This document shows positions 1 to 64,000 of a DNA stretch of 64,000 nt, piece by piece. The position numbers and the translations under genes were made by a program. The notes beneath the pieces are model-generated. The model saw only the letters and a list, made by a program, of their open reading frames with translations, searched no databases and was not told the DNA's origin. The first letter of the stretch is position 1, and every line of letters begins with the position of its first letter. The DNA comes from Deltaproteobacteria bacterium (GTDB lineage: Bacteria > Bdellovibrionota_F > JAHFAK01). Where the stretch lies: NCBI GenBank assembly GCA_023250585.1, contig JAHFAK010000001.1, positions 1 through 64,000 of the forward strand. Direction: 5' to 3'.

Positions 1-1
1 T

Positions 2-118
2 CCAATCCCACAAGAAAAAATAACGAGCAAAATAAAAGTATTGAGTGTTGCAAAGCTTTTTGCCAATGCAATTCAAAATGTACATAATGGCGAGAGTGTC
101 AGCAGTTTATTTGAGTAA
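2..118 (+). CDS. prs: Ribose-phosphate pyrophosphokinase, C-terminal fragment
   Basis: The frame beginning at base 2 is open to a TAA at 116-118 and gives 38 residues. They read as the C-terminus of PRPP synthetase: KIKVLSVAKLFANAI, then GESVSSLFE. The family normally ends with LSVAPLLAEAI, a short helix and a VSSLF-type tail. The enzyme makes PRPP from ribose 5-phosphate and ATP in the cytoplasm. Only the end of the gene is in the window; the rest lies to the left. It is an ordinary housekeeping gene and marks the left flank of the polysaccharide locus. The identification rests on this short but characteristic tail. Confidence 0.85.
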   Translation, partial: PIPQEKITSKIKVLSVAKLFANAIQNVHNGESVSSLFE

Positions 119-129
119 ACTATTCTTTT

Positions 130-938
130 TCAAGATTTAGGTTTGGAGGGAACATGTATAGGTTTCACAATTCCTGGTTGTCCAACGATAAATAATTGAG
201 TTTTTGTTTTTATGAGATACTTTTCTATTGCTTCAGGAATAATTGCTGATTCTCCTTGCATTAGTGAGTATGTTTTATTTCTTTTCTTAACAATAATTTC
301 AATATTTCCCTCTGCAACAAAGAGATCATGTTCGTGATTAGTAAAAAAATTTTTTATTGTAGAATGTAGATTTAATTCAACTTTATAAACACTAAATGCT
401 GGCCTCAGAATAACTAAACGTATCATTCGAGAGTTCTTGCGGTTCAAATAAAACCCAATTAACAACCCTTCCTCTCTCATCCGAGATAGGAACATAAATC
501 CATGCTTCATTTTTAGTATGTTTATTTTTGTAAGGAAACTCTGTTGAAAGCGTTTTTAAAAATACGAACGATTTGGAAATATCTCTCGTAAATCAATATC
601 TGTACGCTTAACAACCGATGGATGATCAGGATGTATTGAATTCATCTAGTTTTCAGCAATACTAAGTAAATTCTTACTAGAACCTAGAAGAAGGTTATTT
701 CCTTGTGCAGCCCATGGATAATACACAGGAATTGTTTTGGTAATAAGAGGTTCTAGTTGTCTTTTTACAAATCTCATTTAATGCCTTCTCTTAAAAAGTC
801 TTGAGCATATCAAGCAATTGATTGAATGTTAGATCCAGTAACAAGAATAGTCTTTTCAGGCTCATTCATAATTAACTCTTCATAATTCAATTCATTAAAG
901 TTTACTGATTGATTCAATACATACGATAATTGGGTCAT
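130..938 (-). pseudogene. Decayed gene with cupin-like C-terminal part
   Basis: Reading the minus strand from an ATG at 938, 42 residues (MTQLSYVLNQ...) run to a TGA at 812-810. Coding-like sequence then continues after a frameshift near 780 in one single frame to the TAA at 130. That frame is broken by a TAG near 646 and a TAA near 558. Its translation looks like real protein (FVKRQLEPLITKTIPVYYPW, HPDHPSVVKRTDIDLREIF). The intact end of 126 codons (130-510) contains HEHDLFVAEGNIEIIVKK and GESAIIPEAIEKYLI, a pattern resembling the small cupin barrel of mannose-6-phosphate isomerase-type proteins. I do not recognise the parent gene. The stops include TAA and TAG as well as TGA, so codon reassignment does not explain them. 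This is the only stretch over 300 bases without an intact gene. Confidence 0.6.
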
Positions 939-1038
939 ACCTACTTAAAAGTAAAAAATATAGTATAAGTTGATGATGATCAATGAGAAATAAGTATATA
1001 CAATGTGAGCGTATCTCAGAGACAAAATTGAAAGAATA

Positions 1039-1221
1039 GTGAAGTATTTTAGTCAAGATCTTTCTGAGATGCAGATATCAAATTTAAGAGAATTAAGTCG
1101 TAATGCAGCCAATAAAATTCTCCGTGTTTTAAGAAAACGTATTGCCTCTCTTTGTGAGCAAGAATCTCCCTTCAAAGGAGAAATCGAGGTTTATGAATCC
1201 TTTAAAATCAATATAGTCTAA
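1039..1221 (+). CDS. Small hypothetical protein (60 aa), doubtful
   Basis: A 60-codon frame starts with GTG directly after an in-frame TAG. The product is basic and helical in appearance (NLRELSRNAANKILRVLRKR) with no family I recognise. No convincing ribosome-binding site precedes it. It ends 44 bases before the ATG of the TPR gene on the same strand. It could be a short leader gene, a relic, or chance. The amphipathic composition is the only point in its favour. Confidence 0.25.
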   Translation: MKYFSQDLSEMQISNLRELSRNAANKILRVLRKRIASLCEQESPFKGEIEVYESFKINIV

Positions 1222-1265
1222 ACGGTTAAATTTATATTTCGCATTATATTTTATGGTTGCATTTT

Positions 1266-3383
1266 ATGTTATCCCGTTCTATAAAGAAAAGAATGAACCG
1301 TATTATCTTATTTTTCTTTGCATTATATTATACGCTTGGTTTTACTTCTCTTAGAGCGCAGGAGCACCAATTAGAATATCCAAAAAATTTTATTGTAAAA
1401 CATCCTCCTTCTGATGAACCACAAAGTAACTCTCAAGAAGAGGTACGTAATTACTTAACTGCAAAAAATATACTCGAAATTGTAAAGCTCCCGAAAAGAA
1501 ATGAAGAACGCGAAGAATTCAAAAAAAAATTACTCGAATTATACCATAATGGCTTAATTGATTATCTTGTATTTGCAATTCACTATGCCGGTGATTCAAA
1601 TTATAAAACAAAACTCAACGAACTCTTAATTAAGTATGAACAATTTGTCGAAACAGTTCGCCAAGAACTGAAACAAGAAGAATCACAATTGACATTTTCC
1701 GAGAAAGAAAAATACGTATTGCAAAACAATAATACATTACCAAAGGCACAAGAGTATTTACAAAATCTAGAAACGGAAGATACTTCTTTATATCAAAAAG
1801 CTATTGAACTATCATTTAAGTCACTCTTTTACGGTCAACGAATTTTCAAAGAATATTTTCAAGGAAAAATACTGAGTTACGACAAATTTGATTGTGATGA
1901 AATGTCAGTAATACTTCAAAAATTAATAAGTGAATTTAGGATAGGCTACAATAGTTACATTGCAAGTAATAAACACGTTTCGTTACGGCTTAATTCTTTT
2001 CCGCTCGTTATTGATAGTCACGATATGCGTATACGATCACTCGTAGAATTTGCTACAAAGGCAGAATATAAATCGAAAGAAGTCGGTAGTTATTTTTTAA
2101 GAGATCATGAGAACCATTATCTTGGAGTATATGAAGAAGGTGCTTACCCTAAAAAAATCAAAGGATACACACAAGAAGTGAATAGACCATATCGCGTAAG
2201 CAAGGATGAAATGCTCTTGGGACTTATACTTGATTTAGCAAATCAACAAAAACTTATCTCAGTGCAAATTGATCTTTACGAATTTATTCTGGAACTTAAC
2301 CCTGACTATTTATTTGCTCATCATAATTATGCTAATTTACTTTTTAAAAACGGTAAAAATGTGGATGCAAAGAAACATTACGAAAGAGCACTAATGATTA
2401 ATTCTTATTATGCTGATACGTATTACAATTATGCTATTTTATTCTCCTCGGAAAGTAATTTTCAAACGGCAAGGCAGTATTTTGAAATTGCTCTATCAAT
2501 CGATCCTAATAATGCAGAAGCTCACTATAGCTATGCAAATTTATTAAATAAATTGGACAAGAAAGAGGAAGCACAGAAGCATTACGAATATGCATTAGAA
2601 ATTGATCCTCAAAATGCGAATGCTCATAACAATTATGCGGTTTTTATGAATTCACAGGGAAATAGAGTAGCAGCACGGGTCCATTATCAAATGGCTTGGA
2701 TGAATAACCCTAATCATGCAGAAGCTTTTTACAATTATGCAAATTTTCTCTTGAAAGAAGAAGACTTTAAGGAAGCCCGATTATATTACACAATAGCACT
2801 CGAGATTAATCCTCATTTTGTAGAAGCTCACTATAGTTATGCAGCTTCACTATATAAAGAAGGGAAGATTGAAGAAGCTAAAGTACATTACAAAAAAGTA
2901 CTGGAGCTGAATCCTCTTTATGAAGATGTTTTATATAGTTATGCATTTTTACTTCAGAAGCTTGGAGATAAAAAAGGAGCGCAAGAATATTACGAAAAAG
3001 CTATAGAAAAAAATCCCAATGATGCCCCTTCTCATAATAATCTTGCAGTTTTACTCAATCAAGTAAGAGATAAAGAAAGGGCCCACATGCATTTCAAAAA
3101 GGCTCTTGAAATAGATCCTACAAACGTAGAATATATTGGTAATTATGCGGTCAGTCTTGAAGGATTTGGAAATCAAGCAGAAGCGGGAGAATACTTTAGA
3201 GAAGCTCTAAGATTAGATGCAAATAACACTGTTATTAATTATCAATATGCTCAGCACTTGTTTGAATTAAAAAATTATGAAGATGCTCGTAAGCATTTAG
3301 ATAAATACAGAGAACTCCTCCATAATCACAGTGATAATAATTTTAGAGAACTTGATGAACAATTGAAAAATAAAGGATTTTAG
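1266..3383 (+). CDS. Exported TPR protein with degenerate transglutaminase-like segment
   Basis: The ATG at 1266 is preferred over a TTG at 1257; residue numbers here count from that TTG. A basic N-terminus and hydrophobic stretch (about 14-30) end in SLRA, a plausible signal peptidase site, so the protein is probably periplasmic or outer-membrane associated. Residues about 200-256 carry FDCDEMS (C213), KHVSLRLN (H240) and VIDSHD (D253). Their order and spacing resemble the Cys-His-Asp triad of transglutaminase-like proteins. From about 347 to 690 there are ten TPR repeats of exactly 34 residues. The NYA/SYA positions recur at 357, 391, 425 and so on to 663. TPR arrays bind partner proteins, and in polysaccharide loci often serve assembly complexes. 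The gene converges on the locus with 35 bases between stop codons. The partner and any enzymatic activity are unknown. Confidence 0.85.
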   Translation: MLSRSIKKRMNRIILFFFALYYTLGFTSLRAQEHQLEYPKNFIVKHPPSDEPQSNSQEEVRNYLTAKNILEIVKLPKRNEEREEFKKKLLELYHNGLIDYLVFAIHYAGDSNYKTKLNELLIKYEQFVETVRQELKQEESQLTFSEKEKYVLQNNNTLPKAQEYLQNLETEDTSLYQKAIELSFKSLFYGQRIFKEYFQGKILSYDKFDCDEMSVILQKLISEFRIGYNSYIASNKHVSLRLNSFPLVIDSHDMRIRSLVEFATKAEYKSKEVGSYFLRDHENHYLGVYEEGAYPKKIKGYTQEVNRPYRVSKDEMLLGLILDLANQQKLISVQIDLYEFILELNPDYLFAHHNYANLLFKNGKNVDAKKHYERALMINSYYADTYYNYAILFSSESNFQTARQYFEIALSIDPNNAEAHYSYANLLNKLDKKEEAQKHYEYALEIDPQNANAHNNYAVFMNSQGNRVAARVHYQMAWMNNPNHAEAFYNYANFLLKEEDFKEARLYYTIALEINPHFVEAHYSYAASLYKEGKIEEAKVHYKKVLELNPLYEDVLYSYAFLLQKLGDKKGAQEYYEKAIEKNPNDAPSHNNLAVLLNQVRDKERAHMHFKKALEIDPTNVEYIGNYAVSLEGFGNQAEAGEYFREALRLDANNTVINYQYAQHLFELKNYEDARKHLDKYRELLHNHSDNNFRELDEQLKNKGF

Positions 3384-3418
3384 GCAAGAAAATTGATAAG
3401 TCGAAATGTTTTGATTGA

Positions 3419-5335
3419 TTATGTAAACACTATATCGAGTTTATTTACCATTAAAATATCTTTTGGAGTGTCCTTCTTAGATTCTGGTTTAGGCACGTAA
3501 TTTACTAATGACATAAGGAATTCAATTGTCATTCTCTCTTTACTATCATGAGCCTTTTCAATGACTATATCAATAGCCTGTTTTAAAACATCCCATTCAA
3601 ATAATGTCGGGTCAGCTACCATTATTTCTTCATACTTTGTTTTTCGATTCACTTCTTCACTATATAGTGATTCATTAATTTTCTCGCCCTCTCGTAAGCC
3701 AGTATAGTGTATTTCAATATCTTTATGTGGCTCTCTACCCATAAGGTATATGAGATTTTCTGCCATCTCTACAATCTTTACAGGGTTACCCATATCGAGA
3801 ATAAATACTTCCCCTCCTTCACCAATAGATGCTGCCTGAAGAACTAATTGCACCGCTTCATTCGTCAGCATAAAATAACGAGTAATATCAGGGTGGGTGA
3901 CCGTAACGGGGCCTCCGTTTTTAATCTGTTCAATAAATTTTGGAATAACACTTCCTGAACTACCCAGTACATTACCAAATCGGACTGCAACGAATTCCGT
4001 TTTTGAATATCTATTAAAGTTTTGTAAAAAAAGCTCGGCAACGCGTTTTGTTGCGCCCATAATATTTGCCGGCTTTACTGCCTTATCAGTTGAAATGAGT
4101 ACAAATTTTTCAACGTTATATTTATCAGAAATGAGGGCGACATTCTTTGTACCTTCAATATTATTAATAATAGCTTGGCGGGCATTGTCCTCAAGCATAT
4201 GAACATGCTTGTATGCCGCTGCATGAAATACAATATGTGGTTTAAAATCTCGAAAAATACTTTCAAGATAGTCTCGTGATACGATATCGCAGAGTACATA
4301 CTCAATTCCATTACTATCACTGAATTCTTCTCGTAAATTGTAGAGACCAACTTCAGATTGATCGAGTGCAATAATCTGTGAAGGATTATGTCTTTTACAT
4401 TGTCTTACCAGTTCACTACCGATAGATCCACCAGCTCCGGTTATTACAATTTTTTTGTCACGTATCAATAGTTCTATAGCCTCCATATCGAGATTACGAG
4501 GAGATCTCTTCAAGAGATCAGAAATTTCTAAATTTCGTATTTGTGGCTCGATTTCAAGAATCTTCGTAAAATCGGGAATCAGCCTGCACATAATTCCATG
4601 ACGTCTACAATCTCTAACAATATCACGAAGTCTTTGGCTTTCCAATTTCGAGATAGCCACAACAAGTTCATCTATTGCATATTTTAAGACAAGTCCATTG
4701 AGATCATTCCATGTACCCAAAACGGGAATATTATGAATAATATTCTTCCGTTTTCGTATATCATCATCAATGAAACCGACAGGAATATAGGAAACACGAT
4801 CAGAATACCGTAATTGCCTGAGAGCCATAGCTCCCAAATTCCCAGCACCATAAACGAGGATTCTTTTTCCTTGCCGAGATTTTAATACATATTCTTGATA
4901 GAGTCGTATTGCGAATCGTGAACCACCTACTAAAAATTGAGTCAGTAATAAATCAATAATGAGAATACGAAATTCAAATGAAGTATTTACAAAATAAAAA
5001 ATTGGGGCAACAATAATGCTACTCGCTGTCGTTGCTTTAATAATCGCAAGGACAAAATCAAAACTCGCATAGCGGAGTATAGCTCTATAAAGACCAAGGT
5101 TAATGAAAACTGCTATTTTGATAAGAACGATAATCAAAAATGATAAAATTGTGTTATGACTAATATTCAGTGTTAAATCTTTACCTGAAAGTAGAGATGC
5201 ACTAAATAAAGAAACAAATATAATAACACTGTCTATTATACTAAAAACTATTAAACGCTTGAATTTACTCTTTGGTTTAAATAGTTCTTCAAAAAATGAT
5301 GCTCTAATCCTATTAAGAGTACTTTTATTATTCAT
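3419..5335 (-). CDS. FlaA1/CapD/WbpM-type membrane nucleotide-sugar 4,6-dehydratase
   Basis: At 638 residues this matches the long membrane-bound class of UDP-GlcNAc 4,6-dehydratases. Four predicted membrane helices lie at about 28-49, 63-84, 93-116 and 122-138. A CoA-binding-like Rossmann unit with VYGAGNLGA (163-168) follows. The catalytic extended SDR domain has VITGAGGSIGSEL (300-306), ISTDKAVKP (about 414-422) and MGATK (426-430), the sequence characteristic of this subgroup, which lacks the usual Tyr. The enzyme typically makes UDP-4-keto-6-deoxy-HexNAc, precursor of bacillosamine, QuiNAc or FucNAc. It is the last gene of the minus-strand operon, 9 bases after the ATP sulfurylase/APS kinase gene. 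The aminotransferase at 7855-8970 could act on its 4-keto product. Confidence 0.93.
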   Translation of the reverse strand: MNNKSTLNRIRASFFEELFKPKSKFKRLIVFSIIDSVIIFVSLFSASLLSGKDLTLNISHNTILSFLIIVLIKIAVFINLGLYRAILRYASFDFVLAIIKATTASSIIVAPIFYFVNTSFEFRILIIDLLLTQFLVGGSRFAIRLYQEYVLKSRQGKRILVYGAGNLGAMALRQLRYSDRVSYIPVGFIDDDIRKRKNIIHNIPVLGTWNDLNGLVLKYAIDELVVAISKLESQRLRDIVRDCRRHGIMCRLIPDFTKILEIEPQIRNLEISDLLKRSPRNLDMEAIELLIRDKKIVITGAGGSIGSELVRQCKRHNPSQIIALDQSEVGLYNLREEFSDSNGIEYVLCDIVSRDYLESIFRDFKPHIVFHAAAYKHVHMLEDNARQAIINNIEGTKNVALISDKYNVEKFVLISTDKAVKPANIMGATKRVAELFLQNFNRYSKTEFVAVRFGNVLGSSGSVIPKFIEQIKNGGPVTVTHPDITRYFMLTNEAVQLVLQAASIGEGGEVFILDMGNPVKIVEMAENLIYLMGREPHKDIEIHYTGLREGEKINESLYSEEVNRKTKYEEIMVADPTLFEWDVLKQAIDIVIEKAHDSKERMTIEFLMSLVNYVPKPESKKDTPKDILMVNKLDIVFT

Positions 5336-5344
5336 TGGTATAGC

Positions 5345-7060
5345 CTATATCGAAAAATCAATATACCCCTCTTCTTTCAGATAGTAAAGGATATGAGCAA
5401 CAGCTTCATGAACATCTATAGTTGTTGTATCAAGAACAATTTCTGGTTGTTTTGGTATTTCAAAAGGATCACTTATTCCCGTAAAATCTTTCAGATCTCC
5501 AGAACGGGCACGTGCATAGAGCCCTTTACGATCACGCTCTTCACAGATAGTAAGAGGCGTTGAAACGTACACTTCAATATAGGCTCCATAGTGAGAAATA
5601 AGTGCCCTATTTTCTTGTCTAATATGTTCATGAGGGGCAATGGGAGCACAGAGCACAATACCACCGTTTTTAGTAATTTCACTTGCTACAAATCCAATCC
5701 GTCGAACATTGATTTCTCGATGCTCTTTGGAAAACCCAAGTTCATTAGACAGGTGTTTTCGAACAATATCCCCATCTAAGAGAGTTACATGTCTTCCGCC
5801 ATTTTCCCGCAATTTTGCATAGAGTGCTTTTGCTATCGTTGATTTTCCTGAACCAGAAAGGCCCGTGAAAAAAAGAGTAAAACCCTGTTCTTTCTTGGGA
5901 ACATAGACTTTTCGTAACTCTTCTATAACTTCAGGATAAGAAAACCATTCTGGTATCTCTTCTCCTCTTTTCAAAAGATTTCGAAATTCTGTTCCGGAAA
6001 GTGTAAGCATGGTAGAATTTTTGGGAACTGAATTCTTCGGTACACAGCGGTCTAATTCTTTACAGTAAACCATCTCTTGGAAAGGTATAATCTTAATTCC
6101 AATTTCTTTCTCACATGTTTTAACGTATTCTTGGGCTTCATAAGGTTCGTAAAAGTGATCTCCATTTATTTTTTCCCCCGGTTCCGCATGATCACGCCCA
6201 ACAATAAAATGAGTACACCCATAACTTTTACGAATCAAAGCGTGCCATAGGGCTTCTCTTTTACCTGCCATACGTATTGCTAATGGAAGAACTCGTAATA
6301 ATACTGTATCTTTTAAATATTTTTCTGATATGATTCTATAACAACGAACACGAGTATGATAATCAATATCATCTGGTTTTGTTATTCCTACAACGGGATT
6401 GAGAAGGACATGTCCTTGTACTTCATCACATGCACGGAGTATAACTTCAACATGAGCTCGATGGAAAGGATTACGTGTTTGGAATCCAATCACTCGATTC
6501 CATCCATATTTTTGTAATTCCTCTTTTACTTCTTGTGGAGTCTTTCGCAGATCTTGAATATCGTAATGTTTTGGAAGCTCAACACATTCTATTCTCCCAC
6601 CGCAATAGTACTCTTGCGTCTGATTAAAAAGATATGAAACTCCTGAATGCTCAAGGGACGTTGTTCCAAAAATACACTGAGCTTCTTTAAGTTTATCGGG
6701 TTTCCAAATATCCTCTATATGAAATACAGCAAGAGGAACTCCTTCTTCATCACAAAGGGCAACTTCACTCTTTGTTTTTAGAGAACGTACTGTATCAGAT
6801 GATATATCAAAAACAATAGGTATAGGCCATAGAGCTCCGTTATCTAAACGAGCATTGGTCAAAACAGAATAATAATCCTTTTGAGAGAGATACCCTTCCA
6901 AGGGATTAAAACTTCCATTCATAAGCATCTCGAGATCACAGAGTTGCCTTGTATTTAAATGAATTTGTGGAAGTTTCTTCGCGTATGAGAGAAGTTCTTT
7001 TCTCGAAGTCATAGTATTTTTGAAAATTTGCGTTGGTTTTCTTTCAATGCTTTCGATCAT
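5345..7060 (-). CDS. Bifunctional ATP sulfurylase / APS kinase
   Basis: The ATG at 7060 is chosen because it follows CTCGGGGAATA and starts just after the stop of the upstream gene; a TTG at 7090 would overlap that gene. The product has 571 residues. An N-terminal PUA-like and catalytic ATP sulfurylase part carries QTRNPFHRAH (194-203) with the HxxH motif and GRDHAEPG (288-295). A C-terminal APS kinase follows with P-loop GLSGSGKS (400-407), LDGD (428-431) and GLYARARSG. Sulfate plus ATP gives APS, and APS plus ATP gives PAPS. The order Sat then APS kinase is known from some bacteria and fungi. Its place in a glycan locus, with a sulfotransferase at 59.8 kb, suggests PAPS supply for sulfating surface sugars rather than cysteine synthesis. 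Confidence 0.95.
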   Translation of the reverse strand: MIESIERKPTQIFKNTMTSRKELLSYAKKLPQIHLNTRQLCDLEMLMNGSFNPLEGYLSQKDYYSVLTNARLDNGALWPIPIVFDISSDTVRSLKTKSEVALCDEEGVPLAVFHIEDIWKPDKLKEAQCIFGTTSLEHSGVSYLFNQTQEYYCGGRIECVELPKHYDIQDLRKTPQEVKEELQKYGWNRVIGFQTRNPFHRAHVEVILRACDEVQGHVLLNPVVGITKPDDIDYHTRVRCYRIISEKYLKDTVLLRVLPLAIRMAGKREALWHALIRKSYGCTHFIVGRDHAEPGEKINGDHFYEPYEAQEYVKTCEKEIGIKIIPFQEMVYCKELDRCVPKNSVPKNSTMLTLSGTEFRNLLKRGEEIPEWFSYPEVIEELRKVYVPKKEQGFTLFFTGLSGSGKSTIAKALYAKLRENGGRHVTLLDGDIVRKHLSNELGFSKEHREINVRRIGFVASEITKNGGIVLCAPIAPHEHIRQENRALISHYGAYIEVYVSTPLTICEERDRKGLYARARSGDLKDFTGISDPFEIPKQPEIVLDTTTIDVHEAVAHILYYLKEEGYIDFSI

Positions 7061-7073
7061 TATTCCCCGAGTA

Positions 7074-7868
7074 TTACGATAAATATCCAAGGACGTAAAT
7101 CACTTTGTGATGGGATACAACCTCTCCGTGTCTTATAGATTGTGGCTCATAATAGGGAGCCATCATATCATTAATCTCTGAAGGGAGCGGTGCAAGCTTC
7201 CCAAAGAAAATTCTTTTTAAAAACTCTTTACCTTTCATAGTTTTGGGAACAAGATGAAATCGTACTGCTGTCTGTTTAATTAACGAAATAAGATATGCTT
7301 TGAGTGATCCAGTATCTACGGGGTATGCTGCCTTACTTTCTGCTTTAAAACCAAACTTTTCAAGGAGATCTACAAGCTCAGTCGCAGAAAAATACTTTTT
7401 ACTAAAGGGACTAGGATTAAAATCTGGCCATTCTTTATTTGCCGAGCAAATGATTAAAGTACCTCCTTTACGAAGTACGCGTTTTGCTTCCATTAAAAAT
7501 TTTTTCGGCTGTTCAAAGTAATAAATTGCTTCATAAAGAATAAGCACATCAAAGGTATTGTTTTCAAAAGGTAAGTGATGCGCATCTATGCTAACTACCT
7601 GAATACTATCCCTGTCTTTATACTGTTTTTTTGCAATTTCTACATTGCAAGGATCAATATCTCCTCCAACTACTTTTTTTGCCTGTGTTGCCAGATATCC
7701 TAATCCCTGCCCAGTACCACATGCAACTTCAAGAACATCTTTATTCTGACAAAATCGAGCAGCAAAGCGATACCGGGTGTAAAGCATCGAAAGCTGCTGT
7801 TCTGATGCGCCAATACCCGGTGCTTCTGTTATCGAGTTATAATTGGCGGATATATTACTTGTTTCCAT
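7074..7868 (-). CDS. SAM-dependent methyltransferase (Methyltransf_11 type)
   Basis: This class I methyltransferase shows motif I VLEVACGTGQGLG, an acidic ribose-binding residue in VVGGDIDP, motif II DVLILYEAIYYF and motif III VLRKGGTLIICSANK. I prefer the ATG at 7868, which overlaps the end of the aminotransferase gene by 14 bases, over an upstream ATG at 7910 that would overlap it by 56; with 7868 the protein has 264 residues. The neighbours make and modify amino sugars, so a sugar O- or N-methyltransferase is the simplest reading, but the acceptor is unknown. The C-terminal third (after about residue 170) is specific to this protein and may bind the acceptor. Confidence 0.85.
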   Translation of the reverse strand: METSNISANYNSITEAPGIGASEQQLSMLYTRYRFAARFCQNKDVLEVACGTGQGLGYLATQAKKVVGGDIDPCNVEIAKKQYKDRDSIQVVSIDAHHLPFENNTFDVLILYEAIYYFEQPKKFLMEAKRVLRKGGTLIICSANKEWPDFNPSPFSKKYFSATELVDLLEKFGFKAESKAAYPVDTGSLKAYLISLIKQTAVRFHLVPKTMKGKEFLKRIFFGKLAPLPSEINDMMAPYYEPQSIRHGEVVSHHKVIYVLGYLS

Positions 7869-8970
7869 AGAATGTATGTACCTTTTCACAAACGTACGTA
7901 ACCTGATCATTGGTCAATTCTGTGGTTAGGGGCAACATCAATACACGTTCAAACATTCGTTCAGTTCGTGGAAGTTTATAGTGAGTAAGGCCGAGTGTTT
8001 TAAATTGATGTACTCCCTTTCCTCCCCACGGGATCATAATTTCAATTCCATTACTGCGTAAATGTTCAACTAAGCCTAAGCGATTTTCGGCTTCGATTTC
8101 ATAATTTTGGTACATATCAAAATGATCGCTTTCTTTCGAAGGATTTGGTGGAAGATGAACCTGTTTCAGACGAGAAAGATTATCATAATAGAGTTGTGCA
8201 ATTTCTCTACGTCTTGTTACCCATTGAGGAAATAATTTCAATTTCATATCTAATACCGCTGCTTGAACATTATCAAGGCGACAGTTATATGCCCATGCAC
8301 TCACTTCTCCGGGAATCCCTCGACCATGATCGCGAAGCGAACGGACTTTTTGAGCAATCTCTTCGCTATTGGTTGTTAATGCTCCTGCATCTCCAAACGC
8401 ACCAAGCGCCTTTGCAGGATAGAAACTAAAACACCCAGCTACGCCAAAAGATCCTCCTCGCTTTCCTTTAAATTCTCCACCCAGAGCCTGAGCTGAATCT
8501 TCAATCACTATGAGATTATGTTTCTGTGCGATTGCAAGAATCGTATCCATTGTACATACCCGTCCATTTAAATGAACAGGAATAATTGCTTTCGTTTTTG
8601 GAGTAATTGCTTTTTCAATGAGATCTACATTCATGGTATGATCATCACTAATATCAATTAAAACCGGCGTAGCACCTACCATATGAATTGCTTCAGCTGT
8701 TGCTACAAAAGTGTGAGAAACAGTAATAACTTCATCTCCTGTTTTAATACCTGCAGCTCGCATCGCTAGGTGGAGCGCATCGGTACAATTACTCAAACCA
8801 ACTGCATATTTTGTTCCTACATATGCTGCAAGATTTTTTTCAAAATTTTCAAGTTGATGACGAAGCATGAGATCCCCATTTGAAAGACAGGCTTCGATCT
8901 CTTTCATCATTTCTTTACCCCATTTTTTATATTGCTGTCGATAATCAACAAAACGTACGTTCCATTCCAT
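7855..8970 (-). CDS. DegT/DnrJ/EryC1/StrS sugar aminotransferase
   Basis: This 371-residue PLP enzyme has the family signature: SNCTDALHLAMRAAG near 60, EDSAQALGG with D158, and FSFYPAKALGAFGDAG with the Schiff-base lysine K187. These enzymes transaminate keto-sugar nucleotides, usually with glutamate. AAGGAGGG lies shortly before the ATG, a strong start signal. The gene follows the split transketolase genes by 3 bases and precedes a methyltransferase. A plausible substrate is the 4-keto sugar made by the dehydratase at 3419-5335, or a 3-keto sugar. Aminotransferase plus transketolase also recalls aminoshikimate-type pathways, but this sequence cannot tell them apart. Confidence 0.93.
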   Translation of the reverse strand: MEWNVRFVDYRQQYKKWGKEMMKEIEACLSNGDLMLRHQLENFEKNLAAYVGTKYAVGLSNCTDALHLAMRAAGIKTGDEVITVSHTFVATAEAIHMVGATPVLIDISDDHTMNVDLIEKAITPKTKAIIPVHLNGRVCTMDTILAIAQKHNLIVIEDSAQALGGEFKGKRGGSFGVAGCFSFYPAKALGAFGDAGALTTNSEEIAQKVRSLRDHGRGIPGEVSAWAYNCRLDNVQAAVLDMKLKLFPQWVTRRREIAQLYYDNLSRLKQVHLPPNPSKESDHFDMYQNYEIEAENRLGLVEHLRSNGIEIMIPWGGKGVHQFKTLGLTHYKLPRTERMFERVLMLPLTTELTNDQVTYVCEKVHTFYGNK

Positions 8971-8973
8971 GTT

Positions 8974-9948
8974 TTATCCCTCCTTATATTTCTTAACGTC
9001 TGCACCACTATTGATCATTGGTTTCTTATGACCAATAATTTGTTTAATATCTTTTAACATTTTCTCTACAGTTAATCCTTGAATTTTACGCAAATAATCT
9101 TGATCTCCAACTATAGTAGTATAAACAGAAGGAAGTGCAAAACGTTTAAAATGAACTTTAGGAAGATTTGATTCTGCAAGCACTTCAGCAACAGCTCCAC
9201 CGAGCCCTCCAATGATGCTATGCTCTTCAATAGCAAAAATTGCTTCTGTTTCACGAGCTGCGCTTAGGATTGCTTCAGTATCAAGGGGCTTTAAGGTATG
9301 CATACTTAAGACTCGTGCATTGATATTATCACGAAGAAGTCGTTCTCGAAGTTCGGCTACCAGTTTTAATATCCCTCCAGTCGAAATTAAGGTAATATCC
9401 GTTCCTTTGAAAAGCTCTAATGCTTTCCCTAATGTAAATTCAATTTTTCCGTTATGAACGACAGGCTCTCCAGCTCTTCCCAATCGAAGATAGCAGGGCC
9501 CAGTTCTTTCGACGACGGCACGGGTAGCGTATTCGGCTTCGATAGGATCGCCAGGAGCAACGACTGTCATCTCGGGAAGCGAACGCATAATTGCTAAATC
9601 CTCAATTGCATGATGAGTCATACCTAAGGATCCATAGGCATACCCTCCCCCAACCGAGACAATTTTGACATTGGCTTTATGGTAACAAACATCATTTCGA
9701 ATTTGCTCAAGGCACCGTATTGTTGGAAAATTTCCAATTGAATAGGTAAAAACTGTTTTACCTGAAAGTGCGATTCCTGCTGCTATGCCTGTCATGTTCT
9801 GTTCAGCGACTCCTGGATTAAGGTACCTCTTAGAATATTTTTTAGCAAAAGGTTCAACGACTCCAAAACCAAGATCTCCAACGAGAAGATACACTTGTTC
9901 ATTTTCTTCCGCTATTTTCATTAAGGCATCAAAAAAAGCGTTTCTCAT
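8974..9948 (-). CDS. Transketolase, C-terminal subunit
   Basis: The 324 residues correspond to the pyrimidine-binding and C-terminal domains of transketolase. The ThDP-activating glutamate is visible in NPGVAEQNMTGIAAG (E49), followed by SVGGGYAYGSLGMTHHAIED and a C-terminal domain with IEEHSIIGGLGGAVAE. It works as a heterodimer with the N-terminal subunit encoded directly upstream, which it overlaps by 4 bases. Split transketolases are common in secondary and surface-sugar clusters as well as in some primary metabolisms. Here they could supply sedoheptulose 7-phosphate, erythrose 4-phosphate or a branched ketose for the locus. Confidence 0.93.
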   Translation of the reverse strand: MRNAFFDALMKIAEENEQVYLLVGDLGFGVVEPFAKKYSKRYLNPGVAEQNMTGIAAGIALSGKTVFTYSIGNFPTIRCLEQIRNDVCYHKANVKIVSVGGGYAYGSLGMTHHAIEDLAIMRSLPEMTVVAPGDPIEAEYATRAVVERTGPCYLRLGRAGEPVVHNGKIEFTLGKALELFKGTDITLISTGGILKLVAELRERLLRDNINARVLSMHTLKPLDTEAILSAARETEAIFAIEEHSIIGGLGGAVAEVLAESNLPKVHFKRFALPSVYTTIVGDQDYLRKIQGLTVEKMLKDIKQIIGHKKPMINSGADVKKYKEG

Positions 9949-10793
9949 AGAGTATTTTCCAATTCTTTAAGTGCATTCGTAAACTCATCTCCTTGAGGAG
10001 AACGGTAATGCCACAAAAGTAAATTTTCCATGAAACTTACCCCTTTACCTTTAATCGTATGAGCGATAATACAACTTGGTTTACCCAAGGTAAATGGAAG
10101 AGTATCAAAAGCTTCTTTAATTTCTTTAAAATCATGCCCATTGATCTCGTGAACTCCCCATCCAAATGCTTTCCACTTGTCGGCAAAAGGATCAAGATTG
10201 AGAACTTCTTTAACGGTTCCTAAACTCTGAATCTTGTTGTAATCAACGATTGCAATCAAATTATCGAGTTTATGATGGGGAGCAAAGAGCGCTGCTTCCC
10301 AAATTGATCCTTCATCACATTCTCCATCAGAAAGCATCGTAAAAATTCGATATGATTTATTATCGTGTTTCGCTGCTAAAGCCATGCCAGAAGCTATACT
10401 TAATCCATGACCAAGAGCACCCGTTGAGACCTCAACACCAGGAATACCAGAATGAGTAACATGCCCAGGTAGATGTGATCCATTTAAATAAAAATCATCG
10501 AGCCATTTTTTTGGAAAAAAGCCACGTTCAGCTAGAATTGCGTAGAGCCCTGCACATCCATGTCCCTTACTTAAAATAAAACGATCTCGATCGGGCCATT
10601 CGGGTTTATGAGGATCCACTCGAAGCGTATCAGTATAGAGGACTGCAAGAAGATCTGCCATTGAAAATGAGCTTCCAACATGAGCACTCTTTGCTCGTCC
10701 GATCATTTTCAAAACATCAATACGAATTTTTTTTGCTCTATGCTTATATTTTTCTTCTTCAGCATGTGAAAAAGTTATTCTTCTTTTGGACAT
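9945..10793 (-). CDS. Transketolase, N-terminal (ThDP-binding) subunit
   Basis: The 282-residue product is the pyrophosphate-binding half of a split transketolase. It shows SAHVGSSFSMADLLAVLY, SKGHGCAGLYA, STGALGHGLS and the ThDP/metal motif LSDGECDEGSIWEA (about 154-167) ending in a VDYN metal ligand. It overlaps the sugar-transferase gene by 19 bases and the C-terminal subunit gene by 4, so all three are translationally coupled. Together with its partner it transfers two-carbon ketol units between sugar phosphates in the cytoplasm. It may feed the sugar-phosphate cyclase encoded at 29381-30505; that link is an inference. Confidence 0.93.
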   Translation of the reverse strand: MSKRRITFSHAEEEKYKHRAKKIRIDVLKMIGRAKSAHVGSSFSMADLLAVLYTDTLRVDPHKPEWPDRDRFILSKGHGCAGLYAILAERGFFPKKWLDDFYLNGSHLPGHVTHSGIPGVEVSTGALGHGLSIASGMALAAKHDNKSYRIFTMLSDGECDEGSIWEAALFAPHHKLDNLIAIVDYNKIQSLGTVKEVLNLDPFADKWKAFGWGVHEINGHDFKEIKEAFDTLPFTLGKPSCIIAHTIKGKGVSFMENLLLWHYRSPQGDEFTNALKELENTL

Positions 10794-11395
10794 GACGTTA
10801 GCCTACTATCGACAAGTATTCGAAAGGTACGATAGATAACTTTAAAATAGTTGCTGATCGAGGGATTGTTCACATACACAAGGCCAAGATGAATTTTTTC
10901 TGGCCGAATTAATCGTTTATATGCCTCATGAGGATCTGCTGCTCCCTTTAGAATTTCGCCTTCATTATGAAATTTAATTGATGCATAGTCGGTAATACCT
11001 GGCCTAATTGCTAGAAGTTTTCTTTCTTCTTCATTATAAAGATCCACCTCTTGTTGAACCTCTGGCCTTGGACCAACAATACTCATATCACCTTTTAACA
11101 CATTCAATAATTGCGCAAGTTCATCAAGTTTGTAATTCCGAATAAAATGACCTATTTTCGTAATGCGAGGATCATCATCTGATGTCGATGGCCCACCAAT
11201 TTTATCAGCATTTATAACCATTGTACGAAATTTAAAAATCTTAAATTTCTTTCCATTTTTGCCAACTCTAATACCTCTATAAAATGCAGGGCCTTCTGAA
11301 GTGAGTTTAATTCCAATAACAAGAGCTAACAATAGTGGAAAACTAATAATAAGACCTGTTAAAGCAAAGATAATATCGAACAAACGTTTTATCAT
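10775..11395 (-). CDS. Undecaprenyl-phosphate sugar-1-phosphate transferase (PglC/WcaJ core)
   Basis: A compact 206-residue monotopic phosphoglycosyl transferase. The N-terminal re-entrant helix (about 5-30) is followed by the family core: GKNGKKFKIFKFRTM, the catalytic Asp-Glu pair in KLDELAQLLNVLKGDMS (D91, E92), and VGPRPE. It attaches the first sugar-1-phosphate to undecaprenyl phosphate at the inner membrane and thus starts glycan assembly. It lacks the extra four-helix N-terminus of full-length WbaP/WcaJ. No ribosome-binding site is seen before the ATG. It follows a 155-base divergent intergenic region and likely begins its own transcription unit with the transketolase and aminotransferase genes. 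Confidence 0.95.
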   Translation of the reverse strand: MIKRLFDIIFALTGLIISFPLLLALVIGIKLTSEGPAFYRGIRVGKNGKKFKIFKFRTMVINADKIGGPSTSDDDPRITKIGHFIRNYKLDELAQLLNVLKGDMSIVGPRPEVQQEVDLYNEEERKLLAIRPGITDYASIKFHNEGEILKGAADPHEAYKRLIRPEKIHLGLVYVNNPSISNYFKVIYRTFRILVDSRLTSCPKEE

Positions 11396-11403
11396 GGCCG
11401 TGA

Positions 11404-11433
11404 TTTATATTACACTTAAGAAGAATGTGTAAA
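11404..11433 (-). promoter_or_regulatory. Possible sigma-70-type promoter for the 11.4-3.4 kb operon
   Basis: On the minus strand TTTACA (11433-11428) and TATAAA (11409-11404) are 18 bases apart, upstream of the ATG at 11395. Transcription would begin about at the start codon, giving a leaderless message, which would fit the missing ribosome-binding site. A promoter is needed here because an opposing gene interrupts the operon. AT-rich sequence makes chance matches common. Confidence 0.3.
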
Positions 11434-11452
11434 GAAAAAAGTATTTGGGGTC

Positions 11453-11458
11453 TATAAT
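11453..11458 (+). promoter_or_regulatory. Possible -10 element for the plus-strand membrane gene
   Basis: A perfect TATAAT lies about 93 bases before the ATG of the only plus-strand gene inside the locus. No good -35 hexamer is found at the right distance, so the evidence is weak. The divergent 155-base gap holds nothing else I can identify. Confidence 0.25.
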
Positions 11459-11550
11459 CTCAAAATTCTCGTTAAAAAACAATATATCAATAGTAAACGA
11501 TCATAATTTATATTCTTGCAAAATCATAGCGAGTTACCTACTATTTCCTA

Positions 11551-12846
11551 ATGTTTACTCGTTTTCTAACTCGTTTAAATTCATCTGTCATGCTCCTTAC
11601 TTCAACAATATTCGTTATCACCCTTTGTATTTCATGGAAACATCTACCTATTACAATAGATAATTATGTACCAAACCAAGATCGAAAGTATTACGAAAAA
11701 ATAGCTCTTGGAAAATATTCTGAAGTTATTAAACCATTTTCAAAACGCGTTTTGCATCCGATTGTAGCTCGCAGTATAAGCTCTCTTTCCTCGTTGTCAC
11801 TGAACCAATCATTTTTTATTATTTCTATTATTTCGCTGATCATATTTATTTCATTTATTCTATGGATAATTAAAAACGAATCGTCGTTTCCTTTAGCAAT
11901 GACTATACCCCTCTTAGTCACACCGTATATGAGTCTTCTCTTTTATGATTATTATATGCACGATCTCTTTTTTTCTACCGTGCTTATTGCCTTTTTTGTT
12001 TTTTTTATCAAAAAACTTTGGCCGCTTATGTTCTTAAGTCTCTATGCACTCTTTCTCATTCGAGAGGCGACAATACTCTTAAGCTTAATACTTATTATTT
12101 CATGCATCATAAAAAAAGAACCCCGGATCCTTTTGGGTGTTATTATAGCCACGGGATTAGGTCTTGTTAGTTCTTCATATTTTGCTGGATTAGGACAAGA
12201 GAATCGACATGCCTTAGGAGAACTTATTTTCATGATCTCAAAAATTATTCACAACACCTTTTCAAATTTTTTTGGTATTAATTTGTGGGTAAATACTTAT
12301 AAAGATTGTCATCCTATTTTAGAAATTAACATTGTCAGACATCCTGATTGGCTTTCATTTGGTAAAATCACTAATTTTGGCGTATGTGATTTTAATCTTC
12401 TCCAACCTCTTCATACTTTGATACGATATCTTTCGTCATTTGGCCTAATTCCTCTTCTTTTCTTTTATATTATTAAACGCGAAGGGAAAAAGATTATAGA
12501 ACACAATGATCTATGGTTTATTTCCTGTTTACTTTTTGGCTTAGTGAGCTTTGTGATCGGCCCATGCTTAGGGCCAGGAGGATATCGTCTGATGGGTTAT
12601 GGATGGCCACTATTTTGGATAGTATGTCCTATTCTCATGTCGCTTTTTATTCAAAGCGAACCAGCAACGCGAAATAAAATTGTTATAATCCATGTAGTGT
12701 TAACATGGATTCTTTCGATAATGGAAATACTTCTTCCAAAATCAGAATTATTATACCCTCTTACCTTCTCTTTTATTCTTATTCTTTATGTACTTGCGTT
12801 TAGTCAGCTAAAAAAGATGAGCTTTATTTTGAGTAATAACGAATAG
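11551..12846 (+). CDS. Polytopic membrane protein, oppositely oriented in the locus
   Basis: This 431-residue protein has about nine to ten hydrophobic helices and no signature I can name. An N-terminal extracytoplasmic stretch (about 35-80) contains NQDRKYYEKIA and KPFSKRVLHPIVAR; the layout of a first helix, a soluble loop and then many helices resembles uncharacterised GT-C-like or EpsG-like proteins of polysaccharide loci. It is the only gene between 3.4 kb and the right edge on the plus strand. Its 3' end overlaps the end of the convergent epimerase gene by 23 bases. There is no obvious ribosome-binding site before the ATG at 11551; a second ATG at 11590 is also possible. A function in glycan transfer or polymerisation is plausible but not shown. 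Confidence 0.75.
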   Translation: MFTRFLTRLNSSVMLLTSTIFVITLCISWKHLPITIDNYVPNQDRKYYEKIALGKYSEVIKPFSKRVLHPIVARSISSLSSLSLNQSFFIISIISLIIFISFILWIIKNESSFPLAMTIPLLVTPYMSLLFYDYYMHDLFFSTVLIAFFVFFIKKLWPLMFLSLYALFLIREATILLSLILIISCIIKKEPRILLGVIIATGLGLVSSSYFAGLGQENRHALGELIFMISKIIHNTFSNFFGINLWVNTYKDCHPILEINIVRHPDWLSFGKITNFGVCDFNLLQPLHTLIRYLSSFGLIPLLFFYIIKREGKKIIEHNDLWFISCLLFGLVSFVIGPCLGPGGYRLMGYGWPLFWIVCPILMSLFIQSEPATRNKIVIIHVVLTWILSIMEILLPKSELLYPLTFSFILILYVLAFSQLKKMSFILSNNE

Positions 12847-13801
12847 CTCGATCAATACCTGCTTGAAAATCAATCGTATATTTGAATCCCATTTTATGTT
12901 GTTTTGCAGTATCACCTCCGCGTGCAAAAACACCTTCGGGCTTATCTGACATACCTATCACATCAGGTGAATAACCACAGAACTGTGCTGCTACTCGCGC
13001 AAAATCTTTAAAGCTTGTATAGACTCCAGTTGAGAGATTAAGAGCTTCGCCATTGTCTATTCGGTCCATGGTTTTCAAAATACCATCAACACAATCTTCA
13101 ATATGAATAAAATCTCTCATTTGGTCGCCAGTACCCCAAACACGGAGAAGCTTCTCCCCTTTGTGTGCCATAGCTCTTTTACAAATACTTGGAAATGGAT
13201 ATGTATCATTTTGATCTTCTCCATAACCGGAAAAAGGTCGATAGGTAACTGACTTCAATCCATGTTTTTCATATGCAAGTCGTGCGCAATATTCATGAGT
13301 TAGTTTTGCCCAACCATATGACATATCAGGCATACCGAGATCTTCAGTAAAATCAATCATATCTTCTTTTAATAATACATAATTATCGTGCTTTTGATAT
13401 TTAATGGGATATGCAGCTGAAGAACTAAAACAGATTGTTTTTTTCGGCTGCGTTTTGACTGCCCATTGCCAATATTCAGAATCGATTGATAAATCATCGG
13501 CAACAGCGAGCGGGTTATTTTCAATCATAAGCCGTCCACCAACCATAGCAGCTAAATGAAAACAATAATCAAAGTCATTATCTAAAATCTTTTTAAAATA
13601 CGACCGACAATCTTCATAGTGAAATTCAAAATTTTTATAATCACGTGGATCAAATAACGGCCATCCTTTTTTTGGATCAATTCCCCCTGTGTAAGGAGCG
13701 ACATTATCAATGCAAATTACTTTATCTCCAAAATCAAGAAACCGTCTCACCACATGTCTACCAACAAAACCTGCTCCGCCGGTAACTAATATTTTACGCA
13801 T
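12824..13801 (-). CDS. NAD-dependent nucleotide-sugar epimerase/dehydratase (GME/fucose synthase-like)
   Basis: The ATG at 13801 lies inside the stop of the upstream gene (AATGCGTAA), so the start is coupled; longer frames up to 13864 are unlikely. The 325 residues form an extended SDR with LVTGGAGFVGRHV, HLAAMVGG, FSSSAAYP and the YGWAK active-site motif. The HLAAMVGG block and the SSSAAYP block resemble GDP-mannose 3,5-epimerase and GDP-fucose synthase more than GalE. Substrate remains open. It follows a STELLO-like transferase gene and overlaps the opposing gene at its 3' end. Confidence 0.88.
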   Translation of the reverse strand: MRKILVTGGAGFVGRHVVRRFLDFGDKVICIDNVAPYTGGIDPKKGWPLFDPRDYKNFEFHYEDCRSYFKKILDNDFDYCFHLAAMVGGRLMIENNPLAVADDLSIDSEYWQWAVKTQPKKTICFSSSAAYPIKYQKHDNYVLLKEDMIDFTEDLGMPDMSYGWAKLTHEYCARLAYEKHGLKSVTYRPFSGYGEDQNDTYPFPSICKRAMAHKGEKLLRVWGTGDQMRDFIHIEDCVDGILKTMDRIDNGEALNLSTGVYTSFKDFARVAAQFCGYSPDVIGMSDKPEGVFARGGDTAKQHKMGFKYTIDFQAGIDRAIRYYSK

Positions 13802-14717
13802 TTCTAAAATGTCTCCTATAGAGTTCAAAAGCTGTGATTGATATTTCAGGAAGATACTTCTCAATACTTTCCGGATCTTTTTTCAAATCCTCTACAAGCT
13901 TTAAATTATTTTCGTATCCTAAATATTCTTTTTTCATATCAACAACTAGATCATGTTCATTACGTTCCTGATATACTGTTGGCGCTCCGTAAATAACCTT
14001 TGCTCCTTTTGCTTGAACATAATATGCCGCCCAAATATCATCCATACGGCCAATATGAGGAAACAAAAAGTAATCCTTGAGGAGGCTACTCCGTATAAAA
14101 GTATTCTGCGAATTAAAAGGTGAAAGCTGATTACTTGTAAACGGAAATGGTTTTTTATCAAACTGACATTCTGGTCGATGTTCCATACGACAAATAGCAT
14201 CGATATCGGGATCACCATTCCAGAAATCTGCTTGAACATCAGGTGTAATCGTTGTTGTCTCAACGTGTGAGTAATCTCTTCGAGGGATTAATTGCAAAGG
14301 ATATCCTCTATGCCATAAATGGTTTTCATTGGTTACTCCAATAGGATCAAATGCAGGAAGGTCTGTTTTGTAATACGAAACTTTTAATGTCTTACCTACA
14401 CTAACATTACTACCCCATGTGTCATAGGGAATATTATCATCATCAATAACTGCAACGATATCAGCACCCATATCATGAGCCCACAGAAGACCAAAATTTC
14501 TGCGTTGTATACAATTCCACCCAATAGCATCTGATAACTTTTTATCATACTTTTCTTGCATCTCACACGATACGTATAACCCTCGATCGAGTTTATAGTT
14601 TGCAGGAGTTTTTTTATCACCAATTACCACAAGATCCCAATCCGTGAACGATTGAAATTTATGTAAAGCCTTAGTGATGGGATTAATCGTTGTTGTAACA
14701 ATGACTTTCTTAGACAT
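13794..14717 (-). CDS. STELLO-like (DUF288-related) glycosyltransferase
   Basis: The 307 residues begin with VTTTINPIT, DWDLVVIGDKKTP and QRRNFGLLWAHDMGA, followed by the metal-binding-type VIDDDN (92-95). This arrangement matches the STELLO/DUF288 group, GT-A-like proteins known from plants, where they affect cellulose synthase, and found scattered in other organisms. A later block MDDIWAAYYVQAKGAKV resembles the usual acceptor region of glycosyltransferases. GAGGTGATAC stands before the ATG, a good ribosome-binding site. No membrane segment is seen. Activity on an NDP-sugar is inferred; donor and acceptor are unknown. It overlaps the downstream epimerase gene by 8 bases. Confidence 0.75.
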   Translation of the reverse strand: MSKKVIVTTTINPITKALHKFQSFTDWDLVVIGDKKTPANYKLDRGLYVSCEMQEKYDKKLSDAIGWNCIQRRNFGLLWAHDMGADIVAVIDDDNIPYDTWGSNVSVGKTLKVSYYKTDLPAFDPIGVTNENHLWHRGYPLQLIPRRDYSHVETTTITPDVQADFWNGDPDIDAICRMEHRPECQFDKKPFPFTSNQLSPFNSQNTFIRSSLLKDYFLFPHIGRMDDIWAAYYVQAKGAKVIYGAPTVYQERNEHDLVVDMKKEYLGYENNLKLVEDLKKDPESIEKYLPEISITAFELYRRHFRNA

Positions 14718-14733
14718 GTATCACCTCATGAAT

Positions 14734-15477
14734 TTATAATGATTGTTTTAAAAATCGAGCTTTTGGCGAAAAACGAACCTTCAATCCAATTTTAAAATAG
14801 AGAAAATTTCTGAAGAAAGTATTCTGAGATTCTCCCTCAACTCTCGCCTTCCATACTGATGGAATTTCGATTACGGGAATATTCAAACGTAACGGTTTTA
14901 TAAGCGTTTCAAATAAAAATGGATGGCGTAGCTCTTCCCAATGAATATTCTGAACCACGCTTGTTGGAAACAGACGATAACCATACGTCATATCAGAAAG
15001 TTTTGTTTTGTATATTAACGAAAAGAATTTTTGAAAAACAAAATTGAAAAACCATTTAAGCGAATTATAGCCTTCAAATGTTCCTCCCTTAAGCCAACGG
15101 GAAGCGGTAATAATTGAATGAGGATTACTCTTTGCATGATTAATAAAGTGAACTACATCTTCAGGGTTAGTTTCCAAATCACTAGCCATCATAATAACAT
15201 GGCTTCCTTGAGATAGATCAAAGGCCTCTCGAATAGCACCACCTAAAAAAGGAAGTTTTTGATGATGAATTATATAACGTCTGGGATCACAAACTACATA
15301 AGATCTACAAATTTCAAGACTCTCTTTCGTTGTCTTTTGACAAACAATCATGACATATTCCTTCACTGCTACCGATGAACTCTCTTCTATAATTTCTATA
15401 GTTTTTTTTAAAGACAAAGTTTCATTAATAACAGGAAGCAATACAGTTACTGATTCAAATTTTGTTGCTATCTTCAT
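14734..15477 (-). CDS. Glycosyltransferase family 2 (DPM1-like)
   Basis: A GT-A fold glycosyltransferase of about 247 residues with VLLPVINETLSLKKTI at the start, MIVCQKTTKES, and the DxD-like region HVIMMASDLETNP. The middle PHSIITASRWLKGGTF and SDMTYGYRLFPTS match polyprenyl-phosphate mannosyl/glucosyl synthases. No C-terminal membrane helices are seen. I chose the ATG at 15477, preceded by GAGAAGATACT, over an ATG at 15492 with no ribosome-binding site. The next gene upstream encodes a flippase-like membrane protein, and the pair may make and translocate a polyprenyl-linked sugar. Confidence 0.85.
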   Translation of the reverse strand: MKIATKFESVTVLLPVINETLSLKKTIEIIEESSSVAVKEYVMIVCQKTTKESLEICRSYVVCDPRRYIIHHQKLPFLGGAIREAFDLSQGSHVIMMASDLETNPEDVVHFINHAKSNPHSIITASRWLKGGTFEGYNSLKWFFNFVFQKFFSLIYKTKLSDMTYGYRLFPTSVVQNIHWEELRHPFLFETLIKPLRLNIPVIEIPSVWKARVEGESQNTFFRNFLYFKIGLKVRFSPKARFLKQSL

Positions 15478-15501
15478 AGTATCTTCTCGCATACTAAGGT
15501 G

Positions 15502-15530
15502 TATTCATCCAATCTCATGATATTTGTCAA
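15502..15530 (-). promoter_or_regulatory. Possible internal promoter before the GT2 gene
   Basis: TTGACA (15530-15525, minus strand) is a perfect -35 hexamer, with TGAATA 17 bases on as a weak -10. Initiation near 15495 would leave an 18-base leader containing GAGAAG before the ATG at 15477. The 54-base gap is larger than most in this operon. Confidence 0.25.
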
Positions 15531-15546
15531 TAATTTAATATATATA

Positions 15547-16533
15547 TTATGCTTCATTATGAATTTCTTGGGTTATAGTAGACGTTGAAACTTCTGATGA
15601 CAATGCATGCCTCAGAAAAAACATTCCAGTTATTCCTTTTAAAAGAAAATTTATCATTTGAGCTGACAGACTTATAAGAATAACCATTTCACTCGCAGAT
15701 ACTTGTCCACTTGAAATAACTTCCCCACTGATCTTATCAGCAAAAAAGGTAACAGTAACAAGTTGAACAACTCCTAATCCTCCTGGTGTTAATGGAATAG
15801 TTCCCAACAACATAATAATCGGAAGATAGGTAAGAACTGTTATAAAAGAAATATGCACGCTAAAAGTCCACGCAAAAAAGAAGAATGATGTATTAATAAT
15901 CATATGAAGTGGGAATCGAATAGAAAGAGTATATCCATAATCAGAAAAGTTTCGATCACGAAATGCTGAAAAGATATGAAATCGAGATGTCCAATTAAAT
16001 AGTCTATTTTTCATGAGAGGTTTTCCCAAGAAAGCTAAAAGAATAATTCCGATTGTCGTAATAACCCAAAGTATTCGCAGAGACTGAAGAAAATTAAATT
16101 TCTCACTACTCAAATCAGAAAAACAAGAGCCAAAGAATGCGAGACTCACAATCCAATATAAATCTATCAATACAATGAATGAAACGAGGCTCGTACTTTT
16201 TAAAAACGGAAGATTTTTTTCTCGTTTGAAAAACCACGCGAGTGCACCCTGTCCGGCTGCATAGTTCACAAGCATTACAAGGTATGAAGCTAAACGAGGA
16301 ACAAAAAGCTCACGCGCTGAAGTAATACTCCCAACTCGAGAAAAGAAACGTGACAGTGCCCAGCAATCAAGCCACCATACTATTACAAAATACATTATTG
16401 AAAAGCCAAGAAAATATGGTAACTGAACATAGGAAAGTGCAACCCCTAAATTAGTAATAGGATATTTCTTAAATAAATAATAAAATATAATAAGAGCAAT
16501 ACCCCAAGGTAATAATCTTTTTAATAAGCCCAT
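15547..16533 (-). CDS. LPG-synthase-TM/UPF0104 family flippase-like membrane protein
   Basis: The 328 residues are mostly hydrophobic with about eight membrane helices. They show the family pattern of PF03706: a short first helix with FKKYPI, a conserved region with VNYAAGQGALAWFFKRE, and TIPLTPGGLGVVQ near 245-257, a widely conserved block of the family. Members include the lysyl-phosphatidylglycerol flippase domain of MprF and proteins linked to polyprenyl-sugar or hopanoid genes. AGAGGAAAT before the ATG gives a clear start. Adjacent to a polyprenyl-type GT2, it may move a lipid-linked sugar. The transported lipid is not known. Confidence 0.85.
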   Translation of the reverse strand: MGLLKRLLPWGIALIIFYYLFKKYPITNLGVALSYVQLPYFLGFSIMYFVIVWWLDCWALSRFFSRVGSITSARELFVPRLASYLVMLVNYAAGQGALAWFFKREKNLPFLKSTSLVSFIVLIDLYWIVSLAFFGSCFSDLSSEKFNFLQSLRILWVITTIGIILLAFLGKPLMKNRLFNWTSRFHIFSAFRDRNFSDYGYTLSIRFPLHMIINTSFFFFAWTFSVHISFITVLTYLPIIMLLGTIPLTPGGLGVVQLVTVTFFADKISGEVISSGQVSASEMVILISLSAQMINFLLKGITGMFFLRHALSSEVSTSTITQEIHNEA

Positions 16534-16548
16534 ATATTTCCTCTCATT

Positions 16549-17436
16549 TTAGAGACTGCGATTTTTATCTTCCCCTTTCAAAAGAGAAAGTAAATATTCA
16601 CCATACCCGCTTAAGGATTGGGTTGAGGCAAGTCGTTCGAGTTGTGTATCATCTATCCAACCTTCACGGAAAGCTATTTCTTCTATACAAGCAATTTTTA
16701 GTCCTTGTCTTTTCTCAATAGTGGCAATGAAATTGCCTGCGTCAAGTAACGAATTGTACGTTCCTGTATCAAGCCATGCAATACCACGACCAAGTTTTTC
16801 TACATGAAGTTCACCTAATTTTAAATAGACATTATTCACATCAGTGATTTCCAATTCACCTCTTTGCGATGGTTTAAGATCAGCTGCAATTTTCGTAACT
16901 TTATTATCATAGAAATATAATCCCGTGATTGCATAATTCGATTTCGCTTTTTTCGGTTTTTCTTCAATGCTTATTACGGCTCCCTTACTATCAAATTCAA
17001 CTACACCGTATCGTTCAGGATCCTTTACCCAATACCCAAATACTGTTCCTCCAGACTTTTGATTGACTGCACGACGAAGAGATTCAGTAAGACCATGACC
17101 AAAAAATATATTATCTCCTAATGCTAAAGTACATGAGTCTTCTTTTAAAAAGTTTTTTCCAATAAGAAAACTCTGAGCTATTCCTTCTGGTCTTTCTTGA
17201 ATAGCATAAGAAAAGTTAACACCCCATTGTGAACCATCATTTAAAAAATTGTGAAAGAGTGTTTGAGAATCCGGCGTTGTAATAATCAATATATCCTGAA
17301 TTCCTGCAAGCATGAGCGTTGAAATTGGATAATAAATCATGGGCTTATCATAAATAGGTAATAACTGTTTACTTATGCTTCGAGTAATCGGATAAAGCCG
17401 AGATCCTGACCCTCCAGCAAGAATAATTCCTTTCAT
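16549..17436 (-). CDS. rmlA: Glucose-1-phosphate thymidylyltransferase
   Basis: First step of dTDP-rhamnose synthesis: glucose 1-phosphate plus dTTP gives dTDP-glucose. The 295 residues carry [32 protein letters not shown] and [11 protein letters not shown], all diagnostic for RmlA, and the usual length. GAGGTATCGTAC precedes the ATG, which overlaps the rmlD stop by 4 bases. The four rml genes run C-B-D-A in transcription order with overlaps of 1-4 bases. Confidence 0.97.
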
Positions 17437-18299
17437 GTACGATACCTCTTTTCTTGTAAATAATCAGTCAGCGCTTCTTGCCAAGAACGAATAGATCCAA
17501 TCTGGGCAGTGAGTTTAGCATTATCTAATACACTATAGCGTGGTCGTATTGCTTTATGAGGATACGTAGTACTTGTAACAACGCTAAGATTTGCATCACT
17601 TTTAATGTGTGAAATTATTTCTTGTGCAAAATTAAACCAGGTTGCATGCCCTGTATTTACAGCATTATACATTCCAGGCTGTATTTTATTTTCCAAAATT
17701 ATCCATATCCATTGTGCCAAATCTTTGGTAGATGTAGGCGACATGGTTATATCATTAACGACCTCTATTGGTTTTTTCTCTTTTGTTTTATTAATTATGC
17801 TTGCAACAAAATTTCCGCCTTTGCCACGAGAGCCGGCAATACCAAAAAGAGAAGCTGTTCGTAAAATAATATTCTCCGAATATTCAAGTGCAAACACTTC
17901 TCCCAATGCTTTTGAAGTTCCATATACGCTCAAAGGTATAGGTAAATCAGCCTCTATATATGGTGTAGATTTGTTACCCGAAAACACATAGTCGGAACTA
18001 ATATGTATAAAAATATGTTTTTGTTTTTCACAAACTCGAGCAAATTCACGAACTGCGTATGCATTTACAAGGTAGGCTTCATGAACATTACTTTCCGCAT
18101 CATCAACTCGATTATATGCAGCACAATTGATAAGCACATCGAAGGATTGTTCAATAAGCAAAGGATAAATTCTCGCTGTATCGGATAAATCGAGTTGAGA
18201 ACGATTGATAGAAACTATATCGATTTTGTTATGGAGAGGTTTTGTTCTCATAAGATCACTTCCGAGTTGTCCACGAGAACCAATAATTAATATTTTCAA
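17433..18299 (-). CDS. rmlD: dTDP-4-dehydrorhamnose reductase
   Basis: Last step to dTDP-L-rhamnose, reducing the 4-keto group with NADPH. The 288 residues show [38 protein letters not shown] and the YGTSK active-site motif, all typical of RmlD. The GSRGQLG loop is slightly modified from the common GANGQLG. Both ends overlap neighbouring rml genes by 4 bases, so expression is coupled. Confidence 0.96.
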
Positions 18300-19309
18300 C
18301 GGTAATTACCTCTCATTCTTTGACCGTACTGTCGGTTATAATACTCCTCGAAACTTTTTCCCGTCTTAATTGGATGCCACCAATCACGCCTTTCCGTATA
18401 CCATGAAATCGTATCTTTAAGGGCACCCTGAAATGATGTTTCTGGCTTCCATCCAAGCTTTTGTATTTTCTTACAATTGAGTGCATACCGTTTATCATGG
18501 CCTGGACGATCCTCTATATAGTGTAAAAGTTCTTTTGGCTTTCCCATAATCGTTAAGATCTCTTCAAATAATGTTTTGTTTTCTATCGAACAGGTTCCTC
18601 CAATATTATAAATTTCTCCAGGAACACCTTTTTCAAGGAGTAAATTTATTGCCCGCACATGATCGACGACATAGAGCCAATCACGAACATTGGTTCCTGT
18701 CCCATACAACGGAAATGGTTTATCTTCTAAAGCATTGGTAATCAAAAGCGGTAAAGCTTTTTCAGGAAATTGATACGGACCAAAGTTATTTGAACATCTA
18801 GTGGTAATTACAGGAAGGTTATAAGTTACAAAATACGAACGAGCAAAAAGATCGGAAGATGCTTTGGAAGCAGAGTATGGACTATTTGGTTCGAGGCTAT
18901 CTGTCTCAACTGACTCTCCTTCTTCAACTGAACCATATACTTCATCAGTACTGATATGAATAAAAAGTTTTATTTTGTTCGAAAGTGCCGTTTTAAGTAA
19001 GGTATATGTTCCTGTTACATTTGTTTTTAAAAATGCTTCTGGATCGAGTACTGATCTATCAACATGTGTCTCTGCGGCAAAGTGCACAACATAGTCGCAG
19101 TCTTTCATTGCAGTACTCACAACGTGAAAATCAACAATATCTCCCTTAATCCAAGTATAATAGGGACTTGTTTCGATATCTTTGAGATTTTCAGGATTTC
19201 CTGAATAGGTTTGTTTATCTAAATTTACTACTGCAATATTTTTTTGTATGAGTGAACGAACGAAATGTGAACCAATAAACCCAAGTCCTCCAGTAACTAA
19301 TACTTTCAT
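18296..19309 (-). CDS. rmlB: dTDP-glucose 4,6-dehydratase
   Basis: Second step of the rhamnose route, making dTDP-4-keto-6-deoxyglucose. The 337 residues contain VTGGLGFIGSHF, FAAETHVDRS, HISTDEVYGS with the catalytic T121-D122-E123, and SPYSASKASSD with Y145 and K149. Length and motifs agree with characterised RmlB. The gene abuts rmlC (1-base overlap) and rmlD (4-base overlap). Confidence 0.97.
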   Translation of the reverse strand: MKVLVTGGLGFIGSHFVRSLIQKNIAVVNLDKQTYSGNPENLKDIETSPYYTWIKGDIVDFHVVSTAMKDCDYVVHFAAETHVDRSVLDPEAFLKTNVTGTYTLLKTALSNKIKLFIHISTDEVYGSVEEGESVETDSLEPNSPYSASKASSDLFARSYFVTYNLPVITTRCSNNFGPYQFPEKALPLLITNALEDKPFPLYGTGTNVRDWLYVVDHVRAINLLLEKGVPGEIYNIGGTCSIENKTLFEEILTIMGKPKELLHYIEDRPGHDKRYALNCKKIQKLGWKPETSFQGALKDTISWYTERRDWWHPIKTGKSFEEYYNRQYGQRMRGNYR

Positions 19310-19869
19310 TACAGTAACTCCCGTGCAGCAACAAGGTTAGGCCACCCGAGATCTTTTTCTGAAAGAATTGCTTCTTTTTCTGAAACAGGCCATATTATTC
19401 CTAATGACGAATCATTCCATAAAATTCCCTTGTCATGTTCTTTTGAATAATAGTTTGTTACTTTATAAACAACTTCCGTATTTGATTCAAGGGTACAAAA
19501 TCCGTGTGCAAACCCAATTGGAACAAGTAACTGATGCCATTCTGTAGGACTTAATTCTACAGCGACATGTTTACCAAAAGAAGGAGATGCTTTTCTTATA
19601 TCAAGCACAACATCGAGTATACGTCCTCGAGTAACTCGCACAAGTTTAGCTATTTCATAAGGAGGCGTCTGAAAATGCAATCCGCGAATCGTCCCTCGTG
19701 CTTCGCTCAAAGAATGATTATCTTGAACAAATTTTTCAGTAATTCCCGCCTTATGAAATGCCTTTTCATTATATGTTTCAGAAAAAAACCCTCGTGAATC
19801 ATTAATTTTACGGGTAATAATTAATTTGATTTCTGGAATTTCGAGTGGAATTACGTCTATCTTATTCAT
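19309..19869 (-). CDS. rmlC: dTDP-4-dehydrorhamnose 3,5-epimerase
   Basis: Third step of the rhamnose route. The 186-residue cupin has SRGFFSETYN, GTIRGLHFQTPP with the catalytic histidine region, GFAHGFCTLE, and YYSKEHDKGILWND with the tyrosine/aspartate region. These are hallmark RmlC motifs. It is the first rml gene transcribed and overlaps the flippase gene before it by 4 bases, tying rhamnose supply to glycan export. Confidence 0.96.
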   Translation of the reverse strand: MNKIDVIPLEIPEIKLIITRKINDSRGFFSETYNEKAFHKAGITEKFVQDNHSLSEARGTIRGLHFQTPPYEIAKLVRVTRGRILDVVLDIRKASPSFGKHVAVELSPTEWHQLLVPIGFAHGFCTLESNTEVVYKVTNYYSKEHDKGILWNDSSLGIIWPVSEKEAILSEKDLGWPNLVAARELL

Positions 19870-21329
19870 TCAAAAACTCTCTTCGTTAAGTCTAGCCAAT
19901 CCTTATATGCACGCTTTCTACTAAATCCATTGCGAGTTATCCCGCGTAGCATAGTCACAATAAAAACATAACATAAAGAACCACAAATAAATGCAGGAAC
20001 ATAATGCATAGAAGATTTAATACTCATCATAACAACACTCATACAAACACCCGCGCCAAGACCTCTCATTACATTTTTAAGAGCACGATTGATCGAGAAA
20101 GGGATAATGTGTGAAGAAAGATAAAGCCCCACTCCAAAAAATAAACAGTAACTTATGAGACACGAAACGGCTATCCCAATAACCCCAAAAAAAGGAATGA
20201 AGATAACAGTCAAAATTATGTTGAGGATCATCGTGATACCTAAGAGTATTGTATGTATAACCTGACGATTACATGCATCAAGAAGACGCCCAATTGGCTG
20301 ACTTAAAAATAATGGGACAAGAGCAATAGCAAGTAGCTTCAGTGTAGAGATCGATTCATTATATTCATTACTGAACACTAGGTGAATAATTTCCTCTGAA
20401 AAAATTGAAATGACGAGTGAAAAATATACACATATAATGAGTATCAATTCAAAAAATAAATCAAATGTTCTCTCTAACTTTTCTTGAGCAGTATTATAAA
20501 ATGAACTAAACAGTGGAAAGATTACAGCTTCTAAAGCACCTGGAATAAAACGAAGAACGCCTACAATACAAGAAGCTGCTCCAAATAATCCCACGATTCT
20601 ATCACTAGTAAAATATTTCAGTATAAACGTATCTGCATAGATCAATTGCCCAAAAAATACCGCAATCATAAAAGGAATCGCTATCTTGGTTAAGGAAAAA
20701 ATAAGATTCTTTTGAAAAATAAATCTAGGAAAGATAGCAAGCTCTCGATACAACGTATGGAATGAATACATGAAATGATACAGTTGGTTTAGTAATAGTG
20801 CTAAAACTAAAATATAGAGTGATGGATACAGTAACAATGAAAGCCCTCCAATAACAAGGGTAATCATTTGGCCAATAATATGGGCTCGAGCCTCGAATTT
20901 CATTTTTTGATACACTCGTAGACAGCCATAAAAAGTATCCGCAAAAGATTCAAACGTTATTGTTGCCATAAGCATTATTAACCAATGTTTTGTCGCTACA
21001 GGATAGCCCAATATCGTAACAAGTACTAGCCCCGAGACAAACATTATTACGGTAAAAAGTATTTTTACCGTAATAATGTTTGAAAGATATATCTCTAATT
21101 TTTCAGGTGATTTTGAACCTTCACGAATTAAGGTACTGGAAAGCCCAAAATCATGAAGCGCCGTGATTATTACTGCAAATGAAATGAGCCAAAAATAAAA
21201 TCCCGTAGTCCAAATATCAGCATATCGAATAACCAGGATAAAATAAATAAAGGTAATTACTTTTCTTCCAAAATAAGCTCCCATCATGTTTGTTACGTTG
21301 CGGATAAGTTGTCCTGCTGAAACAGTCAT
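19866..21329 (-). CDS. Wzx-like oligosaccharide flippase (first of two)
   Basis: A 487-residue polytopic protein with twelve to fourteen hydrophobic helices and the opening pattern of the polysaccharide_synt/MOP families: NVTNMMGAYFGRKVITFIYF, then GLSSTLIREGSK at about 62-73, a typical Wzx loop. It would flip lipid-linked glycan units from the cytoplasmic to the periplasmic face of the inner membrane. A second flippase of this type lies at 47395-48747, so the locus may serve two different glycans. It lies between a GT2 gene and the rml genes with tight spacing. Confidence 0.9.
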   Translation of the reverse strand: MTVSAGQLIRNVTNMMGAYFGRKVITFIYFILVIRYADIWTTGFYFWLISFAVIITALHDFGLSSTLIREGSKSPEKLEIYLSNIITVKILFTVIMFVSGLVLVTILGYPVATKHWLIMLMATITFESFADTFYGCLRVYQKMKFEARAHIIGQMITLVIGGLSLLLYPSLYILVLALLLNQLYHFMYSFHTLYRELAIFPRFIFQKNLIFSLTKIAIPFMIAVFFGQLIYADTFILKYFTSDRIVGLFGAASCIVGVLRFIPGALEAVIFPLFSSFYNTAQEKLERTFDLFFELILIICVYFSLVISIFSEEIIHLVFSNEYNESISTLKLLAIALVPLFLSQPIGRLLDACNRQVIHTILLGITMILNIILTVIFIPFFGVIGIAVSCLISYCLFFGVGLYLSSHIIPFSINRALKNVMRGLGAGVCMSVVMMSIKSSMHYVPAFICGSLCYVFIVTMLRGITRNGFSRKRAYKDWLDLTKRVFE

Positions 21330-21341
21330 AAGTATATTTTT

Positions 21342-22400
21342 CTAAATTTTAAGAGCAGCTTGTTTACGTGCATAATATTTCTGTTGTAACGCTTTCAGAA
21401 GGCCATAAACCGATCCTAAACCATAACTTACATGAAGCGAAAAAAATATACCCGGCATTAAAAAAAAGTAAAGAAGATTCCTCGTTGTTACTGCTCTTTT
21501 AAAAGAAAAATAGAGAGTGCAAAAACAGTAGAGTCCAAAAACAGACAAAAAAATAAAACAACACACATTACTTACTACCGAAAGAAGAATAAATAATACA
21601 AAAAATAATACAAAAAATACAGGAACGAGATGACGAATGGAAAAATCTGCATTATCTGAACCTAGAGGAAATGTAACAAGAACTCCATTGTTAAAGTTAT
21701 GGATTAAAAATTCTCGTAAGGTCCCACGAGCAAAATAAAAACTCTCTATTTTTGGCACAAGAATAATCTTTCCTCCTCGCATTCTAATCCGACTATTTAG
21801 CTCAAAATCTTCATTACATCGGCCATGCCATTTTGGTAACTGTTCATTATACATTCCTATTTCATCAAATAATTTTTTTCTAAAACATCCAAAAGGAACC
21901 GTATCAACTGCTCGAGGGGTTTCATTGTTCCTTGCTGTTCTAAAACCTCGAGGGCCAACTCCAAAAGGATGAGCCAGAGCTATAGCAATTGACTGCGCGA
22001 TCAAGGTATTCTTTACAGGAAAAGTCTTTACAATTCCGCCCACATTATCTGCATTATACTTTTCGAGATTCGCAATACATTGTGGAATATATTCTTTTGG
22101 ATAGACGGCGTGCGCATCAATCCGGATAATAATATCACCTTGCGCTGCCTGTATTCCTTTATTAAGAGCAGCAGGGGTGAACTTCTTTGGATTGTCTAAC
22201 AATTTAATGAAAGGATATTTTTTTTGATACTGTTTTACAATCTGTATTGTTCTATCTTCACTATGTCCATCGACGACAATGATTTCAATGAGATTAATTA
22301 GGTAATCGGTATCAATGAGCGAATCAAGACATTTTCCAATAAAATATTCTTCATTCAAACAAGGAATAATAACAGAAACCTTTTGATGAGGTACACTCAT
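21342..22400 (-). CDS. Glycosyltransferase family 2 with C-terminal membrane helices (ExoA-like)
   Basis: The 352 residues start with VSVIIPCLNEEYFIGKCL, followed by IIVVDGHSEDRT and IIRIDAHAVYPKEYI, where D95 and H97 form the DxH-type metal site typical of ExoA-like enzymes. WHGRCNEDFELNSRIR holds the ED of the catalytic region. After about residue 255 there are two to three hydrophobic helices, so it is anchored in the inner membrane with the catalytic side cytoplasmic. ExoA-like transferases extend undecaprenyl-linked repeat units. It overlaps the upstream nucleotidyltransferase gene by 4 bases. Confidence 0.9.
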   Translation of the reverse strand: MSVPHQKVSVIIPCLNEEYFIGKCLDSLIDTDYLINLIEIIVVDGHSEDRTIQIVKQYQKKYPFIKLLDNPKKFTPAALNKGIQAAQGDIIIRIDAHAVYPKEYIPQCIANLEKYNADNVGGIVKTFPVKNTLIAQSIAIALAHPFGVGPRGFRTARNNETPRAVDTVPFGCFRKKLFDEIGMYNEQLPKWHGRCNEDFELNSRIRMRGGKIILVPKIESFYFARGTLREFLIHNFNNGVLVTFPLGSDNADFSIRHLVPVFFVLFFVLFILLSVVSNVCCFIFLSVFGLYCFCTLYFSFKRAVTTRNLLYFFLMPGIFFSLHVSYGLGSVYGLLKALQQKYYARKQAALKI

Positions 22401-23122
22401 AAATTCAAATAATGAACATTCCTTTCAGTAAACGTAAGATCTTCGAGAGTATTGATCTCAAATAATGGTTTATTGGTAGCATCAAGAGAATAATAATCTA
22501 TTTCTTTAATTGCTTCGTGTATTATGCCAAAATAATGCTGATTTTTATCTCCATATTTTATACATTGTTTAATTTTATTCAGCAAAAATTGAGTACTATT
22601 TTTTGAAAATTTTGCAAAACCAAATGCCTTTGCAACACACTCTGATGAATATATATGTGCCATTTTTGTGATTCTATCTTTTGAAAGCGTTACATATTCC
22701 ATCTTTCCGTTTGGGGTAAAATCTTTTTTAATTGCAATTATATTTTCATGAGAACTTACAATAAGCTCTTGTAAAAGATCTGGAGCAAATACAATATCAC
22801 AATTCAAATGAATATAACTTTCACCCTGTATCCAATCACGTGCTAACCATACAGAGAAAGAACTATTACTCGTTGCAAACTCTCTATTCCAGATGTAGTG
22901 AATGTGGATCTGAGGAAATTCTTCCTGCATAAAATGCTGAATTAGTTCTCCATGATATCCAAGAACAATCGCAATATCTTTAATGTCATTTGCTATTACA
23001 GATCGTATTTGATAATCTAATATTGGTTTTCCACCAACAGGTGTTAGAGCTTTTGGCCGATCGGCTGTTATGTATTTTAATCGTGATCCCAGACCAGCAG
23101 CAAGGATAAGTGCTTTTGACAT
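22397..23122 (-). CDS. Sugar- or alcohol-phosphate nucleotidyltransferase (LicC-like)
   Basis: The 241 residues form a nucleotidyltransferase: ALILAAGLGSRLKYITADRP and KALTPVGGKPILDYQI are the nucleotide-binding signature, and NREFATSNSSFSVWLA followed by IHLNCDIVF resembles the choline-phosphate or inositol-phosphate cytidylyltransferase group (LicC-like) more than hexose enzymes. If it makes a CDP-alcohol, the CDP-alcohol phosphotransferase at 32294-32995 would be a logical partner. Both lie in the same run of tightly packed genes. Substrate and nucleotide are unproven. Confidence 0.82.
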   Translation of the reverse strand: MSKALILAAGLGSRLKYITADRPKALTPVGGKPILDYQIRSVIANDIKDIAIVLGYHGELIQHFMQEEFPQIHIHYIWNREFATSNSSFSVWLARDWIQGESYIHLNCDIVFAPDLLQELIVSSHENIIAIKKDFTPNGKMEYVTLSKDRITKMAHIYSSECVAKAFGFAKFSKNSTQFLLNKIKQCIKYGDKNQHYFGIIHEAIKEIDYYSLDATNKPLFEINTLEDLTFTERNVHYLNL

Positions 23123-23131
23123 ATTCTATTA

Positions 23132-24736
23132 TTAATTATGGCTTGTATTTGTATACGCAACGGTAGGAGGTTTTGTAACAGGAGATATTTCGGGCAGTTG
23201 TCTACGTCTAAAGATCATTCGATAAGCAGTACGAAGTACTGATTCTATCCTCGTTTCATCAGGTCTTCCCATAATAATATTGTAGAGAGCTTTAAAAAAT
23301 CTCCACGGACGTAAACTATAGCTCACAATATAAAATGAGATCAGTCCAAAGAATTTATATCGATGGAGCGCTCTACTTGAAATATGTAGAGACCATGAAA
23401 CTGTCTTTTTTACAGTAGATGTCGAAGCTAAGGACCAAAGATATTCATCGTTATACTCCGGAATACGTCCGGAGGTTCGTAATTGATGAAAAAGTTCAGA
23501 ACCTGGATATGGAATAAATCCCGTAATAGTGATATCCTGAACACCAATTACTGCTAATTCCCAAATAAACCATATAGTTTCCCATATCTCACTATGTTTT
23601 TCTTCAGGAAATCCTATAATGATGTTTGCTTTTACTACAATTCCGCTCCGAAGACTGCTTCTCATTGAACGCTTCATTTTTTTGAGATCAACGGCCTTTT
23701 TGATTCTTTTTAGCACTCTAGGTGATCCACTCTCGGGAGCATAATAAATCGTGCGACATCCTGTGCGGTAAAGAAGGTCCGCTACTTCTTCGTCAATTGC
23801 TTCACTACGAGTTCCATTGGGAAATTGATAGGTAATATCGAGTTTTCTTTCTAATATTGACTTACAATACTCTATTATCCAACTCCGCTTTGTTACCATA
23901 GTCAGATCACAGAATCCAAAATTTTGGACTCCATATAGTTTGTTGTAATGCTCCATTTCATCAAGAATCTTTCTAGGGTCTCTCGTTAAATACGTCGTAG
24001 TCCACATTTGAGGACTTGAACAAAAGGTACATTGAAAAGGACACCCTCGTGTAGCAAGAAAAGGAAGACTCCGGCGACCCTGGACCCCATGGCCAAAACC
24101 ATTATCTAAGTACGCTGAAAGCGGGAAAAGATCCCATGATGGAGGAGGAATATCATCCACCTTTTGGATACGGAGTGCCCGTAAGTTACGATCAACAGAA
24201 CCTTGTGTAGGAATATGCCGAACTGGATTTTTTTGAGAAAGAATTGCTCCCGTTTCAGGCACAGGCTTACCATTATCTAGCAAGGAAATAAGACTTAAAA
24301 ATGAAAATTCTCCTTCACCAATTATGCAATAATCTATCTCAGGATTTTCTTCAAGTGTTATCTGAGCGGTAGCGGTCACATGTTCACCTCCAACGACAAT
24401 TGGTCGATCTGGAAAATTTTTACGAATTTTTTTGATGAGATCTCGAGCAATTGGCCATTCATGAGAAAACATACATGAGATTCCAAAATAATCAGTTTTT
24501 GGATTGAGCCGCTCCAAAACTTCATCGAGTGTAAGACCGTGAGCAAAATATTTTCCTTCATGAACAGGATAAATTTGAAAGATTGATTCTCCTACTGAAT
24601 CAATTGCATCTACAATGTGATCTTCTTTTTGGAGACAGGCAGCAAGATATGCAAGACCTAGAGGTGGAACACAAGACCGCGAAGGAACAGCCCTTACTAC
24701 AACCATTGGTGGTCGTATCAGTGTAATATAACTCAT
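23132..24736 (-). CDS. B12-binding-domain radical SAM protein (paralogue A)
   Basis: The 534 residues have an N-terminal cobalamin-binding-like domain (VPPLGLAYLAA, VVGGEHVTATA, IGEGEFSF) and a radical SAM core with CxxxCxxC in ATRGCPFQCTFC (C232, C236, C239). APESGSPRVLKRIKK and IIIGFPEEKHSEI are further core motifs. The B12 part lacks an evident DxHxxG motif. Such proteins methylate or rearrange unactivated carbons in lipids and natural products. About half of its residues match the second copy at 27058-28626. Between them lie a PhyH-Rieske oxygenase and a FkbM methyltransferase. A modification of a lipid or rare sugar is likely, but the substrate is unknown. Confidence 0.9.
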   Translation of the reverse strand: MSYITLIRPPMVVVRAVPSRSCVPPLGLAYLAACLQKEDHIVDAIDSVGESIFQIYPVHEGKYFAHGLTLDEVLERLNPKTDYFGISCMFSHEWPIARDLIKKIRKNFPDRPIVVGGEHVTATAQITLEENPEIDYCIIGEGEFSFLSLISLLDNGKPVPETGAILSQKNPVRHIPTQGSVDRNLRALRIQKVDDIPPPSWDLFPLSAYLDNGFGHGVQGRRSLPFLATRGCPFQCTFCSSPQMWTTTYLTRDPRKILDEMEHYNKLYGVQNFGFCDLTMVTKRSWIIEYCKSILERKLDITYQFPNGTRSEAIDEEVADLLYRTGCRTIYYAPESGSPRVLKRIKKAVDLKKMKRSMRSSLRSGIVVKANIIIGFPEEKHSEIWETIWFIWELAVIGVQDITITGFIPYPGSELFHQLRTSGRIPEYNDEYLWSLASTSTVKKTVSWSLHISSRALHRYKFFGLISFYIVSYSLRPWRFFKALYNIIMGRPDETRIESVLRTAYRMIFRRRQLPEISPVTKPPTVAYTNTSHN

Positions 24737-24771
24737 ATACTATTATTGTATATACTCTTAAAAAATTCTTA

Positions 24772-25695
24772 TCAAGAAACTTGTTTTTGTAGAATCAAAT
24801 GAAGTCCATCTTGTTTTCGCTTTGCTCTCTCTAGCGCAATATCAATAACATCTTTTGCCGAAAACGAATTCTTATGAACTGGAATATTAATTGGCTTATA
24901 GTAATATCCTAATGCTCCTAACCACTCCAAAAGATTTTTTGCACTAGTACCAAATCTTTCTAAACCTGGTGGCCAAAATTCCATAATAATGGTCGGACTG
25001 CTTTTTTGCAAAAGTCTTTTTGCTCCTTCTAATACCAAACCTTCTGCTCCTTGAATATTCATCTTGAGTACATCCAATTTCATAGTACCAACATGCTGAT
25101 CAAAATAATCGTCAAGTCTTACTGAGTTGACTGAATATTCTCTATACTCGTTTTCATCTCTTTCATTATCTTTACCGTGACTTTTGAGGGATGAAGATAA
25201 ATTTTCTCGAGAAAGAGAACCTGCAGAAGTAAAATTGTTGTTTGCATATAAAGTTTGATAACCATTCGAGTTAGAAACTGCCATTTCTAATAGTGAAACG
25301 TTTTTATGAGTATTCGCCTCAACATTTTTCTTGAGGATTGCAAAACACTGAGGATCTGGTTCAAATGCATATACATGTCCTGTTTTACCCACTTGTTCAG
25401 CAGCTATTAGAGTGAGATGACCTATATTGGCACCGATATCCGCTACAAACATGCCTGGTGAAATAGTCTTACTAAAATAATCGGTTATTGGCTTCACATG
25501 ATCACCAAAAACAAGCAGACGGCGAGAAACACCTAAATCAGTTGGAATAAGAAAAATTCTTTGCCCATGAAATTCCACTGATGGATTTTTTCCCAAGGTA
25601 CGAATAAATATTAGATATGCCGAACTATAGAATGAAAGAAACCCCGGGATTTTACCTATTCCCATTTTTTTAAGAAAACGAAAAAAATTTCTCAT
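24772..25695 (-). CDS. FkbM-family methyltransferase
   Basis: This 307-residue protein carries the FkbM pattern: MFVADIGANIGHLTLIAA, GHVYAFEPDPQCF, and later DVLKMNIQGAEGLVLEGA with IIMEFWPPGL. FkbM enzymes are SAM-dependent O-methyltransferases acting on polyketides, sugars and glycolipids. Its ATG overlaps the end of the PhyH-Rieske gene by 4 bases, and the gene lies 35 bases before paralogue A of the radical SAM pair. It likely methylates a hydroxyl made or exposed by these neighbours; that is inference. Confidence 0.92.
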   Translation of the reverse strand: MRNFFRFLKKMGIGKIPGFLSFYSSAYLIFIRTLGKNPSVEFHGQRIFLIPTDLGVSRRLLVFGDHVKPITDYFSKTISPGMFVADIGANIGHLTLIAAEQVGKTGHVYAFEPDPQCFAILKKNVEANTHKNVSLLEMAVSNSNGYQTLYANNNFTSAGSLSRENLSSSLKSHGKDNERDENEYREYSVNSVRLDDYFDQHVGTMKLDVLKMNIQGAEGLVLEGAKRLLQKSSPTIIMEFWPPGLERFGTSAKNLLEWLGALGYYYKPINIPVHKNSFSAKDVIDIALERAKRKQDGLHLILQKQVS

Positions 25696-27056
25696 ACTCC
25701 TCCTCTTTGTGTATGTACTTCAATCCATTCTCCATTTTCATGACACTTGAAAAAGGTAAGTGGCTTGATTGATTGACATAAACTTTTGCCTGTTGTTGAG
25801 TCAAATCGAAGGCCATGCCAAGGACATAGTATTGTTGAATCTTTAATAATTCCAGTAGCAAGATCTGCTCCCTCGTGAGGACAGAAACGATTAAATGCCA
25901 TAACTCGATCATCGTATCGAGCAACGCAAATTGAATCACTTAAAGGTCTAGTCTCATTATGCACAAGATCGGTTGAACGGAATACTATAATTGAAGGATC
26001 ATTCCCCGAACGCGTTTTGAGATACTGATTTTTGCTCAGAGGTATTTCTGTTGCAGGAGGAATTATGCCTCGTTTAAAACCTTTGCTTCGGGCTAAGAAA
26101 AAACGAGGGTGAGGAAATCTCTGAACTTTGGCTTTCATCCTATGATTATGCGAAAAAAATTTCACTCGCCGAAAATCGTAATAACAGAAGTTCTTATAGT
26201 AATCAGGTTTTTCAAACGTCATTCTCATGCTGATAATTAAACGTGTTTTATCTGTTTGATTAATAGTTGAAGCATGAATTTGGTCTGCCATGAATAATAA
26301 AACATCTCCAGGCTCTAAATTAAACGTAATTCCTCTACCTAAATGATAATGAGGATCTATCTCTTGTTTTTCATTACAGGCAAGCTGTTTGCCCCACATG
26401 GTTGGATAAAATGTCAAACCATTAAATTCAGAGACATGTCCAATGGCACACCAAAGATTTACAGTATTAAATGCATGAAAAAACCAGGAATCCTGATGAG
26501 GCCCGTGAAGGGTTACTTTACCACGACCAATTGTTTTTGCTAAATGCCGGAGACTTACTAACTCACGAGACATAACATCATATGGATACATCATTCGTAT
26601 ATTTGGGCCTGTCTCTACATAAAACGGAGTTCTCCTTGCCAAAGTAAAAAAATTAAACCGTGCCATAATATTGAGGGCAAGCTCGGGAATTACTTTTTCG
26701 GTTTCCTCATAAAATTTGCTAAGGCTTTTGGCAGGTAAAACTTCATGAATTTTTTCTATACCGTGTTTTTTAACATAACTTACAGCGCCTTCATTACAAA
26801 CGATCATGAGTGCTCGCAAGATTTCAGCAACAACGGTATCGTGCATTGCAATATTTTGAAGACACCGGCGGATCACAACGATTTCACCATGTTTAATCCG
26901 CTCAATTATTTCTTGAGAAGAAATTAATTCCATTGTATCGAAGTTATGTGACTCTAGTAAAACCACGCCTTGAAAATCACGAACATCCCAAGAAAAAACA
27001 TTAATCTTTTTCAGAAAATAACGTCTCAAATATGCAGGCATTTGTTGTAAACTCAT
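25692..27056 (-). CDS. Fusion of PhyH-type Fe(II)/2-oxoglutarate dioxygenase and Rieske [2Fe-2S] domain
   Basis: The ATG at 27056 just follows the stop of the upstream gene; a TTG at 27080 would overlap it. Numbers refer to the 454-residue form. The first 300 residues match phytanoyl-CoA dioxygenase-type oxygenases: HGPHQDSW with the iron ligands H187 and D189, LEPGDVLLFMADQIHAST with H261, and DKTRLIISM with the 2-oxoglutarate arginine R272. The last 90 residues are a Rieske ferredoxin domain with CPHEGADL (C392, H394) and CPWHGLRFD (C411, H414). PhyH enzymes do not need an electron-transfer domain, so the fusion is unusual. It overlaps the FkbM gene by 4 bases and lies between two radical SAM paralogues. 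Probably it hydroxylates the shared substrate. Confidence 0.9.
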   Translation of the reverse strand: MSLQQMPAYLRRYFLKKINVFSWDVRDFQGVVLLESHNFDTMELISSQEIIERIKHGEIVVIRRCLQNIAMHDTVVAEILRALMIVCNEGAVSYVKKHGIEKIHEVLPAKSLSKFYEETEKVIPELALNIMARFNFFTLARRTPFYVETGPNIRMMYPYDVMSRELVSLRHLAKTIGRGKVTLHGPHQDSWFFHAFNTVNLWCAIGHVSEFNGLTFYPTMWGKQLACNEKQEIDPHYHLGRGITFNLEPGDVLLFMADQIHASTINQTDKTRLIISMRMTFEKPDYYKNFCYYDFRRVKFFSHNHRMKAKVQRFPHPRFFLARSKGFKRGIIPPATEIPLSKNQYLKTRSGNDPSIIVFRSTDLVHNETRPLSDSICVARYDDRVMAFNRFCPHEGADLATGIIKDSTILCPWHGLRFDSTTGKSLCQSIKPLTFFKCHENGEWIEVHTQRGGV

Positions 27057-27057
27057 A

Positions 27058-28626
27058 TTATCGTAAAAAAACCTTTTCAAAAGGATCTTTAAAAATTTTA
27101 TTAAACAACTTACTGATAAGCGCCTTAAGAGATGCCTCCATACGAGACTCTTCTTTTTTTCCCATCACAATATTAAACAGGGGTTTGAAAAATCTTTGTG
27201 GACGTCTCACAAAGCTCACTGAATAAAAAAGCAGAAGACCAAAAATACGATACAAAGCTAGCTCTCTATGAGAAATATCATCCGACCATGATACTGATTT
27301 TGAAATATTTGAGGTTGTTGCTAAAGACCAGAAATACTCATCATGGTATTCGGGTAAACGTCCTGTAGCTCTTAAGTGATCATAGATTTCAGTTCCTGGA
27401 TATGGAATATATCCTGAGATAGTTGTTTCATGTACTCCCAACCATGCTATTTCTACTAAAAACTTCATTGTCTGCCATACTTCTCTATGCGTTTCTCCAG
27501 GAAAACCTAATATAGTATTACTCTTGATTACCATGCCTTTTTTAAGACATCCTTTCATTGATTTTTTCATAGAATGAAGGTTCACCTTCTTTTTTATTCT
27601 CGCAAGTACTGTAGGCGACCCACTTTCTGGGGCATAATTTAAATTACGGCACCCTGATGTATAAAGAAGTTCTGCAACTTCTTCATCAATCGCTTCTGAC
27701 CGTGTACCACTAGGCAGTTGCCAGGTAAATTGGTGTTTTCTTTTAAGAATAAGATTGCAAAATTCTACAATCCAATTTTTCTTAACAATTGCCGTGAGGT
27801 CATAAAAACTAAAATTTTCTGCTTTATACCGATCAAGATACAATTCCATTTCTGATAAAACTTTTTCAGGTTTTCGTGCAACCCATCGGGTACTCCACAT
27901 TTGAGGACTAGAACAAAAAGTACATTGATACGGGCATCCACGTGTGGCAAGCATCGGCATATTTCGACCACGATTAACGCCGTAACCAAAGTTGTGGTCA
28001 AGATATTCTTCTAATCGAATAAGATCCCATGCAGGTAGGGGTATATCATCAATATCATGTACTCGAAGATTAAAGAGATATTTATCAACGGGACCGGAGC
28101 GATGTGGCTTTATAGGATTTGATTTTGTAATAACAGCAGGAAGCCCTTCTCCGTTTTCACCTAAAGATAAAGCGCCTACAAGTCGAGTAAAATGCAACTC
28201 CCCCTCTCCTAATACACATGCATCGACTTCTTGAAAATTTTTTAAAATCCATGAAGCAGTAGCCGTTACATGTTCTCCCCCACAAATGATAGGCTTATGA
28301 GGGAATCGAAGCTTTAACTTTTTAATGACCTGATACGCAAGAGGCCACTCTACGGAGAACATAGCTGAAACACCAATGATATCGAAATTATCATCAACCC
28401 TTTCAACAATTTCATCAGGGGTAAGACCATGAATAATATGACGCCCATTATTAATAGGTGTCATTTGAAATATTGATTCTCCAACTGCATCGATAATTTT
28501 AACCTCATGTCCTGCTTCTCGTAAACTTGATGCAATATACCCAAGCCCAAGTGGTGGACACGTGGATCGAGACTGAACAAGTCTCACAACAATCATTGGA
28601 GGACGAATTAAGATAACTCGACTCAT
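27058..28626 (-). CDS. B12-binding-domain radical SAM protein (paralogue B)
   Basis: The 522 residues mirror paralogue A along the whole length: ILIRPPMIVVR, CPPLGLGYIA, CGGEHVTATASW, LATRGCPYQCTFC (C231, C235, C238), GTRSEAIDEEVAELL and APESGSPTVLARIKK. Both carry the same unusual C-terminal region with RPQRFFKPLFNIVMG. By eye about half of the positions are identical, so the two arose by an old duplication and have diverged, probably acting on different positions of one product. Its start overlaps the SDR stop by 1 base and its stop is directly followed by the PhyH-Rieske start. Confidence 0.9.
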   Translation of the reverse strand: MSRVILIRPPMIVVRLVQSRSTCPPLGLGYIASSLREAGHEVKIIDAVGESIFQMTPINNGRHIIHGLTPDEIVERVDDNFDIIGVSAMFSVEWPLAYQVIKKLKLRFPHKPIICGGEHVTATASWILKNFQEVDACVLGEGELHFTRLVGALSLGENGEGLPAVITKSNPIKPHRSGPVDKYLFNLRVHDIDDIPLPAWDLIRLEEYLDHNFGYGVNRGRNMPMLATRGCPYQCTFCSSPQMWSTRWVARKPEKVLSEMELYLDRYKAENFSFYDLTAIVKKNWIVEFCNLILKRKHQFTWQLPSGTRSEAIDEEVAELLYTSGCRNLNYAPESGSPTVLARIKKKVNLHSMKKSMKGCLKKGMVIKSNTILGFPGETHREVWQTMKFLVEIAWLGVHETTISGYIPYPGTEIYDHLRATGRLPEYHDEYFWSLATTSNISKSVSWSDDISHRELALYRIFGLLLFYSVSFVRRPQRFFKPLFNIVMGKKEESRMEASLKALISKLFNKIFKDPFEKVFLR

Positions 28627-29378
28627 TAGTCAGTTCTTCCTATATGATACCCGCCATCGACGGGTAATGTTACGCCCGTAATCCACGAAGAATCATCGGA
28701 AAGTAAAAAAAGTACTGCGCGAGCAATATCATGTATTGAACCAAATCTTCCTAAAGCATGACTCTTTTTCAGTGCTTCATGTTCGTCATCTGATAATGCT
28801 GATAGATAATTTTCTACCAATGGAGTTTCTACATACCCTGGGCAGACACAATTTGCTCTAATATTATGTTTAGCATAGTCAATAGCAATTGATTGAGTCA
28901 GCCCAACAAGACCCCATTTACTTGACATATACGATGCACGTTCTTTCAGTGCACAAATTCCTGCAATAGATGAAATATTGACAATACTTCCCGCGCCTAC
29001 CGAAATCATATGCTCAAGCGCTGCCTTAGAACAATTAAACACTCCGGTGAGATTTGTCGCAATGGTTTTTTCCCAATCATCAAAACTGGTATTTCCAAGA
29101 ACATTACGGGATGGGTTAATACCGGCGTTATTCACAAGTCCAGTGACAGCATGCCCCTCTTTTTTAAGATGTTCAAAAAGTTTTGTAACATCTTCGGGAA
29201 TGCTTATATCACATACATTGGTAATAAGTGACGAAGATCTTTTGAGAGAAGCTAATTTTTCTTCTGTACGACCAATAGCATAAACAGTTGCTCCTTCATG
29301 TACAAGATCATAGGTAATTTGTTTTCCAATACCTGAACCTGCACCGGTAACGACGATCGTTTTTTCTTTAAATCGCAT
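28626..29378 (-). CDS. Short-chain dehydrogenase/reductase (FabG-like)
   Basis: A classical SDR of 250 residues with VVTGAGSGIGKQI, NNAGINPS, NISSIAG and the YMSSK catalytic pair, ending in ITGVTLPVDGGYHIG. Such enzymes interconvert alcohols and ketones with NAD(P). It lies 2 bases downstream of the sugar-phosphate cyclase gene, so a cyclitol or keto-cyclitol is a reasonable substrate, but the family is too broad for an assignment. Confidence 0.92.
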   Translation of the reverse strand: MRFKEKTIVVTGAGSGIGKQITYDLVHEGATVYAIGRTEEKLASLKRSSSLITNVCDISIPEDVTKLFEHLKKEGHAVTGLVNNAGINPSRNVLGNTSFDDWEKTIATNLTGVFNCSKAALEHMISVGAGSIVNISSIAGICALKERASYMSSKWGLVGLTQSIAIDYAKHNIRANCVCPGYVETPLVENYLSALSDDEHEALKKSHALGRFGSIHDIARAVLFLLSDDSSWITGVTLPVDGGYHIGRTD

Positions 29379-29380
29379 AA

Positions 29381-30505
29381 CTATACATCTTGTTTCAATT
29401 TATTCCAATGATCAATCCAAATATTATCATGAGTATCAAAAAAACGCGTTAGGAAATTTTTTACTCTATCTGGTTCTACCATATAAAAAGGTGAACCATT
29501 ATTGTTATAGGGTAGTGCAATATCTTTAATAAGAACAAGACCTATTTTTTCGCTGGATGATTTTTTATCTCCTCGCATAAGCGCTGTTATAGCTTCTGCA
29601 TCGATTCCTTGCTGAACTCGTCTATTAAGAGCTAAACGATTCATAAGTATAACAACATAATCTTTGAGTTCTGATGAAATTATACTCTGCTCTACACTAA
29701 AAGTAAGAGCCATCATGATACCAGCAGCGATCGCATCTCCATGGCTTACCTCGTAATGAGAATATTTTTCAAGCGCATGGCCAAACGTATGCCCTAGATT
29801 GCTTGCTAATGGATCTTGTCGTCGTATCTTAATTCTCACATTAATTGTTTCTCGTACAATTTCTATCATTACATCATCCGATGGTACTTCTTTATAGGCC
29901 ATGAGAAGATCAAGAAGACGATGCGATCCGAGTAATCCATATTTAAATACCTCAGAAAATCCTTGTCTCATTTGATACGGTGAATTCGTATGAAGTAAGG
30001 TTACATTGTTGTATACAACACGAGGAAGATAGAGTGTGCCTAATAAATTTTTTGAGTACTCTGTATTAATACACGTTTTACCTGCAGTCGCTGCATCAGC
30101 TTGACCAATTAACGTCGTAGGAATCATCATAAGAGGAATGCCTCTCATATATACTGAAGCAAGAAATGAAATCGCATCAAGAATTGTTCCACCCCCAAGA
30201 GCAACAATTAAATCATCTCGCGAACATTTTAAATGAGCAAGATGATCAACTAAGAAAGCAAATGATCTAAGATCTTTTGATGCTTCTTCTGCTTTTAGAA
30301 ATATAATCCCTTCTAAAGGAAAAAAATTGTGCAATTTTTTTTGTAAAGCGGGTAACCACGTATTTCTCAAAGCTTCGTCACAAAAGACAATCACTTTTCC
30401 GGGTTGTTTTGTAAGAATATTAAGCGTAAGTTCATCAAAGCTTTTTGTTTTATCAAGAATAAAACGCACTGTTTGTGTCTCAGTAACTGATTCTTCAAAA
30501 ATCAT
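29381..30505 (-). CDS. DHQ-synthase-family sugar-phosphate cyclase, non-canonical
   Basis: This 374-residue enzyme has the DHQ synthase fold motifs: GGGTILDAISFLASVYMRG (from 104), PTTLIGQADAATAGKTCIN (K143), SKNLLGTLYLP, and metal ligands E185, H239 (NLGHTFGHA) and H255 (VSHGDAIA). It differs from AroB: the segment that normally reads DExExGLRxxLN before the GHTFGHA motif is shortened, so the conserved substrate-contacting arginine there is missing, and the LGTLYLP/VVYNN region is divergent. Relatives make 2-epi-5-epi-valiolone from sedoheptulose 7-phosphate, or 2-deoxy-scyllo-inosose. With SDR, kinase-like, GAPDH-like and CDP-alcohol genes around it, I favour a dedicated cyclitol cyclase. 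An AroB role in general metabolism is less likely. Confidence 0.85.
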   Translation of the reverse strand: MIFEESVTETQTVRFILDKTKSFDELTLNILTKQPGKVIVFCDEALRNTWLPALQKKLHNFFPLEGIIFLKAEEASKDLRSFAFLVDHLAHLKCSRDDLIVALGGGTILDAISFLASVYMRGIPLMMIPTTLIGQADAATAGKTCINTEYSKNLLGTLYLPRVVYNNVTLLHTNSPYQMRQGFSEVFKYGLLGSHRLLDLLMAYKEVPSDDVMIEIVRETINVRIKIRRQDPLASNLGHTFGHALEKYSHYEVSHGDAIAAGIMMALTFSVEQSIISSELKDYVVILMNRLALNRRVQQGIDAEAITALMRGDKKSSSEKIGLVLIKDIALPYNNNGSPFYMVEPDRVKNFLTRFFDTHDNIWIDHWNKLKQDV

Positions 30506-30519
30506 ATTTTCTCATGATG

Positions 30520-31230
30520 CTATAAGAGAAAGAGTTTTTCTCTTTCTCTTTGTTGTTCTATTTCTTTGATTTTATTGACTCGTGTAACAAAAGCATCAAA
30601 ATTGCCTTGTATAAGATTATGTTCGCCGAGTATCGAAAAAAGACGAGGCATTGTACTCATGTATATAGGGTCCATTTTTAAAAAATCAGCAGCAAAGTGG
30701 TAGCCTAATTGTTGAGGTTCCATGCATGAAAAAAAATCTTTTAAAATTTTTTTTTCATGCTCACACGCAAGTGAAAGACGTACATCATAGTAAGAATCTA
30801 CCCACGGTGGAGTAAAATCAACATAAGCCAGTTCGACTCCATTCCATACAAAGTTTTTAATGTGAGGATCAAAATTCAATCGAGCGTTTTGTGCTTTACG
30901 GAGAATACTAAAAATCCTGTCGAGAACTTTTTTTTCCGGGAGCAGATCATTAGGTGCTATTTTCCTCATATATTGTAAAATATTTGGACCTTTAAACTCA
31001 CATATATAGATGAGACGTTCTTGATTTGCTTCTGATTTATATATTTCTGGTACGGGAATTCCAGCACTTGTTAGTTTTGTAACGTAGTGAATAATAGCTT
31101 TCTCAAGATCACACCAGTGAATTCCCAAGTGAACATTTAGGCGAGTTTCCTTACGGATACATTCACGACCTTCAAAATGTACTGTAGAAAATTTAGAATC
31201 TTGAACGCTATAACGATTTAATTCTTCCAT
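30520..31230 (-). CDS. Small kinase-fold protein (APH-like, possibly DUF6206)
   Basis: The 236 residues show a reduced kinase pattern: a possible ATP lysine in ECIRKETR, a catalytic-loop-like NFDPHIKNFV with D121 and N126, and AYVDFTPPW with D138 in place of the DFG aspartate. The combination resembles small aminoglycoside-phosphotransferase-like proteins, and DFTPP recalls family DUF6206. It lies 14 bases before the sugar-phosphate cyclase gene and overlaps the GAPDH-like gene by 13 bases. A cyclitol or sugar kinase would fit; the assignment is tentative. Confidence 0.6.
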   Translation of the reverse strand: MEELNRYSVQDSKFSTVHFEGRECIRKETRLNVHLGIHWCDLEKAIIHYVTKLTSAGIPVPEIYKSEANQERLIYICEFKGPNILQYMRKIAPNDLLPEKKVLDRIFSILRKAQNARLNFDPHIKNFVWNGVELAYVDFTPPWVDSYYDVRLSLACEHEKKILKDFFSCMEPQQLGYHFAADFLKMDPIYMSTMPRLFSILGEHNLIQGNFDAFVTRVNKIKEIEQQREREKLFLL

Positions 31231-32267
31231 TGCCCAATATATCTTACTAAATCAACAACACGTGATGAATATCCCCATTCGTTGTCATACCACAAAACCA
31301 TTTTCAGATAATTGTGTTCATTCATATAAATCCATCGGTGATCTATGACAGCTGAATAGCTTGATCCAGTAAAGTCTGTAGAAACAAGCGCTTCTTTATT
31401 ATTAAAGAATATATTCCATTTCTGATTTTTTTCTTCCTCTTCAAATACTGATTGAATGGTATCAACATTGACTTTTTCCTCGAGCTCAACGGAAAGATCA
31501 GCAGAAGAAACAATCATTGTTGGAATACGATATGACATAGATAAAAATTTTCCCGTAAGGTTTTTAAGTACTTTACATGAAGCAGAAATTGCAGATGTTG
31601 TTTTTGGTATTAATGAATTCGTACTTCCTCTTCCTAACGCATAATGATCATGAATTTTCCCCGGCGTAGCATAAGAAATCGAAGGACCATCAAGGAGATT
31701 CTGATAATTTAACCATGGATGTAGGGTAGTCAAAAATCCATGTTTAATTCCAAATTTTTTATCGAGCACATGTGCTGTCGGTGAAAAAGCATTGGCATCG
31801 CAGATACTACTTGAAATAAGAAAATGACGTTCTGGCTTGAAATCATCATGATTAACTCCTAAGATAATTGCAATATCAACTTCATCTTCTTGAGGAGCAT
31901 TCGTAACAATGCAATGACGAACTCCTTGTGTTTTCAGTTTCCGTGCATTGATAAGATTCTGCTTAACCCCAGAAGAATCAATGACAATATCAACTCCTTC
32001 TTTATTCCATGGAACATCAGAAATATTTTCATGACGATACACGCGCAATTTTTTTTCGTTTCCTATAGTAATTGTATCTCCTGTTACTGCAATACTCTTC
32101 TCAAGACGTCCATATGTTGAATCATACTTAATAAGATAAGCAATATTATTAATATCTGGGTTAATATCGTTGATACAAACAATATCAATATCAGGATGCT
32201 CAAGCGTAATACGTAATACCGCTCGCCCTATTCTTCCTAGACCGTTAATACCTACTTTAAAACTCAT
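31218..32267 (-). CDS. Divergent glyceraldehyde-3-phosphate dehydrogenase homologue
   Basis: The ATG at 32267, preceded by GAAAGGAATTAAT, is the proper start; it opens MSFKVGINGLGRIGR. In 349 residues the GAPDH frame is complete: NAD-binding GINGLGRIGR, catalytic C156 and H183, and the ending WYDNEWGYSSRVVDLV. The active site is unusual: the normal SNASCTTNC reads SSSICDANA and THAYT reads TLHPWLNYQ, with a longer loop before ALGRGSTN. The enzyme probably oxidises or reduces another phosphorylated aldehyde rather than serving glycolysis. It is embedded between kinase-like and CDP-alcohol phosphotransferase genes, so a specialised role in the pathway is likely. Epd-type erythrose 4-phosphate dehydrogenase is one alternative. 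Confidence 0.88.
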   Translation of the reverse strand: MSFKVGINGLGRIGRAVLRITLEHPDIDIVCINDINPDINNIAYLIKYDSTYGRLEKSIAVTGDTITIGNEKKLRVYRHENISDVPWNKEGVDIVIDSSGVKQNLINARKLKTQGVRHCIVTNAPQEDEVDIAIILGVNHDDFKPERHFLISSSICDANAFSPTAHVLDKKFGIKHGFLTTLHPWLNYQNLLDGPSISYATPGKIHDHYALGRGSTNSLIPKTTSAISASCKVLKNLTGKFLSMSYRIPTMIVSSADLSVELEEKVNVDTIQSVFEEEEKNQKWNIFFNNKEALVSTDFTGSSYSAVIDHRWIYMNEHNYLKMVLWYDNEWGYSSRVVDLVRYIGQWKN

Positions 32268-32293
32268 ATTAATTCCTTTCGTAAAGAGCATTA

Positions 32294-32995
32294 TTATTGT
32301 ATATTCTTTGATCGAGGATAATTCAAGAAACTCATGCTGAGCCACAGTATTGATGAAATTCCATAAAAAATAGTTACAACAAATGAAATAACTTTTAGAT
32401 CCCACCCACAAACAATAGTGATTCCTAAAAAAAGAGGAAGTAAAGCTAACATAAACCGTACTGAAAGAAATGAATATTTGTTATAGTATAAATGAACAAA
32501 TGTTCCTATAAAACCTTGAGAAGGCATTTCTTTTACTGCCAGTGGAACAAAAATGATGAGCACTCCGCTTGAAAAAGCTGCGAGTAGAATTAAGTAATAG
32601 CTCTCTGTATAAATCCCAAAAAGGACAATGAGCATCAACCGAGCAAGATTACAGCCCAAATCATCAAGAAGGTGCCCAAGCATACTACAACTGTTTGAAG
32701 CTTTAGCTATAGGACCATCAGCAAAATCAACAAAGATAAGAAAATAAATGCAAAAGATTCCAATAATGGGAAGCAGAACTACTCCATTCATAGCTGTCAC
32801 AAGAAAACAATATCCAATGAACACAAGAAAAATTGCAGAAACATCAAGCACGTTGGCGGTTATCCCAATTTTGTAAGCAAAAAAAGCAAACTGCAGTGCA
32901 ATCCATTTCACAAGATTAGTCGTAAAATCAAATTGTTTTCTGTCAAAAACTGATCTTTCAGGAAACTGTTTAGCTGTAAATTGAGTAAATGTCAT
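32294..32995 (-). CDS. CDP-alcohol phosphatidyltransferase family protein with altered motif
   Basis: A membrane protein of 233 residues with about six helices and the CDP-alcohol motif: D90, D93, G94, A97, G107 and D111 are in the expected places of DxxDGxxAR(8)GxxxDxxxD. Two positions deviate: the arginine is K98 and the fourth aspartate, thought to act as catalytic base, is C115. Members join a CDP-activated alcohol and another alcohol, releasing CMP; examples are phosphatidylinositol and di-inositol phosphate synthases. The changes suggest either altered chemistry or loss of activity. It overlaps the GT4 gene by 4 bases. Confidence 0.85.
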   Translation of the reverse strand: MTFTQFTAKQFPERSVFDRKQFDFTTNLVKWIALQFAFFAYKIGITANVLDVSAIFLVFIGYCFLVTAMNGVVLLPIIGIFCIYFLIFVDFADGPIAKASNSCSMLGHLLDDLGCNLARLMLIVLFGIYTESYYLILLAAFSSGVLIIFVPLAVKEMPSQGFIGTFVHLYYNKYSFLSVRFMLALLPLFLGITIVCGWDLKVISFVVTIFYGISSILWLSMSFLNYPRSKNIQ

Positions 32996-34197
32996 AATGT
33001 AGTTCCTTCCATGAGTTCAAGAAAACGATCTGCTGAAATTGACCATGAATAATGCTTTTCGGTAATCGAACGGATATCTTCTGCTCGCATAACATACCTT
33101 TCTCGATTTCGACAAAAATCCTCTATTTTATTACCTATGCTTTGAGGATCACATCCATTAATAATCCACTCTTTGTTATAGCGCTTAAGAATTTCTGGAG
33201 TTGCCCCATTGTCAGTGCCAAGCACAACAAGTCCTGAGAGTAATGCTTCAACAGTTGCAAGACCAAATCCTTCAGCACCTTGCGTAGGAAGAATAAAAGC
33301 ATCCGCAACTTGATAGTAATGAGCTAACTCTATTTCAGAAATTCCACTGACAAGGCGGACAGAATCTTTTAGAGAAAGTGAGTCTATGTACTGACGAATT
33401 TTCGTTTCCATCACACCTCGTCCAACAATTATTATAAAAAATGAAACTCCTTTTTTTTTGAGCCCTGCAAGGGCTTCGACAAGTTTATCAACTCCTGTCC
33501 GAGGTTTCAAACCACGTGCTGTTATAAAAAGAATCTGCTCTAACGGAAGATTAAGTTCCTTACGAAGTTTTATCTTTAATGCATTATTAGTAATCGGAGT
33601 ATACAGTTTTTCATCTGCTCCACCTGGAACAATTTTAATCTTATCTTTAACTCCATTTCGGCCAATTGAAATACAACGATCACGTGCATACTCACTGTGA
33701 ACCAAAACAAGATCTGCTTTGCTAATAACTGAAATAGCAATGCGATCGAAAAAATGTCCAATAATCTGTACTACTGGATTTTTTGGATAATTATATAAAA
33801 GTTCCGAATAAACATCACTATGAAAATCATATATAATTTTTGCACGAGGCCACCATCGTTTTGGATTAAAACCTATCATCCACCATGGATTATGAACCCA
33901 CACAACATCTATATTTTCATACTGCGATGCCATCTTCTTCTGAGCACTATAGGATTGTACTGCAGTAACAAGAGGCCATAACATATGAGTGAGATCGCCT
34001 CTTTTAGGAATAGAAACTCGGAAATAGTGCATATTTTCGACTATTTCATATGAAGAATATTTATGACTGTATTTCCGGGTAAGTATAATAACTTCATGGT
34101 TTCGATATGCTAATTCTCGTGAAATATTGTATACAAGCTTAGGTAAGCCGCTATGGCGATCAGGATAAATTCCGGGTGTAAGAACAAGTATCTTCAT
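32992..34197 (-). CDS. Glycosyltransferase family 4 (GT-B)
   Basis: Starting from the ATG at 34197, just after the stop of the beta-helix gene, the 401-residue protein has LVLTPGIYPDRHSGLPKLV at the N-terminus and the retaining GT4 signature EGFGLATVEALLSGL in the C-terminal domain. Blocks between (IVPGGADEKLY, FITARGLKPRTGVDKLVEAL) are the usual donor-domain sequence. PimA- and PimB-like enzymes belong here; being first in the run with a CDP-alcohol phosphotransferase and a cyclase, it could glycosylate a cyclitol lipid. Donor and acceptor are unknown. Confidence 0.93.
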   Translation of the reverse strand: MKILVLTPGIYPDRHSGLPKLVYNISRELAYRNHEVIILTRKYSHKYSSYEIVENMHYFRVSIPKRGDLTHMLWPLVTAVQSYSAQKKMASQYENIDVVWVHNPWWMIGFNPKRWWPRAKIIYDFHSDVYSELLYNYPKNPVVQIIGHFFDRIAISVISKADLVLVHSEYARDRCISIGRNGVKDKIKIVPGGADEKLYTPITNNALKIKLRKELNLPLEQILFITARGLKPRTGVDKLVEALAGLKKKGVSFFIIIVGRGVMETKIRQYIDSLSLKDSVRLVSGISEIELAHYYQVADAFILPTQGAEGFGLATVEALLSGLVVLGTDNGATPEILKRYNKEWIINGCDPQSIGNKIEDFCRNRERYVMRAEDIRSITEKHYSWSISADRFLELMEGTTL

Positions 34198-34198
34198 T

Positions 34199-35896
34199 CT
34201 AGTTATTTTTTTTATGCCCAACAAAACGGTAACTCAATAAAAGTATGCTCACCCATAGTAATAAAATCAATGAGGAAACAGTGAACTTTGTCTCTACCAA
34301 CCCACAACCGCCGATAGAATCAACGTTCGAGAATATTGAAAGTCTCTTTATAGAACAGTTGACTTTACAACTTCCTTTAGAACTATTGCCATTAGCCTCT
34401 CCATCATCACATTCTTCTTCTCCCGCTTCTATAAAACCATCTCCACATATAGCTAACTTACAAGTATTCAAGCATGAATCAGTATTCTCTGCATTACCAT
34501 CATCACATTCTTCTTCTCCCGCTTCTATAAAACCATCTCCACATATAGCTAACTTACAAGTATTCAAGCATGAATCAGTATTCTCTGCATTACCATCATC
34601 ACATTCTTCACCCACAGCGAGTTTTCCATCACTACATCCAAGTTCTATAGCTCCAATATCACATCTGACGCTTTGATCCCCATCACCATCAATTGGCCTA
34701 ATAAAACCACGCTGATCAAAAGAAGGACAACTCACTGGATCTCCTTTATCAATTGCAGGACTTCCGGGCCGAATCACATGAGTATCGGTGGGCCCTCCAT
34801 TGTTATCAAGCGAACCTAGTTTCACATCCAGTTCATAATTCGGATAATATCCATAGATATCAGTAGTATTTGAAGGTTTAGGAAGATCATAGGTATTAAC
34901 ACCATTTATCTTACATCCCATGGTTACTTTGATGATGTTGTATCCCTCTGAAACAATTGGGCCTCGACAATCATGCGGCGGACTCCCCTGATCAGGACTT
35001 GCATCCTTATTCTCCGCTATAATCGTATTCTTTACTACTATAGTTAATACATCTGTTGGAAAATCACTTGTATAAATTCCCCACGTAAAATCACCTATGG
35101 CTATACCACCTGCATGACCACTATCATTTTTATCGCTATCGGCAGTATTACTAGAAATTGTACTATTTACTATGGTTGTCTCAGCGTCTAAGGACATTGC
35201 CGCACCACTCTCGATTGTAGTATTTCCGCTAAACGTAGAACTTTCTACAATCATTATTCCCGAAGCATTCCATACTCCACCGCCATAGTCTGCTTTATTA
35301 CCAGAAATAGTACTCCGATCTATATGTAATATCCCATTATTCGTATTTAATATTCCTCCTCCTGTTCCTAGTCCCTCTGATATACCTGTTAAAGAATGAA
35401 CTGCTACAGGAAAAGTTCCTGAAAGGGTACTATTATTTTTGATAGTACAATAGAAAAGAGATAAATTTCCTTCATTGCGAACACCTGCTCCACCCTTATC
35501 AACATCCATTCCATTTTGGATTGTCACATCTCGAATTGTTACTGTTGCACCTGAAGCAACAAAGAAAATTCGTGGAGGAGTATTTCCTCCATCAATGAAA
35601 GTACTTCGTGTACCCGATCCCTGAAGTGTAATATCTTTATTAATGGTGATCCCATTTTCAATATACGTCCCCTCAGCAATAATAACAACATCAGCATCCT
35701 GTGACGCTTCTATCGCTTCTTTAATTGAACAATAGGGATTACCATGTATATCATTACAATGGGAATCATTTTTATTAACATTTCGTGTGATACCAGCCCA
35801 CGTATGAGAAATAAACACTGGACTACTCATTAGAATTACCATAGCTGTAAGGGAAATATATTTTATTTGGTAGATCTTAATTTTTATACTCAACAT
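34199..35896 (-). CDS. Exported parallel beta-helix protein with DUF4215 repeats and C-terminal anchor
   Basis: Residues 1-34 form a signal peptide (hydrophobic core ISLTAMVILM, cut near HTWA). From about 55 to 400 there are repeated short beta-helix turns (STISGNKADYGGGVW, STFSGN, STISSNTADS) ending in GGPTDTHVIRPGSPAIDKG and RGFIRPIDGDGD, the 'choice-of-anchor Q' pattern. Two and a half DUF4215 cysteine-rich repeats (CGDGFIEAGEE, about 421-505) follow. The tail GGCGLV, one membrane helix (about 539-557) and RFVGHKKNN resemble a sorting signal of the MYXO-CTERM kind. The protein is likely surface attached. Beta-helix folds bind or cleave polysaccharide, but no catalytic residues can be named. 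It overlaps nothing; the gap to the GT4 gene is 1 base. Confidence 0.88.
   Translation of the reverse strand: MLSIKIKIYQIKYISLTAMVILMSSPVFISHTWAGITRNVNKNDSHCNDIHGNPYCSIKEAIEASQDADVVIIAEGTYIENGITINKDITLQGSGTRSTFIDGGNTPPRIFFVASGATVTIRDVTIQNGMDVDKGGAGVRNEGNLSLFYCTIKNNSTLSGTFPVAVHSLTGISEGLGTGGGILNTNNGILHIDRSTISGNKADYGGGVWNASGIMIVESSTFSGNTTIESGAAMSLDAETTIVNSTISSNTADSDKNDSGHAGGIAIGDFTWGIYTSDFPTDVLTIVVKNTIIAENKDASPDQGSPPHDCRGPIVSEGYNIIKVTMGCKINGVNTYDLPKPSNTTDIYGYYPNYELDVKLGSLDNNGGPTDTHVIRPGSPAIDKGDPVSCPSFDQRGFIRPIDGDGDQSVRCDIGAIELGCSDGKLAVGEECDDGNAENTDSCLNTCKLAICGDGFIEAGEEECDDGNAENTDSCLNTCKLAICGDGFIEAGEEECDDGEANGNSSKGSCKVNCSIKRLSIFSNVDSIGGCGLVETKFTVSSLILLLWVSILLLSYRFVGHKKNN
34401..34609. repeat. Perfect 96-bp tandem duplication inside the DUF4215 region
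   Basis: Bases 34401-34496 and 34497-34592 are identical over all 96 positions, and the first 17 bases recur at 34593-34609. The period is 32 codons, so the reading frame is kept and one full DUF4215 unit is duplicated. Complete identity including silent sites means a recent duplication and possible copy-number variation. Confidence 0.97.
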
Positions 35897-35899
35897 TCT

Positions 35900-36493
35900 T
35901 TATACAAGAAAAGAAATTTCTTGAGCTATTCTATGAGTATCACGTTGACCAATGATACGATTATAAACTAAAGATACTTTCTTGGCAGTTTTTGTCTCAA
36001 GATCATAACTAAGACAACCAACAATTGGTTTATAATAAACATGAAGCGTACAGGCACGACGATTGTTAATTGCAGGATTCTCTAATTGATGAATCCCGAT
36101 CTCATCATCAATATAAGAAACGTCTCCCCTATTATACGTTTCTTGAAGTAATGGTGTAAGGTCGCCTTTAAAGTCAATGGATTTTACATAAACATAATTT
36201 TTACTCTCTATAGTCCCTCGTAGAACAGTCATACAACAATGCTGCCCTTCATGATCATGAATTGGTGTTTTTTGCCCTGGTTCCCAACATAGAATAAGTA
36301 TTTCAAAAAATTCATTTTTAAAAATAAGATTCCGGGTATAATGAGATTGATGAAAATAATATAAATTTTCCAAGGAACATTCAAAAAGTTTATATTGATG
36401 CATGAGTTCTAAAATTCTTTCATTTTCTATAGCTAAGGATGGAGAGAATAATCGAGAAATTTTCTGAATAAATTCTCTCAGTTGAGTTAGCAT
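35900..36493 (-). CDS. Cysteine dioxygenase type I
   Basis: This 197-residue cupin matches cysteine dioxygenase in its decisive residues: HDH iron ligands H79 and H81, H135 in GIHQLEN, C86 exactly seven residues after H79 like the cross-linking cysteine of mammalian enzyme, and TLHVYYKP in place of SLHLY, keeping His and Tyr of the substrate site. The reaction is cysteine plus O2 to cysteine sulfinate, which after transamination releases sulfite. With UDP-sulfoquinovose synthase two genes upstream, local sulfite supply for a sulfonated sugar is an attractive reading. Alternatively a related thiol dioxygenase. It is followed by the beta-helix gene after 3 bases. Confidence 0.82.
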   Translation of the reverse strand: MLTQLREFIQKISRLFSPSLAIENERILELMHQYKLFECSLENLYYFHQSHYTRNLIFKNEFFEILILCWEPGQKTPIHDHEGQHCCMTVLRGTIESKNYVYVKSIDFKGDLTPLLQETYNRGDVSYIDDEIGIHQLENPAINNRRACTLHVYYKPIVGCLSYDLETKTAKKVSLVYNRIIGQRDTHRIAQEISFLV

Positions 36494-36510
36494 ACAATAT
36501 TTTCTACAAT

Positions 36511-36516
36511 ATTATA
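36511..36516 (-). promoter_or_regulatory. Possible -10 element in the longest gap of the operon
   Basis: The 111-base gap before the cysteine dioxygenase gene (36494-36604) is the largest on the minus strand within the 12.8-64 kb run. It contains a perfect TATAAT (36516-36511) but no good -35 hexamer, and two direct copies of AATATTGT separated by four bases. No hairpin terminator is evident. The gap may hold an internal promoter. Confidence 0.25.
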
Positions 36517-36604
36517 GGAAAATTATTGTTCATTTTTTATAGCTTTAATTAAAATATCATCAGCGAACAAAGAAATTTTTCTATAACCAAATCCGATCTC
36601 CTAG

Positions 36605-38584
36605 TTAATACATTCGGGGAAGAGCATTAATAGTTTTTAGCACTTCTTTATGATTAACACGTATCACATCGAGATATTCTAATATAGACTCTTTGCGAGG
36701 ATAATTTTCTACTTCTATAAGCTTTAATGCATCTGACCGATCGATGTGATGTTCACGTATTTGATTTGAACGAAAACAATCATTTTCGCTAAAACCGCAT
36801 ATCGTTCTATACACATAGTTATAGAAAGCAGCGGTTCCATCACCTATACGCCATGTAGTACTTGTATCTTTCGCTATCTCCCAATTATATTCATTAATTA
36901 AGATATCATTTATAATTTTTTCATTCCATGGAACATATTTATATAAATAAACATGGTCTTGCCGAATAAAATAATAACAAAGATAAGCCCAAAAAGTATC
37001 GATGATAGAATTATTAAGATACCGAGGATTAAGAAGATATTGCTTCATATAGTAATAGAGAATCTTAATCTTATTAAAGTTAGAAATAGTTATATGTCGT
37101 CTACCTTGAGACAGATCTTTGACATATCCAATATTATTAATTCCTGAAAAACCTGCTTTAAAGCCTACATGCTCTAAGAAATTTTGACAAAAGATTAAGA
37201 GCTGTATTCCCGTATCTTTTTTTATCTTGTTCGCATAATAGAAAAATTGTTTATCTCCTGCCATCAATAATGGGATCATTCCAAGAACTGGCTGATGAAT
37301 CCAGGCATTAATATTTTTTCTGATATTATCCCTCTTTTTTTTGATATCGGCTGAAACAAGAATATGCTCAATACCAAGTTTTCCACAGACTCTAGCTTGA
37401 TTTCGTCTGCCAATATCGGTAATTATCCCCCAATCATATGAATAGGCAATGGGATTCATACCAAATTCTTTTTTAATAAGATGCAGACCATAACTGCTGT
37501 CGCGTCCACCGCTAAAGGCAACAATGCAATCTGGATTACCGTTATTTTGGCGATGCTCATCTAAAATTTGAAGGAACTTGTCCTTTCCCTGTAATTTGAT
37601 ATTTTTGTAAGAATGACAGTAATTACAAACTCCTTTCTCATCAAAGCTAATGAAAGGCATAGTTTCTGTAAGTATACAGATGGAACAACGCTTTAAATGG
37701 TAATTTTGAGGATAAAGCCATAGATTTTCATTATCATTGAACTCCGTATTTTCTACTGCATTTTTAAAAGCATTCCCATTCTTTTGAGAAAATATGCGAG
37801 ATTGACATTTATTAGAGTTATCTAACAAAAAATTCTCTCTATGAAGAGTATCAAGGTTCATGATAATTGCCTGATGAGCACCTACATGAAAAATTTCTAA
37901 TTTATTTTCAAAAGATTTTAATATCCCACAAGACTTAATTCGTTTTAGCATTGAGTATTCAGATGCAAAAATGAAGATTTCTTGGTTTGAATCAGCCATA
38001 TAATAGAGAGATCCATTATTCGTAGCTAGAATTAAATTTTTGTTTATACTATCTATCAAAGCAGTAGAAACAGTGCCTTCTATTTCACTATACGTTAAAC
38101 TAAGTGATTGCGCATAAGAATGATTTCTACATAAATGAGAAAAAATTTTCAGAAAGATTTCTGTATCTATGGTGTGTTTTTTTTCTAAAAACGAGTATTT
38201 ATCCCATAGCATATCATCATTGACAATAATTCCATTATGAATACAGTAAAAAGAATGTTCTTCAAGGGGTTGATTATTATCTTGATGGATACTGCTCCCA
38301 TCCGTAACTAATCGTGTATGGCCAATAACGCAGCTTGGGTGTATATTATCTGTCTTTTTACTGCCTATATTAAATAATTCTTTAAACTCTCGACTCTTAA
38401 TAAACACAGAGGCCTTTTCTCTAGATTTTTTAATTGTTACTTTATTATCTTTAAAGATTGCAATTCCGGCAGCATCTTTCCCGCGAGACTGAGAGTATTG
38501 AAACAACTTTTGAGTGGTTTCTTGGAAACTATCACAAGGAATAATATCTGCTTCTCTTAGTGCTATACCAAATATACCACACAT
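36605..38584 (-). CDS. Fusion of class II glutaminase and WbpG/PseA-like N-acetyl-sugar amidotransferase
   Basis: The 659 residues start MCGIFGIA, so Cys2 becomes the N-terminal nucleophile of a class II glutaminase; GHTRLVTDGS (R91) and CIHNGII complete that site. After a linker comes a zinc-binding CSIC ... CNYC (C300, C303, C320, C323) and a PP-loop AFSGGRDSSYGL (from 356), as in the N-acetyl sugar amidotransferases WbpG, PseA and LegG. Those normally obtain ammonia from separate HisH/HisF-like partners; here the glutaminase is built in. The product is presumably an amidino sugar. TTGGAGGTAGTTACGA before the ATG is a strong start. Asparagine synthetase is excluded by the zinc-ribbon and PP-loop type. 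Confidence 0.9.
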   Translation of the reverse strand: MCGIFGIALREADIIPCDSFQETTQKLFQYSQSRGKDAAGIAIFKDNKVTIKKSREKASVFIKSREFKELFNIGSKKTDNIHPSCVIGHTRLVTDGSSIHQDNNQPLEEHSFYCIHNGIIVNDDMLWDKYSFLEKKHTIDTEIFLKIFSHLCRNHSYAQSLSLTYSEIEGTVSTALIDSINKNLILATNNGSLYYMADSNQEIFIFASEYSMLKRIKSCGILKSFENKLEIFHVGAHQAIIMNLDTLHRENFLLDNSNKCQSRIFSQKNGNAFKNAVENTEFNDNENLWLYPQNYHLKRCSICILTETMPFISFDEKGVCNYCHSYKNIKLQGKDKFLQILDEHRQNNGNPDCIVAFSGGRDSSYGLHLIKKEFGMNPIAYSYDWGIITDIGRRNQARVCGKLGIEHILVSADIKKKRDNIRKNINAWIHQPVLGMIPLLMAGDKQFFYYANKIKKDTGIQLLIFCQNFLEHVGFKAGFSGINNIGYVKDLSQGRRHITISNFNKIKILYYYMKQYLLNPRYLNNSIIDTFWAYLCYYFIRQDHVYLYKYVPWNEKIINDILINEYNWEIAKDTSTTWRIGDGTAAFYNYVYRTICGFSENDCFRSNQIREHHIDRSDALKLIEVENYPRKESILEYLDVIRVNHKEVLKTINALPRMY

Positions 38585-38604
38585 TCGTAACTACCTCCAA
38601 TCAT

Positions 38605-39795
38605 CTATTTCCCATGAAAGTAGGTGACTTTTTTTCTCTTACCATCCCAATGAATATCGGGAATGAGAACCTCTTTCTTTGCTTCTATACGATCTCGATA
38701 TTTAATAAGATCCTGTAACATGATATGAATCTCTGCTTCCATATCTTTTGTTGGTTGATAGCCTAGTTCTAGTAGCTTTTTATGATCGGGTTTATAGTAA
38801 TGTTCTTCCGCTTCATACCGTGGATTTTCAACATTCTTAACTTCTACTTTTAATCCCAGATCTCTTCCTACACTTTTTACTTTTAAGGCCAATTGTGTAA
38901 TATCATATACTTCTTCAAACTGATTGAAGACTCGATATTCTCCTTGTGCAGGAGGATTTTCAATAACAAGCGTTAAACACTGGATTGAATCTTTCAGAGG
39001 CAAGAAACCCCGTTTTTGATGACCCTTTCCAAATGGAGAAAGTGGTTGATCAACTACAGCTTGGCAACAGAAACGATTGATAGCTGTTCCAAAACACTGG
39101 TCAAAATCAAGTCTCGTCAGCAAACGATCATCTTCGTTCATTTCAAGAATACGCGAACCATATACTATTCCTTGCATAATATCAGAAGAACGAAGTCCCC
39201 AAATACGACAGGCAAGCATGACATTATTGCTATCATGTACTTTACTTTGATGGTACCAACTACCCGCTTGCCGAGGAAAAGGAAGATTTTCTTTTCGACC
39301 ACGATATTCAATCTCAAAAAACCCTTCAGGAATATCTATGTTTGGTGTGCCGTACTCCCCCATAGTTCCCAGCTTTATAAGATGACCTTGTGGTGTTATA
39401 TTCTTCATAGCATAGAGGACATTAAGAGTACCTACAATATTGTTTGTCTGCGTCCACGCAGCATGTTTAGCATCAATCATACTGTAAGGAGCAGATGGAT
39501 TTTCGCCTAAATGGACAATGGCTTCAGGTTTGAAATCTCTGAATATCTGTTCCACAAAATCGTAATGAATAAGATCCCCCTTAGAAAAAAAGAGTTCCTT
39601 TTTAAAGTGATCCTCAAAAGCTTTCAGACGTTCTGGCATTTCGTGAATAGGGAGAGCAGAATGGGAATCCATTTCACTCACACATTCTCGACGTGAAAAA
39701 TTATCTATTCCTCCTATGGTATAACCTTTCGAAGCAAGACGTAGTGCAAGAGACCAACCTAAATATCCATCAATACCTAAAATAAGAACTCTCAT
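38605..39795 (-). CDS. sqdB: UDP-sulfoquinovose synthase
   Basis: The 396-residue extended SDR follows SQD1/SqdB closely: GIDGYLGWSLALRL, HLGENPSAPYSMID, KLGTMGEYGTPNIDI with T144, and SWYHQSKVHDSNN with Y181 and K185. The C-terminal blocks GEYRVFNQF and NPRYEAEEHYY are diagnostic. The enzyme converts UDP-glucose and sulfite into UDP-sulfoquinovose. In photosynthetic organisms this feeds SQDG lipid; here the neighbours are glycan genes and no typical SqdX/SqdD is evident, so the sulfonated sugar may enter a surface glycan or lipid. ATAGGAG stands before the ATG. Cysteine dioxygenase two genes downstream could provide sulfite. Confidence 0.95.
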   Translation of the reverse strand: MRVLILGIDGYLGWSLALRLASKGYTIGGIDNFSRRECVSEMDSHSALPIHEMPERLKAFEDHFKKELFFSKGDLIHYDFVEQIFRDFKPEAIVHLGENPSAPYSMIDAKHAAWTQTNNIVGTLNVLYAMKNITPQGHLIKLGTMGEYGTPNIDIPEGFFEIEYRGRKENLPFPRQAGSWYHQSKVHDSNNVMLACRIWGLRSSDIMQGIVYGSRILEMNEDDRLLTRLDFDQCFGTAINRFCCQAVVDQPLSPFGKGHQKRGFLPLKDSIQCLTLVIENPPAQGEYRVFNQFEEVYDITQLALKVKSVGRDLGLKVEVKNVENPRYEAEEHYYKPDHKKLLELGYQPTKDMEAEIHIMLQDLIKYRDRIEAKKEVLIPDIHWDGKRKKVTYFHGK

Positions 39796-39807
39796 GAAAA
39801 ACTCCTA

Positions 39808-41097
39808 TCACAATTGAACTTGATTACCTTTGGTTTTAAGAAAATGAGCTTGAAAATATCTCCATACATATGTCATCCCTGCCCCAGCATACAAAGCTAA
39901 AAATGGCTCCAAAGGAAGCCGTGCTCGCATACTCGATCTTATCAATGTAAATATAAAAACGAGTGAGATACAATAACCCCATATGACTAAATGGCTCCTA
40001 AACATTTTTCGTGCTCTTATAAGCCCAACAAGAGCTAACAACAAAATAGGTCCATAGGTCACTATACTCATTACTTTAAAAGGTGATGCCGTAAAAGAAC
40101 TTTCTGAAATAGTTTCTTCCGGATAAAACCTCCACAAATTTAGAAATCGTTCAAGACAAAGGACAAGGAATTGTAGAGGATGAGATCTAATAAAATCTGT
40201 TGACTTAGCAGTAAAAATTCTATTTTTTGCCAAATCATTTTCATCTTTTAGTTCTTCTTCTATTCTAGGTAAAATATTGTTAGTAAACTGTAGAAAGTTT
40301 TCCTTTCTATTAAATCCAGATGAAAATTCATTATTATGCATATATAAAACTTTTCCTACATTGCTTTTTGTAGTCAAAAACTCCCCAAGAACAAAATAAT
40401 TACGTATACCCCAGAGACATACCGTTGAATAAAAAATAAGCATAAATAGCACTGTTTTTGTTACCCTCTTTATTAATGACTCGTGTCTTAAGATATACAT
40501 TACGATGAAGAAAGCAAGAATGATAAAAGGGCTTAAGATTGAAATTGTAAAATTGGCCAATCCAAAAAGTAATGCGGATAACCAAAGAAAAGACGGTTTC
40601 GTACATGCCAGTGAGAAGCTCAAAATTCCTAACACCACAAGAAGAGTAAAAAATGTTTCTGGAAGAATAAGAACAGATGAAAAAATAAGAATAGGATAAC
40701 AAGCAACAATAAACATAGCACATAGAGCACTCGTTTTTCCAAAAATATGGCGCGTTAGAAAATATACGCAAGGCATCATACTTGAATTAAGGCATGCTAG
40801 GATAATGCGTGTCCATAGAATATCTCCATCTCCTAAATGAAAATAAATTGAAAGTACATAGGGAAAAAATGGCATGATATTAGTTTTACTCCCCCACCCT
40901 TTACCTTCAAATAATCGAAGGGCTGCTGGGTAATAATCGTTTATTTCATCAGGCCATATAAAACGATCACCTGTAACAAAAACAGCAACAATTATACGAA
41001 GGGCACCTCCGATGAAACATATAAAAAGTGGAATAATCACACTATTTGAGTTATTTCCACCAACTCTTGATAATAGTTTTTCCAAAGTTAAATCCAT
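39808..41097 (-). CDS. GT-C membrane glycosyltransferase (ArnT/PMT-like)
   Basis: About 429 residues with roughly ten membrane helices. The first periplasmic loop contains FIWPDEINDYYPAALRL, a DE-type motif like the catalytic acidic pair of GT39/ArnT enzymes. These use polyprenyl-phosphate sugars as donors on the periplasmic side. An upstream ATG at 41130 is possible, but the ATG at 41097 is preceded by GGAATT and overlaps the GT2 gene less (47 bases). The gene lies directly after a GT2 that would make polyprenyl-phosphate sugar, so the two form a decoration module. Confidence 0.82.
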   Translation of the reverse strand: MDLTLEKLLSRVGGNNSNSVIIPLFICFIGGALRIIVAVFVTGDRFIWPDEINDYYPAALRLFEGKGWGSKTNIMPFFPYVLSIYFHLGDGDILWTRIILACLNSSMMPCVYFLTRHIFGKTSALCAMFIVACYPILIFSSVLILPETFFTLLVVLGILSFSLACTKPSFLWLSALLFGLANFTISILSPFIILAFFIVMYILRHESLIKRVTKTVLFMLIFYSTVCLWGIRNYFVLGEFLTTKSNVGKVLYMHNNEFSSGFNRKENFLQFTNNILPRIEEELKDENDLAKNRIFTAKSTDFIRSHPLQFLVLCLERFLNLWRFYPEETISESSFTASPFKVMSIVTYGPILLLALVGLIRARKMFRSHLVIWGYCISLVFIFTLIRSSMRARLPLEPFLALYAGAGMTYVWRYFQAHFLKTKGNQVQL

Positions 41098-42094
41098 AAT
41101 TCCAATCAGTGCCTTTTTTTGTAATACCATATTTTCTTGTATGAATTATTATAGAAACCTCTCCTATACGAAGGCCTTTTTTAGCAGACTCAAGTATTAC
41201 CTCTGCAGATTGGAATTGATCTTCTTTTAGTTGAAGACACTTAAGAGCATTAACATTAAAAGCCTTGAGGCCGCTCGAACAATCAGTCAATCGTACATTG
41301 GCAAGAAAGTTAATAATTCTTGTAAAAAATCGAATCCCTATCTTTCTTAATGTACTCCCTCTATAAGCTCCCATCATTCGGGATCCAATCACGAGATCCT
41401 TTTCTCCGTTTATAATTGGAGCTACTAATTTTTCAATTTCAAGAGGAGAATGTTGAAGATCTGCATCCATGGTGACTCCAATAGGAATATTATAGTTAAC
41501 TAAAACATCGTACCCTAGTCTCGATGCAGCTCCTTGTCCACGATTAATCTTATTTTTGACAACGACAGCTCCACTCTCACAACTCACTCCCGCAGTGTTA
41601 TCAGTACTTCCATCATCAATGACAAGAATTCCTACTGATCTTCTTTGAATCGTGCGAGGTATCTTACTAAGGAGTTCTTGTAAGTTTGCTTCTTCATTGA
41701 ATGCAGGAATGATAATGACAATTTCCTTATTAAAAAGTTCCTTGTCCAAAACATTCTTAGCTTCTTCATATCCCAAACGACGAAGGAGAAGATCAATTTG
41801 ATGTCTCATATCATCAAACAATGATTTTGTATAGAAGAAAAAAATCCATATGACAAAATTTGAAGCTATAAGCAAAGCTAATATTCGTCCTCTCTGATGC
41901 ATTGCCAATTGCAACATTTCTGCAATTGCATTGAGAATATTTGGGTTAGAACTTACTAAAAGGAGTGACACACTGAAACACGCGGAAAAAACAAAATTCA
42001 TCCTTCTCCATTTAGGTCCTCTATAGAAAATAAAACTTAAGACAAGACCTATTAGACCTAAACTAAAACCAAATATACGTAGACTTGAAAACAT
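41051..42094 (-). CDS. DUF2304 membrane domain fused to glycosyltransferase family 2
   Basis: Residues 1-110 form three membrane helices with an amphipathic end (SLFDDMRHQIDLLLRRLGYE), the pattern of DUF2304. The remainder is a GT2 domain: IVIIIPAFNEEANLQELL, VIDDGSTDN, and GVTMDADLQHSP with the DAD metal site. GT2 and DUF2304 usually are separate, neighbouring genes; here they are one protein of 347 residues. The GT2 part resembles polyprenyl-phosphate mannose/glucose synthases. It likely makes the donor used by the following GT-C enzyme, whose gene overlaps it. Confidence 0.9.
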   Translation of the reverse strand: MFSSLRIFGFSLGLIGLVLSFIFYRGPKWRRMNFVFSACFSVSLLLVSSNPNILNAIAEMLQLAMHQRGRILALLIASNFVIWIFFFYTKSLFDDMRHQIDLLLRRLGYEEAKNVLDKELFNKEIVIIIPAFNEEANLQELLSKIPRTIQRRSVGILVIDDGSTDNTAGVSCESGAVVVKNKINRGQGAASRLGYDVLVNYNIPIGVTMDADLQHSPLEIEKLVAPIINGEKDLVIGSRMMGAYRGSTLRKIGIRFFTRIINFLANVRLTDCSSGLKAFNVNALKCLQLKEDQFQSAEVILESAKKGLRIGEVSIIIHTRKYGITKKGTDWNYGFNFGKTIIKSWWK

Positions 42095-42100
42095 ATAATA

Positions 42101-43054
42101 TTATTGAGAAGTATAACTTTCTTTGAAATAGTCGAACGTTTTTTGTAGACCCTCTCGTAAATTAGTTCTTATACTAAATCCTAAATCTTTTTTAGCTTTT
42201 GTACTATCTGCATAATTTCTTACGACTTCCCACTCTGATCTTTGCATATGAGCTATTTCTACTCGATATTTACCTTCTCTTTCAATAACCTGCTTGATGA
42301 GAATAACCAGATCTTTTATACTTGTTTCTCGATTGGTACCAATATGAAAAATTTCTCCACATCCTTTCTTTTGAATTGCACAAAGAATAGCTTCACAAAG
42401 GTCATCAACAAATATAAAATCTCTTGTTTGTGAACCATCTCCGTAAATAATAATAGATTTTTTCTCAAGAACGTTTTTCATACATTTTGCCACGACACTA
42501 TTTTTATGTAGGGAAAAGGGTCCATAGACATTGCTAAATCGAAGAATAGTTGAAGGAATTCCAAAGCTTTTTGTGTAAGCTCGAGTATATCCCTCACACG
42601 AAAGCTTCCCCGCCCCATAAGGAGAAGTAGGTTTTGCTGCAAGCTCTTCATTATAGGGAGGATTAACCTCTCCCAAAGCAGCACCAGATGAGGCAAGAAT
42701 AAAACTTGAGACTCGCGCCTCACGGGCCGCTTCAAGCATATTAAGAGTACCTCGAACATTTATTTCAAAATCTACTCGTGGATTATTAAGTGAAGGAGCA
42801 ATTCCCGTCGAAGCAGCAAGATGAATAACAACATTACAATCTGAACAAGCATTTTGACAACTCTTATAATCTAAAATATCTGCCTCGCGTACTTCTATAG
42901 ATGGATCTATTTTCATTATTGTTTCTCGACGTCCGATACTAAGATTATCCAGGATACAAAGAGTAAGATTAGGTATTCTTTGACGAAGCATTATAATAAG
43001 ATTTGTTCCAATAAATCCACACCCGCCAGTAATAAGCCATCTTTGAGTTGTCAT
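42101..43054 (-). CDS. NAD-dependent nucleotide-sugar epimerase/dehydratase
   Basis: The 317 residues show ITGGCGFIGTNLI, VIHLAASTGIAPS, ASSGAALGE and SPYGAGK for the catalytic Tyr and Lys. The protein resembles UDP-glucose 4-epimerase-like and UDP-GlcNAc epimerases of O-antigen loci, though ASSGAALG lacks the usual SVYG block after the catalytic serine. C-terminal FDYFKESY is typical. Substrate is not predictable. It lies between the polymerase and the DUF2304-GT2 gene with short gaps. Confidence 0.9.
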   Translation of the reverse strand: MTTQRWLITGGCGFIGTNLIIMLRQRIPNLTLCILDNLSIGRRETIMKIDPSIEVREADILDYKSCQNACSDCNVVIHLAASTGIAPSLNNPRVDFEINVRGTLNMLEAAREARVSSFILASSGAALGEVNPPYNEELAAKPTSPYGAGKLSCEGYTRAYTKSFGIPSTILRFSNVYGPFSLHKNSVVAKCMKNVLEKKSIIIYGDGSQTRDFIFVDDLCEAILCAIQKKGCGEIFHIGTNRETSIKDLVILIKQVIEREGKYRVEIAHMQRSEWEVVRNYADSTKAKKDLGFSIRTNLREGLQKTFDYFKESYTSQ

Positions 43055-43108
43055 AAATTTTTATAATTGTTTCCTACAAGAAGTATGTTCGTGAATATTT
43101 AACTCATT

Positions 43109-44497
43109 CTAAATTTTAATTTGAACTAGATCATATTCCTGATATTGAATAGAGTTAAGTTTTATGATCAATCCAGTAATTATAAAAGTACTTGGGGTGA
43201 GATAGAAGGTTCTTACAATGCCGGTCATGACGAGCGCTAGGTAAATTCCTGTTAGAAACAACGGCAGATGATCAATGGTATCTTTTGGCTGACGAAAATA
43301 GGTTCGGAGCCCATACCCTATAGTAAAAATAACAATTAAAATTTGAGTTAAGAAACCCCAGATTCCAGTATCACCAAGAAAGATAATAAAATTCGAGTGG
43401 GACCCATATTTAACCGGATACCGCTTATAGACAAAATCATCAAAATTTTCCGAGCCTCTCCCAAAACCAAGATTGTCAAAACCATGTATCATCGCAAGTT
43501 TCATATGACTCGAAAAAAATTCAATCTGAATAGATCTCATACTTTCAATAAATGGATTTACTCTTTTAATAAGATGGATTGGCGTCTTAATTGTTGTTGT
43601 CTCGCTTAATTTAATTTCTGATCTGTCAAAAAAAGATGAAGTATTGCTCACATAGAGGCCTATTATAATAAACAATACAATAAATGAAGTTTTATAAAAA
43701 TTAAATACCAAAGGAAAAAACCGACGATCTTTCGAACGGTAGAAAATATAAATGAATGATAAGAACGCTCCAAGGCCGAGATATGAACTACGTGAAACCG
43801 AAAGCACTATCGTCACAAAGAATAGAGAAGTTATAAACATAAATTTTAGTGTTTTATATTTATATATACCATATATTGATAAACTGAAAGGAATAATCAA
43901 CCATGGGCCAAAACCATCTCCAATGAACCCTGTCATATAGGCAAAGCCAGGGATAGAGAAAGCACCTGTTCCATATCCAAATGCTTTCATCCCAGATTGT
44001 CCCCGGAAGAGTTCTTTCAATGGAGGAAAAATCATTTCATTAAAAAAATAATATCCAATAAGCTGAGTTAATCCCATAACACAATTGAAAATCCCTCCTA
44101 GAATAAAAAACTTAATTGCTTTTTCTACATGCTGTCTCGTCTTTAGAAAAAAAATCACGTAGAAAAAGCAAAGCATATTTTCGAGGAAATACCCTCCTGC
44201 ACCACGTAAAGCATCTATAGGACTATCAGCAACCACAGCTCCGAACATACAAATAAGAAAGAAAATAAAATAAAGAGCCCCTATTATACTAATCTGGGGT
44301 ACTTGTTGACGAACACAAGCAATCAGAATTACAATGGGTAAAGCAAGGATGACAAGAAGATTAATTGGTGTTAGTCCTACATTCCCAAGTTCAACGGCAT
44401 AGACACCAAATCCAGAAAGAAAGATTATAAGATAAATAAAGCTAGCTCCAGGATTTATTCGTACTATCGGTAATTTAAAGCTTGCTACTTTTTCCAT
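43109..44497 (-). CDS. O-antigen polymerase/ligase-like membrane protein (Wzy/WaaL type)
   Basis: A 462-residue protein with about eleven to twelve membrane helices and a large periplasmic loop between about 270 and 375 (KLSETTTIKTPIHLIK, GRGSENFDDFVYKRYP). A conserved-looking SRSSYLG and HSNFIIFLGDTGIWGF after the loop are the usual block of the Wzy_C/WaaL superfamily, where the histidine and arginines are catalytic. It would polymerise repeat units or ligate glycan in the periplasm. It overlaps the preceding GT2 gene by 13 bases. Confidence 0.85.
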   Translation of the reverse strand: MEKVASFKLPIVRINPGASFIYLIIFLSGFGVYAVELGNVGLTPINLLVILALPIVILIACVRQQVPQISIIGALYFIFFLICMFGAVVADSPIDALRGAGGYFLENMLCFFYVIFFLKTRQHVEKAIKFFILGGIFNCVMGLTQLIGYYFFNEMIFPPLKELFRGQSGMKAFGYGTGAFSIPGFAYMTGFIGDGFGPWLIIPFSLSIYGIYKYKTLKFMFITSLFFVTIVLSVSRSSYLGLGAFLSFIYIFYRSKDRRFFPLVFNFYKTSFIVLFIIIGLYVSNTSSFFDRSEIKLSETTTIKTPIHLIKRVNPFIESMRSIQIEFFSSHMKLAMIHGFDNLGFGRGSENFDDFVYKRYPVKYGSHSNFIIFLGDTGIWGFLTQILIVIFTIGYGLRTYFRQPKDTIDHLPLFLTGIYLALVMTGIVRTFYLTPSTFIITGLIIKLNSIQYQEYDLVQIKI

Positions 44498-45399
44498 TGC
44501 AACCCCATTTTTCCCCGTAATCCATCAAAGAATCCTAACCAACAGGTCCATCCATAATGAGGATATCCCTGAAAGGTTCTTATAACAAATTTCATTGGTA
44601 ATTCTAACAACCCCATGTAAAAAACAGAAAAGATATAGTTCATTGTTGTTCCATATTTTCGCGCTAGGTAGAGTCTATTTCTTTGAATTAAGTATCCTTG
44701 AAACGTATTAAATTGTTGTGGAAGAGATTTGTGCCGTACACGACACCTGAGATCAACATAGGCTTTTAACCCTGCTGTACGTATTTGAAAACCAAGATCA
44801 ATCTCTTCCCCATACATAAATAATTTTTCATCTAACCGAATTCCCTTTTGCAAAGCTTTTTGAGAAAAAAGAATCAATGCTCCTTGCACATAATCTACCT
44901 CTAATACTTCATTGTCAGGCATATTATACGGAAGAGTTCTTTCCCAATGACCGCGAGCTTTTAAAAATGAAAATCCTTTCCCCCCTATAGTTCGTATTTC
45001 TTTTGTTTGATAATTCTCTTCTATAACTCCAACCATTCCACAATTGGGCATCTTTTCGGCTGTTTCAACGAGGTGTTGAAGCATATCAGGGCCACAGATA
45101 AGATCATGATTACTAATTAAAACATAATTAAATCCTTCACGAAGTCCACGATCAAAAGCCCAATTATTACCACCTGTATAACCATGATTTTGATTAAGGA
45201 CAACAACTTCAAGATCAGGAAAGGTATTTTTGATAGTTTCTCCAACAGGATTTGGAGATGCATTATCAACAACTTGAAGATAAAAATTCTGATAACTCTG
45301 ATTTCGAAAGCACTTTACTGCCTCGAGAGTGTCTTCAACGTTGTTATATGTTAGTATTGATACAAGAACTTTAGGGTCTGTTTTATATTCTCTTTTCAT
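44485..45399 (-). CDS. Glycosyltransferase family 2 (RfbF/WbbL-like)
   Basis: The 304 residues begin VLVSILTYNNVEDTL, then LQVVDNASPNPVGET, QNHGYTGGNNWAFDRGL and VLISNHDLICG, the NHD triplet taking the place of DxD. MYGEEIDLGFQIRTAG supplies the ED catalytic region. This is the rhamnosyltransferase-like class (RfbF, WbbL), and dTDP-rhamnose is made by the rml genes of the locus, so rhamnose transfer is a fair guess. AGGGAAGATATC precedes the ATG. Cytoplasmic face of the inner membrane. Confidence 0.92.
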   Translation of the reverse strand: MKREYKTDPKVLVSILTYNNVEDTLEAVKCFRNQSYQNFYLQVVDNASPNPVGETIKNTFPDLEVVVLNQNHGYTGGNNWAFDRGLREGFNYVLISNHDLICGPDMLQHLVETAEKMPNCGMVGVIEENYQTKEIRTIGGKGFSFLKARGHWERTLPYNMPDNEVLEVDYVQGALILFSQKALQKGIRLDEKLFMYGEEIDLGFQIRTAGLKAYVDLRCRVRHKSLPQQFNTFQGYLIQRNRLYLARKYGTTMNYIFSVFYMGLLELPMKFVIRTFQGYPHYGWTCWLGFFDGLRGKMGLQWKK

Positions 45400-45435
45400 A
45401 AGTTTGATATCTTCCCTAGATAATTTATATCAGGA

Positions 45436-47346
45436 CTAATTTCTTACTGAGAAATCTTTTACCTTGGGAAATATTTTCTCGCTGACGAAAAAATCAAAAT
45501 TCTTGGAATGACGAGATATACATTGAATGAGCTTCTCTTTTAAATTAACATCAATTTTTGATCCGTTTAAATAAATAATGATTCGTTCATAAAATTCACC
45601 GCGAGCAATACCATGTCTTTCTTCCTGAAGAATATGTATATTTTCAAGGTTAATCCTTGAAGTAGCACGTTCTCGAGAAGAAGCAAACAATATATATCCG
45701 CCTAATCGATCAATTATTTTCAGTTGATAACTATCAAGATATACTAATTCAGCAATAGCATAATCTTTTTTATTTTGTACTCCATCAGCATCAAATAATG
45801 AAGAACCATGTCGGAATGAAACATCATTAAGATGATATAAGGATGACAAAGTTGGGAGAAGGTCAATAGATGATTCAAGCAATTCATCGCACTCACCATT
45901 CTGAAGAGGAAACTCATTTGAATACAAAAGAAATGGAGTTCTAATTTCTTCATCAGATAAATTATTTCCTAAAGGATGAGTAAATGAATATCCATGATCC
46001 GAAGTAAGAATTACGCTTACATTTTCTCTTTTTTCAAGAAGACTGAAGACTTCTCCTAACTCTTGATCAACCTCTCGGAGCTTGTCGCGATAGCAATCAT
46101 CAAGAAATGCAAAATCTTCAGCGTTTAAGTTGTTTTGAAATGACCTTTTAACGTAATGGTTGATGGTTTCCTGAAAAAGTAAATAGTTTTTTTGTTGTCT
46201 TCCCGAACTATGAAGGTAGGGAAAATGTGTATCAAAAATATGAACAAATCCAAAAAAAGGAATATCAGAAAAATTCCTTAAATAGTTTTTTAGTTCCCTT
46301 AGCTCTAAATATACATTATTTGGTCCTTTTTCTCCTGGAGAATTATATTTTCCTTCAACAGTTTGGCTAAAACTAAAATGTTCAAACCCTCTATGATGCC
46401 CAAGTGCTTGATTACATCGACGATGAGAGACAGAAGCATACGTATAAAATCCCTTATTACGGAAAAGCTCAGCAAGTGTAGGGATAGTTCGAGATAATGG
46501 AGAGCTATAACGATCGGGATCTACCACATTGTGATTAGAAGCATAACGAGATAAAGACATAGATGCAAACGTAGGTAAAGTCCAATTACTTTGTGCAAAA
46601 CTATTTTTATAATAAATTCCTTTTTTAAAAAAATGATCAATTGCGGGAGTTTCAGTTCTCATGGGATTATAAATACCCAGATCGTTGGGTCTAAGAGCAT
46701 CGAGAATAAAAACCAAGAGCATTTGTGGTATCTGTTTTTTTTTACGAATTATAGGAGATGAAATACAAACGCGGCTATCATTATGATCAACTTTCCAGCT
46801 CATTGTAACTGCATCCTCTACATTAAAAGAAGAAGGAAATTTGAATTCAAAAAGATCCCAATGATTTTCAAGAGACGAAATTTTTTTATGAAGTATCATT
46901 TGTTTTTGCTCTTTTTGTTCAAGAAATACCTGTAATGACCCCTTCCGAGATGAGAGTTTTTGACAACCAATAAAAAGACGAATTGTTTCAATTTCTGATA
47001 GATGAACTGTCATTGGGAGATCGCCTTGTGCGGCATAAGCAGTAGAAAAACTATTCTTAAAAGTATGATCAATAGAATATTTTGCATACATATCAGGTGC
47101 TGACGGCAAAAAATCTGGAATCAGTAATATTTCTTCATTAAGAAACGATGAAAAATTTTTTCTCAAAGCCTGAAGTGTATATTTAAAAGTAGCATAACTA
47201 AGAAAATATAATGATCTTGTTTTATTAATTTTCACTCGTTCACTGGTTTTTATATCAAAGAAAGAAACCAATTCTCCATCTCCATAGCGAAGAATGCGAA
47301 TAAACCTTAAGATTTGCTCACGGATTTTTTTTAGTTTTTTTTTCAT
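45436..47346 (-). CDS. Alkaline-phosphatase-superfamily (sulfatase-like) enzyme with Thr nucleophile
   Basis: From the ATG at 47346 (a TTG at 47367 is possible) the protein has 636 residues. The first 200 have no recognisable family; the C-terminal part is of the sulfatase type. Metal and catalytic residues are visible: ILDALRPND (D216), SNWTLPTFASM with T256 in the nucleophile position, HIFDTHFPYLH, and TSDHGYSF (D450, H451). Since threonine replaces the cysteine/serine made into formylglycine, it is probably a phospho- or phosphoglycerol transferase or phosphodiesterase rather than a true sulfatase. No signal peptide or membrane helix is visible, which is odd for this group. Confidence 0.83.
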   Translation of the reverse strand: MKKKLKKIREQILRFIRILRYGDGELVSFFDIKTSERVKINKTRSLYFLSYATFKYTLQALRKNFSSFLNEEILLIPDFLPSAPDMYAKYSIDHTFKNSFSTAYAAQGDLPMTVHLSEIETIRLFIGCQKLSSRKGSLQVFLEQKEQKQMILHKKISSLENHWDLFEFKFPSSFNVEDAVTMSWKVDHNDSRVCISSPIIRKKKQIPQMLLVFILDALRPNDLGIYNPMRTETPAIDHFFKKGIYYKNSFAQSNWTLPTFASMSLSRYASNHNVVDPDRYSSPLSRTIPTLAELFRNKGFYTYASVSHRRCNQALGHHRGFEHFSFSQTVEGKYNSPGEKGPNNVYLELRELKNYLRNFSDIPFFGFVHIFDTHFPYLHSSGRQQKNYLLFQETINHYVKRSFQNNLNAEDFAFLDDCYRDKLREVDQELGEVFSLLEKRENVSVILTSDHGYSFTHPLGNNLSDEEIRTPFLLYSNEFPLQNGECDELLESSIDLLPTLSSLYHLNDVSFRHGSSLFDADGVQNKKDYAIAELVYLDSYQLKIIDRLGGYILFASSRERATSRINLENIHILQEERHGIARGEFYERIIIYLNGSKIDVNLKEKLIQCISRHSKNFDFFVSEKIFPKVKDFSVRN

Positions 47347-47394
47347 AAACTTAAGAATAGCATCCAAATAAGTGCTTCATGTTTCTATTCCATC

Positions 47395-48747
47395 TTAATG
47401 AGATACAGGCGATTTTCTGAAATGAAATACTTTGAAATAGTGAATTAGTTTATTCCATCCAAAAGTCCATAAAAACTTAAAGTCCTCCCTTTTTGGGATA
47501 AGAAATTCCTTGTATAATCCTGAACTAATTTTTTTATAAATTATAACAGTGATAACAGATGTTACAAGAAATGAAATTGATACTGCTAGTGCTCCTCCAA
47601 TAATTCTGAAAGGAGGAATTAACATGAAGCAGAGTACTATTTGTAAAATGAGAGGAACTATTTGTATGTACATTGGAATCTCTGGTCTACCAATACCAAG
47701 AAAATATTGCCGTAAAAGACTTGAAGGACCAAAAAGAATAAGACCCGGCAAAATTATAAAAAAGGCATCAACACTTGGAAGGAAAGCACGTCCATATAAA
47801 ATCAAAGTAGCGGGATATATTATCAACGCTAAAAAGATTCCAGCAATAATAAATGTAATAAAAGATAGTCTAAATACACGTTCCGTTATTTTCCGTGAAT
47901 CGCAATTCATACCATTTAAGTTTGATACGTGAGGAAAAAGAATGGTACCAATTGCATTGCTAATGCGATTGAGATATTCCGCTTTTCCTTTTGCCATTGC
48001 AAAAAATCCTAATGCCGCAGGAACGAGTAAAATAGCCGTCACCATGTTCGAAAAATAAATAGTCAAAAAACCAATCGCTTCAGAAAGGTAGATTTTCATA
48101 CTATATCTCAGTAATTCTGGAAGGCGAGCACAAGACGTTTTCCAACGCCAAGGAATTTTTCTATGTACAACACTTATTCCATAAATCAACGCAATCAAAT
48201 TGGATACATGAAAAGCAATGGCAACTGACCACAGATTCATATTAAAGACTACAAGAAGAACAATATTGACAATACCCTTACAAGAATCGTGGATAAGCAT
48301 TAACCGATTATACGACTTTACATCTTCCTGTGAGAGAAAAATATACATATAATTTCTCAAAAGAAAACGAAAAGGTATATAAGCAAAAACAAAACTTATG
48401 AAAAATGATGATAAGGTAGTCTTGAAAAAAAATTCTGAAAGTATCTCTTGACCCATAGAGAGTAATAAAAAAATGCCGACCCCAAGACCAAAACCAACGT
48501 AATTAATAAGACTCAAAAGCTCTGCTGGATCTATTGTTTTTTTACCTAAAAAATGTACTGCAGCAATCTCTAAACGTGGTCCGCCAAAAACTCGACAGTA
48601 ATTGATGACAAGCTCAAACATTGCCCATAACCCAAAACCAGAAGGTCCTAGCTTACGCGCAACAATTGCTCCAGTTACAATATGGATACCTGTAAAGAGA
48701 AGTTCGCGATTAAAGAGACTAAATGATTTATCTGCAAGTGATGACAT
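47395..48747 (-). CDS. Wzx-like oligosaccharide flippase (second)
   Basis: The 450 residues hold about twelve membrane helices and open with SFSLFNRELLFTGIHI, then GAIVARKLGPSGFGLWAMF, the classical start of polysaccharide-export flippases. Middle and C-terminal regions (GFFAMAKGKAEYLNRI, GRAFLPSVDAFFIILPG) follow the family. A GGAGG lies rather far upstream of the ATG. It is distinct from the flippase at 19866-21329, and is next to the phosphatase-like and polymerase genes, suggesting that this central block is a complete Wzx/Wzy assembly unit. Confidence 0.9.
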   Translation of the reverse strand: MSSLADKSFSLFNRELLFTGIHIVTGAIVARKLGPSGFGLWAMFELVINYCRVFGGPRLEIAAVHFLGKKTIDPAELLSLINYVGFGLGVGIFLLLSMGQEILSEFFFKTTLSSFFISFVFAYIPFRFLLRNYMYIFLSQEDVKSYNRLMLIHDSCKGIVNIVLLVVFNMNLWSVAIAFHVSNLIALIYGISVVHRKIPWRWKTSCARLPELLRYSMKIYLSEAIGFLTIYFSNMVTAILLVPAALGFFAMAKGKAEYLNRISNAIGTILFPHVSNLNGMNCDSRKITERVFRLSFITFIIAGIFLALIIYPATLILYGRAFLPSVDAFFIILPGLILFGPSSLLRQYFLGIGRPEIPMYIQIVPLILQIVLCFMLIPPFRIIGGALAVSISFLVTSVITVIIYKKISSGLYKEFLIPKREDFKFLWTFGWNKLIHYFKVFHFRKSPVSH

Positions 48748-48753
48748 ATAAAA

Positions 48754-49668
48754 TTATAATAAACCTCCAAGATATTTTATTAAACGTTTCATGAGTCCCG
48801 TATAATAATCTTTTCTAAAATTCATTTCACATTTAAAAGCCAATAGCCAATTAAAACGATATGATTCCTCATAGCTTTTGACGTGTTTTCTTGTTACAAG
48901 ATCAATATATCCTGATTCTCTTTTTTTAAGATACCTAAAATTCTTTATCGTACAATCCCAAGGAGTAGCAAAATACCAAGCATTGGGAGAATATTGAATT
49001 GCAAAATGCTTTCTATCTAATTTATGGCAGAGTTCAAAAATACGATTAGTACCGACCGCATCAGCAAGTGCCGACGGAAAAGATTGATTACCAATATACA
49101 AATTGCATCCTTTTAATATACATGCGTGTTCATAATTATCATATGGGCGATAATATTCTACCTGTACATCATCAAATTCTTTCCATTCATCTTCAAGACG
49201 CGAAACAAACACAATATTTTTCTTTCCAAGAACATCGATAAGTTTTTTCCAATTAAAAAGTGGGTTTGGAATTCTTACTGTTTTCGAAGTTCTGCGATGA
49301 ATGACTATCTTATCAGAAAATCTATGATCAGCAGGAACATCGATCCATCCATAAACAGGCTCATTCAATGTGAGCCTATGAGATCTACTCATTACATCGA
49401 GAAGTGTCGTACGATATAACGATTTACTTTTTCGAAATTGATCAAGATTAACATCAATAGGTTCCCCTTTATGAATATTGAAAGAACTAATATAATTTTG
49501 AGAACTCACAAGTTTTCCACATGACTCAAGAACGCTTTCAAGAGGTTCTTCAAATTCGCCCTTAGTCACAAATACGTTACCCCCTCCCATTGCTTTCACG
49601 ATATAGAGGGTCATAATGAGATCTCCCTTTTTACCGGAAGTGATAAAATTATATTTAGTAGGAAACAT
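48754..49668 (-). CDS. GT9/heptosyltransferase-like GT-B protein
   Basis: From the ATG at 49668 (overlapping the preceding stop by 14 bases) this is a 304-residue protein. It opens TSGKKGDLIMTLYIVKAMGG, like the GDLILALP start of heptosyltransferases, and later has CNLYIGNQSFPSALADAVGT, which corresponds to the donor-site block of GT9 and related GT-B enzymes. In between sequence is divergent. It follows a DUF6165 gene. Probable glycosyltransferase, donor unknown; weak overall similarity keeps confidence moderate. Confidence 0.65.
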   Translation of the reverse strand: MFPTKYNFITSGKKGDLIMTLYIVKAMGGGNVFVTKGEFEEPLESVLESCGKLVSSQNYISSFNIHKGEPIDVNLDQFRKSKSLYRTTLLDVMSRSHRLTLNEPVYGWIDVPADHRFSDKIVIHRRTSKTVRIPNPLFNWKKLIDVLGKKNIVFVSRLEDEWKEFDDVQVEYYRPYDNYEHACILKGCNLYIGNQSFPSALADAVGTNRIFELCHKLDRKHFAIQYSPNAWYFATPWDCTIKNFRYLKKRESGYIDLVTRKHVKSYEESYRFNWLLAFKCEMNFRKDYYTGLMKRLIKYLGGLL

Positions 49669-50029
49669 ATTCTTTTTCTTCAACAAGCTCTGAACCTACC
49701 TGATCGTTAATTTTTCTTTTAATGCGAGCTCGTTCATCATTTGAGCGATATTCATCACGAGTTAGCTCAATAAATTCTTTGCCAAATTTTTTTTCAGCTT
49801 CTGCGCGACGCATAAAGTCTTCAATATCCCACAATCGTTCATTTATTTTTTTTAATGCTATTTGTTCATTTGGATAAGAGATCTTATGCTCCTTTACAAG
49901 ACTCATTAATATTTCATATTCATGGCGAACATTATCTTTTTTATTTTTATCTTTCATTCTTTCGAGTTTGATTTCTAAAATTGTAATTTTGTCAATTAAT
50001 TCACCAACGGAAACAGGAACCTTGATCAT
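49655..50029 (-). CDS. DUF6165-like small protein
   Basis: The ATG at 50029 lies just after the stop of the epimerase gene; 124 residues result. PVSVGELIDKITILEIKLER at the start, followed by NVRHEYEIL, a long charged helix pair and RRAEAEKKFGKEFIELTRD, agrees with family DUF6165, as I remember it. Such proteins are found in polysaccharide and capsule loci next to GT9-like genes, with no known function. The alternating charged helices suggest a coiled-coil or adaptor. It overlaps the GT9-like gene by 14 bases. Confidence 0.75.
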   Translation of the reverse strand: MIKVPVSVGELIDKITILEIKLERMKDKNKKDNVRHEYEILMSLVKEHKISYPNEQIALKKINERLWDIEDFMRRAEAEKKFGKEFIELTRDEYRSNDERARIKRKINDQVGSELVEEKEYVSY

Positions 50030-50031
50030 AG

Positions 50032-51003
50032 CTACTCCTTTTTTGATTGATAATCTTCCCAATACCAGGAAACTGTTTTTTTTAAACCATCTATGAGAGA
50101 AGTTTTTGGTTTAAAACCAAGTTGTTGCAATTTAAGCGTGTCAGGACATCGACGAGGTGTCGAACCTAAAAGCCGTTCCGAAGTAAGAACTTTTATAGTA
50201 TACCCACAAACATCTGAAAGTTTTGCAATTAGATCTTTAATAGTAATTTCTTCCATAGTACCTATATGGTATATATCATTTTTGTTGGTACCAAGAGTAC
50301 TCATAATAATAGCTTGTGCGGCATCTTCTACGAAAATAAATGATCTCGTTTCCTCTCCGTTGCCTTGAATCGTGATTGTTATTTCTTCTGTAGTCATATT
50401 GCTGTGATGTGCTTCAACAATTTTTTTTACGAGCTCCGGAATTACATGCTCATATCCCATACACGGACCATAGACATTATGAGGACGAAAGATAACCCAG
50501 CGAGTATCTGAATTACGAAGATAGTTAATCGTCAAAAGCTCACTTGCAATTTTACCTCCACCATATGAAAAACGCGGATTTGTTACATCAGGAATTTTCA
50601 TTTCAACTTCTTCAGTAGTCGGAATATGATCAGCTTTTTGATACACTTCAGAAGAAGATGCCAAAAAGAAATGAGGAACTTTATTCTTAAGACATGCTTT
50701 GAGAATATTATGGGTACCTATAATACCAATTTCTAAAATTTTGTCGGGAATAGTATAAAAATACTTTGTACCATTAATATATGCAAGATGATAAATCGCT
50801 TCAACACCGCAGGTAATCTCACAAAGACCTTCAAAATCAAGTACATCACCTGTCACTAACTTAATACGCTCATGACCATGAAGCATATCAAGATTACCGC
50901 GAGTATTGTTATCAAATGCTAAGACTTCATGTCCTTGTTCTGCTAAACTATACGTTAAGACACGGCCGATGAAGCCTCCTGCTCCTGTAACAAGTAGCTT
51001 CAC
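50032..51003 (-). CDS. NAD-dependent epimerase/dehydratase (nucleotide sugar)
   Basis: The 323 residues are an extended SDR: LLVTGAGGFIGRVL, YHLAYINGTKYFYT, LASSSEVYQ and the catalytic pair in FSYGGGKIASE, then FRPHNVYGPCMGYEHV and GNGEETRSFIFV. The GYEHVIPE block is shared with a group of CDP/UDP-sugar epimerases whose substrates are unassigned. It overlaps the UDP-sugar dehydrogenase gene by 4 bases; together with the Gmd-like gene these three likely act in succession on one nucleotide sugar. Confidence 0.9.
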   Translation of the reverse strand: MKLLVTGAGGFIGRVLTYSLAEQGHEVLAFDNNTRGNLDMLHGHERIKLVTGDVLDFEGLCEITCGVEAIYHLAYINGTKYFYTIPDKILEIGIIGTHNILKACLKNKVPHFFLASSSEVYQKADHIPTTEEVEMKIPDVTNPRFSYGGGKIASELLTINYLRNSDTRWVIFRPHNVYGPCMGYEHVIPELVKKIVEAHHSNMTTEEITITIQGNGEETRSFIFVEDAAQAIIMSTLGTNKNDIYHIGTMEEITIKDLIAKLSDVCGYTIKVLTSERLLGSTPRRCPDTLKLQQLGFKPKTSLIDGLKKTVSWYWEDYQSKKE

Positions 51004-52232
51004 ACACGTTCCTTTCTTAATACGACCTGGTTTTTACCAAGGCAATTCCAAATATCAATGACAAGGGCTTCTGGTTTAAGAGCTTTCCAAATGATATTAC
51101 TGTTACTAAATTCCTTATGATTAACTGCTACAAAAACAATATCCGTTCCTTGCAACGCTTCTGAAATATTTCGGTTAGCATATCGTTCGATCACCTGTGT
51201 TTTGAGATTTGGTTCACAAAGAACAATTTCATGAGGAACTTTTCTCTCAATATAGCGAATAAGCTTTGGAACAAGACTATCACGTGTATCGTCTGAATCT
51301 CTCTTGAAGGTATACCCAAGAACTGCAACCTTTGCTCCTTTAATCTCAGCATGGCGAGCGGCAAGTTCTATAAGATGATAAGGCATAAATTCATTAATTT
51401 TCCATGAAGCAAGTAAAAGATCCGAACCCGGAGAAAGTTCGTTAATCATACCAAAGTCTTTACGAAGACATGTCCCCGCGGTAAGCCCTGGCCGATAAAT
51501 AAAACCACGAGGATAATCTTCATTTGCAAGTCTTAAAATATCATAAATGTTTTGATCGAACTCATTTGCATAAATCGCAAATTGGTTTGCAACTGCAAAT
51601 TCAATATACCTCGCAGAATTGTTGAAGAGCTTAACTAATTCAGCAGAAATATAGGTGGTTTTAAACATTTTAACATTAAAGGGAGCGAATATCTCTATTG
51701 CTTTTTCATAGCTTAATTCATCTTCACAGCCAATTATTTGAGGAAGCGTTTTCAATTCTGCCAAAGCTTTGTGCTCTGCCAAACGCTCTGGACAAAATGC
51801 AAGCGCTATATTTTTTCCTATACGAAATGATGAATGTTCTTCCAAAAAACTTTTCACATATTCAGTTGTACGTGGAGCTACAGTAGAACGTAAAAAAATT
51901 GATTGTCCTTTCTGCATGTGAGGAATTAAAGATTTTATGACTGCTTCAACGTTTGAAAGATCAGTTTCAATATGAGGCATTAAAGGAGTTCCCACTGTAA
52001 TAAAGATATAATCGACATTTTTTATTATACTAATATCATCGGTAAATTGAATCCGTGAATGGGTTAAAAGATCTTGGCAGCCTGGTTCTTCAAAGGGCAT
52101 AATACGATCTCTTAAAATTTTCAAAAGGGCTATGTCTTTATCAATTCCCGTTACAGAAAATCCCAAGGACTCAAGAAAAAGCCCAAAAGGAAGACCCACC
52201 CTCCCCGTTCCAATGATTGCTATTTTTTTCAT
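51000..52232 (-). CDS. Nucleotide-sugar 6-dehydrogenase (UDP-Glc/GDP-Man dehydrogenase family)
   Basis: The 410 residues have IAIIGTGRVGLPFGLF, TVGTPLMPH, LRSTVAPRTTE, CPERLAEHKALAEL, K201 and N205 in VKLFNNSARY, and the catalytic cysteine C255 in LTAGTCLRKDFG. These are the family landmarks of enzymes oxidising C6 of NDP-sugars to uronates with two NAD+. The active-site segment TAGTCLRKDF differs from the common GIGGHCIPVDP and GFGGSCFPKD forms, so the substrate cannot be inferred. A uronic acid in the glycan is implied. Confidence 0.93.
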   Translation of the reverse strand: MKKIAIIGTGRVGLPFGLFLESLGFSVTGIDKDIALLKILRDRIMPFEEPGCQDLLTHSRIQFTDDISIIKNVDYIFITVGTPLMPHIETDLSNVEAVIKSLIPHMQKGQSIFLRSTVAPRTTEYVKSFLEEHSSFRIGKNIALAFCPERLAEHKALAELKTLPQIIGCEDELSYEKAIEIFAPFNVKMFKTTYISAELVKLFNNSARYIEFAVANQFAIYANEFDQNIYDILRLANEDYPRGFIYRPGLTAGTCLRKDFGMINELSPGSDLLLASWKINEFMPYHLIELAARHAEIKGAKVAVLGYTFKRDSDDTRDSLVPKLIRYIERKVPHEIVLCEPNLKTQVIERYANRNISEALQGTDIVFVAVNHKEFSNSNIIWKALKPEALVIDIWNCLGKNQVVLRKERV

Positions 52233-52241
52233 TTATTCTCC

Positions 52242-53228
52242 TTAATCTAAGGTATGTAAAGCAACTGACTGAACCATTAAAGTTACAAGTTCATCGAATT
52301 TTATTGTATGCTTCCATCCAAGCTTTCTATATGCTTTATCTGCATTACCAATGAGTTGTGCTTGCCCAACAGAGGTGTAACTGGGTTCAAGCCGAATATA
52401 ATTTTTCCAGCCTGTAATATTGACTGCTTGAAAAGCAAGTCGAAGAAAGTCTTCTACCGTGTGTGTAACTCCTGTTGAAAGAATATAATCATCTGGACTA
52501 TCTGCTTGTGCCATAAGCCACATACCATAGGCATAATCTTTGGCATATCCCCAATCTTTTTGAGAATCCATATTGCCTAAAACGATTTCCTTTTTTTGTT
52601 TTTCTTTTATAAGCACTACTTGTTCTGCTATTTTTTGCGTAACAAATGAAGACCCTCTCCGTGGAGATTCATGATTGTAAAGAATTACTGTTGAAAAATG
52701 CATATTTTCTGTGTCTCTATAAAAACGTGCAAGTTCTGCAGCAGCAATCTTTGATAAACCATACAAAGAATTACTTTGATATGGTGTGAGTTCGGTTTGT
52801 GGCGACTGAGACGTTCCATCAAACATAAGACATGACCCTGCCAAAACAAGACGAGTTTTTGGAGAGACTTCATTAATTCCATGAATCAAATGAGAAGCAG
52901 AACGAATATTATTCTCATATAAGGTACATGCGATTTTTTTCCGTTCTCCTTGTGATGTTGACGATGAATAATGAGTAGCGGCCAGATGGTAACATTCATC
53001 GGGTTTTAATTCAGCAAGTAATTTTACAACATCTCTATATTCATTGAGATCAATCTCATGAGTATGAATCTTAATTTCTTTACCAAAAAGATATTGGGCA
53101 ATCCGTTTGGTATTTTGCGATAAAGGCTTACGAATAATGCCATGTACTTCATAGCCTTTGTTGTAAAGAATCTCTGTAAGATAACTTCCATCTTGACCAA
53201 AAATACCAGTTACTACTGCTTTTTTCAT
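52242..53228 (-). CDS. GDP-mannose 4,6-dehydratase-like SDR lacking the catalytic Glu
   Basis: The 328 residues carry the Gmd signature VTGIFGQDGSYLTE (6-19), HLAATHYSSSTSQGE, and NHESPRRGSSFVTQKI, which is nearly diagnostic for GDP-mannose dehydratases. Catalytic Tyr and Lys are Y156 and K160. The usual ASTSELYG block, holding Thr and the essential Glu, reads AGSCLMFDG: the Glu position is L134. Without that acid the dehydration step should fail, so the protein may be a reductase or epimerase in the Gmd/RMD group. It is 9 bases before the dehydrogenase gene. Confidence 0.85.
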   Translation of the reverse strand: MKKAVVTGIFGQDGSYLTEILYNKGYEVHGIIRKPLSQNTKRIAQYLFGKEIKIHTHEIDLNEYRDVVKLLAELKPDECYHLAATHYSSSTSQGERKKIACTLYENNIRSASHLIHGINEVSPKTRLVLAGSCLMFDGTSQSPQTELTPYQSNSLYGLSKIAAAELARFYRDTENMHFSTVILYNHESPRRGSSFVTQKIAEQVVLIKEKQKKEIVLGNMDSQKDWGYAKDYAYGMWLMAQADSPDDYILSTGVTHTVEDFLRLAFQAVNITGWKNYIRLEPSYTSVGQAQLIGNADKAYRKLGWKHTIKFDELVTLMVQSVALHTLD

Positions 53229-53229
53229 T

Positions 53230-54510
53230 TTATTTCTTTAGTATTGAACTATCGAGACAATGAACTTGAGGCATTGGAACAATAAACTTTCCACCTTCTT
53301 TAAGGAATTGAAATTCTCTCTTAATCATTTCATCCATAAAGAAGTATGGCAGAACGAGAAAATAATCAGGTTTCTTCATACGAGCTTCTTCTTCTGAAAT
53401 AATAGGAATGTTCGAACCAACCGTCCAGCAGCCAGCTTTATGAGAGTTACGATCAGCAGCGTATGGAATATCATGAACGGTTAAACTACAATACTGAAGT
53501 ATAACATTTCCTTTACTTGAAGCACCATATACAAAAGTTTTTTTACCTTTTTTATTTTCAGTTCTAATAAACGTTGTCAGTTTATCGCGAATTCGTTCCG
53601 AATTTTCACGGAATTTTTTATAGGGTTCTTCTTCGTCTAATTTTAGTTTTTTTTCTTCATTAAAAAAAGTATTGAGACGAACGTTTGCTTCCGCTGAAGG
53701 TTCAGAGCCCTCTTTTTTACGAAGATAAAATCGGTAGCTACTACCATTTACTGTATTTTTTTCCATATCTACAATTTTTAATCCATGACGTTCAACAAGA
53801 TAACGAAAAGGTCGGATATGATAGTATTCCAAATGTTCATGAAAAATTTGATCGAACATATTTTGTTCTAGCATCTCAGGAAGGTCAGCCATTTGAACCA
53901 CCCACACTCCATCGGTATGCAAAATTGAAGCAATATCAGAAACAAAAGTATTCGGATCATCTAAATCATAAAACATTGCGATACTTGTAATAACTTTTGC
54001 TTTTTTTGTAGGACACGCCTTTTCAAATGATCTTCTATTAAAAAAATCCACAACTCGTCTGAAATTTTCTTTCTCACCTCGTATATTTTCAACAGGATCA
54101 AATCCTATTCGATCGATAAAATTCTGTGTATAACTATTTAAAAGTGTCCCATCGTTACAGCCAATATCAACTACCGTATCACCAGGAATAAGGTCCACAA
54201 AATGCCCCGCGCCCTCAATAACATCTTTGAGAGCATCACGCATCGTCTGATTTATACCCGAACGATACCAATATTCTCGGTAGATAAGATCTCCTGGAAA
54301 CGTATGACGAAGCTGAACAAGCCCACACGCATTCTTATTTTTTGCAGGATTACAGCGAACAACTTCAATTGGCACTGCTTGAGAAGGATAACGATCCTGA
54401 TTCTCATGACTAACGGTGACTGAGGCTAACAGCTGACTTCCCAAGTTGATTACTGGAGTTAACTCTTTTGATCCGCAAATCCGACACGAATCAATTGCTT
54501 TAATATTCAT
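53230..54510 (-). CDS. Sugar C-methyltransferase (NovU/TylC3-like)
   Basis: The 426 residues comprise an N-terminal zinc-binding part with CRICGSKELTPVINLG, a central SAM-binding domain VVDIGCNDGTLL, and a C-terminal Methyltransf_14 part with FVYGASSKGNVILQYC and AADRNSHKAGCWTVG. This three-part build is that of nucleotide-sugar C-methyltransferases that add a branch methyl to keto-deoxysugars. TAAGGAGGTTT precedes the ATG. It overlaps the GT-B gene by 11 bases. A branched, methylated sugar in the glycan is implied; whether its substrate comes from the Gmd-like enzyme or the rml pathway intermediate is unclear. Confidence 0.9.
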   Translation of the reverse strand: MNIKAIDSCRICGSKELTPVINLGSQLLASVTVSHENQDRYPSQAVPIEVVRCNPAKNKNACGLVQLRHTFPGDLIYREYWYRSGINQTMRDALKDVIEGAGHFVDLIPGDTVVDIGCNDGTLLNSYTQNFIDRIGFDPVENIRGEKENFRRVVDFFNRRSFEKACPTKKAKVITSIAMFYDLDDPNTFVSDIASILHTDGVWVVQMADLPEMLEQNMFDQIFHEHLEYYHIRPFRYLVERHGLKIVDMEKNTVNGSSYRFYLRKKEGSEPSAEANVRLNTFFNEEKKLKLDEEEPYKKFRENSERIRDKLTTFIRTENKKGKKTFVYGASSKGNVILQYCSLTVHDIPYAADRNSHKAGCWTVGSNIPIISEEEARMKKPDYFLVLPYFFMDEMIKREFQFLKEGGKFIVPMPQVHCLDSSILKK

Positions 54511-56038
54511 AAACCTCCTTAATAAGTTTTGCTAATCGCACTGATGAACTCACATTTTGTACAAGCCCCGCATGACGGCAATAGAGAACTTGCTTATTTT
54601 TCAATTCAGTACGTATATTTTGATCTTCGAGCAATAAACGAATAGTAGGAATAAGTTTTTCTTTCTTTCTTACTGCCATCGCAGCCTCAAGAGTTGCATA
54701 ATCCACAAGATCCTCTCTGTTTGTCAAATTAATAAAGATTAGAGGTTTCTCAAGTAAAATTGTTTCTAAGCCTGCAGTAGAATGTAACGTAATAACAACA
54801 TCGGCTGCATTTAAAATTTCTCTTAAAGTTTTCTTTTGATCAATTAATATTTGTTTATTCTGATTAAGAAAGGATTGATGGACAGAATGATCTTCTTCCG
54901 GATGAAATCGTACAAACAATTTTATATCCTGTATCTTTTTTGGCACTTCATATACCGCTTGAAGGACATTCAGATATTCTGTATGAGTAATATATGATTC
55001 TAAAGAACCAATGCCTTCTGGGGCCAAAGGAATTGACAAAAAAACGACTAATGGAGTTTGATCAGAAAGACCTAGTTCTTGTCGTATTTTTTTGCGTCCT
55101 TCTTCATCATCTTGTTTATATTGATCAAAACGTGGATTCCCCGTAACAAAAATTTTATCTTTGGAAATTCCATGCTTTTCGATGATTTCTGCTGACTGCG
55201 TGTCAAATGCTGCCACATAATCATGAGCTAGAAACCTCCATTCACTGTCAGCAGCACAAACACTTCCATACTGAAGACACAGAGAAGGAATTCCAAAAGA
55301 ACGCCCAATGAGCGCAAAACTTTTTGCCTCAAAATCTGCGGGATCTGTTGTCACAATTATTGAAGGCTTTGTTTGGCTCAACATGATATCGGCAAGGAGA
55401 AGAGATCGTACACAATGGACTGCTTTTTTTCTAAACCATGCTTCAAAACCTGACCAAATACGTCCATTGAGTTGCAGACGCGCTTTTCGTTTCCAATAAC
55501 TCATTAACTGCCGTGTTTCTTTTATTAGTCGTTTTATGTAGGTAACATCTCGAAGCGTAGTCCAATCACTATAATAAGCATTCTGATGAAGAACTTGAGC
55601 GTCTTTGGGTAAGGCTGCTTTACTTACGATACCGATTTTTAATTTTTCAGATTTCAACAATTCACGGATTACGGGAGCTATACTTTCATGCTGCCGGCTA
55701 ACGTTACAAACAAAAAGGATGTTAGTCTGTAACGATGAATGCTTATGTTCTATACTTTTAGCTGCTAATGCTACTTCACGAATAAACCACATGAGATTGA
55801 ACAAAAAATATTTTGAAGACGATTCTACATTCCTACCTAACGCTTCTTCTTTTAATACTTTTCGAAGATAATATATGACGAGAGAAGATGCCCCTGCTTC
55901 AAAGACCGTTGTTCCTTGAATATGAGGCGCAACGGTATCATTTTTAATTGTATCAAGAAAAGTAAGCATTACATCCTCTGCTTTTCGAGAAAAATCAAAC
56001 TCAGAAAGAGCATCTTTTATACTAGTCATTGTAGGCAT
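54500..56038 (-). CDS. GT-B protein of the CDP-glycerol phosphotransferase / UDP-GlcNAc epimerase-like group
   Basis: A 512-residue protein. Its C-terminal half has FVTGNPRFDQYK, FLSIPLAPEGIGSLESYIT, FVRFHPEED and DVVITLHSTAGLETILLEKP, the pattern shared by CDP-glycerol glycerophosphotransferases, capsule PF05159-like and surface carbohydrate enzymes. The N-terminal half is less conserved and has no membrane helix. The HPEED and HSTAGLET blocks correspond to the nucleotide-sugar pocket. It lies between methyltransferase and GT-C genes. Transfer of a sugar or polyol phosphate to the glycan is likely. Confidence 0.7.
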   Translation of the reverse strand: MPTMTSIKDALSEFDFSRKAEDVMLTFLDTIKNDTVAPHIQGTTVFEAGASSLVIYYLRKVLKEEALGRNVESSSKYFLFNLMWFIREVALAAKSIEHKHSSLQTNILFVCNVSRQHESIAPVIRELLKSEKLKIGIVSKAALPKDAQVLHQNAYYSDWTTLRDVTYIKRLIKETRQLMSYWKRKARLQLNGRIWSGFEAWFRKKAVHCVRSLLLADIMLSQTKPSIIVTTDPADFEAKSFALIGRSFGIPSLCLQYGSVCAADSEWRFLAHDYVAAFDTQSAEIIEKHGISKDKIFVTGNPRFDQYKQDDEEGRKKIRQELGLSDQTPLVVFLSIPLAPEGIGSLESYITHTEYLNVLQAVYEVPKKIQDIKLFVRFHPEEDHSVHQSFLNQNKQILIDQKKTLREILNAADVVITLHSTAGLETILLEKPLIFINLTNREDLVDYATLEAAMAVRKKEKLIPTIRLLLEDQNIRTELKNKQVLYCRHAGLVQNVSSSVRLAKLIKEVYEY

Positions 56039-56043
56039 CTCAA

Positions 56044-57597
56044 TTATTGTTTAGGTAAATACAACTGAAGGCTTTTCATAAAATCACCAGTAGAAATTTC
56101 TTCTTTCAATTCATAATTGCGAGTAATTGATTCCATCAAAGTTGGAATATAAGGAGCTATTACTTTTGACATGTTCTTTTGTGCAAAAAACCTTCCTTCT
56201 TCAAGAACAATGATGGAATATTTTTTAGCTTCAATATTATTTTTCAAAATTTTTTCGTTTGCCAAATGATGTGTTTCAACAAATGTTTCATCTAAGCTGG
56301 GTTTGAACGCATACATCTCCATATTAAGCCGTGGTTCATTAATTATTGTTTCATTTGCTAAAACTGGAGTAAATGAAAGCATAACTCCTCTTTGGTTGTG
56401 TGTATATGAATTAATTTTTGCCCCAACTTTTCTAATAATTGCAAGGTCAGATTGAAAATAATTAGTTTTTAAAAACTCTCCTGTTGAAGCAAGAGGCGCT
56501 CCTAAAAATAGTAAAAAAAACAATATAAAAACATTTGGCGTCCGTGGTCCGGATTGATCCATTAATTTATTAATTAAAGCTAAACATAAAATCATGATAA
56601 ATGGGAAAGTATAGAGTTTTGTTGGCGGATAATCAGCTATAGTTTGATAATAAAATGAAAAACTGAGTAAAATCATTATAGAAACATAAGAAAATGCTAC
56701 GGTATGCTCAGAAGATAATTTTTTTTCGTAATTCTCTTTATTTTTTTTGTCTTTCAGCCAGGAAAAAGCGAGATATCCCATAGAAAAAAAGGCCAAAATA
56801 TTATAAGGATACAAACTGTCAAACTCTTCGAATCTTAGATTCAAGAAAGTACGTACTATCGATGAAAGGTTCTTGTTATCTATTTTTACTGAAGACTGAT
56901 CAATATTAAATCGAATAGTATCGAAGAAAATATTTATATCTCCAAAAAAAATTGAATACTTAAAAATATAACAAAGCCCAATAAACGTTGCTGCAAAAAT
57001 TGCGCCAAGAATGGCAAAATCCTTTCGAAATTTAATACAAAGAATTATAACGAGACCGAGAATAAACATAGTCTGATAATCAACAAGATAACGATTTGAA
57101 ATAAGGAAAAAATTAATCAGAAGAAACCAAAATACTTTCCAATGTTTTTGCCAGGAGCTGAGAAGAACTAATAATGAAAGAGTTCTCAATAAAGCATTCA
57201 AAGAATATGTTGTATTTGTTAAAAAACTATATAATCCCATCGGAATTAAAAATGAAGTATAACTGAGTATAATCGACTGAATATTGCTAAATAATTTATA
57301 TACAACAAGAGCCTGAATATTGATGAGTAAAATAAAAAATACTAATGAAATAATTCTTCCTGTTAAAAAAGAAGCCCCAAAAATTTTAAATAAAGTTCCA
57401 TAGAGCTCAATATGTAATGGCAATCGATGATAGAAAAAATCGATATAGGGATACATTCCTTTGGAAAATAGCAATGCTCCATGATAATACCAATTTTCAT
57501 CGTTCCAAAATCGACAATGATAGATCCAGAAAAAACCAAACAATATAAAAAATAAATTAATCCCTAGAAAAAGAAAAACTTTTGACTGTTTTATCAT
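56044..57597 (-). CDS. GT-C membrane glycosyltransferase (PMT/ArnT-like)
   Basis: The 517 residues have about ten to twelve membrane helices. The first extracytoplasmic loop contains WNDENWYYHGALLF, an acidic pair at the usual catalytic place of polyprenyl-phosphate-sugar-dependent GT-C enzymes, and LPLHIELYGTLFKIFG follows. The C-terminal 130 residues form a soluble periplasmic domain. Its ATG overlaps the methyltransferase stop by 4 bases. In the same run are a polyprenyl-type GT2 and a YdjC-like deacetylase, together resembling the ArnC-ArnD-ArnT system. Confidence 0.8.
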   Translation of the reverse strand: MIKQSKVFLFLGINLFFILFGFFWIYHCRFWNDENWYYHGALLFSKGMYPYIDFFYHRLPLHIELYGTLFKIFGASFLTGRIISLVFFILLINIQALVVYKLFSNIQSIILSYTSFLIPMGLYSFLTNTTYSLNALLRTLSLLVLLSSWQKHWKVFWFLLINFFLISNRYLVDYQTMFILGLVIILCIKFRKDFAILGAIFAATFIGLCYIFKYSIFFGDINIFFDTIRFNIDQSSVKIDNKNLSSIVRTFLNLRFEEFDSLYPYNILAFFSMGYLAFSWLKDKKNKENYEKKLSSEHTVAFSYVSIMILLSFSFYYQTIADYPPTKLYTFPFIMILCLALINKLMDQSGPRTPNVFILFFLLFLGAPLASTGEFLKTNYFQSDLAIIRKVGAKINSYTHNQRGVMLSFTPVLANETIINEPRLNMEMYAFKPSLDETFVETHHLANEKILKNNIEAKKYSIIVLEEGRFFAQKNMSKVIAPYIPTLMESITRNYELKEEISTGDFMKSLQLYLPKQ

Positions 57598-58217
57598 AGA
57601 ATAAATTGAATAGAAACGATTTGCGTTTCCAGATATTTTTCGGGCATTTCTTGAAAAATCTCAATGTTTGCAGATTCTTGTAATTCATGCTCAATCTTCT
57701 TAATTTCATCTTGTGCTAAATAAAGCAAAAGACGCCCCGTTTTTTTAAGATATTGTGGAGATTGCTTAATAAATAAAAGAATCAATGAAAGCCTTTCTTG
57801 TCCAAAGAATAATTTTACAAATGGAATTGCCATTCCCACGAGCAGCGGATGTCTTCTTACAAAACTACCTATATGATTTATAAAGGCATTATTCGGAATT
57901 CTTGGTGGATTGAAAACAATAAGATCATAAGTCGCTTTTACATGATCAAAGAGAGAAGAGTAATAGATATTCAAAGCTATACCATTTCTTTGAGCATTCT
58001 CTCTTGTATTTTTGAGAGCCTTTTCATTCACATCAACAGCATCTACATCAAAACCAAGCTTTGCAAGATAAATCGCAATATAGCCTGTGCCTGTCCCCAT
58101 ATCAAGAGCTTTCCCACGTGGAAACAGAGAAGCTGTTTTAGCTAACAGAAAAGTATCTTCTGCCGGTTGGCAGACTCCGGGAAATTCTATAATTTTAATT
58201 TCATCTTTGATCGACAT
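57594..58217 (-). CDS. HemK2/PrmC-like methyltransferase (NPP motif)
   Basis: The 207 residues have VCQPAEDTFLLAK near the N-terminus, ALDMGTGTGYIAIYLAK as SAM motif, DAVDVNEKALKNT, and VFNPPRIPN (NPPR at 103-106) as catalytic motif. The PAEDTFLL start is the signature of the HemK2-type branch, which methylate nitrogen of protein glutamine or small molecules. Being inside the Arn-like module it may have a small-molecule amine substrate; this is inference. The C-terminal domain after 150 is not specific. Confidence 0.85.
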   Translation of the reverse strand: MSIKDEIKIIEFPGVCQPAEDTFLLAKTASLFPRGKALDMGTGTGYIAIYLAKLGFDVDAVDVNEKALKNTRENAQRNGIALNIYYSSLFDHVKATYDLIVFNPPRIPNNAFINHIGSFVRRHPLLVGMAIPFVKLFFGQERLSLILLFIKQSPQYLKKTGRLLLYLAQDEIKKIEHELQESANIEIFQEMPEKYLETQIVSIQFIL

Positions 58218-58222
58218 ACATC

Positions 58223-59068
58223 TTAAATGAGCGTTACATTAAATTTTCGTACAACGTCTAATGTCTCCTTAGCCGTTATAGCGCGAAGTTCTTCCTCTCG
58301 CATGTCGGTCCAAAAATCATACTCTTTAAGATCATTATCAACATATCCGGGATGGCAGACTATTTCAGAAACACCTTGAGGGATATTTTTTATATAATGA
58401 TACAGCGCTTCTTTATAGTATCCCTTAGGAACATAGCCCACACCAAAGACATGCCCCGCGTTATTCAAATTACTCATAGGACGCTGTAATGGAGATGCAA
58501 TTTTAGAAAGAATCAACTGTTTCACAAATCCAATATATATTCCTTTTCGAAACAGAATTTGTTTTTTATAGAATGATCCTCTCCATAATCCTAAAGAAAC
58601 ACTTCGGATTCTACGGATTCCAAACCGCGAAGAAAGTCCCAAAAGCACTCGTCCAATTGCAGGATGAAAATGAATATGCCGATGTGAATCTATATGTTCT
58701 AGATTAATTCCGCTTTCAATCACTCTTTCAATTTGTGCACTGAATTCCTTCTCAACTTCTCTTAATGAAATACGTCCTAAGAAAAGTCGAGACATAAAAC
58801 GAGAAAGCGAATAAAAAGTATTATTCTTATCAAGAAGGCTTGAGATTTCTCTAGGAGAAGATAGAGAGCTCCCACACGTAATATTTAAATGAAGACCTAC
58901 CGATAAATCAGGTTCCTTCTTGAGCAGTTGTACACTTTTCTCAAAGCCTGGTATATTAGACATCAATGAAGTACTTCTCACAATTCCATTGCGAAAACAT
59001 TCAATGATACCTGCGTTAATTCCCTCAGAAATACCAAAATCATCTGCGTTTACAATGAGTTTTTTCAT
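58223..59068 (-). CDS. YdjC/ChbG/HpnK-family carbohydrate deacetylase
   Basis: The 281 residues are of the YdjC family: LIVNADDFGISEG with metal ligands D9/D10 at the N-terminus, VGLHLN with H60, HIDSHRHIHFHPA with H129, and IVCHPGYVD near the C-terminus. These zinc- or magnesium-dependent enzymes remove acetyl groups from chito-oligosaccharides or from lipid-linked GlcNAc (HpnK in hopanoid synthesis). Next to a polyprenyl-type GT2 and a GT-C, an ArnD-like role on polyprenyl-phosphate N-acetyl or N-formyl sugar is the best guess. It overlaps the GT2 gene by 4 bases. Confidence 0.9.
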   Translation of the reverse strand: MKKLIVNADDFGISEGINAGIIECFRNGIVRSTSLMSNIPGFEKSVQLLKKEPDLSVGLHLNITCGSSLSSPREISSLLDKNNTFYSLSRFMSRLFLGRISLREVEKEFSAQIERVIESGINLEHIDSHRHIHFHPAIGRVLLGLSSRFGIRRIRSVSLGLWRGSFYKKQILFRKGIYIGFVKQLILSKIASPLQRPMSNLNNAGHVFGVGYVPKGYYKEALYHYIKNIPQGVSEIVCHPGYVDNDLKEYDFWTDMREEELRAITAKETLDVVRKFNVTLI

Positions 59069-59811
59069 TTATAATAACCCTGATGATCGTTTCGTTTAAC
59101 TTTCCAAAGATCTCGCAACATTCTGACTGTATCTTGAAAAAAATTCACTGTTGATTTTTCATGAAAATAACGAAATCGTATGGGGACTTGATGAATAATA
59201 AATCCTAATTTTTTTGCAACGTACAAAGCTTCAACGTCGAAACTAAATCTCTCCAACGTTTGTTTTGTAAAAATAGCCTGTGCTGCTTCCTTTCGGAAAC
59301 CTTTCAATCCCGCTTGTGTATCAAGCAATTCGGGTAAAAGCCACAGCCGCACTAATAGATTAAAAAAGCGGCCCATTAAATGTCTTGTATAGAGATAACG
59401 AAAGAAAACCGGACTGATTTCATAGCGAGATTCCGGAAGTACACGGCATGCAATGGCAACATCTGCGCCCTTCTCTAACACCTCCAGAATTCTAAAAATT
59501 TGATCGGGCTGATATGCTAAATCTGAATCGTTAAAGACAAGATACCGTCCACGAGCTTCTCCAAATCCATGTCGAATTGCATATCCCTTACCACGATTTT
59601 TTCTGTTAGAAACAACTTTAATGTTTTGGTACTTCTCTGTAATACGGTTCAATACAGAAAGAGAATTATCATAACTACCATCATCCACGAGAATCAATTC
59701 CCATGGATAATGCTGTTTTTCTAACTGTTCCACTAATAAAGCAACATTTCCTTCAATAAACTCTGAAGCATTAAAAACTGGAACTACAACTGATAAGTGT
59801 ATAGTACTCAT
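59065..59811 (-). CDS. Glycosyltransferase family 2 (polyprenyl-phosphate sugar synthase-like)
   Basis: The 248 residues have LSVVVPVFNASEFIEGNV, LILVDDGSYDNSL, NRGKGYAIRHGFGEARG and FNDSDLAYQP, with DSD as metal site. LLDTQAGLKGFRKEA and RFSFDVEALYVA are the classical dolichyl-phosphate glucose synthase blocks. The product is presumably a polyprenyl-phosphate-linked sugar for the GT-C enzyme at 56044-57597. No membrane helix is seen. Confidence 0.93.
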   Translation of the reverse strand: MSTIHLSVVVPVFNASEFIEGNVALLVEQLEKQHYPWELILVDDGSYDNSLSVLNRITEKYQNIKVVSNRKNRGKGYAIRHGFGEARGRYLVFNDSDLAYQPDQIFRILEVLEKGADVAIACRVLPESRYEISPVFFRYLYTRHLMGRFFNLLVRLWLLPELLDTQAGLKGFRKEAAQAIFTKQTLERFSFDVEALYVAKKLGFIIHQVPIRFRYFHEKSTVNFFQDTVRMLRDLWKVKRNDHQGYYK

Positions 59812-59821
59812 ACTAATCTAT

Positions 59822-60742
59822 CTAACTCCAATCATGATCATTGTAAAAAGATCGAGAGATAGGCTCTACCTCACGTCGAATTCGGTCTATCTCAGCAGCA
59901 GTAAGTCTACTTTTCCAAATATCAACTGTTTTACGACTATCTCTTCTACTATTATCTTTTTTTCCATGAAATTCTACTACATTTAATGGAGAAGTATAAA
60001 GATTCATTATCTCTTCTGTTTTCTTTGTAAATGATAGATTGAATTTCTCGTAAAGTTTTCTAAATTCCTCAATAGGTGCAGAGGCTAAATCCTCATGTCT
60101 AACAAAAATCCATTCAGGATGTTCCCTTGTAAGAATTTCAACCGTTCCATACAGAGCTTTCCATTGAAGAATTCCCATACCTATAATATCAGGTCTTTGA
60201 GGATGATTTTGAATTTCTTTCTCAAATCTAAATAAATATCTTTTCATTAAATTTTTCTGATCAAGAAAATGATTAAAGTTAAATCCCCAATTAAGACGTT
60301 TTAAGCTACTTACGAAGGATGCTGGGTGTCTTATAACAACGATAACATGCGTATTAAATTTTTTAGCAAACCATTCGGTAGAAAAAAGACCAATAGGTTC
60401 GATAAAAATCTGCGGAAATCTAGAATTAAACTGGCGAAACAGAGATCTAAATTTTCTTTTGGTTACACGTCCAAAATCTCGGAGTGATTCTATTTTGCTC
60501 AGGCTTTTAAAAAAATCATACTTCATATCCACACACTTTTGGATATAGGGATAAAATTGCTTCTCGTTTTCCTGAGAGATATAGGTGTACATCCATGGAA
60601 AAGGTTGACATCCAATCTCTGAAGCAACATTAAAAATTTCCTCATCTCGCATAAGAAATTCTCCTGAGATAGAAAGCATTCTTCCAACCCAGCTTGAACC
60701 AGATCGATGTGATCCTGTAATGTAGATATGTTTTTTTATCAT
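59822..60742 (-). CDS. PAPS-dependent sulfotransferase
   Basis: The 306 residues carry the two PAPS-binding elements: the 5'-phosphosulfate loop IYITGSHRSGSSWVGRML (about 7-23) and the 3'-phosphate element VIVVIRHPASFVSSLKRL with R138 and S142. WIFVRHEDLASAP corresponds to the third conserved block. The enzyme would sulfate a hydroxyl or amine using PAPS, most likely on the lipid-linked glycan or glycolipid at the cytoplasmic membrane. It is 19 bases after the PK-ATP sulfurylase gene, so donor supply and use are adjacent. Nothing in the sequence tells the acceptor. Confidence 0.93.
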   Translation of the reverse strand: MIKKHIYITGSHRSGSSWVGRMLSISGEFLMRDEEIFNVASEIGCQPFPWMYTYISQENEKQFYPYIQKCVDMKYDFFKSLSKIESLRDFGRVTKRKFRSLFRQFNSRFPQIFIEPIGLFSTEWFAKKFNTHVIVVIRHPASFVSSLKRLNWGFNFNHFLDQKNLMKRYLFRFEKEIQNHPQRPDIIGMGILQWKALYGTVEILTREHPEWIFVRHEDLASAPIEEFRKLYEKFNLSFTKKTEEIMNLYTSPLNVVEFHGKKDNSRRDSRKTVDIWKSRLTAAEIDRIRREVEPISRSFYNDHDWS

Positions 60743-60761
60743 TACAAAAAAGAGCCTTTGC

Positions 60762-62942
60762 TTATGCTACAAAAATTTCCTCTCCTCTCTCAATTTCCTC
60801 TAATAAAAAAGTTGATATCTCTTTTCTCATAAACCAATCAGGAAGCTCTTTTCCTGATTTGAGCATTTCACGCGCTTCACTGCCACTGATTAAACGCATA
60901 TTTTTTTCATCATGATTACATTTTTCTACATAGCGATTGCACTGCTGACAGTAAGAAATAGTGTCAAAAAATACAGGCGTTATTCCCAAATCCCCCATAC
61001 TCTTAAATAGTTCTTGAGAAGCATGAGTACCATAGAAATTACCAACGCCTGTATGATCTCTTCCCATAATAAAATGAGTACATCCAAAGTTTTTCCTACA
61101 AAGAGCAGTAAAAACAGCCTCACGTGGTCCCGCATATCGTGAATAGGTAGAAAATGCTCCGATCAATACTTTTTCTTTAGGGTAATAAGTATTAAGCAAC
61201 TTCTCATAACTTTGTATAATAGCATGACTGACAAAATCACCTTTCTTTTTGATACCTATTACTGGATGAACAAAAAGGCCATCGCATGAAGTACGTTCCA
61301 GCGCTAGAATTTGTAATGTTTCATGGGCTCTATGAACAACATTTCTTGTATGGAAACCAACAACTCGGCTCCATCCTTTATGTTCAAAAAGGGCCCGCGT
61401 TTGCAAAGGAGTGAATTCATATTGTTTGTTCATACGTGGAAGACGTTTTATCAATTCAACTTTTCCACCAATGAAATAATTGTCTTTTCCGAAGAGAGCT
61501 GCAACTCCTGGATGCGCTTTATCTTGTGTTCCAAACATCATTTGAGATAATTCCGTGAGGTCATAGGGGTAAATTTCCTCTATCTCAATCGTAGCAACAA
61601 TATCCTGCGAGGATTGAAGAGCTAAACTCACTATAGTTCCTTCATGAAATTTTGTTGCTTCTTCTTTACTCACTTGCAATAAAATAGGAAGAGGCCATGC
61701 AACCCCGTTAGAAAGTTTATAATCATGCAAAACACTCGTAAGTTCTTCTCGATTCATAAAACCTTGTAATGGCGAAAAAGAACCAAGAGCAATTTGCTCT
61801 GCATCCATCAGTATTTTTTCGTCAACAATTAAGCGTGGGTACTGATTAAGCAGAGTTTTATCACACTCTTGAGCAATACGATACGTAAGTATTCCTCCAT
61901 GTGGCTTGATCAAAAATCGAGAATGATCATCCAGAAGTTTTCCAAAGGAAACTTTTCGATTGGAGCTCTCAAATTCATTTATAAGAGAAACAACAACCGC
62001 TGCACAATCAACGGGATGTTGACCAATAGCAGTTTCAGCAGCGAGGACTAAACCGTCAGCTCCATCAAGTAAAGTATTGATAACATCGTTAACTTCTGCT
62101 CGTGTTGGTTTCCTCTTTTGTGTCATAGACTCTAATAAGTTTGTAGCTACATAAATCGGTTTACCAGCAGAATTTGCTCGTTGAATAAGAAGCTTCTGAA
62201 GAAAAGGAATTTTTTCGATGGGAACTTCGCGAGAGAGATCTCCTCTATCGATGAGGAGCGCGTCAGCAAGCGTCACAATAGCATCAACATTTTTTACACC
62301 CTGCCTGCTTTCAATTTTTGCAATAATTCTGGCCTGTGCACCAACGAGTTCTCTCATTTCCGAAACAGCTTCTTTACTCGATGCAAAGGAAAGAGCAAAA
62401 TTGGTTATGCCATATTTTTTGGATAACGTCATGACTTCTTTGTCTTTTTTAGAAAGAACAGGAAGCATAATATCTTGATCAACAGTAACTGCTTTATTAC
62501 TTCCGACAATACCTCCGCAAAGCACTCGTGCTTTTAATGAACCACCATTTTTTTCAATGACCTGTAAAAAGAGAGAATTAAAATCAACATTAATGAGACT
62601 ACCTATTTCTATTTTTTCTACTACAAATCCTGGAGTAAGTGAAATAGTATGTTCATCACAAATGATATTTTCACTTACAATATCAACTATATCTCCTTCT
62701 TTTAGATAAATTTCTCCGCCTTTTACACTTCTATTCCTAATTTGAGCTCCTTCGGTATCAATACATATTGGTTTTTTCGTGTATTGACCAATGGTCTGCA
62801 TCATTTTTTCAGCTACATTGATATCAACATGTGAAAGATTAATACGAAAGAGATCTACTCCAAGCGCGTCTAAACGTTGAATAACAATTTTATCCAACGA
62901 AGCAGGCCCAATAGTTGCTAATATTTGAAGTTTTTTTATCAT
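60762..62942 (-). CDS. Fusion of pyruvate kinase-like domain and ATP sulfurylase
   Basis: The ATG at 62942 overlaps the SDR stop by 4 bases; longer start 62954 is unlikely. The 726 residues fall in two halves. Residues 1-330 are pyruvate kinase A and B domains: LATIGPAS, FRINLSH (R33, N35, S37), CIDTEGAQIR (D62, T63), IIAKIES (K209, E211), DRGDLSREVP (D235), ATNLLESM (T267), KPTRAEVNDV, LAAETAIG. The C-terminal allosteric domain of pyruvate kinase is missing. Residues about 350-720 are an ATP sulfurylase with TRNVVHRAH (HxxH, H537 and H540) and MGRDHTGVG. No APS kinase is attached. A link of PEP-driven ATP regeneration and sulfate activation, or regulation by PEP, is possible. The neighbouring gene encodes a sulfotransferase. 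Confidence 0.92.
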   Translation of the reverse strand: MIKKLQILATIGPASLDKIVIQRLDALGVDLFRINLSHVDINVAEKMMQTIGQYTKKPICIDTEGAQIRNRSVKGGEIYLKEGDIVDIVSENIICDEHTISLTPGFVVEKIEIGSLINVDFNSLFLQVIEKNGGSLKARVLCGGIVGSNKAVTVDQDIMLPVLSKKDKEVMTLSKKYGITNFALSFASSKEAVSEMRELVGAQARIIAKIESRQGVKNVDAIVTLADALLIDRGDLSREVPIEKIPFLQKLLIQRANSAGKPIYVATNLLESMTQKRKPTRAEVNDVINTLLDGADGLVLAAETAIGQHPVDCAAVVVSLINEFESSNRKVSFGKLLDDHSRFLIKPHGGILTYRIAQECDKTLLNQYPRLIVDEKILMDAEQIALGSFSPLQGFMNREELTSVLHDYKLSNGVAWPLPILLQVSKEEATKFHEGTIVSLALQSSQDIVATIEIEEIYPYDLTELSQMMFGTQDKAHPGVAALFGKDNYFIGGKVELIKRLPRMNKQYEFTPLQTRALFEHKGWSRVVGFHTRNVVHRAHETLQILALERTSCDGLFVHPVIGIKKKGDFVSHAIIQSYEKLLNTYYPKEKVLIGAFSTYSRYAGPREAVFTALCRKNFGCTHFIMGRDHTGVGNFYGTHASQELFKSMGDLGITPVFFDTISYCQQCNRYVEKCNHDEKNMRLISGSEAREMLKSGKELPDWFMRKEISTFLLEEIERGEEIFVA

Positions 62943-63721
62943 ATAATACTCCATCCTCCATCTACAACTAAATTATGTCCCGTAACATAGGCTGAGGCAT
63001 CCGAAGCTAAGAAAATTGCTGCACCTACTATTTCTTCTGCAGATGCCATTCGTTGTAACGGTGTTTTTTTAATATAATTTTTTACGAAACTTTGAGGTTG
63101 TGAATCAAAAATTCCACCAGGAGAAATTGCATTTACTCTCACTCCATGGTTACCGTAATATGATGCTAAATATTTTGTAAATTGGATAACACCCCCTTTG
63201 ATTGCGGCATACGCAGCTGGCATAGTCATATCTGTTCCTTCATAGATTGAAAAATCAGGGGCAACAATTCCATAAATTGAAGCAATATTTATAATAGATC
63301 CTTTTTTTGCTTCTTTCATTATTTCGGTAACTTTTTGGCAGCAGAGGCAATACCCATTTAAATGTTTATTGATATTCTCTTGCCACGAATTAAACGGAAT
63401 TTTTTCAAATGATACTCCCCAATCTTTTGTCCGAGGATATGCATTATTTATCCATACATCAATTCGTCCTTCTTCTTTGAGAATTTGTGTTACTCCGTTA
63501 ATAACAGATTTTTCATCGGCAATATCTAATAAAAGAAAGCGTGCAGTATAGCCATCTTTTTTTAATTCTTCACAAGCTCTTATCCCCTTTTCTTCATCGA
63601 TCTCTGCGATGATCACTTGTGCTCCATACGAAGCAAATCCTCGGGCAAATGCTTTTCCCAAAAGGCCTCCCCCTCCAGTTATGACAGTTACCTTATGAGT
63701 TAAATCAAATAAATTTTTCAT
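62939..63721 (-). CDS. Short-chain dehydrogenase/reductase, PtmA-like position
   Basis: The 260 residues are a classical SDR: VITGGGGLLGKAF, NNAYPRTKDW, NIASIYGIVAPD and AAYAAIKGG for the Tyr-Lys pair, ending YVTGHNLVVDGGW. The NAYPRTKDW and YGIVAPDFSIYEGT features resemble PtmA-type oxidoreductases of legionaminic acid and related flagellin-glycan clusters, which stand beside a PtmB cytidylyltransferase as here. It overlaps the PK-ATP sulfurylase gene and the cytidylyltransferase gene by 4 bases each. Confidence 0.88.
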   Translation of the reverse strand: MKNLFDLTHKVTVITGGGGLLGKAFARGFASYGAQVIIAEIDEEKGIRACEELKKDGYTARFLLLDIADEKSVINGVTQILKEEGRIDVWINNAYPRTKDWGVSFEKIPFNSWQENINKHLNGYCLCCQKVTEIMKEAKKGSIINIASIYGIVAPDFSIYEGTDMTMPAAYAAIKGGVIQFTKYLASYYGNHGVRVNAISPGGIFDSQPQSFVKNYIKKTPLQRMASAEEIVGAAIFLASDASAYVTGHNLVVDGGWSII

Positions 63722-64000
63722 AGAGTTGTGTATCCTTTCTCGATCAAAAATTCGACAAAGTGAAAATCAATCTCACGGTCTATATCAAAACCTGAAACAT
63801 CCGGCATACAATACACAATTGAATTATCGGTGATGACCGATGTATTTTCTTTGAGAAAAAAATTCCGGGAATAAAAATAAATCGAGGCGTTCATATCATA
63901 AACTTTCGGAGCATCTTGCCTTCGATGAGTAGCATGCGTTAATGACTTTGAAAGATGCGCTCGTCCGTTTCGATCAAGTTCTACCATATTAAAATATGGA
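63718..64000 (-). CDS. Acylneuraminate cytidylyltransferase-like (NeuA/PtmB), C-terminal part
   Basis: The frame is open to the right edge; the ATG at 63987 is internal because the upstream codons read PYFN, giving PYFNMVELDRNG, a block typical of CMP-sialic acid synthetases. The 93 residues continue with DMNASIYFYSRNFFL and FDIDREIDFHFVEFLI, the family's C-terminal landmarks. It activates a nonulosonic acid with CTP. The N-terminal nucleotide-binding half lies outside the window. Fits with the SDR beside it. Confidence 0.85.
   Translation of the reverse strand, partial: PYFNMVELDRNGRAHLSKSLTHATHRRQDAPKVYDMNASIYFYSRNFFLKENTSVITDNSIVYCMPDVSGFDIDREIDFHFVEFLIEKGYTTL

Follow-up and report, generated by a model that had tools for sequence, protein, structure and literature searches.

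What does a pyruvate kinase (PK)-like domain do in the same polypeptide chain as an ATP sulfurylase (Sat)? The question is raised by a gene in the window, the 64,000-nucleotide stretch of a Deltaproteobacteria contig that was analysed here; the genome (G000) is a draft in 164 contigs. PAPS formation is unfavourable and is limited by product inhibition. Natural solutions to this problem are known, namely GTP hydrolysis (by CysN), a pyrophosphatase, and an APS kinase fused to the sulfurylase.

Architecture and recurrence of the fusion gene

The gene is intact. Its open frame on the minus strand (60762-62954) comprises 730 codons counted from the first ATG. Translation probably begins at the second ATG (62942, residue 5), because GGAG is found 6 nt upstream of it and it overlaps, as ATGA, the stop codon of the upstream short-chain dehydrogenase (SDR) gene. 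The 726-aa protein that results agrees with an earlier note on this DNA in coordinates and numbering. Residue numbers of the window protein given below refer to the 730-aa frame and are those of the earlier note plus 4. The earlier note had described a single uninterrupted frame for PK and Sat, and Pfam finds the domains in that order: the PK barrel occupies residues 7-316 (1.4e-69), the PUA-like domain (PUA_2) residues 349-504 and the ATP-sulfurylase domain residues 511-719 (Table 1). The C-terminal domain of PK is absent, as had been noted, and Pfam detects no APS kinase domain in the window protein. AlphaFold2, run on a three-sequence alignment, gave a weak model (pLDDT 57, pTM 0.43).

Table 1. 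Features of the fusion locus in the window, and free-standing relatives of its PK-like domain on viral contigs
Feature	Position	Strand	Evidence or remark
PK-Sat fusion gene	60762..62942	-	726 aa from likely start; frame opens at 62954
PK-like barrel with lid (B) domain, without C-domain	62007..62936	-	PF00224, 235.2-236.5 bits
Sat N-terminal PUA-like domain	61443..61910	-	PF14306 8.4e-42
ATP-sulfurylase catalytic domain, HTRN for QxRN, HxxH and GRDH kept	60798..61424	-	PF01747 3e-78
Family signature LIDRGDLSRE, residues 234-243	62226..62255	-	sequence comparison
Sulfotransferase, next operon gene	59822..60742	-	PF13469 5.7e-8, PF00685 7.7e-6
Short-chain dehydrogenase (SDR), ATGA overlap with fusion start	62939..63721	-	
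Bifunctional Sat-APS kinase, far end of same glycan cluster	5345..7090	-	genome's only APS kinase
Free-standing DRGD-type PK-like proteins	L111:2995-3972, L112:2986-3921, L119:6001-6954, L120:603-1553, L121:501-1238		

The second half of the chain is, judged by its family scores, an ATP sulfurylase with one altered motif. It scores 344.9 against a cut-off of 322.95 for NCBIfam TIGR00339 (sopT) and 419.3 against 387 for NF003166. Its best solved relative is the Sat of Methanothermococcus thermolithotrophicus (8a8d, 1.1e-100 over 369 residues). The two proteins have GRDH in common, but the fusion has HTRN where the other enzyme has QTRN, and carries the PK-like domain in addition; HxxH is HRAH in the window protein. 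The first position of QxRN is His in all seven fusions, whereas it is Gln in all 26 other Sats. The sulfurylase, which had been described as complete, is thus near-complete and of full length, with the exception of this motif.

The possibility that two genes had been joined by an error of assembly or sequencing was considered and rejected, since the fusion recurs six times more (L002, L003, L040, L041, L051 and L063, with 41-53% identity to the window protein), twice on complete plasmid sequences. One homologue, 53% identical, is from a Deltaproteobacteria MAG (L002). Another, 44% identical, is from a MAG belonging to a group of very small genomes (L003) and is a PK-Sat-APSK triple fusion of 916 aa. 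Sinorhizobium chiapasense and Ensifer adhaerens each carry one on a completely sequenced megaplasmid. The fusion is also present in G1010, a genome of the same class as that of L002, and in G841, which was sampled elsewhere in the domain. The architecture is rare: the first samplings, of 379 genomes around L003 and of 395 around L002, each found it in a single genome, which was the query genome itself. No published description of a Sat fused to a PK-like domain was found in the open-access literature searched. The window genome is not the only carrier of the architecture.

Sulfation setting and a possible role in ATP regeneration

The window gene is part of a long gene cluster, also on the minus strand, with glycosyltransferase, nucleotide-sugar, methyltransferase and aminotransferase functions. 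The sulfotransferase gene, reported earlier to follow directly, starts 19 nt downstream and is the only PF13469 match of the genome. Genes for a NusG-type antiterminator and for Wzz-like, TauE-like and CysQ-like proteins are found upstream on the same contig. No APS kinase gene adjoins the fusion in the window, the Sat-APSK gene being at the other end of the cluster. The window also contains a split transketolase pair (8974-10793), located between aminotransferase and sugar transferase genes.

In five of the seven fusions an APS kinase is either part of the chain or encoded directly beside it; the sample is small and represents six lineages, since the loci of the two rhizobia are closely related. 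The kinase is fused in L003 and is the next gene in L002 (after a 7-nt gap), in L040/L041 and in G1010 (L093). In the same small sample a sulfotransferase gene is on the contig of the fusion in five cases: it is next to the fusion in the window and G841, about 9 kb away in L003 and 17-20 kb away on both rhizobial plasmids. A CysQ-like gene adjoins the fusion in L003; G000 and G002 have one on the contig that carries the fusion. The sulfotransferase, PAP-phosphatase and glycan genes around several of the fusions identify the setting as one of PAPS production and use for surface-glycan sulfation. A NodU-type carbamoyltransferase gene (L003:3447-5204) is located two genes ahead of the triple fusion.

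In rhizobia, CysDN/NodPQ together with NodH supply PAPS for sulfated surface molecules. The role is the same as that proposed here, but the sulfurylase is unrelated and is driven by GTP hydrolysis. PAPS synthases, in which Sat is fused to APS kinase (metazoan PAPSS1/2, Aquifex 2gks, bacterial NF004040), likewise join Sat to an enzyme of the same pathway, and the L003 chain contains both kinds of partner. The fusion differs from them in that its partner is a PK-like domain, positioned N-terminally to Sat, and in the window the APS kinase is separate. Fusions of APS kinase, Sat and pyrophosphatase are known in oomycetes, diatoms and E. huxleyi (PMC2705460). As in these proteins, the joined domain could pull the unfavourable sulfurylase step; they hydrolyse PPi, whereas the PK-Sat protein has a PK-fold phosphotransferase and lacks a pyrophosphatase.

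The reading preferred here, which is given slightly less than an even chance, is that the protein activates sulfate for the sulfation of surface glycans and that its PK-like domain drives PEP-dependent ATP regeneration, with removal of ADP, for PAPS synthesis. Sat would form APS and PPi, and an APS kinase, whether fused, adjacent or, in the window, the Sat-APSK of the cluster, would convert APS to PAPS with release of ADP. The PK-like domain would then move the phosphoryl group of PEP to this ADP, giving ATP. ADP would be kept from building up and PAPS formation would be pulled forward, while the neighbouring sulfotransferase would consume PAPS and the CysQ-like phosphatase would clear PAP. 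The idea gains support from the fused or adjacent APS kinases and from in vitro work with PAPSS1, in which hardly any PAPS was made unless PK/PEP were supplied, regeneration being reported as necessary (PMC9885120). The conserved core ligands and the low dN/dS of the PK part, described below, also speak for it. The lack of an adjacent APS kinase at the window locus counts against it, as does the protein of G841 (L051:1471-3660), in which HxxH, QxRN and GRDH of Sat are all absent but the PK motifs are intact; a sulfotransferase gene is located directly downstream of it.

The fusion is the only PF00224 match in the assembled G000 draft, in which neither PPDK nor PEP synthase was found, and the same is true of G003. 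The protein could for this reason be taken for the glycolytic PK of the organism, fused to Sat by chance. This explanation is very improbable, however, because G002 and G841 each encode a canonical PK besides the fusion, the fusion genes sit in glycan and sulfation clusters, the G000 draft is 96.7% complete, and the sequence signature described below differs from that of canonical PKs.

Conservation and altered pocket of the PK-like domain

Like pyruvate kinase (PF00224, EC 2.7.1.40), the first half of the protein is composed of a barrel and a lid, and its closest solved structure is 2e28. The barrel score exceeds the curated PF00224 cut-off of 30 bits. The score for the NCBIfam pyruvate kinase equivalog TIGR01064, 270.8 bits, is below the cut-off of 306.4, for which the missing C-domain is partly responsible. 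By these family tests and the residue comparisons below, the first half is PK-like at most, and the name 'pyruvate kinase' would be premature.

In alignments the PK part retains the core ligands of PEP, metal, K+ and nucleotide: R32, N34, S36, D66, R73, K156, K220, E222, D246 and T278 (PykF numbering) are kept in all seven fusions. The residues listed by the earlier note (R33, N35, S37, D62, T63, K209, E211, D235 and T267) align to PykF R32, N34, S36, D66, T67, K220, E222, D246 and T278. A comparison of S. chiapasense with E. adhaerens gives a dN/dS of 0.031 in the PK part and of 0.086 in the linker and Sat part. Purifying selection on the PK part is strong, and the possibility that it is a degenerate PK domain was rejected on the basis of its value.

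The pocket is nevertheless not that of an ordinary PK. In a comparison set of 42 canonical PKs from many lineages, A243, Q279 and S312 are constant, and M241 and M310 are each found in 41. All fusions have A243D, Q279N, M241L and M310V, and six of the seven have S312A; further replacements at constant positions are G248S, G157A and D127F (6/7). The motifs change together, ARGD to DRGD, ATQ to ATN and MLS to VLA. The window sequence LIDRGDLSRE departs from the canonical one by M to L, A to D, G to S and V to R, but the catalytic D239 is kept. PykF A243, Q279, S312 and M241 correspond to Ala293, Gln329, Ser362 and Met291 of PKM2, for which a docking study reports contacts at the PEP site (PMC11207066). 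Furthermore, K+-dependent PKs have Glu, and K+-independent ones Lys, at the position numbered 117 in the rabbit enzyme (PMC4284704, PMC8835810), whereas the equivalent residue of the PK-like domain is Gln. The statement that the PK site is kept is thus correct for the catalytic residues listed, but positions constant in the 42 ordinary PKs have been replaced by a family signature. In view of these replacements the use of PEP is an inference, as are the reaction itself, ADP as the acceptor and the direction of the benefit. An ordinary PK activity would not require the changes at the PEP site, and they count against ATP regeneration; the phosphoryl donor could be a different one.

Free-standing relatives on viral contigs

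A scan of viral contigs with the family patterns found five PK-like proteins without Sat (Table 1), the viral-contig status of which (L111, L112, L119-L121) rests on the IMG/VR collection. PHROG 25828, of unknown function, matches both of the viral-contig PK-like proteins scanned. The L111 gene adjoins recombination genes of the T4-like gp46/gp47 type, identified by eye, and an APSK-like kinase and a small HxGH nucleotidyltransferase are encoded upstream. The L112 gene is flanked by a Sulfotransfer_3 gene and by a relative of the small nucleotidyltransferase of L111. The L121 protein lacks the lid, the carrier of R73 and K156, which also counts against ATP regeneration; a weak Sulfotransfer_3 match is found about 5 kb away. 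A transketolase-type gene follows the PK-like gene of L121. The ORFs after the PK-like genes of L119 and L120 resemble sulfotransferases by eye, but were rejected as such since Pfam gave no support. In a phage collection, a phage-type query yielded PK matches at 24-37% identity (49% in one short piece), mostly in unannotated faecal records.

The kinase and the HxGH mini-nucleotidyltransferase (L113:6599-7330, L114:5593-6330, L111:526-1295; phrog_10255, 'kinase') are fused in Stenotrophomonas and Clavibacter phages and separate in L111. By eye the kinase resembles an APS kinase, and the pair is possibly a miniature sulfate activator. A sulfurylase identity of the mini-nucleotidyltransferase could not be demonstrated (hhalign probability 1.4%).

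The DRGD-type proteins constitute a PK-like family of their own, with ties to sulfation. L241, D243, N279 and V310 are common to all 12 members, and the DRGD/ATN/VLA signature is constant among them (except for Ser in place of one Ala in L003) and is found in none of the 42 canonical PKs. In a tree that includes the viral members, the canonical PKs form one clade and all twelve family members fall outside it. The fusions form one clade when the viral members are omitted, but no exclusive clade when these are included, so that the free-standing proteins may either derive from the fusion or precede it.

Some fungal sulfurylases possess a regulatory APS-kinase-like domain. By analogy, the PK-like domain with its altered pocket might be a regulatory or structural module, either a PEP/ATP sensor or a scaffold, without turnover. 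The catalytic Lys, Glu, Asp and Thr, kept in all 12 members, and the very low dN/dS make this improbable.

A stronger competitor is a neofunctionalised PK-fold phosphotransferase that acts on a substrate other than PEP and serves sulfate activation or sulfotransfer in an unrecognised step. The substrate would then probably carry a polar group at C3 and be a 2-oxo or 2-hydroxy acid or an enol phosphate. The constancy of the signature, its location at PEP-site contacts in the PKM2 docking study (PMC11207066), the separate clade of canonical PKs and the linkage of L112 to a sulfotransferase without Sat all point in this direction. The direct ligands of the PEP phosphate, the metal and the nucleotide are, on the other hand, kept in 11 of the 12 members, and for the fusion protein this explanation is considered rather unlikely. 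For the DRGD-type proteins as a whole, Sat-fused in bacteria and free in phages, a separate enzyme family performing an unrecognised phosphotransfer on a substrate other than PEP, as a step of sulfate activation or sulfotransfer, is conceivable, with the balance of probability somewhat against it.

If ATP regeneration, the preferred reading, is true, a PK-type phosphotransferase wired into a sulfurylase would be a further natural solution to the problem of PAPS formation, and one that biochemists already use in vitro in the form of PK/PEP regeneration (PMC9885120). If the substrate is a new one, the reshaped PK site, with a signature constant in 12 proteins, would provide a direct route to an unrecognised step of sulfation, which, if real, is carried by bacteria and apparently by phages too.
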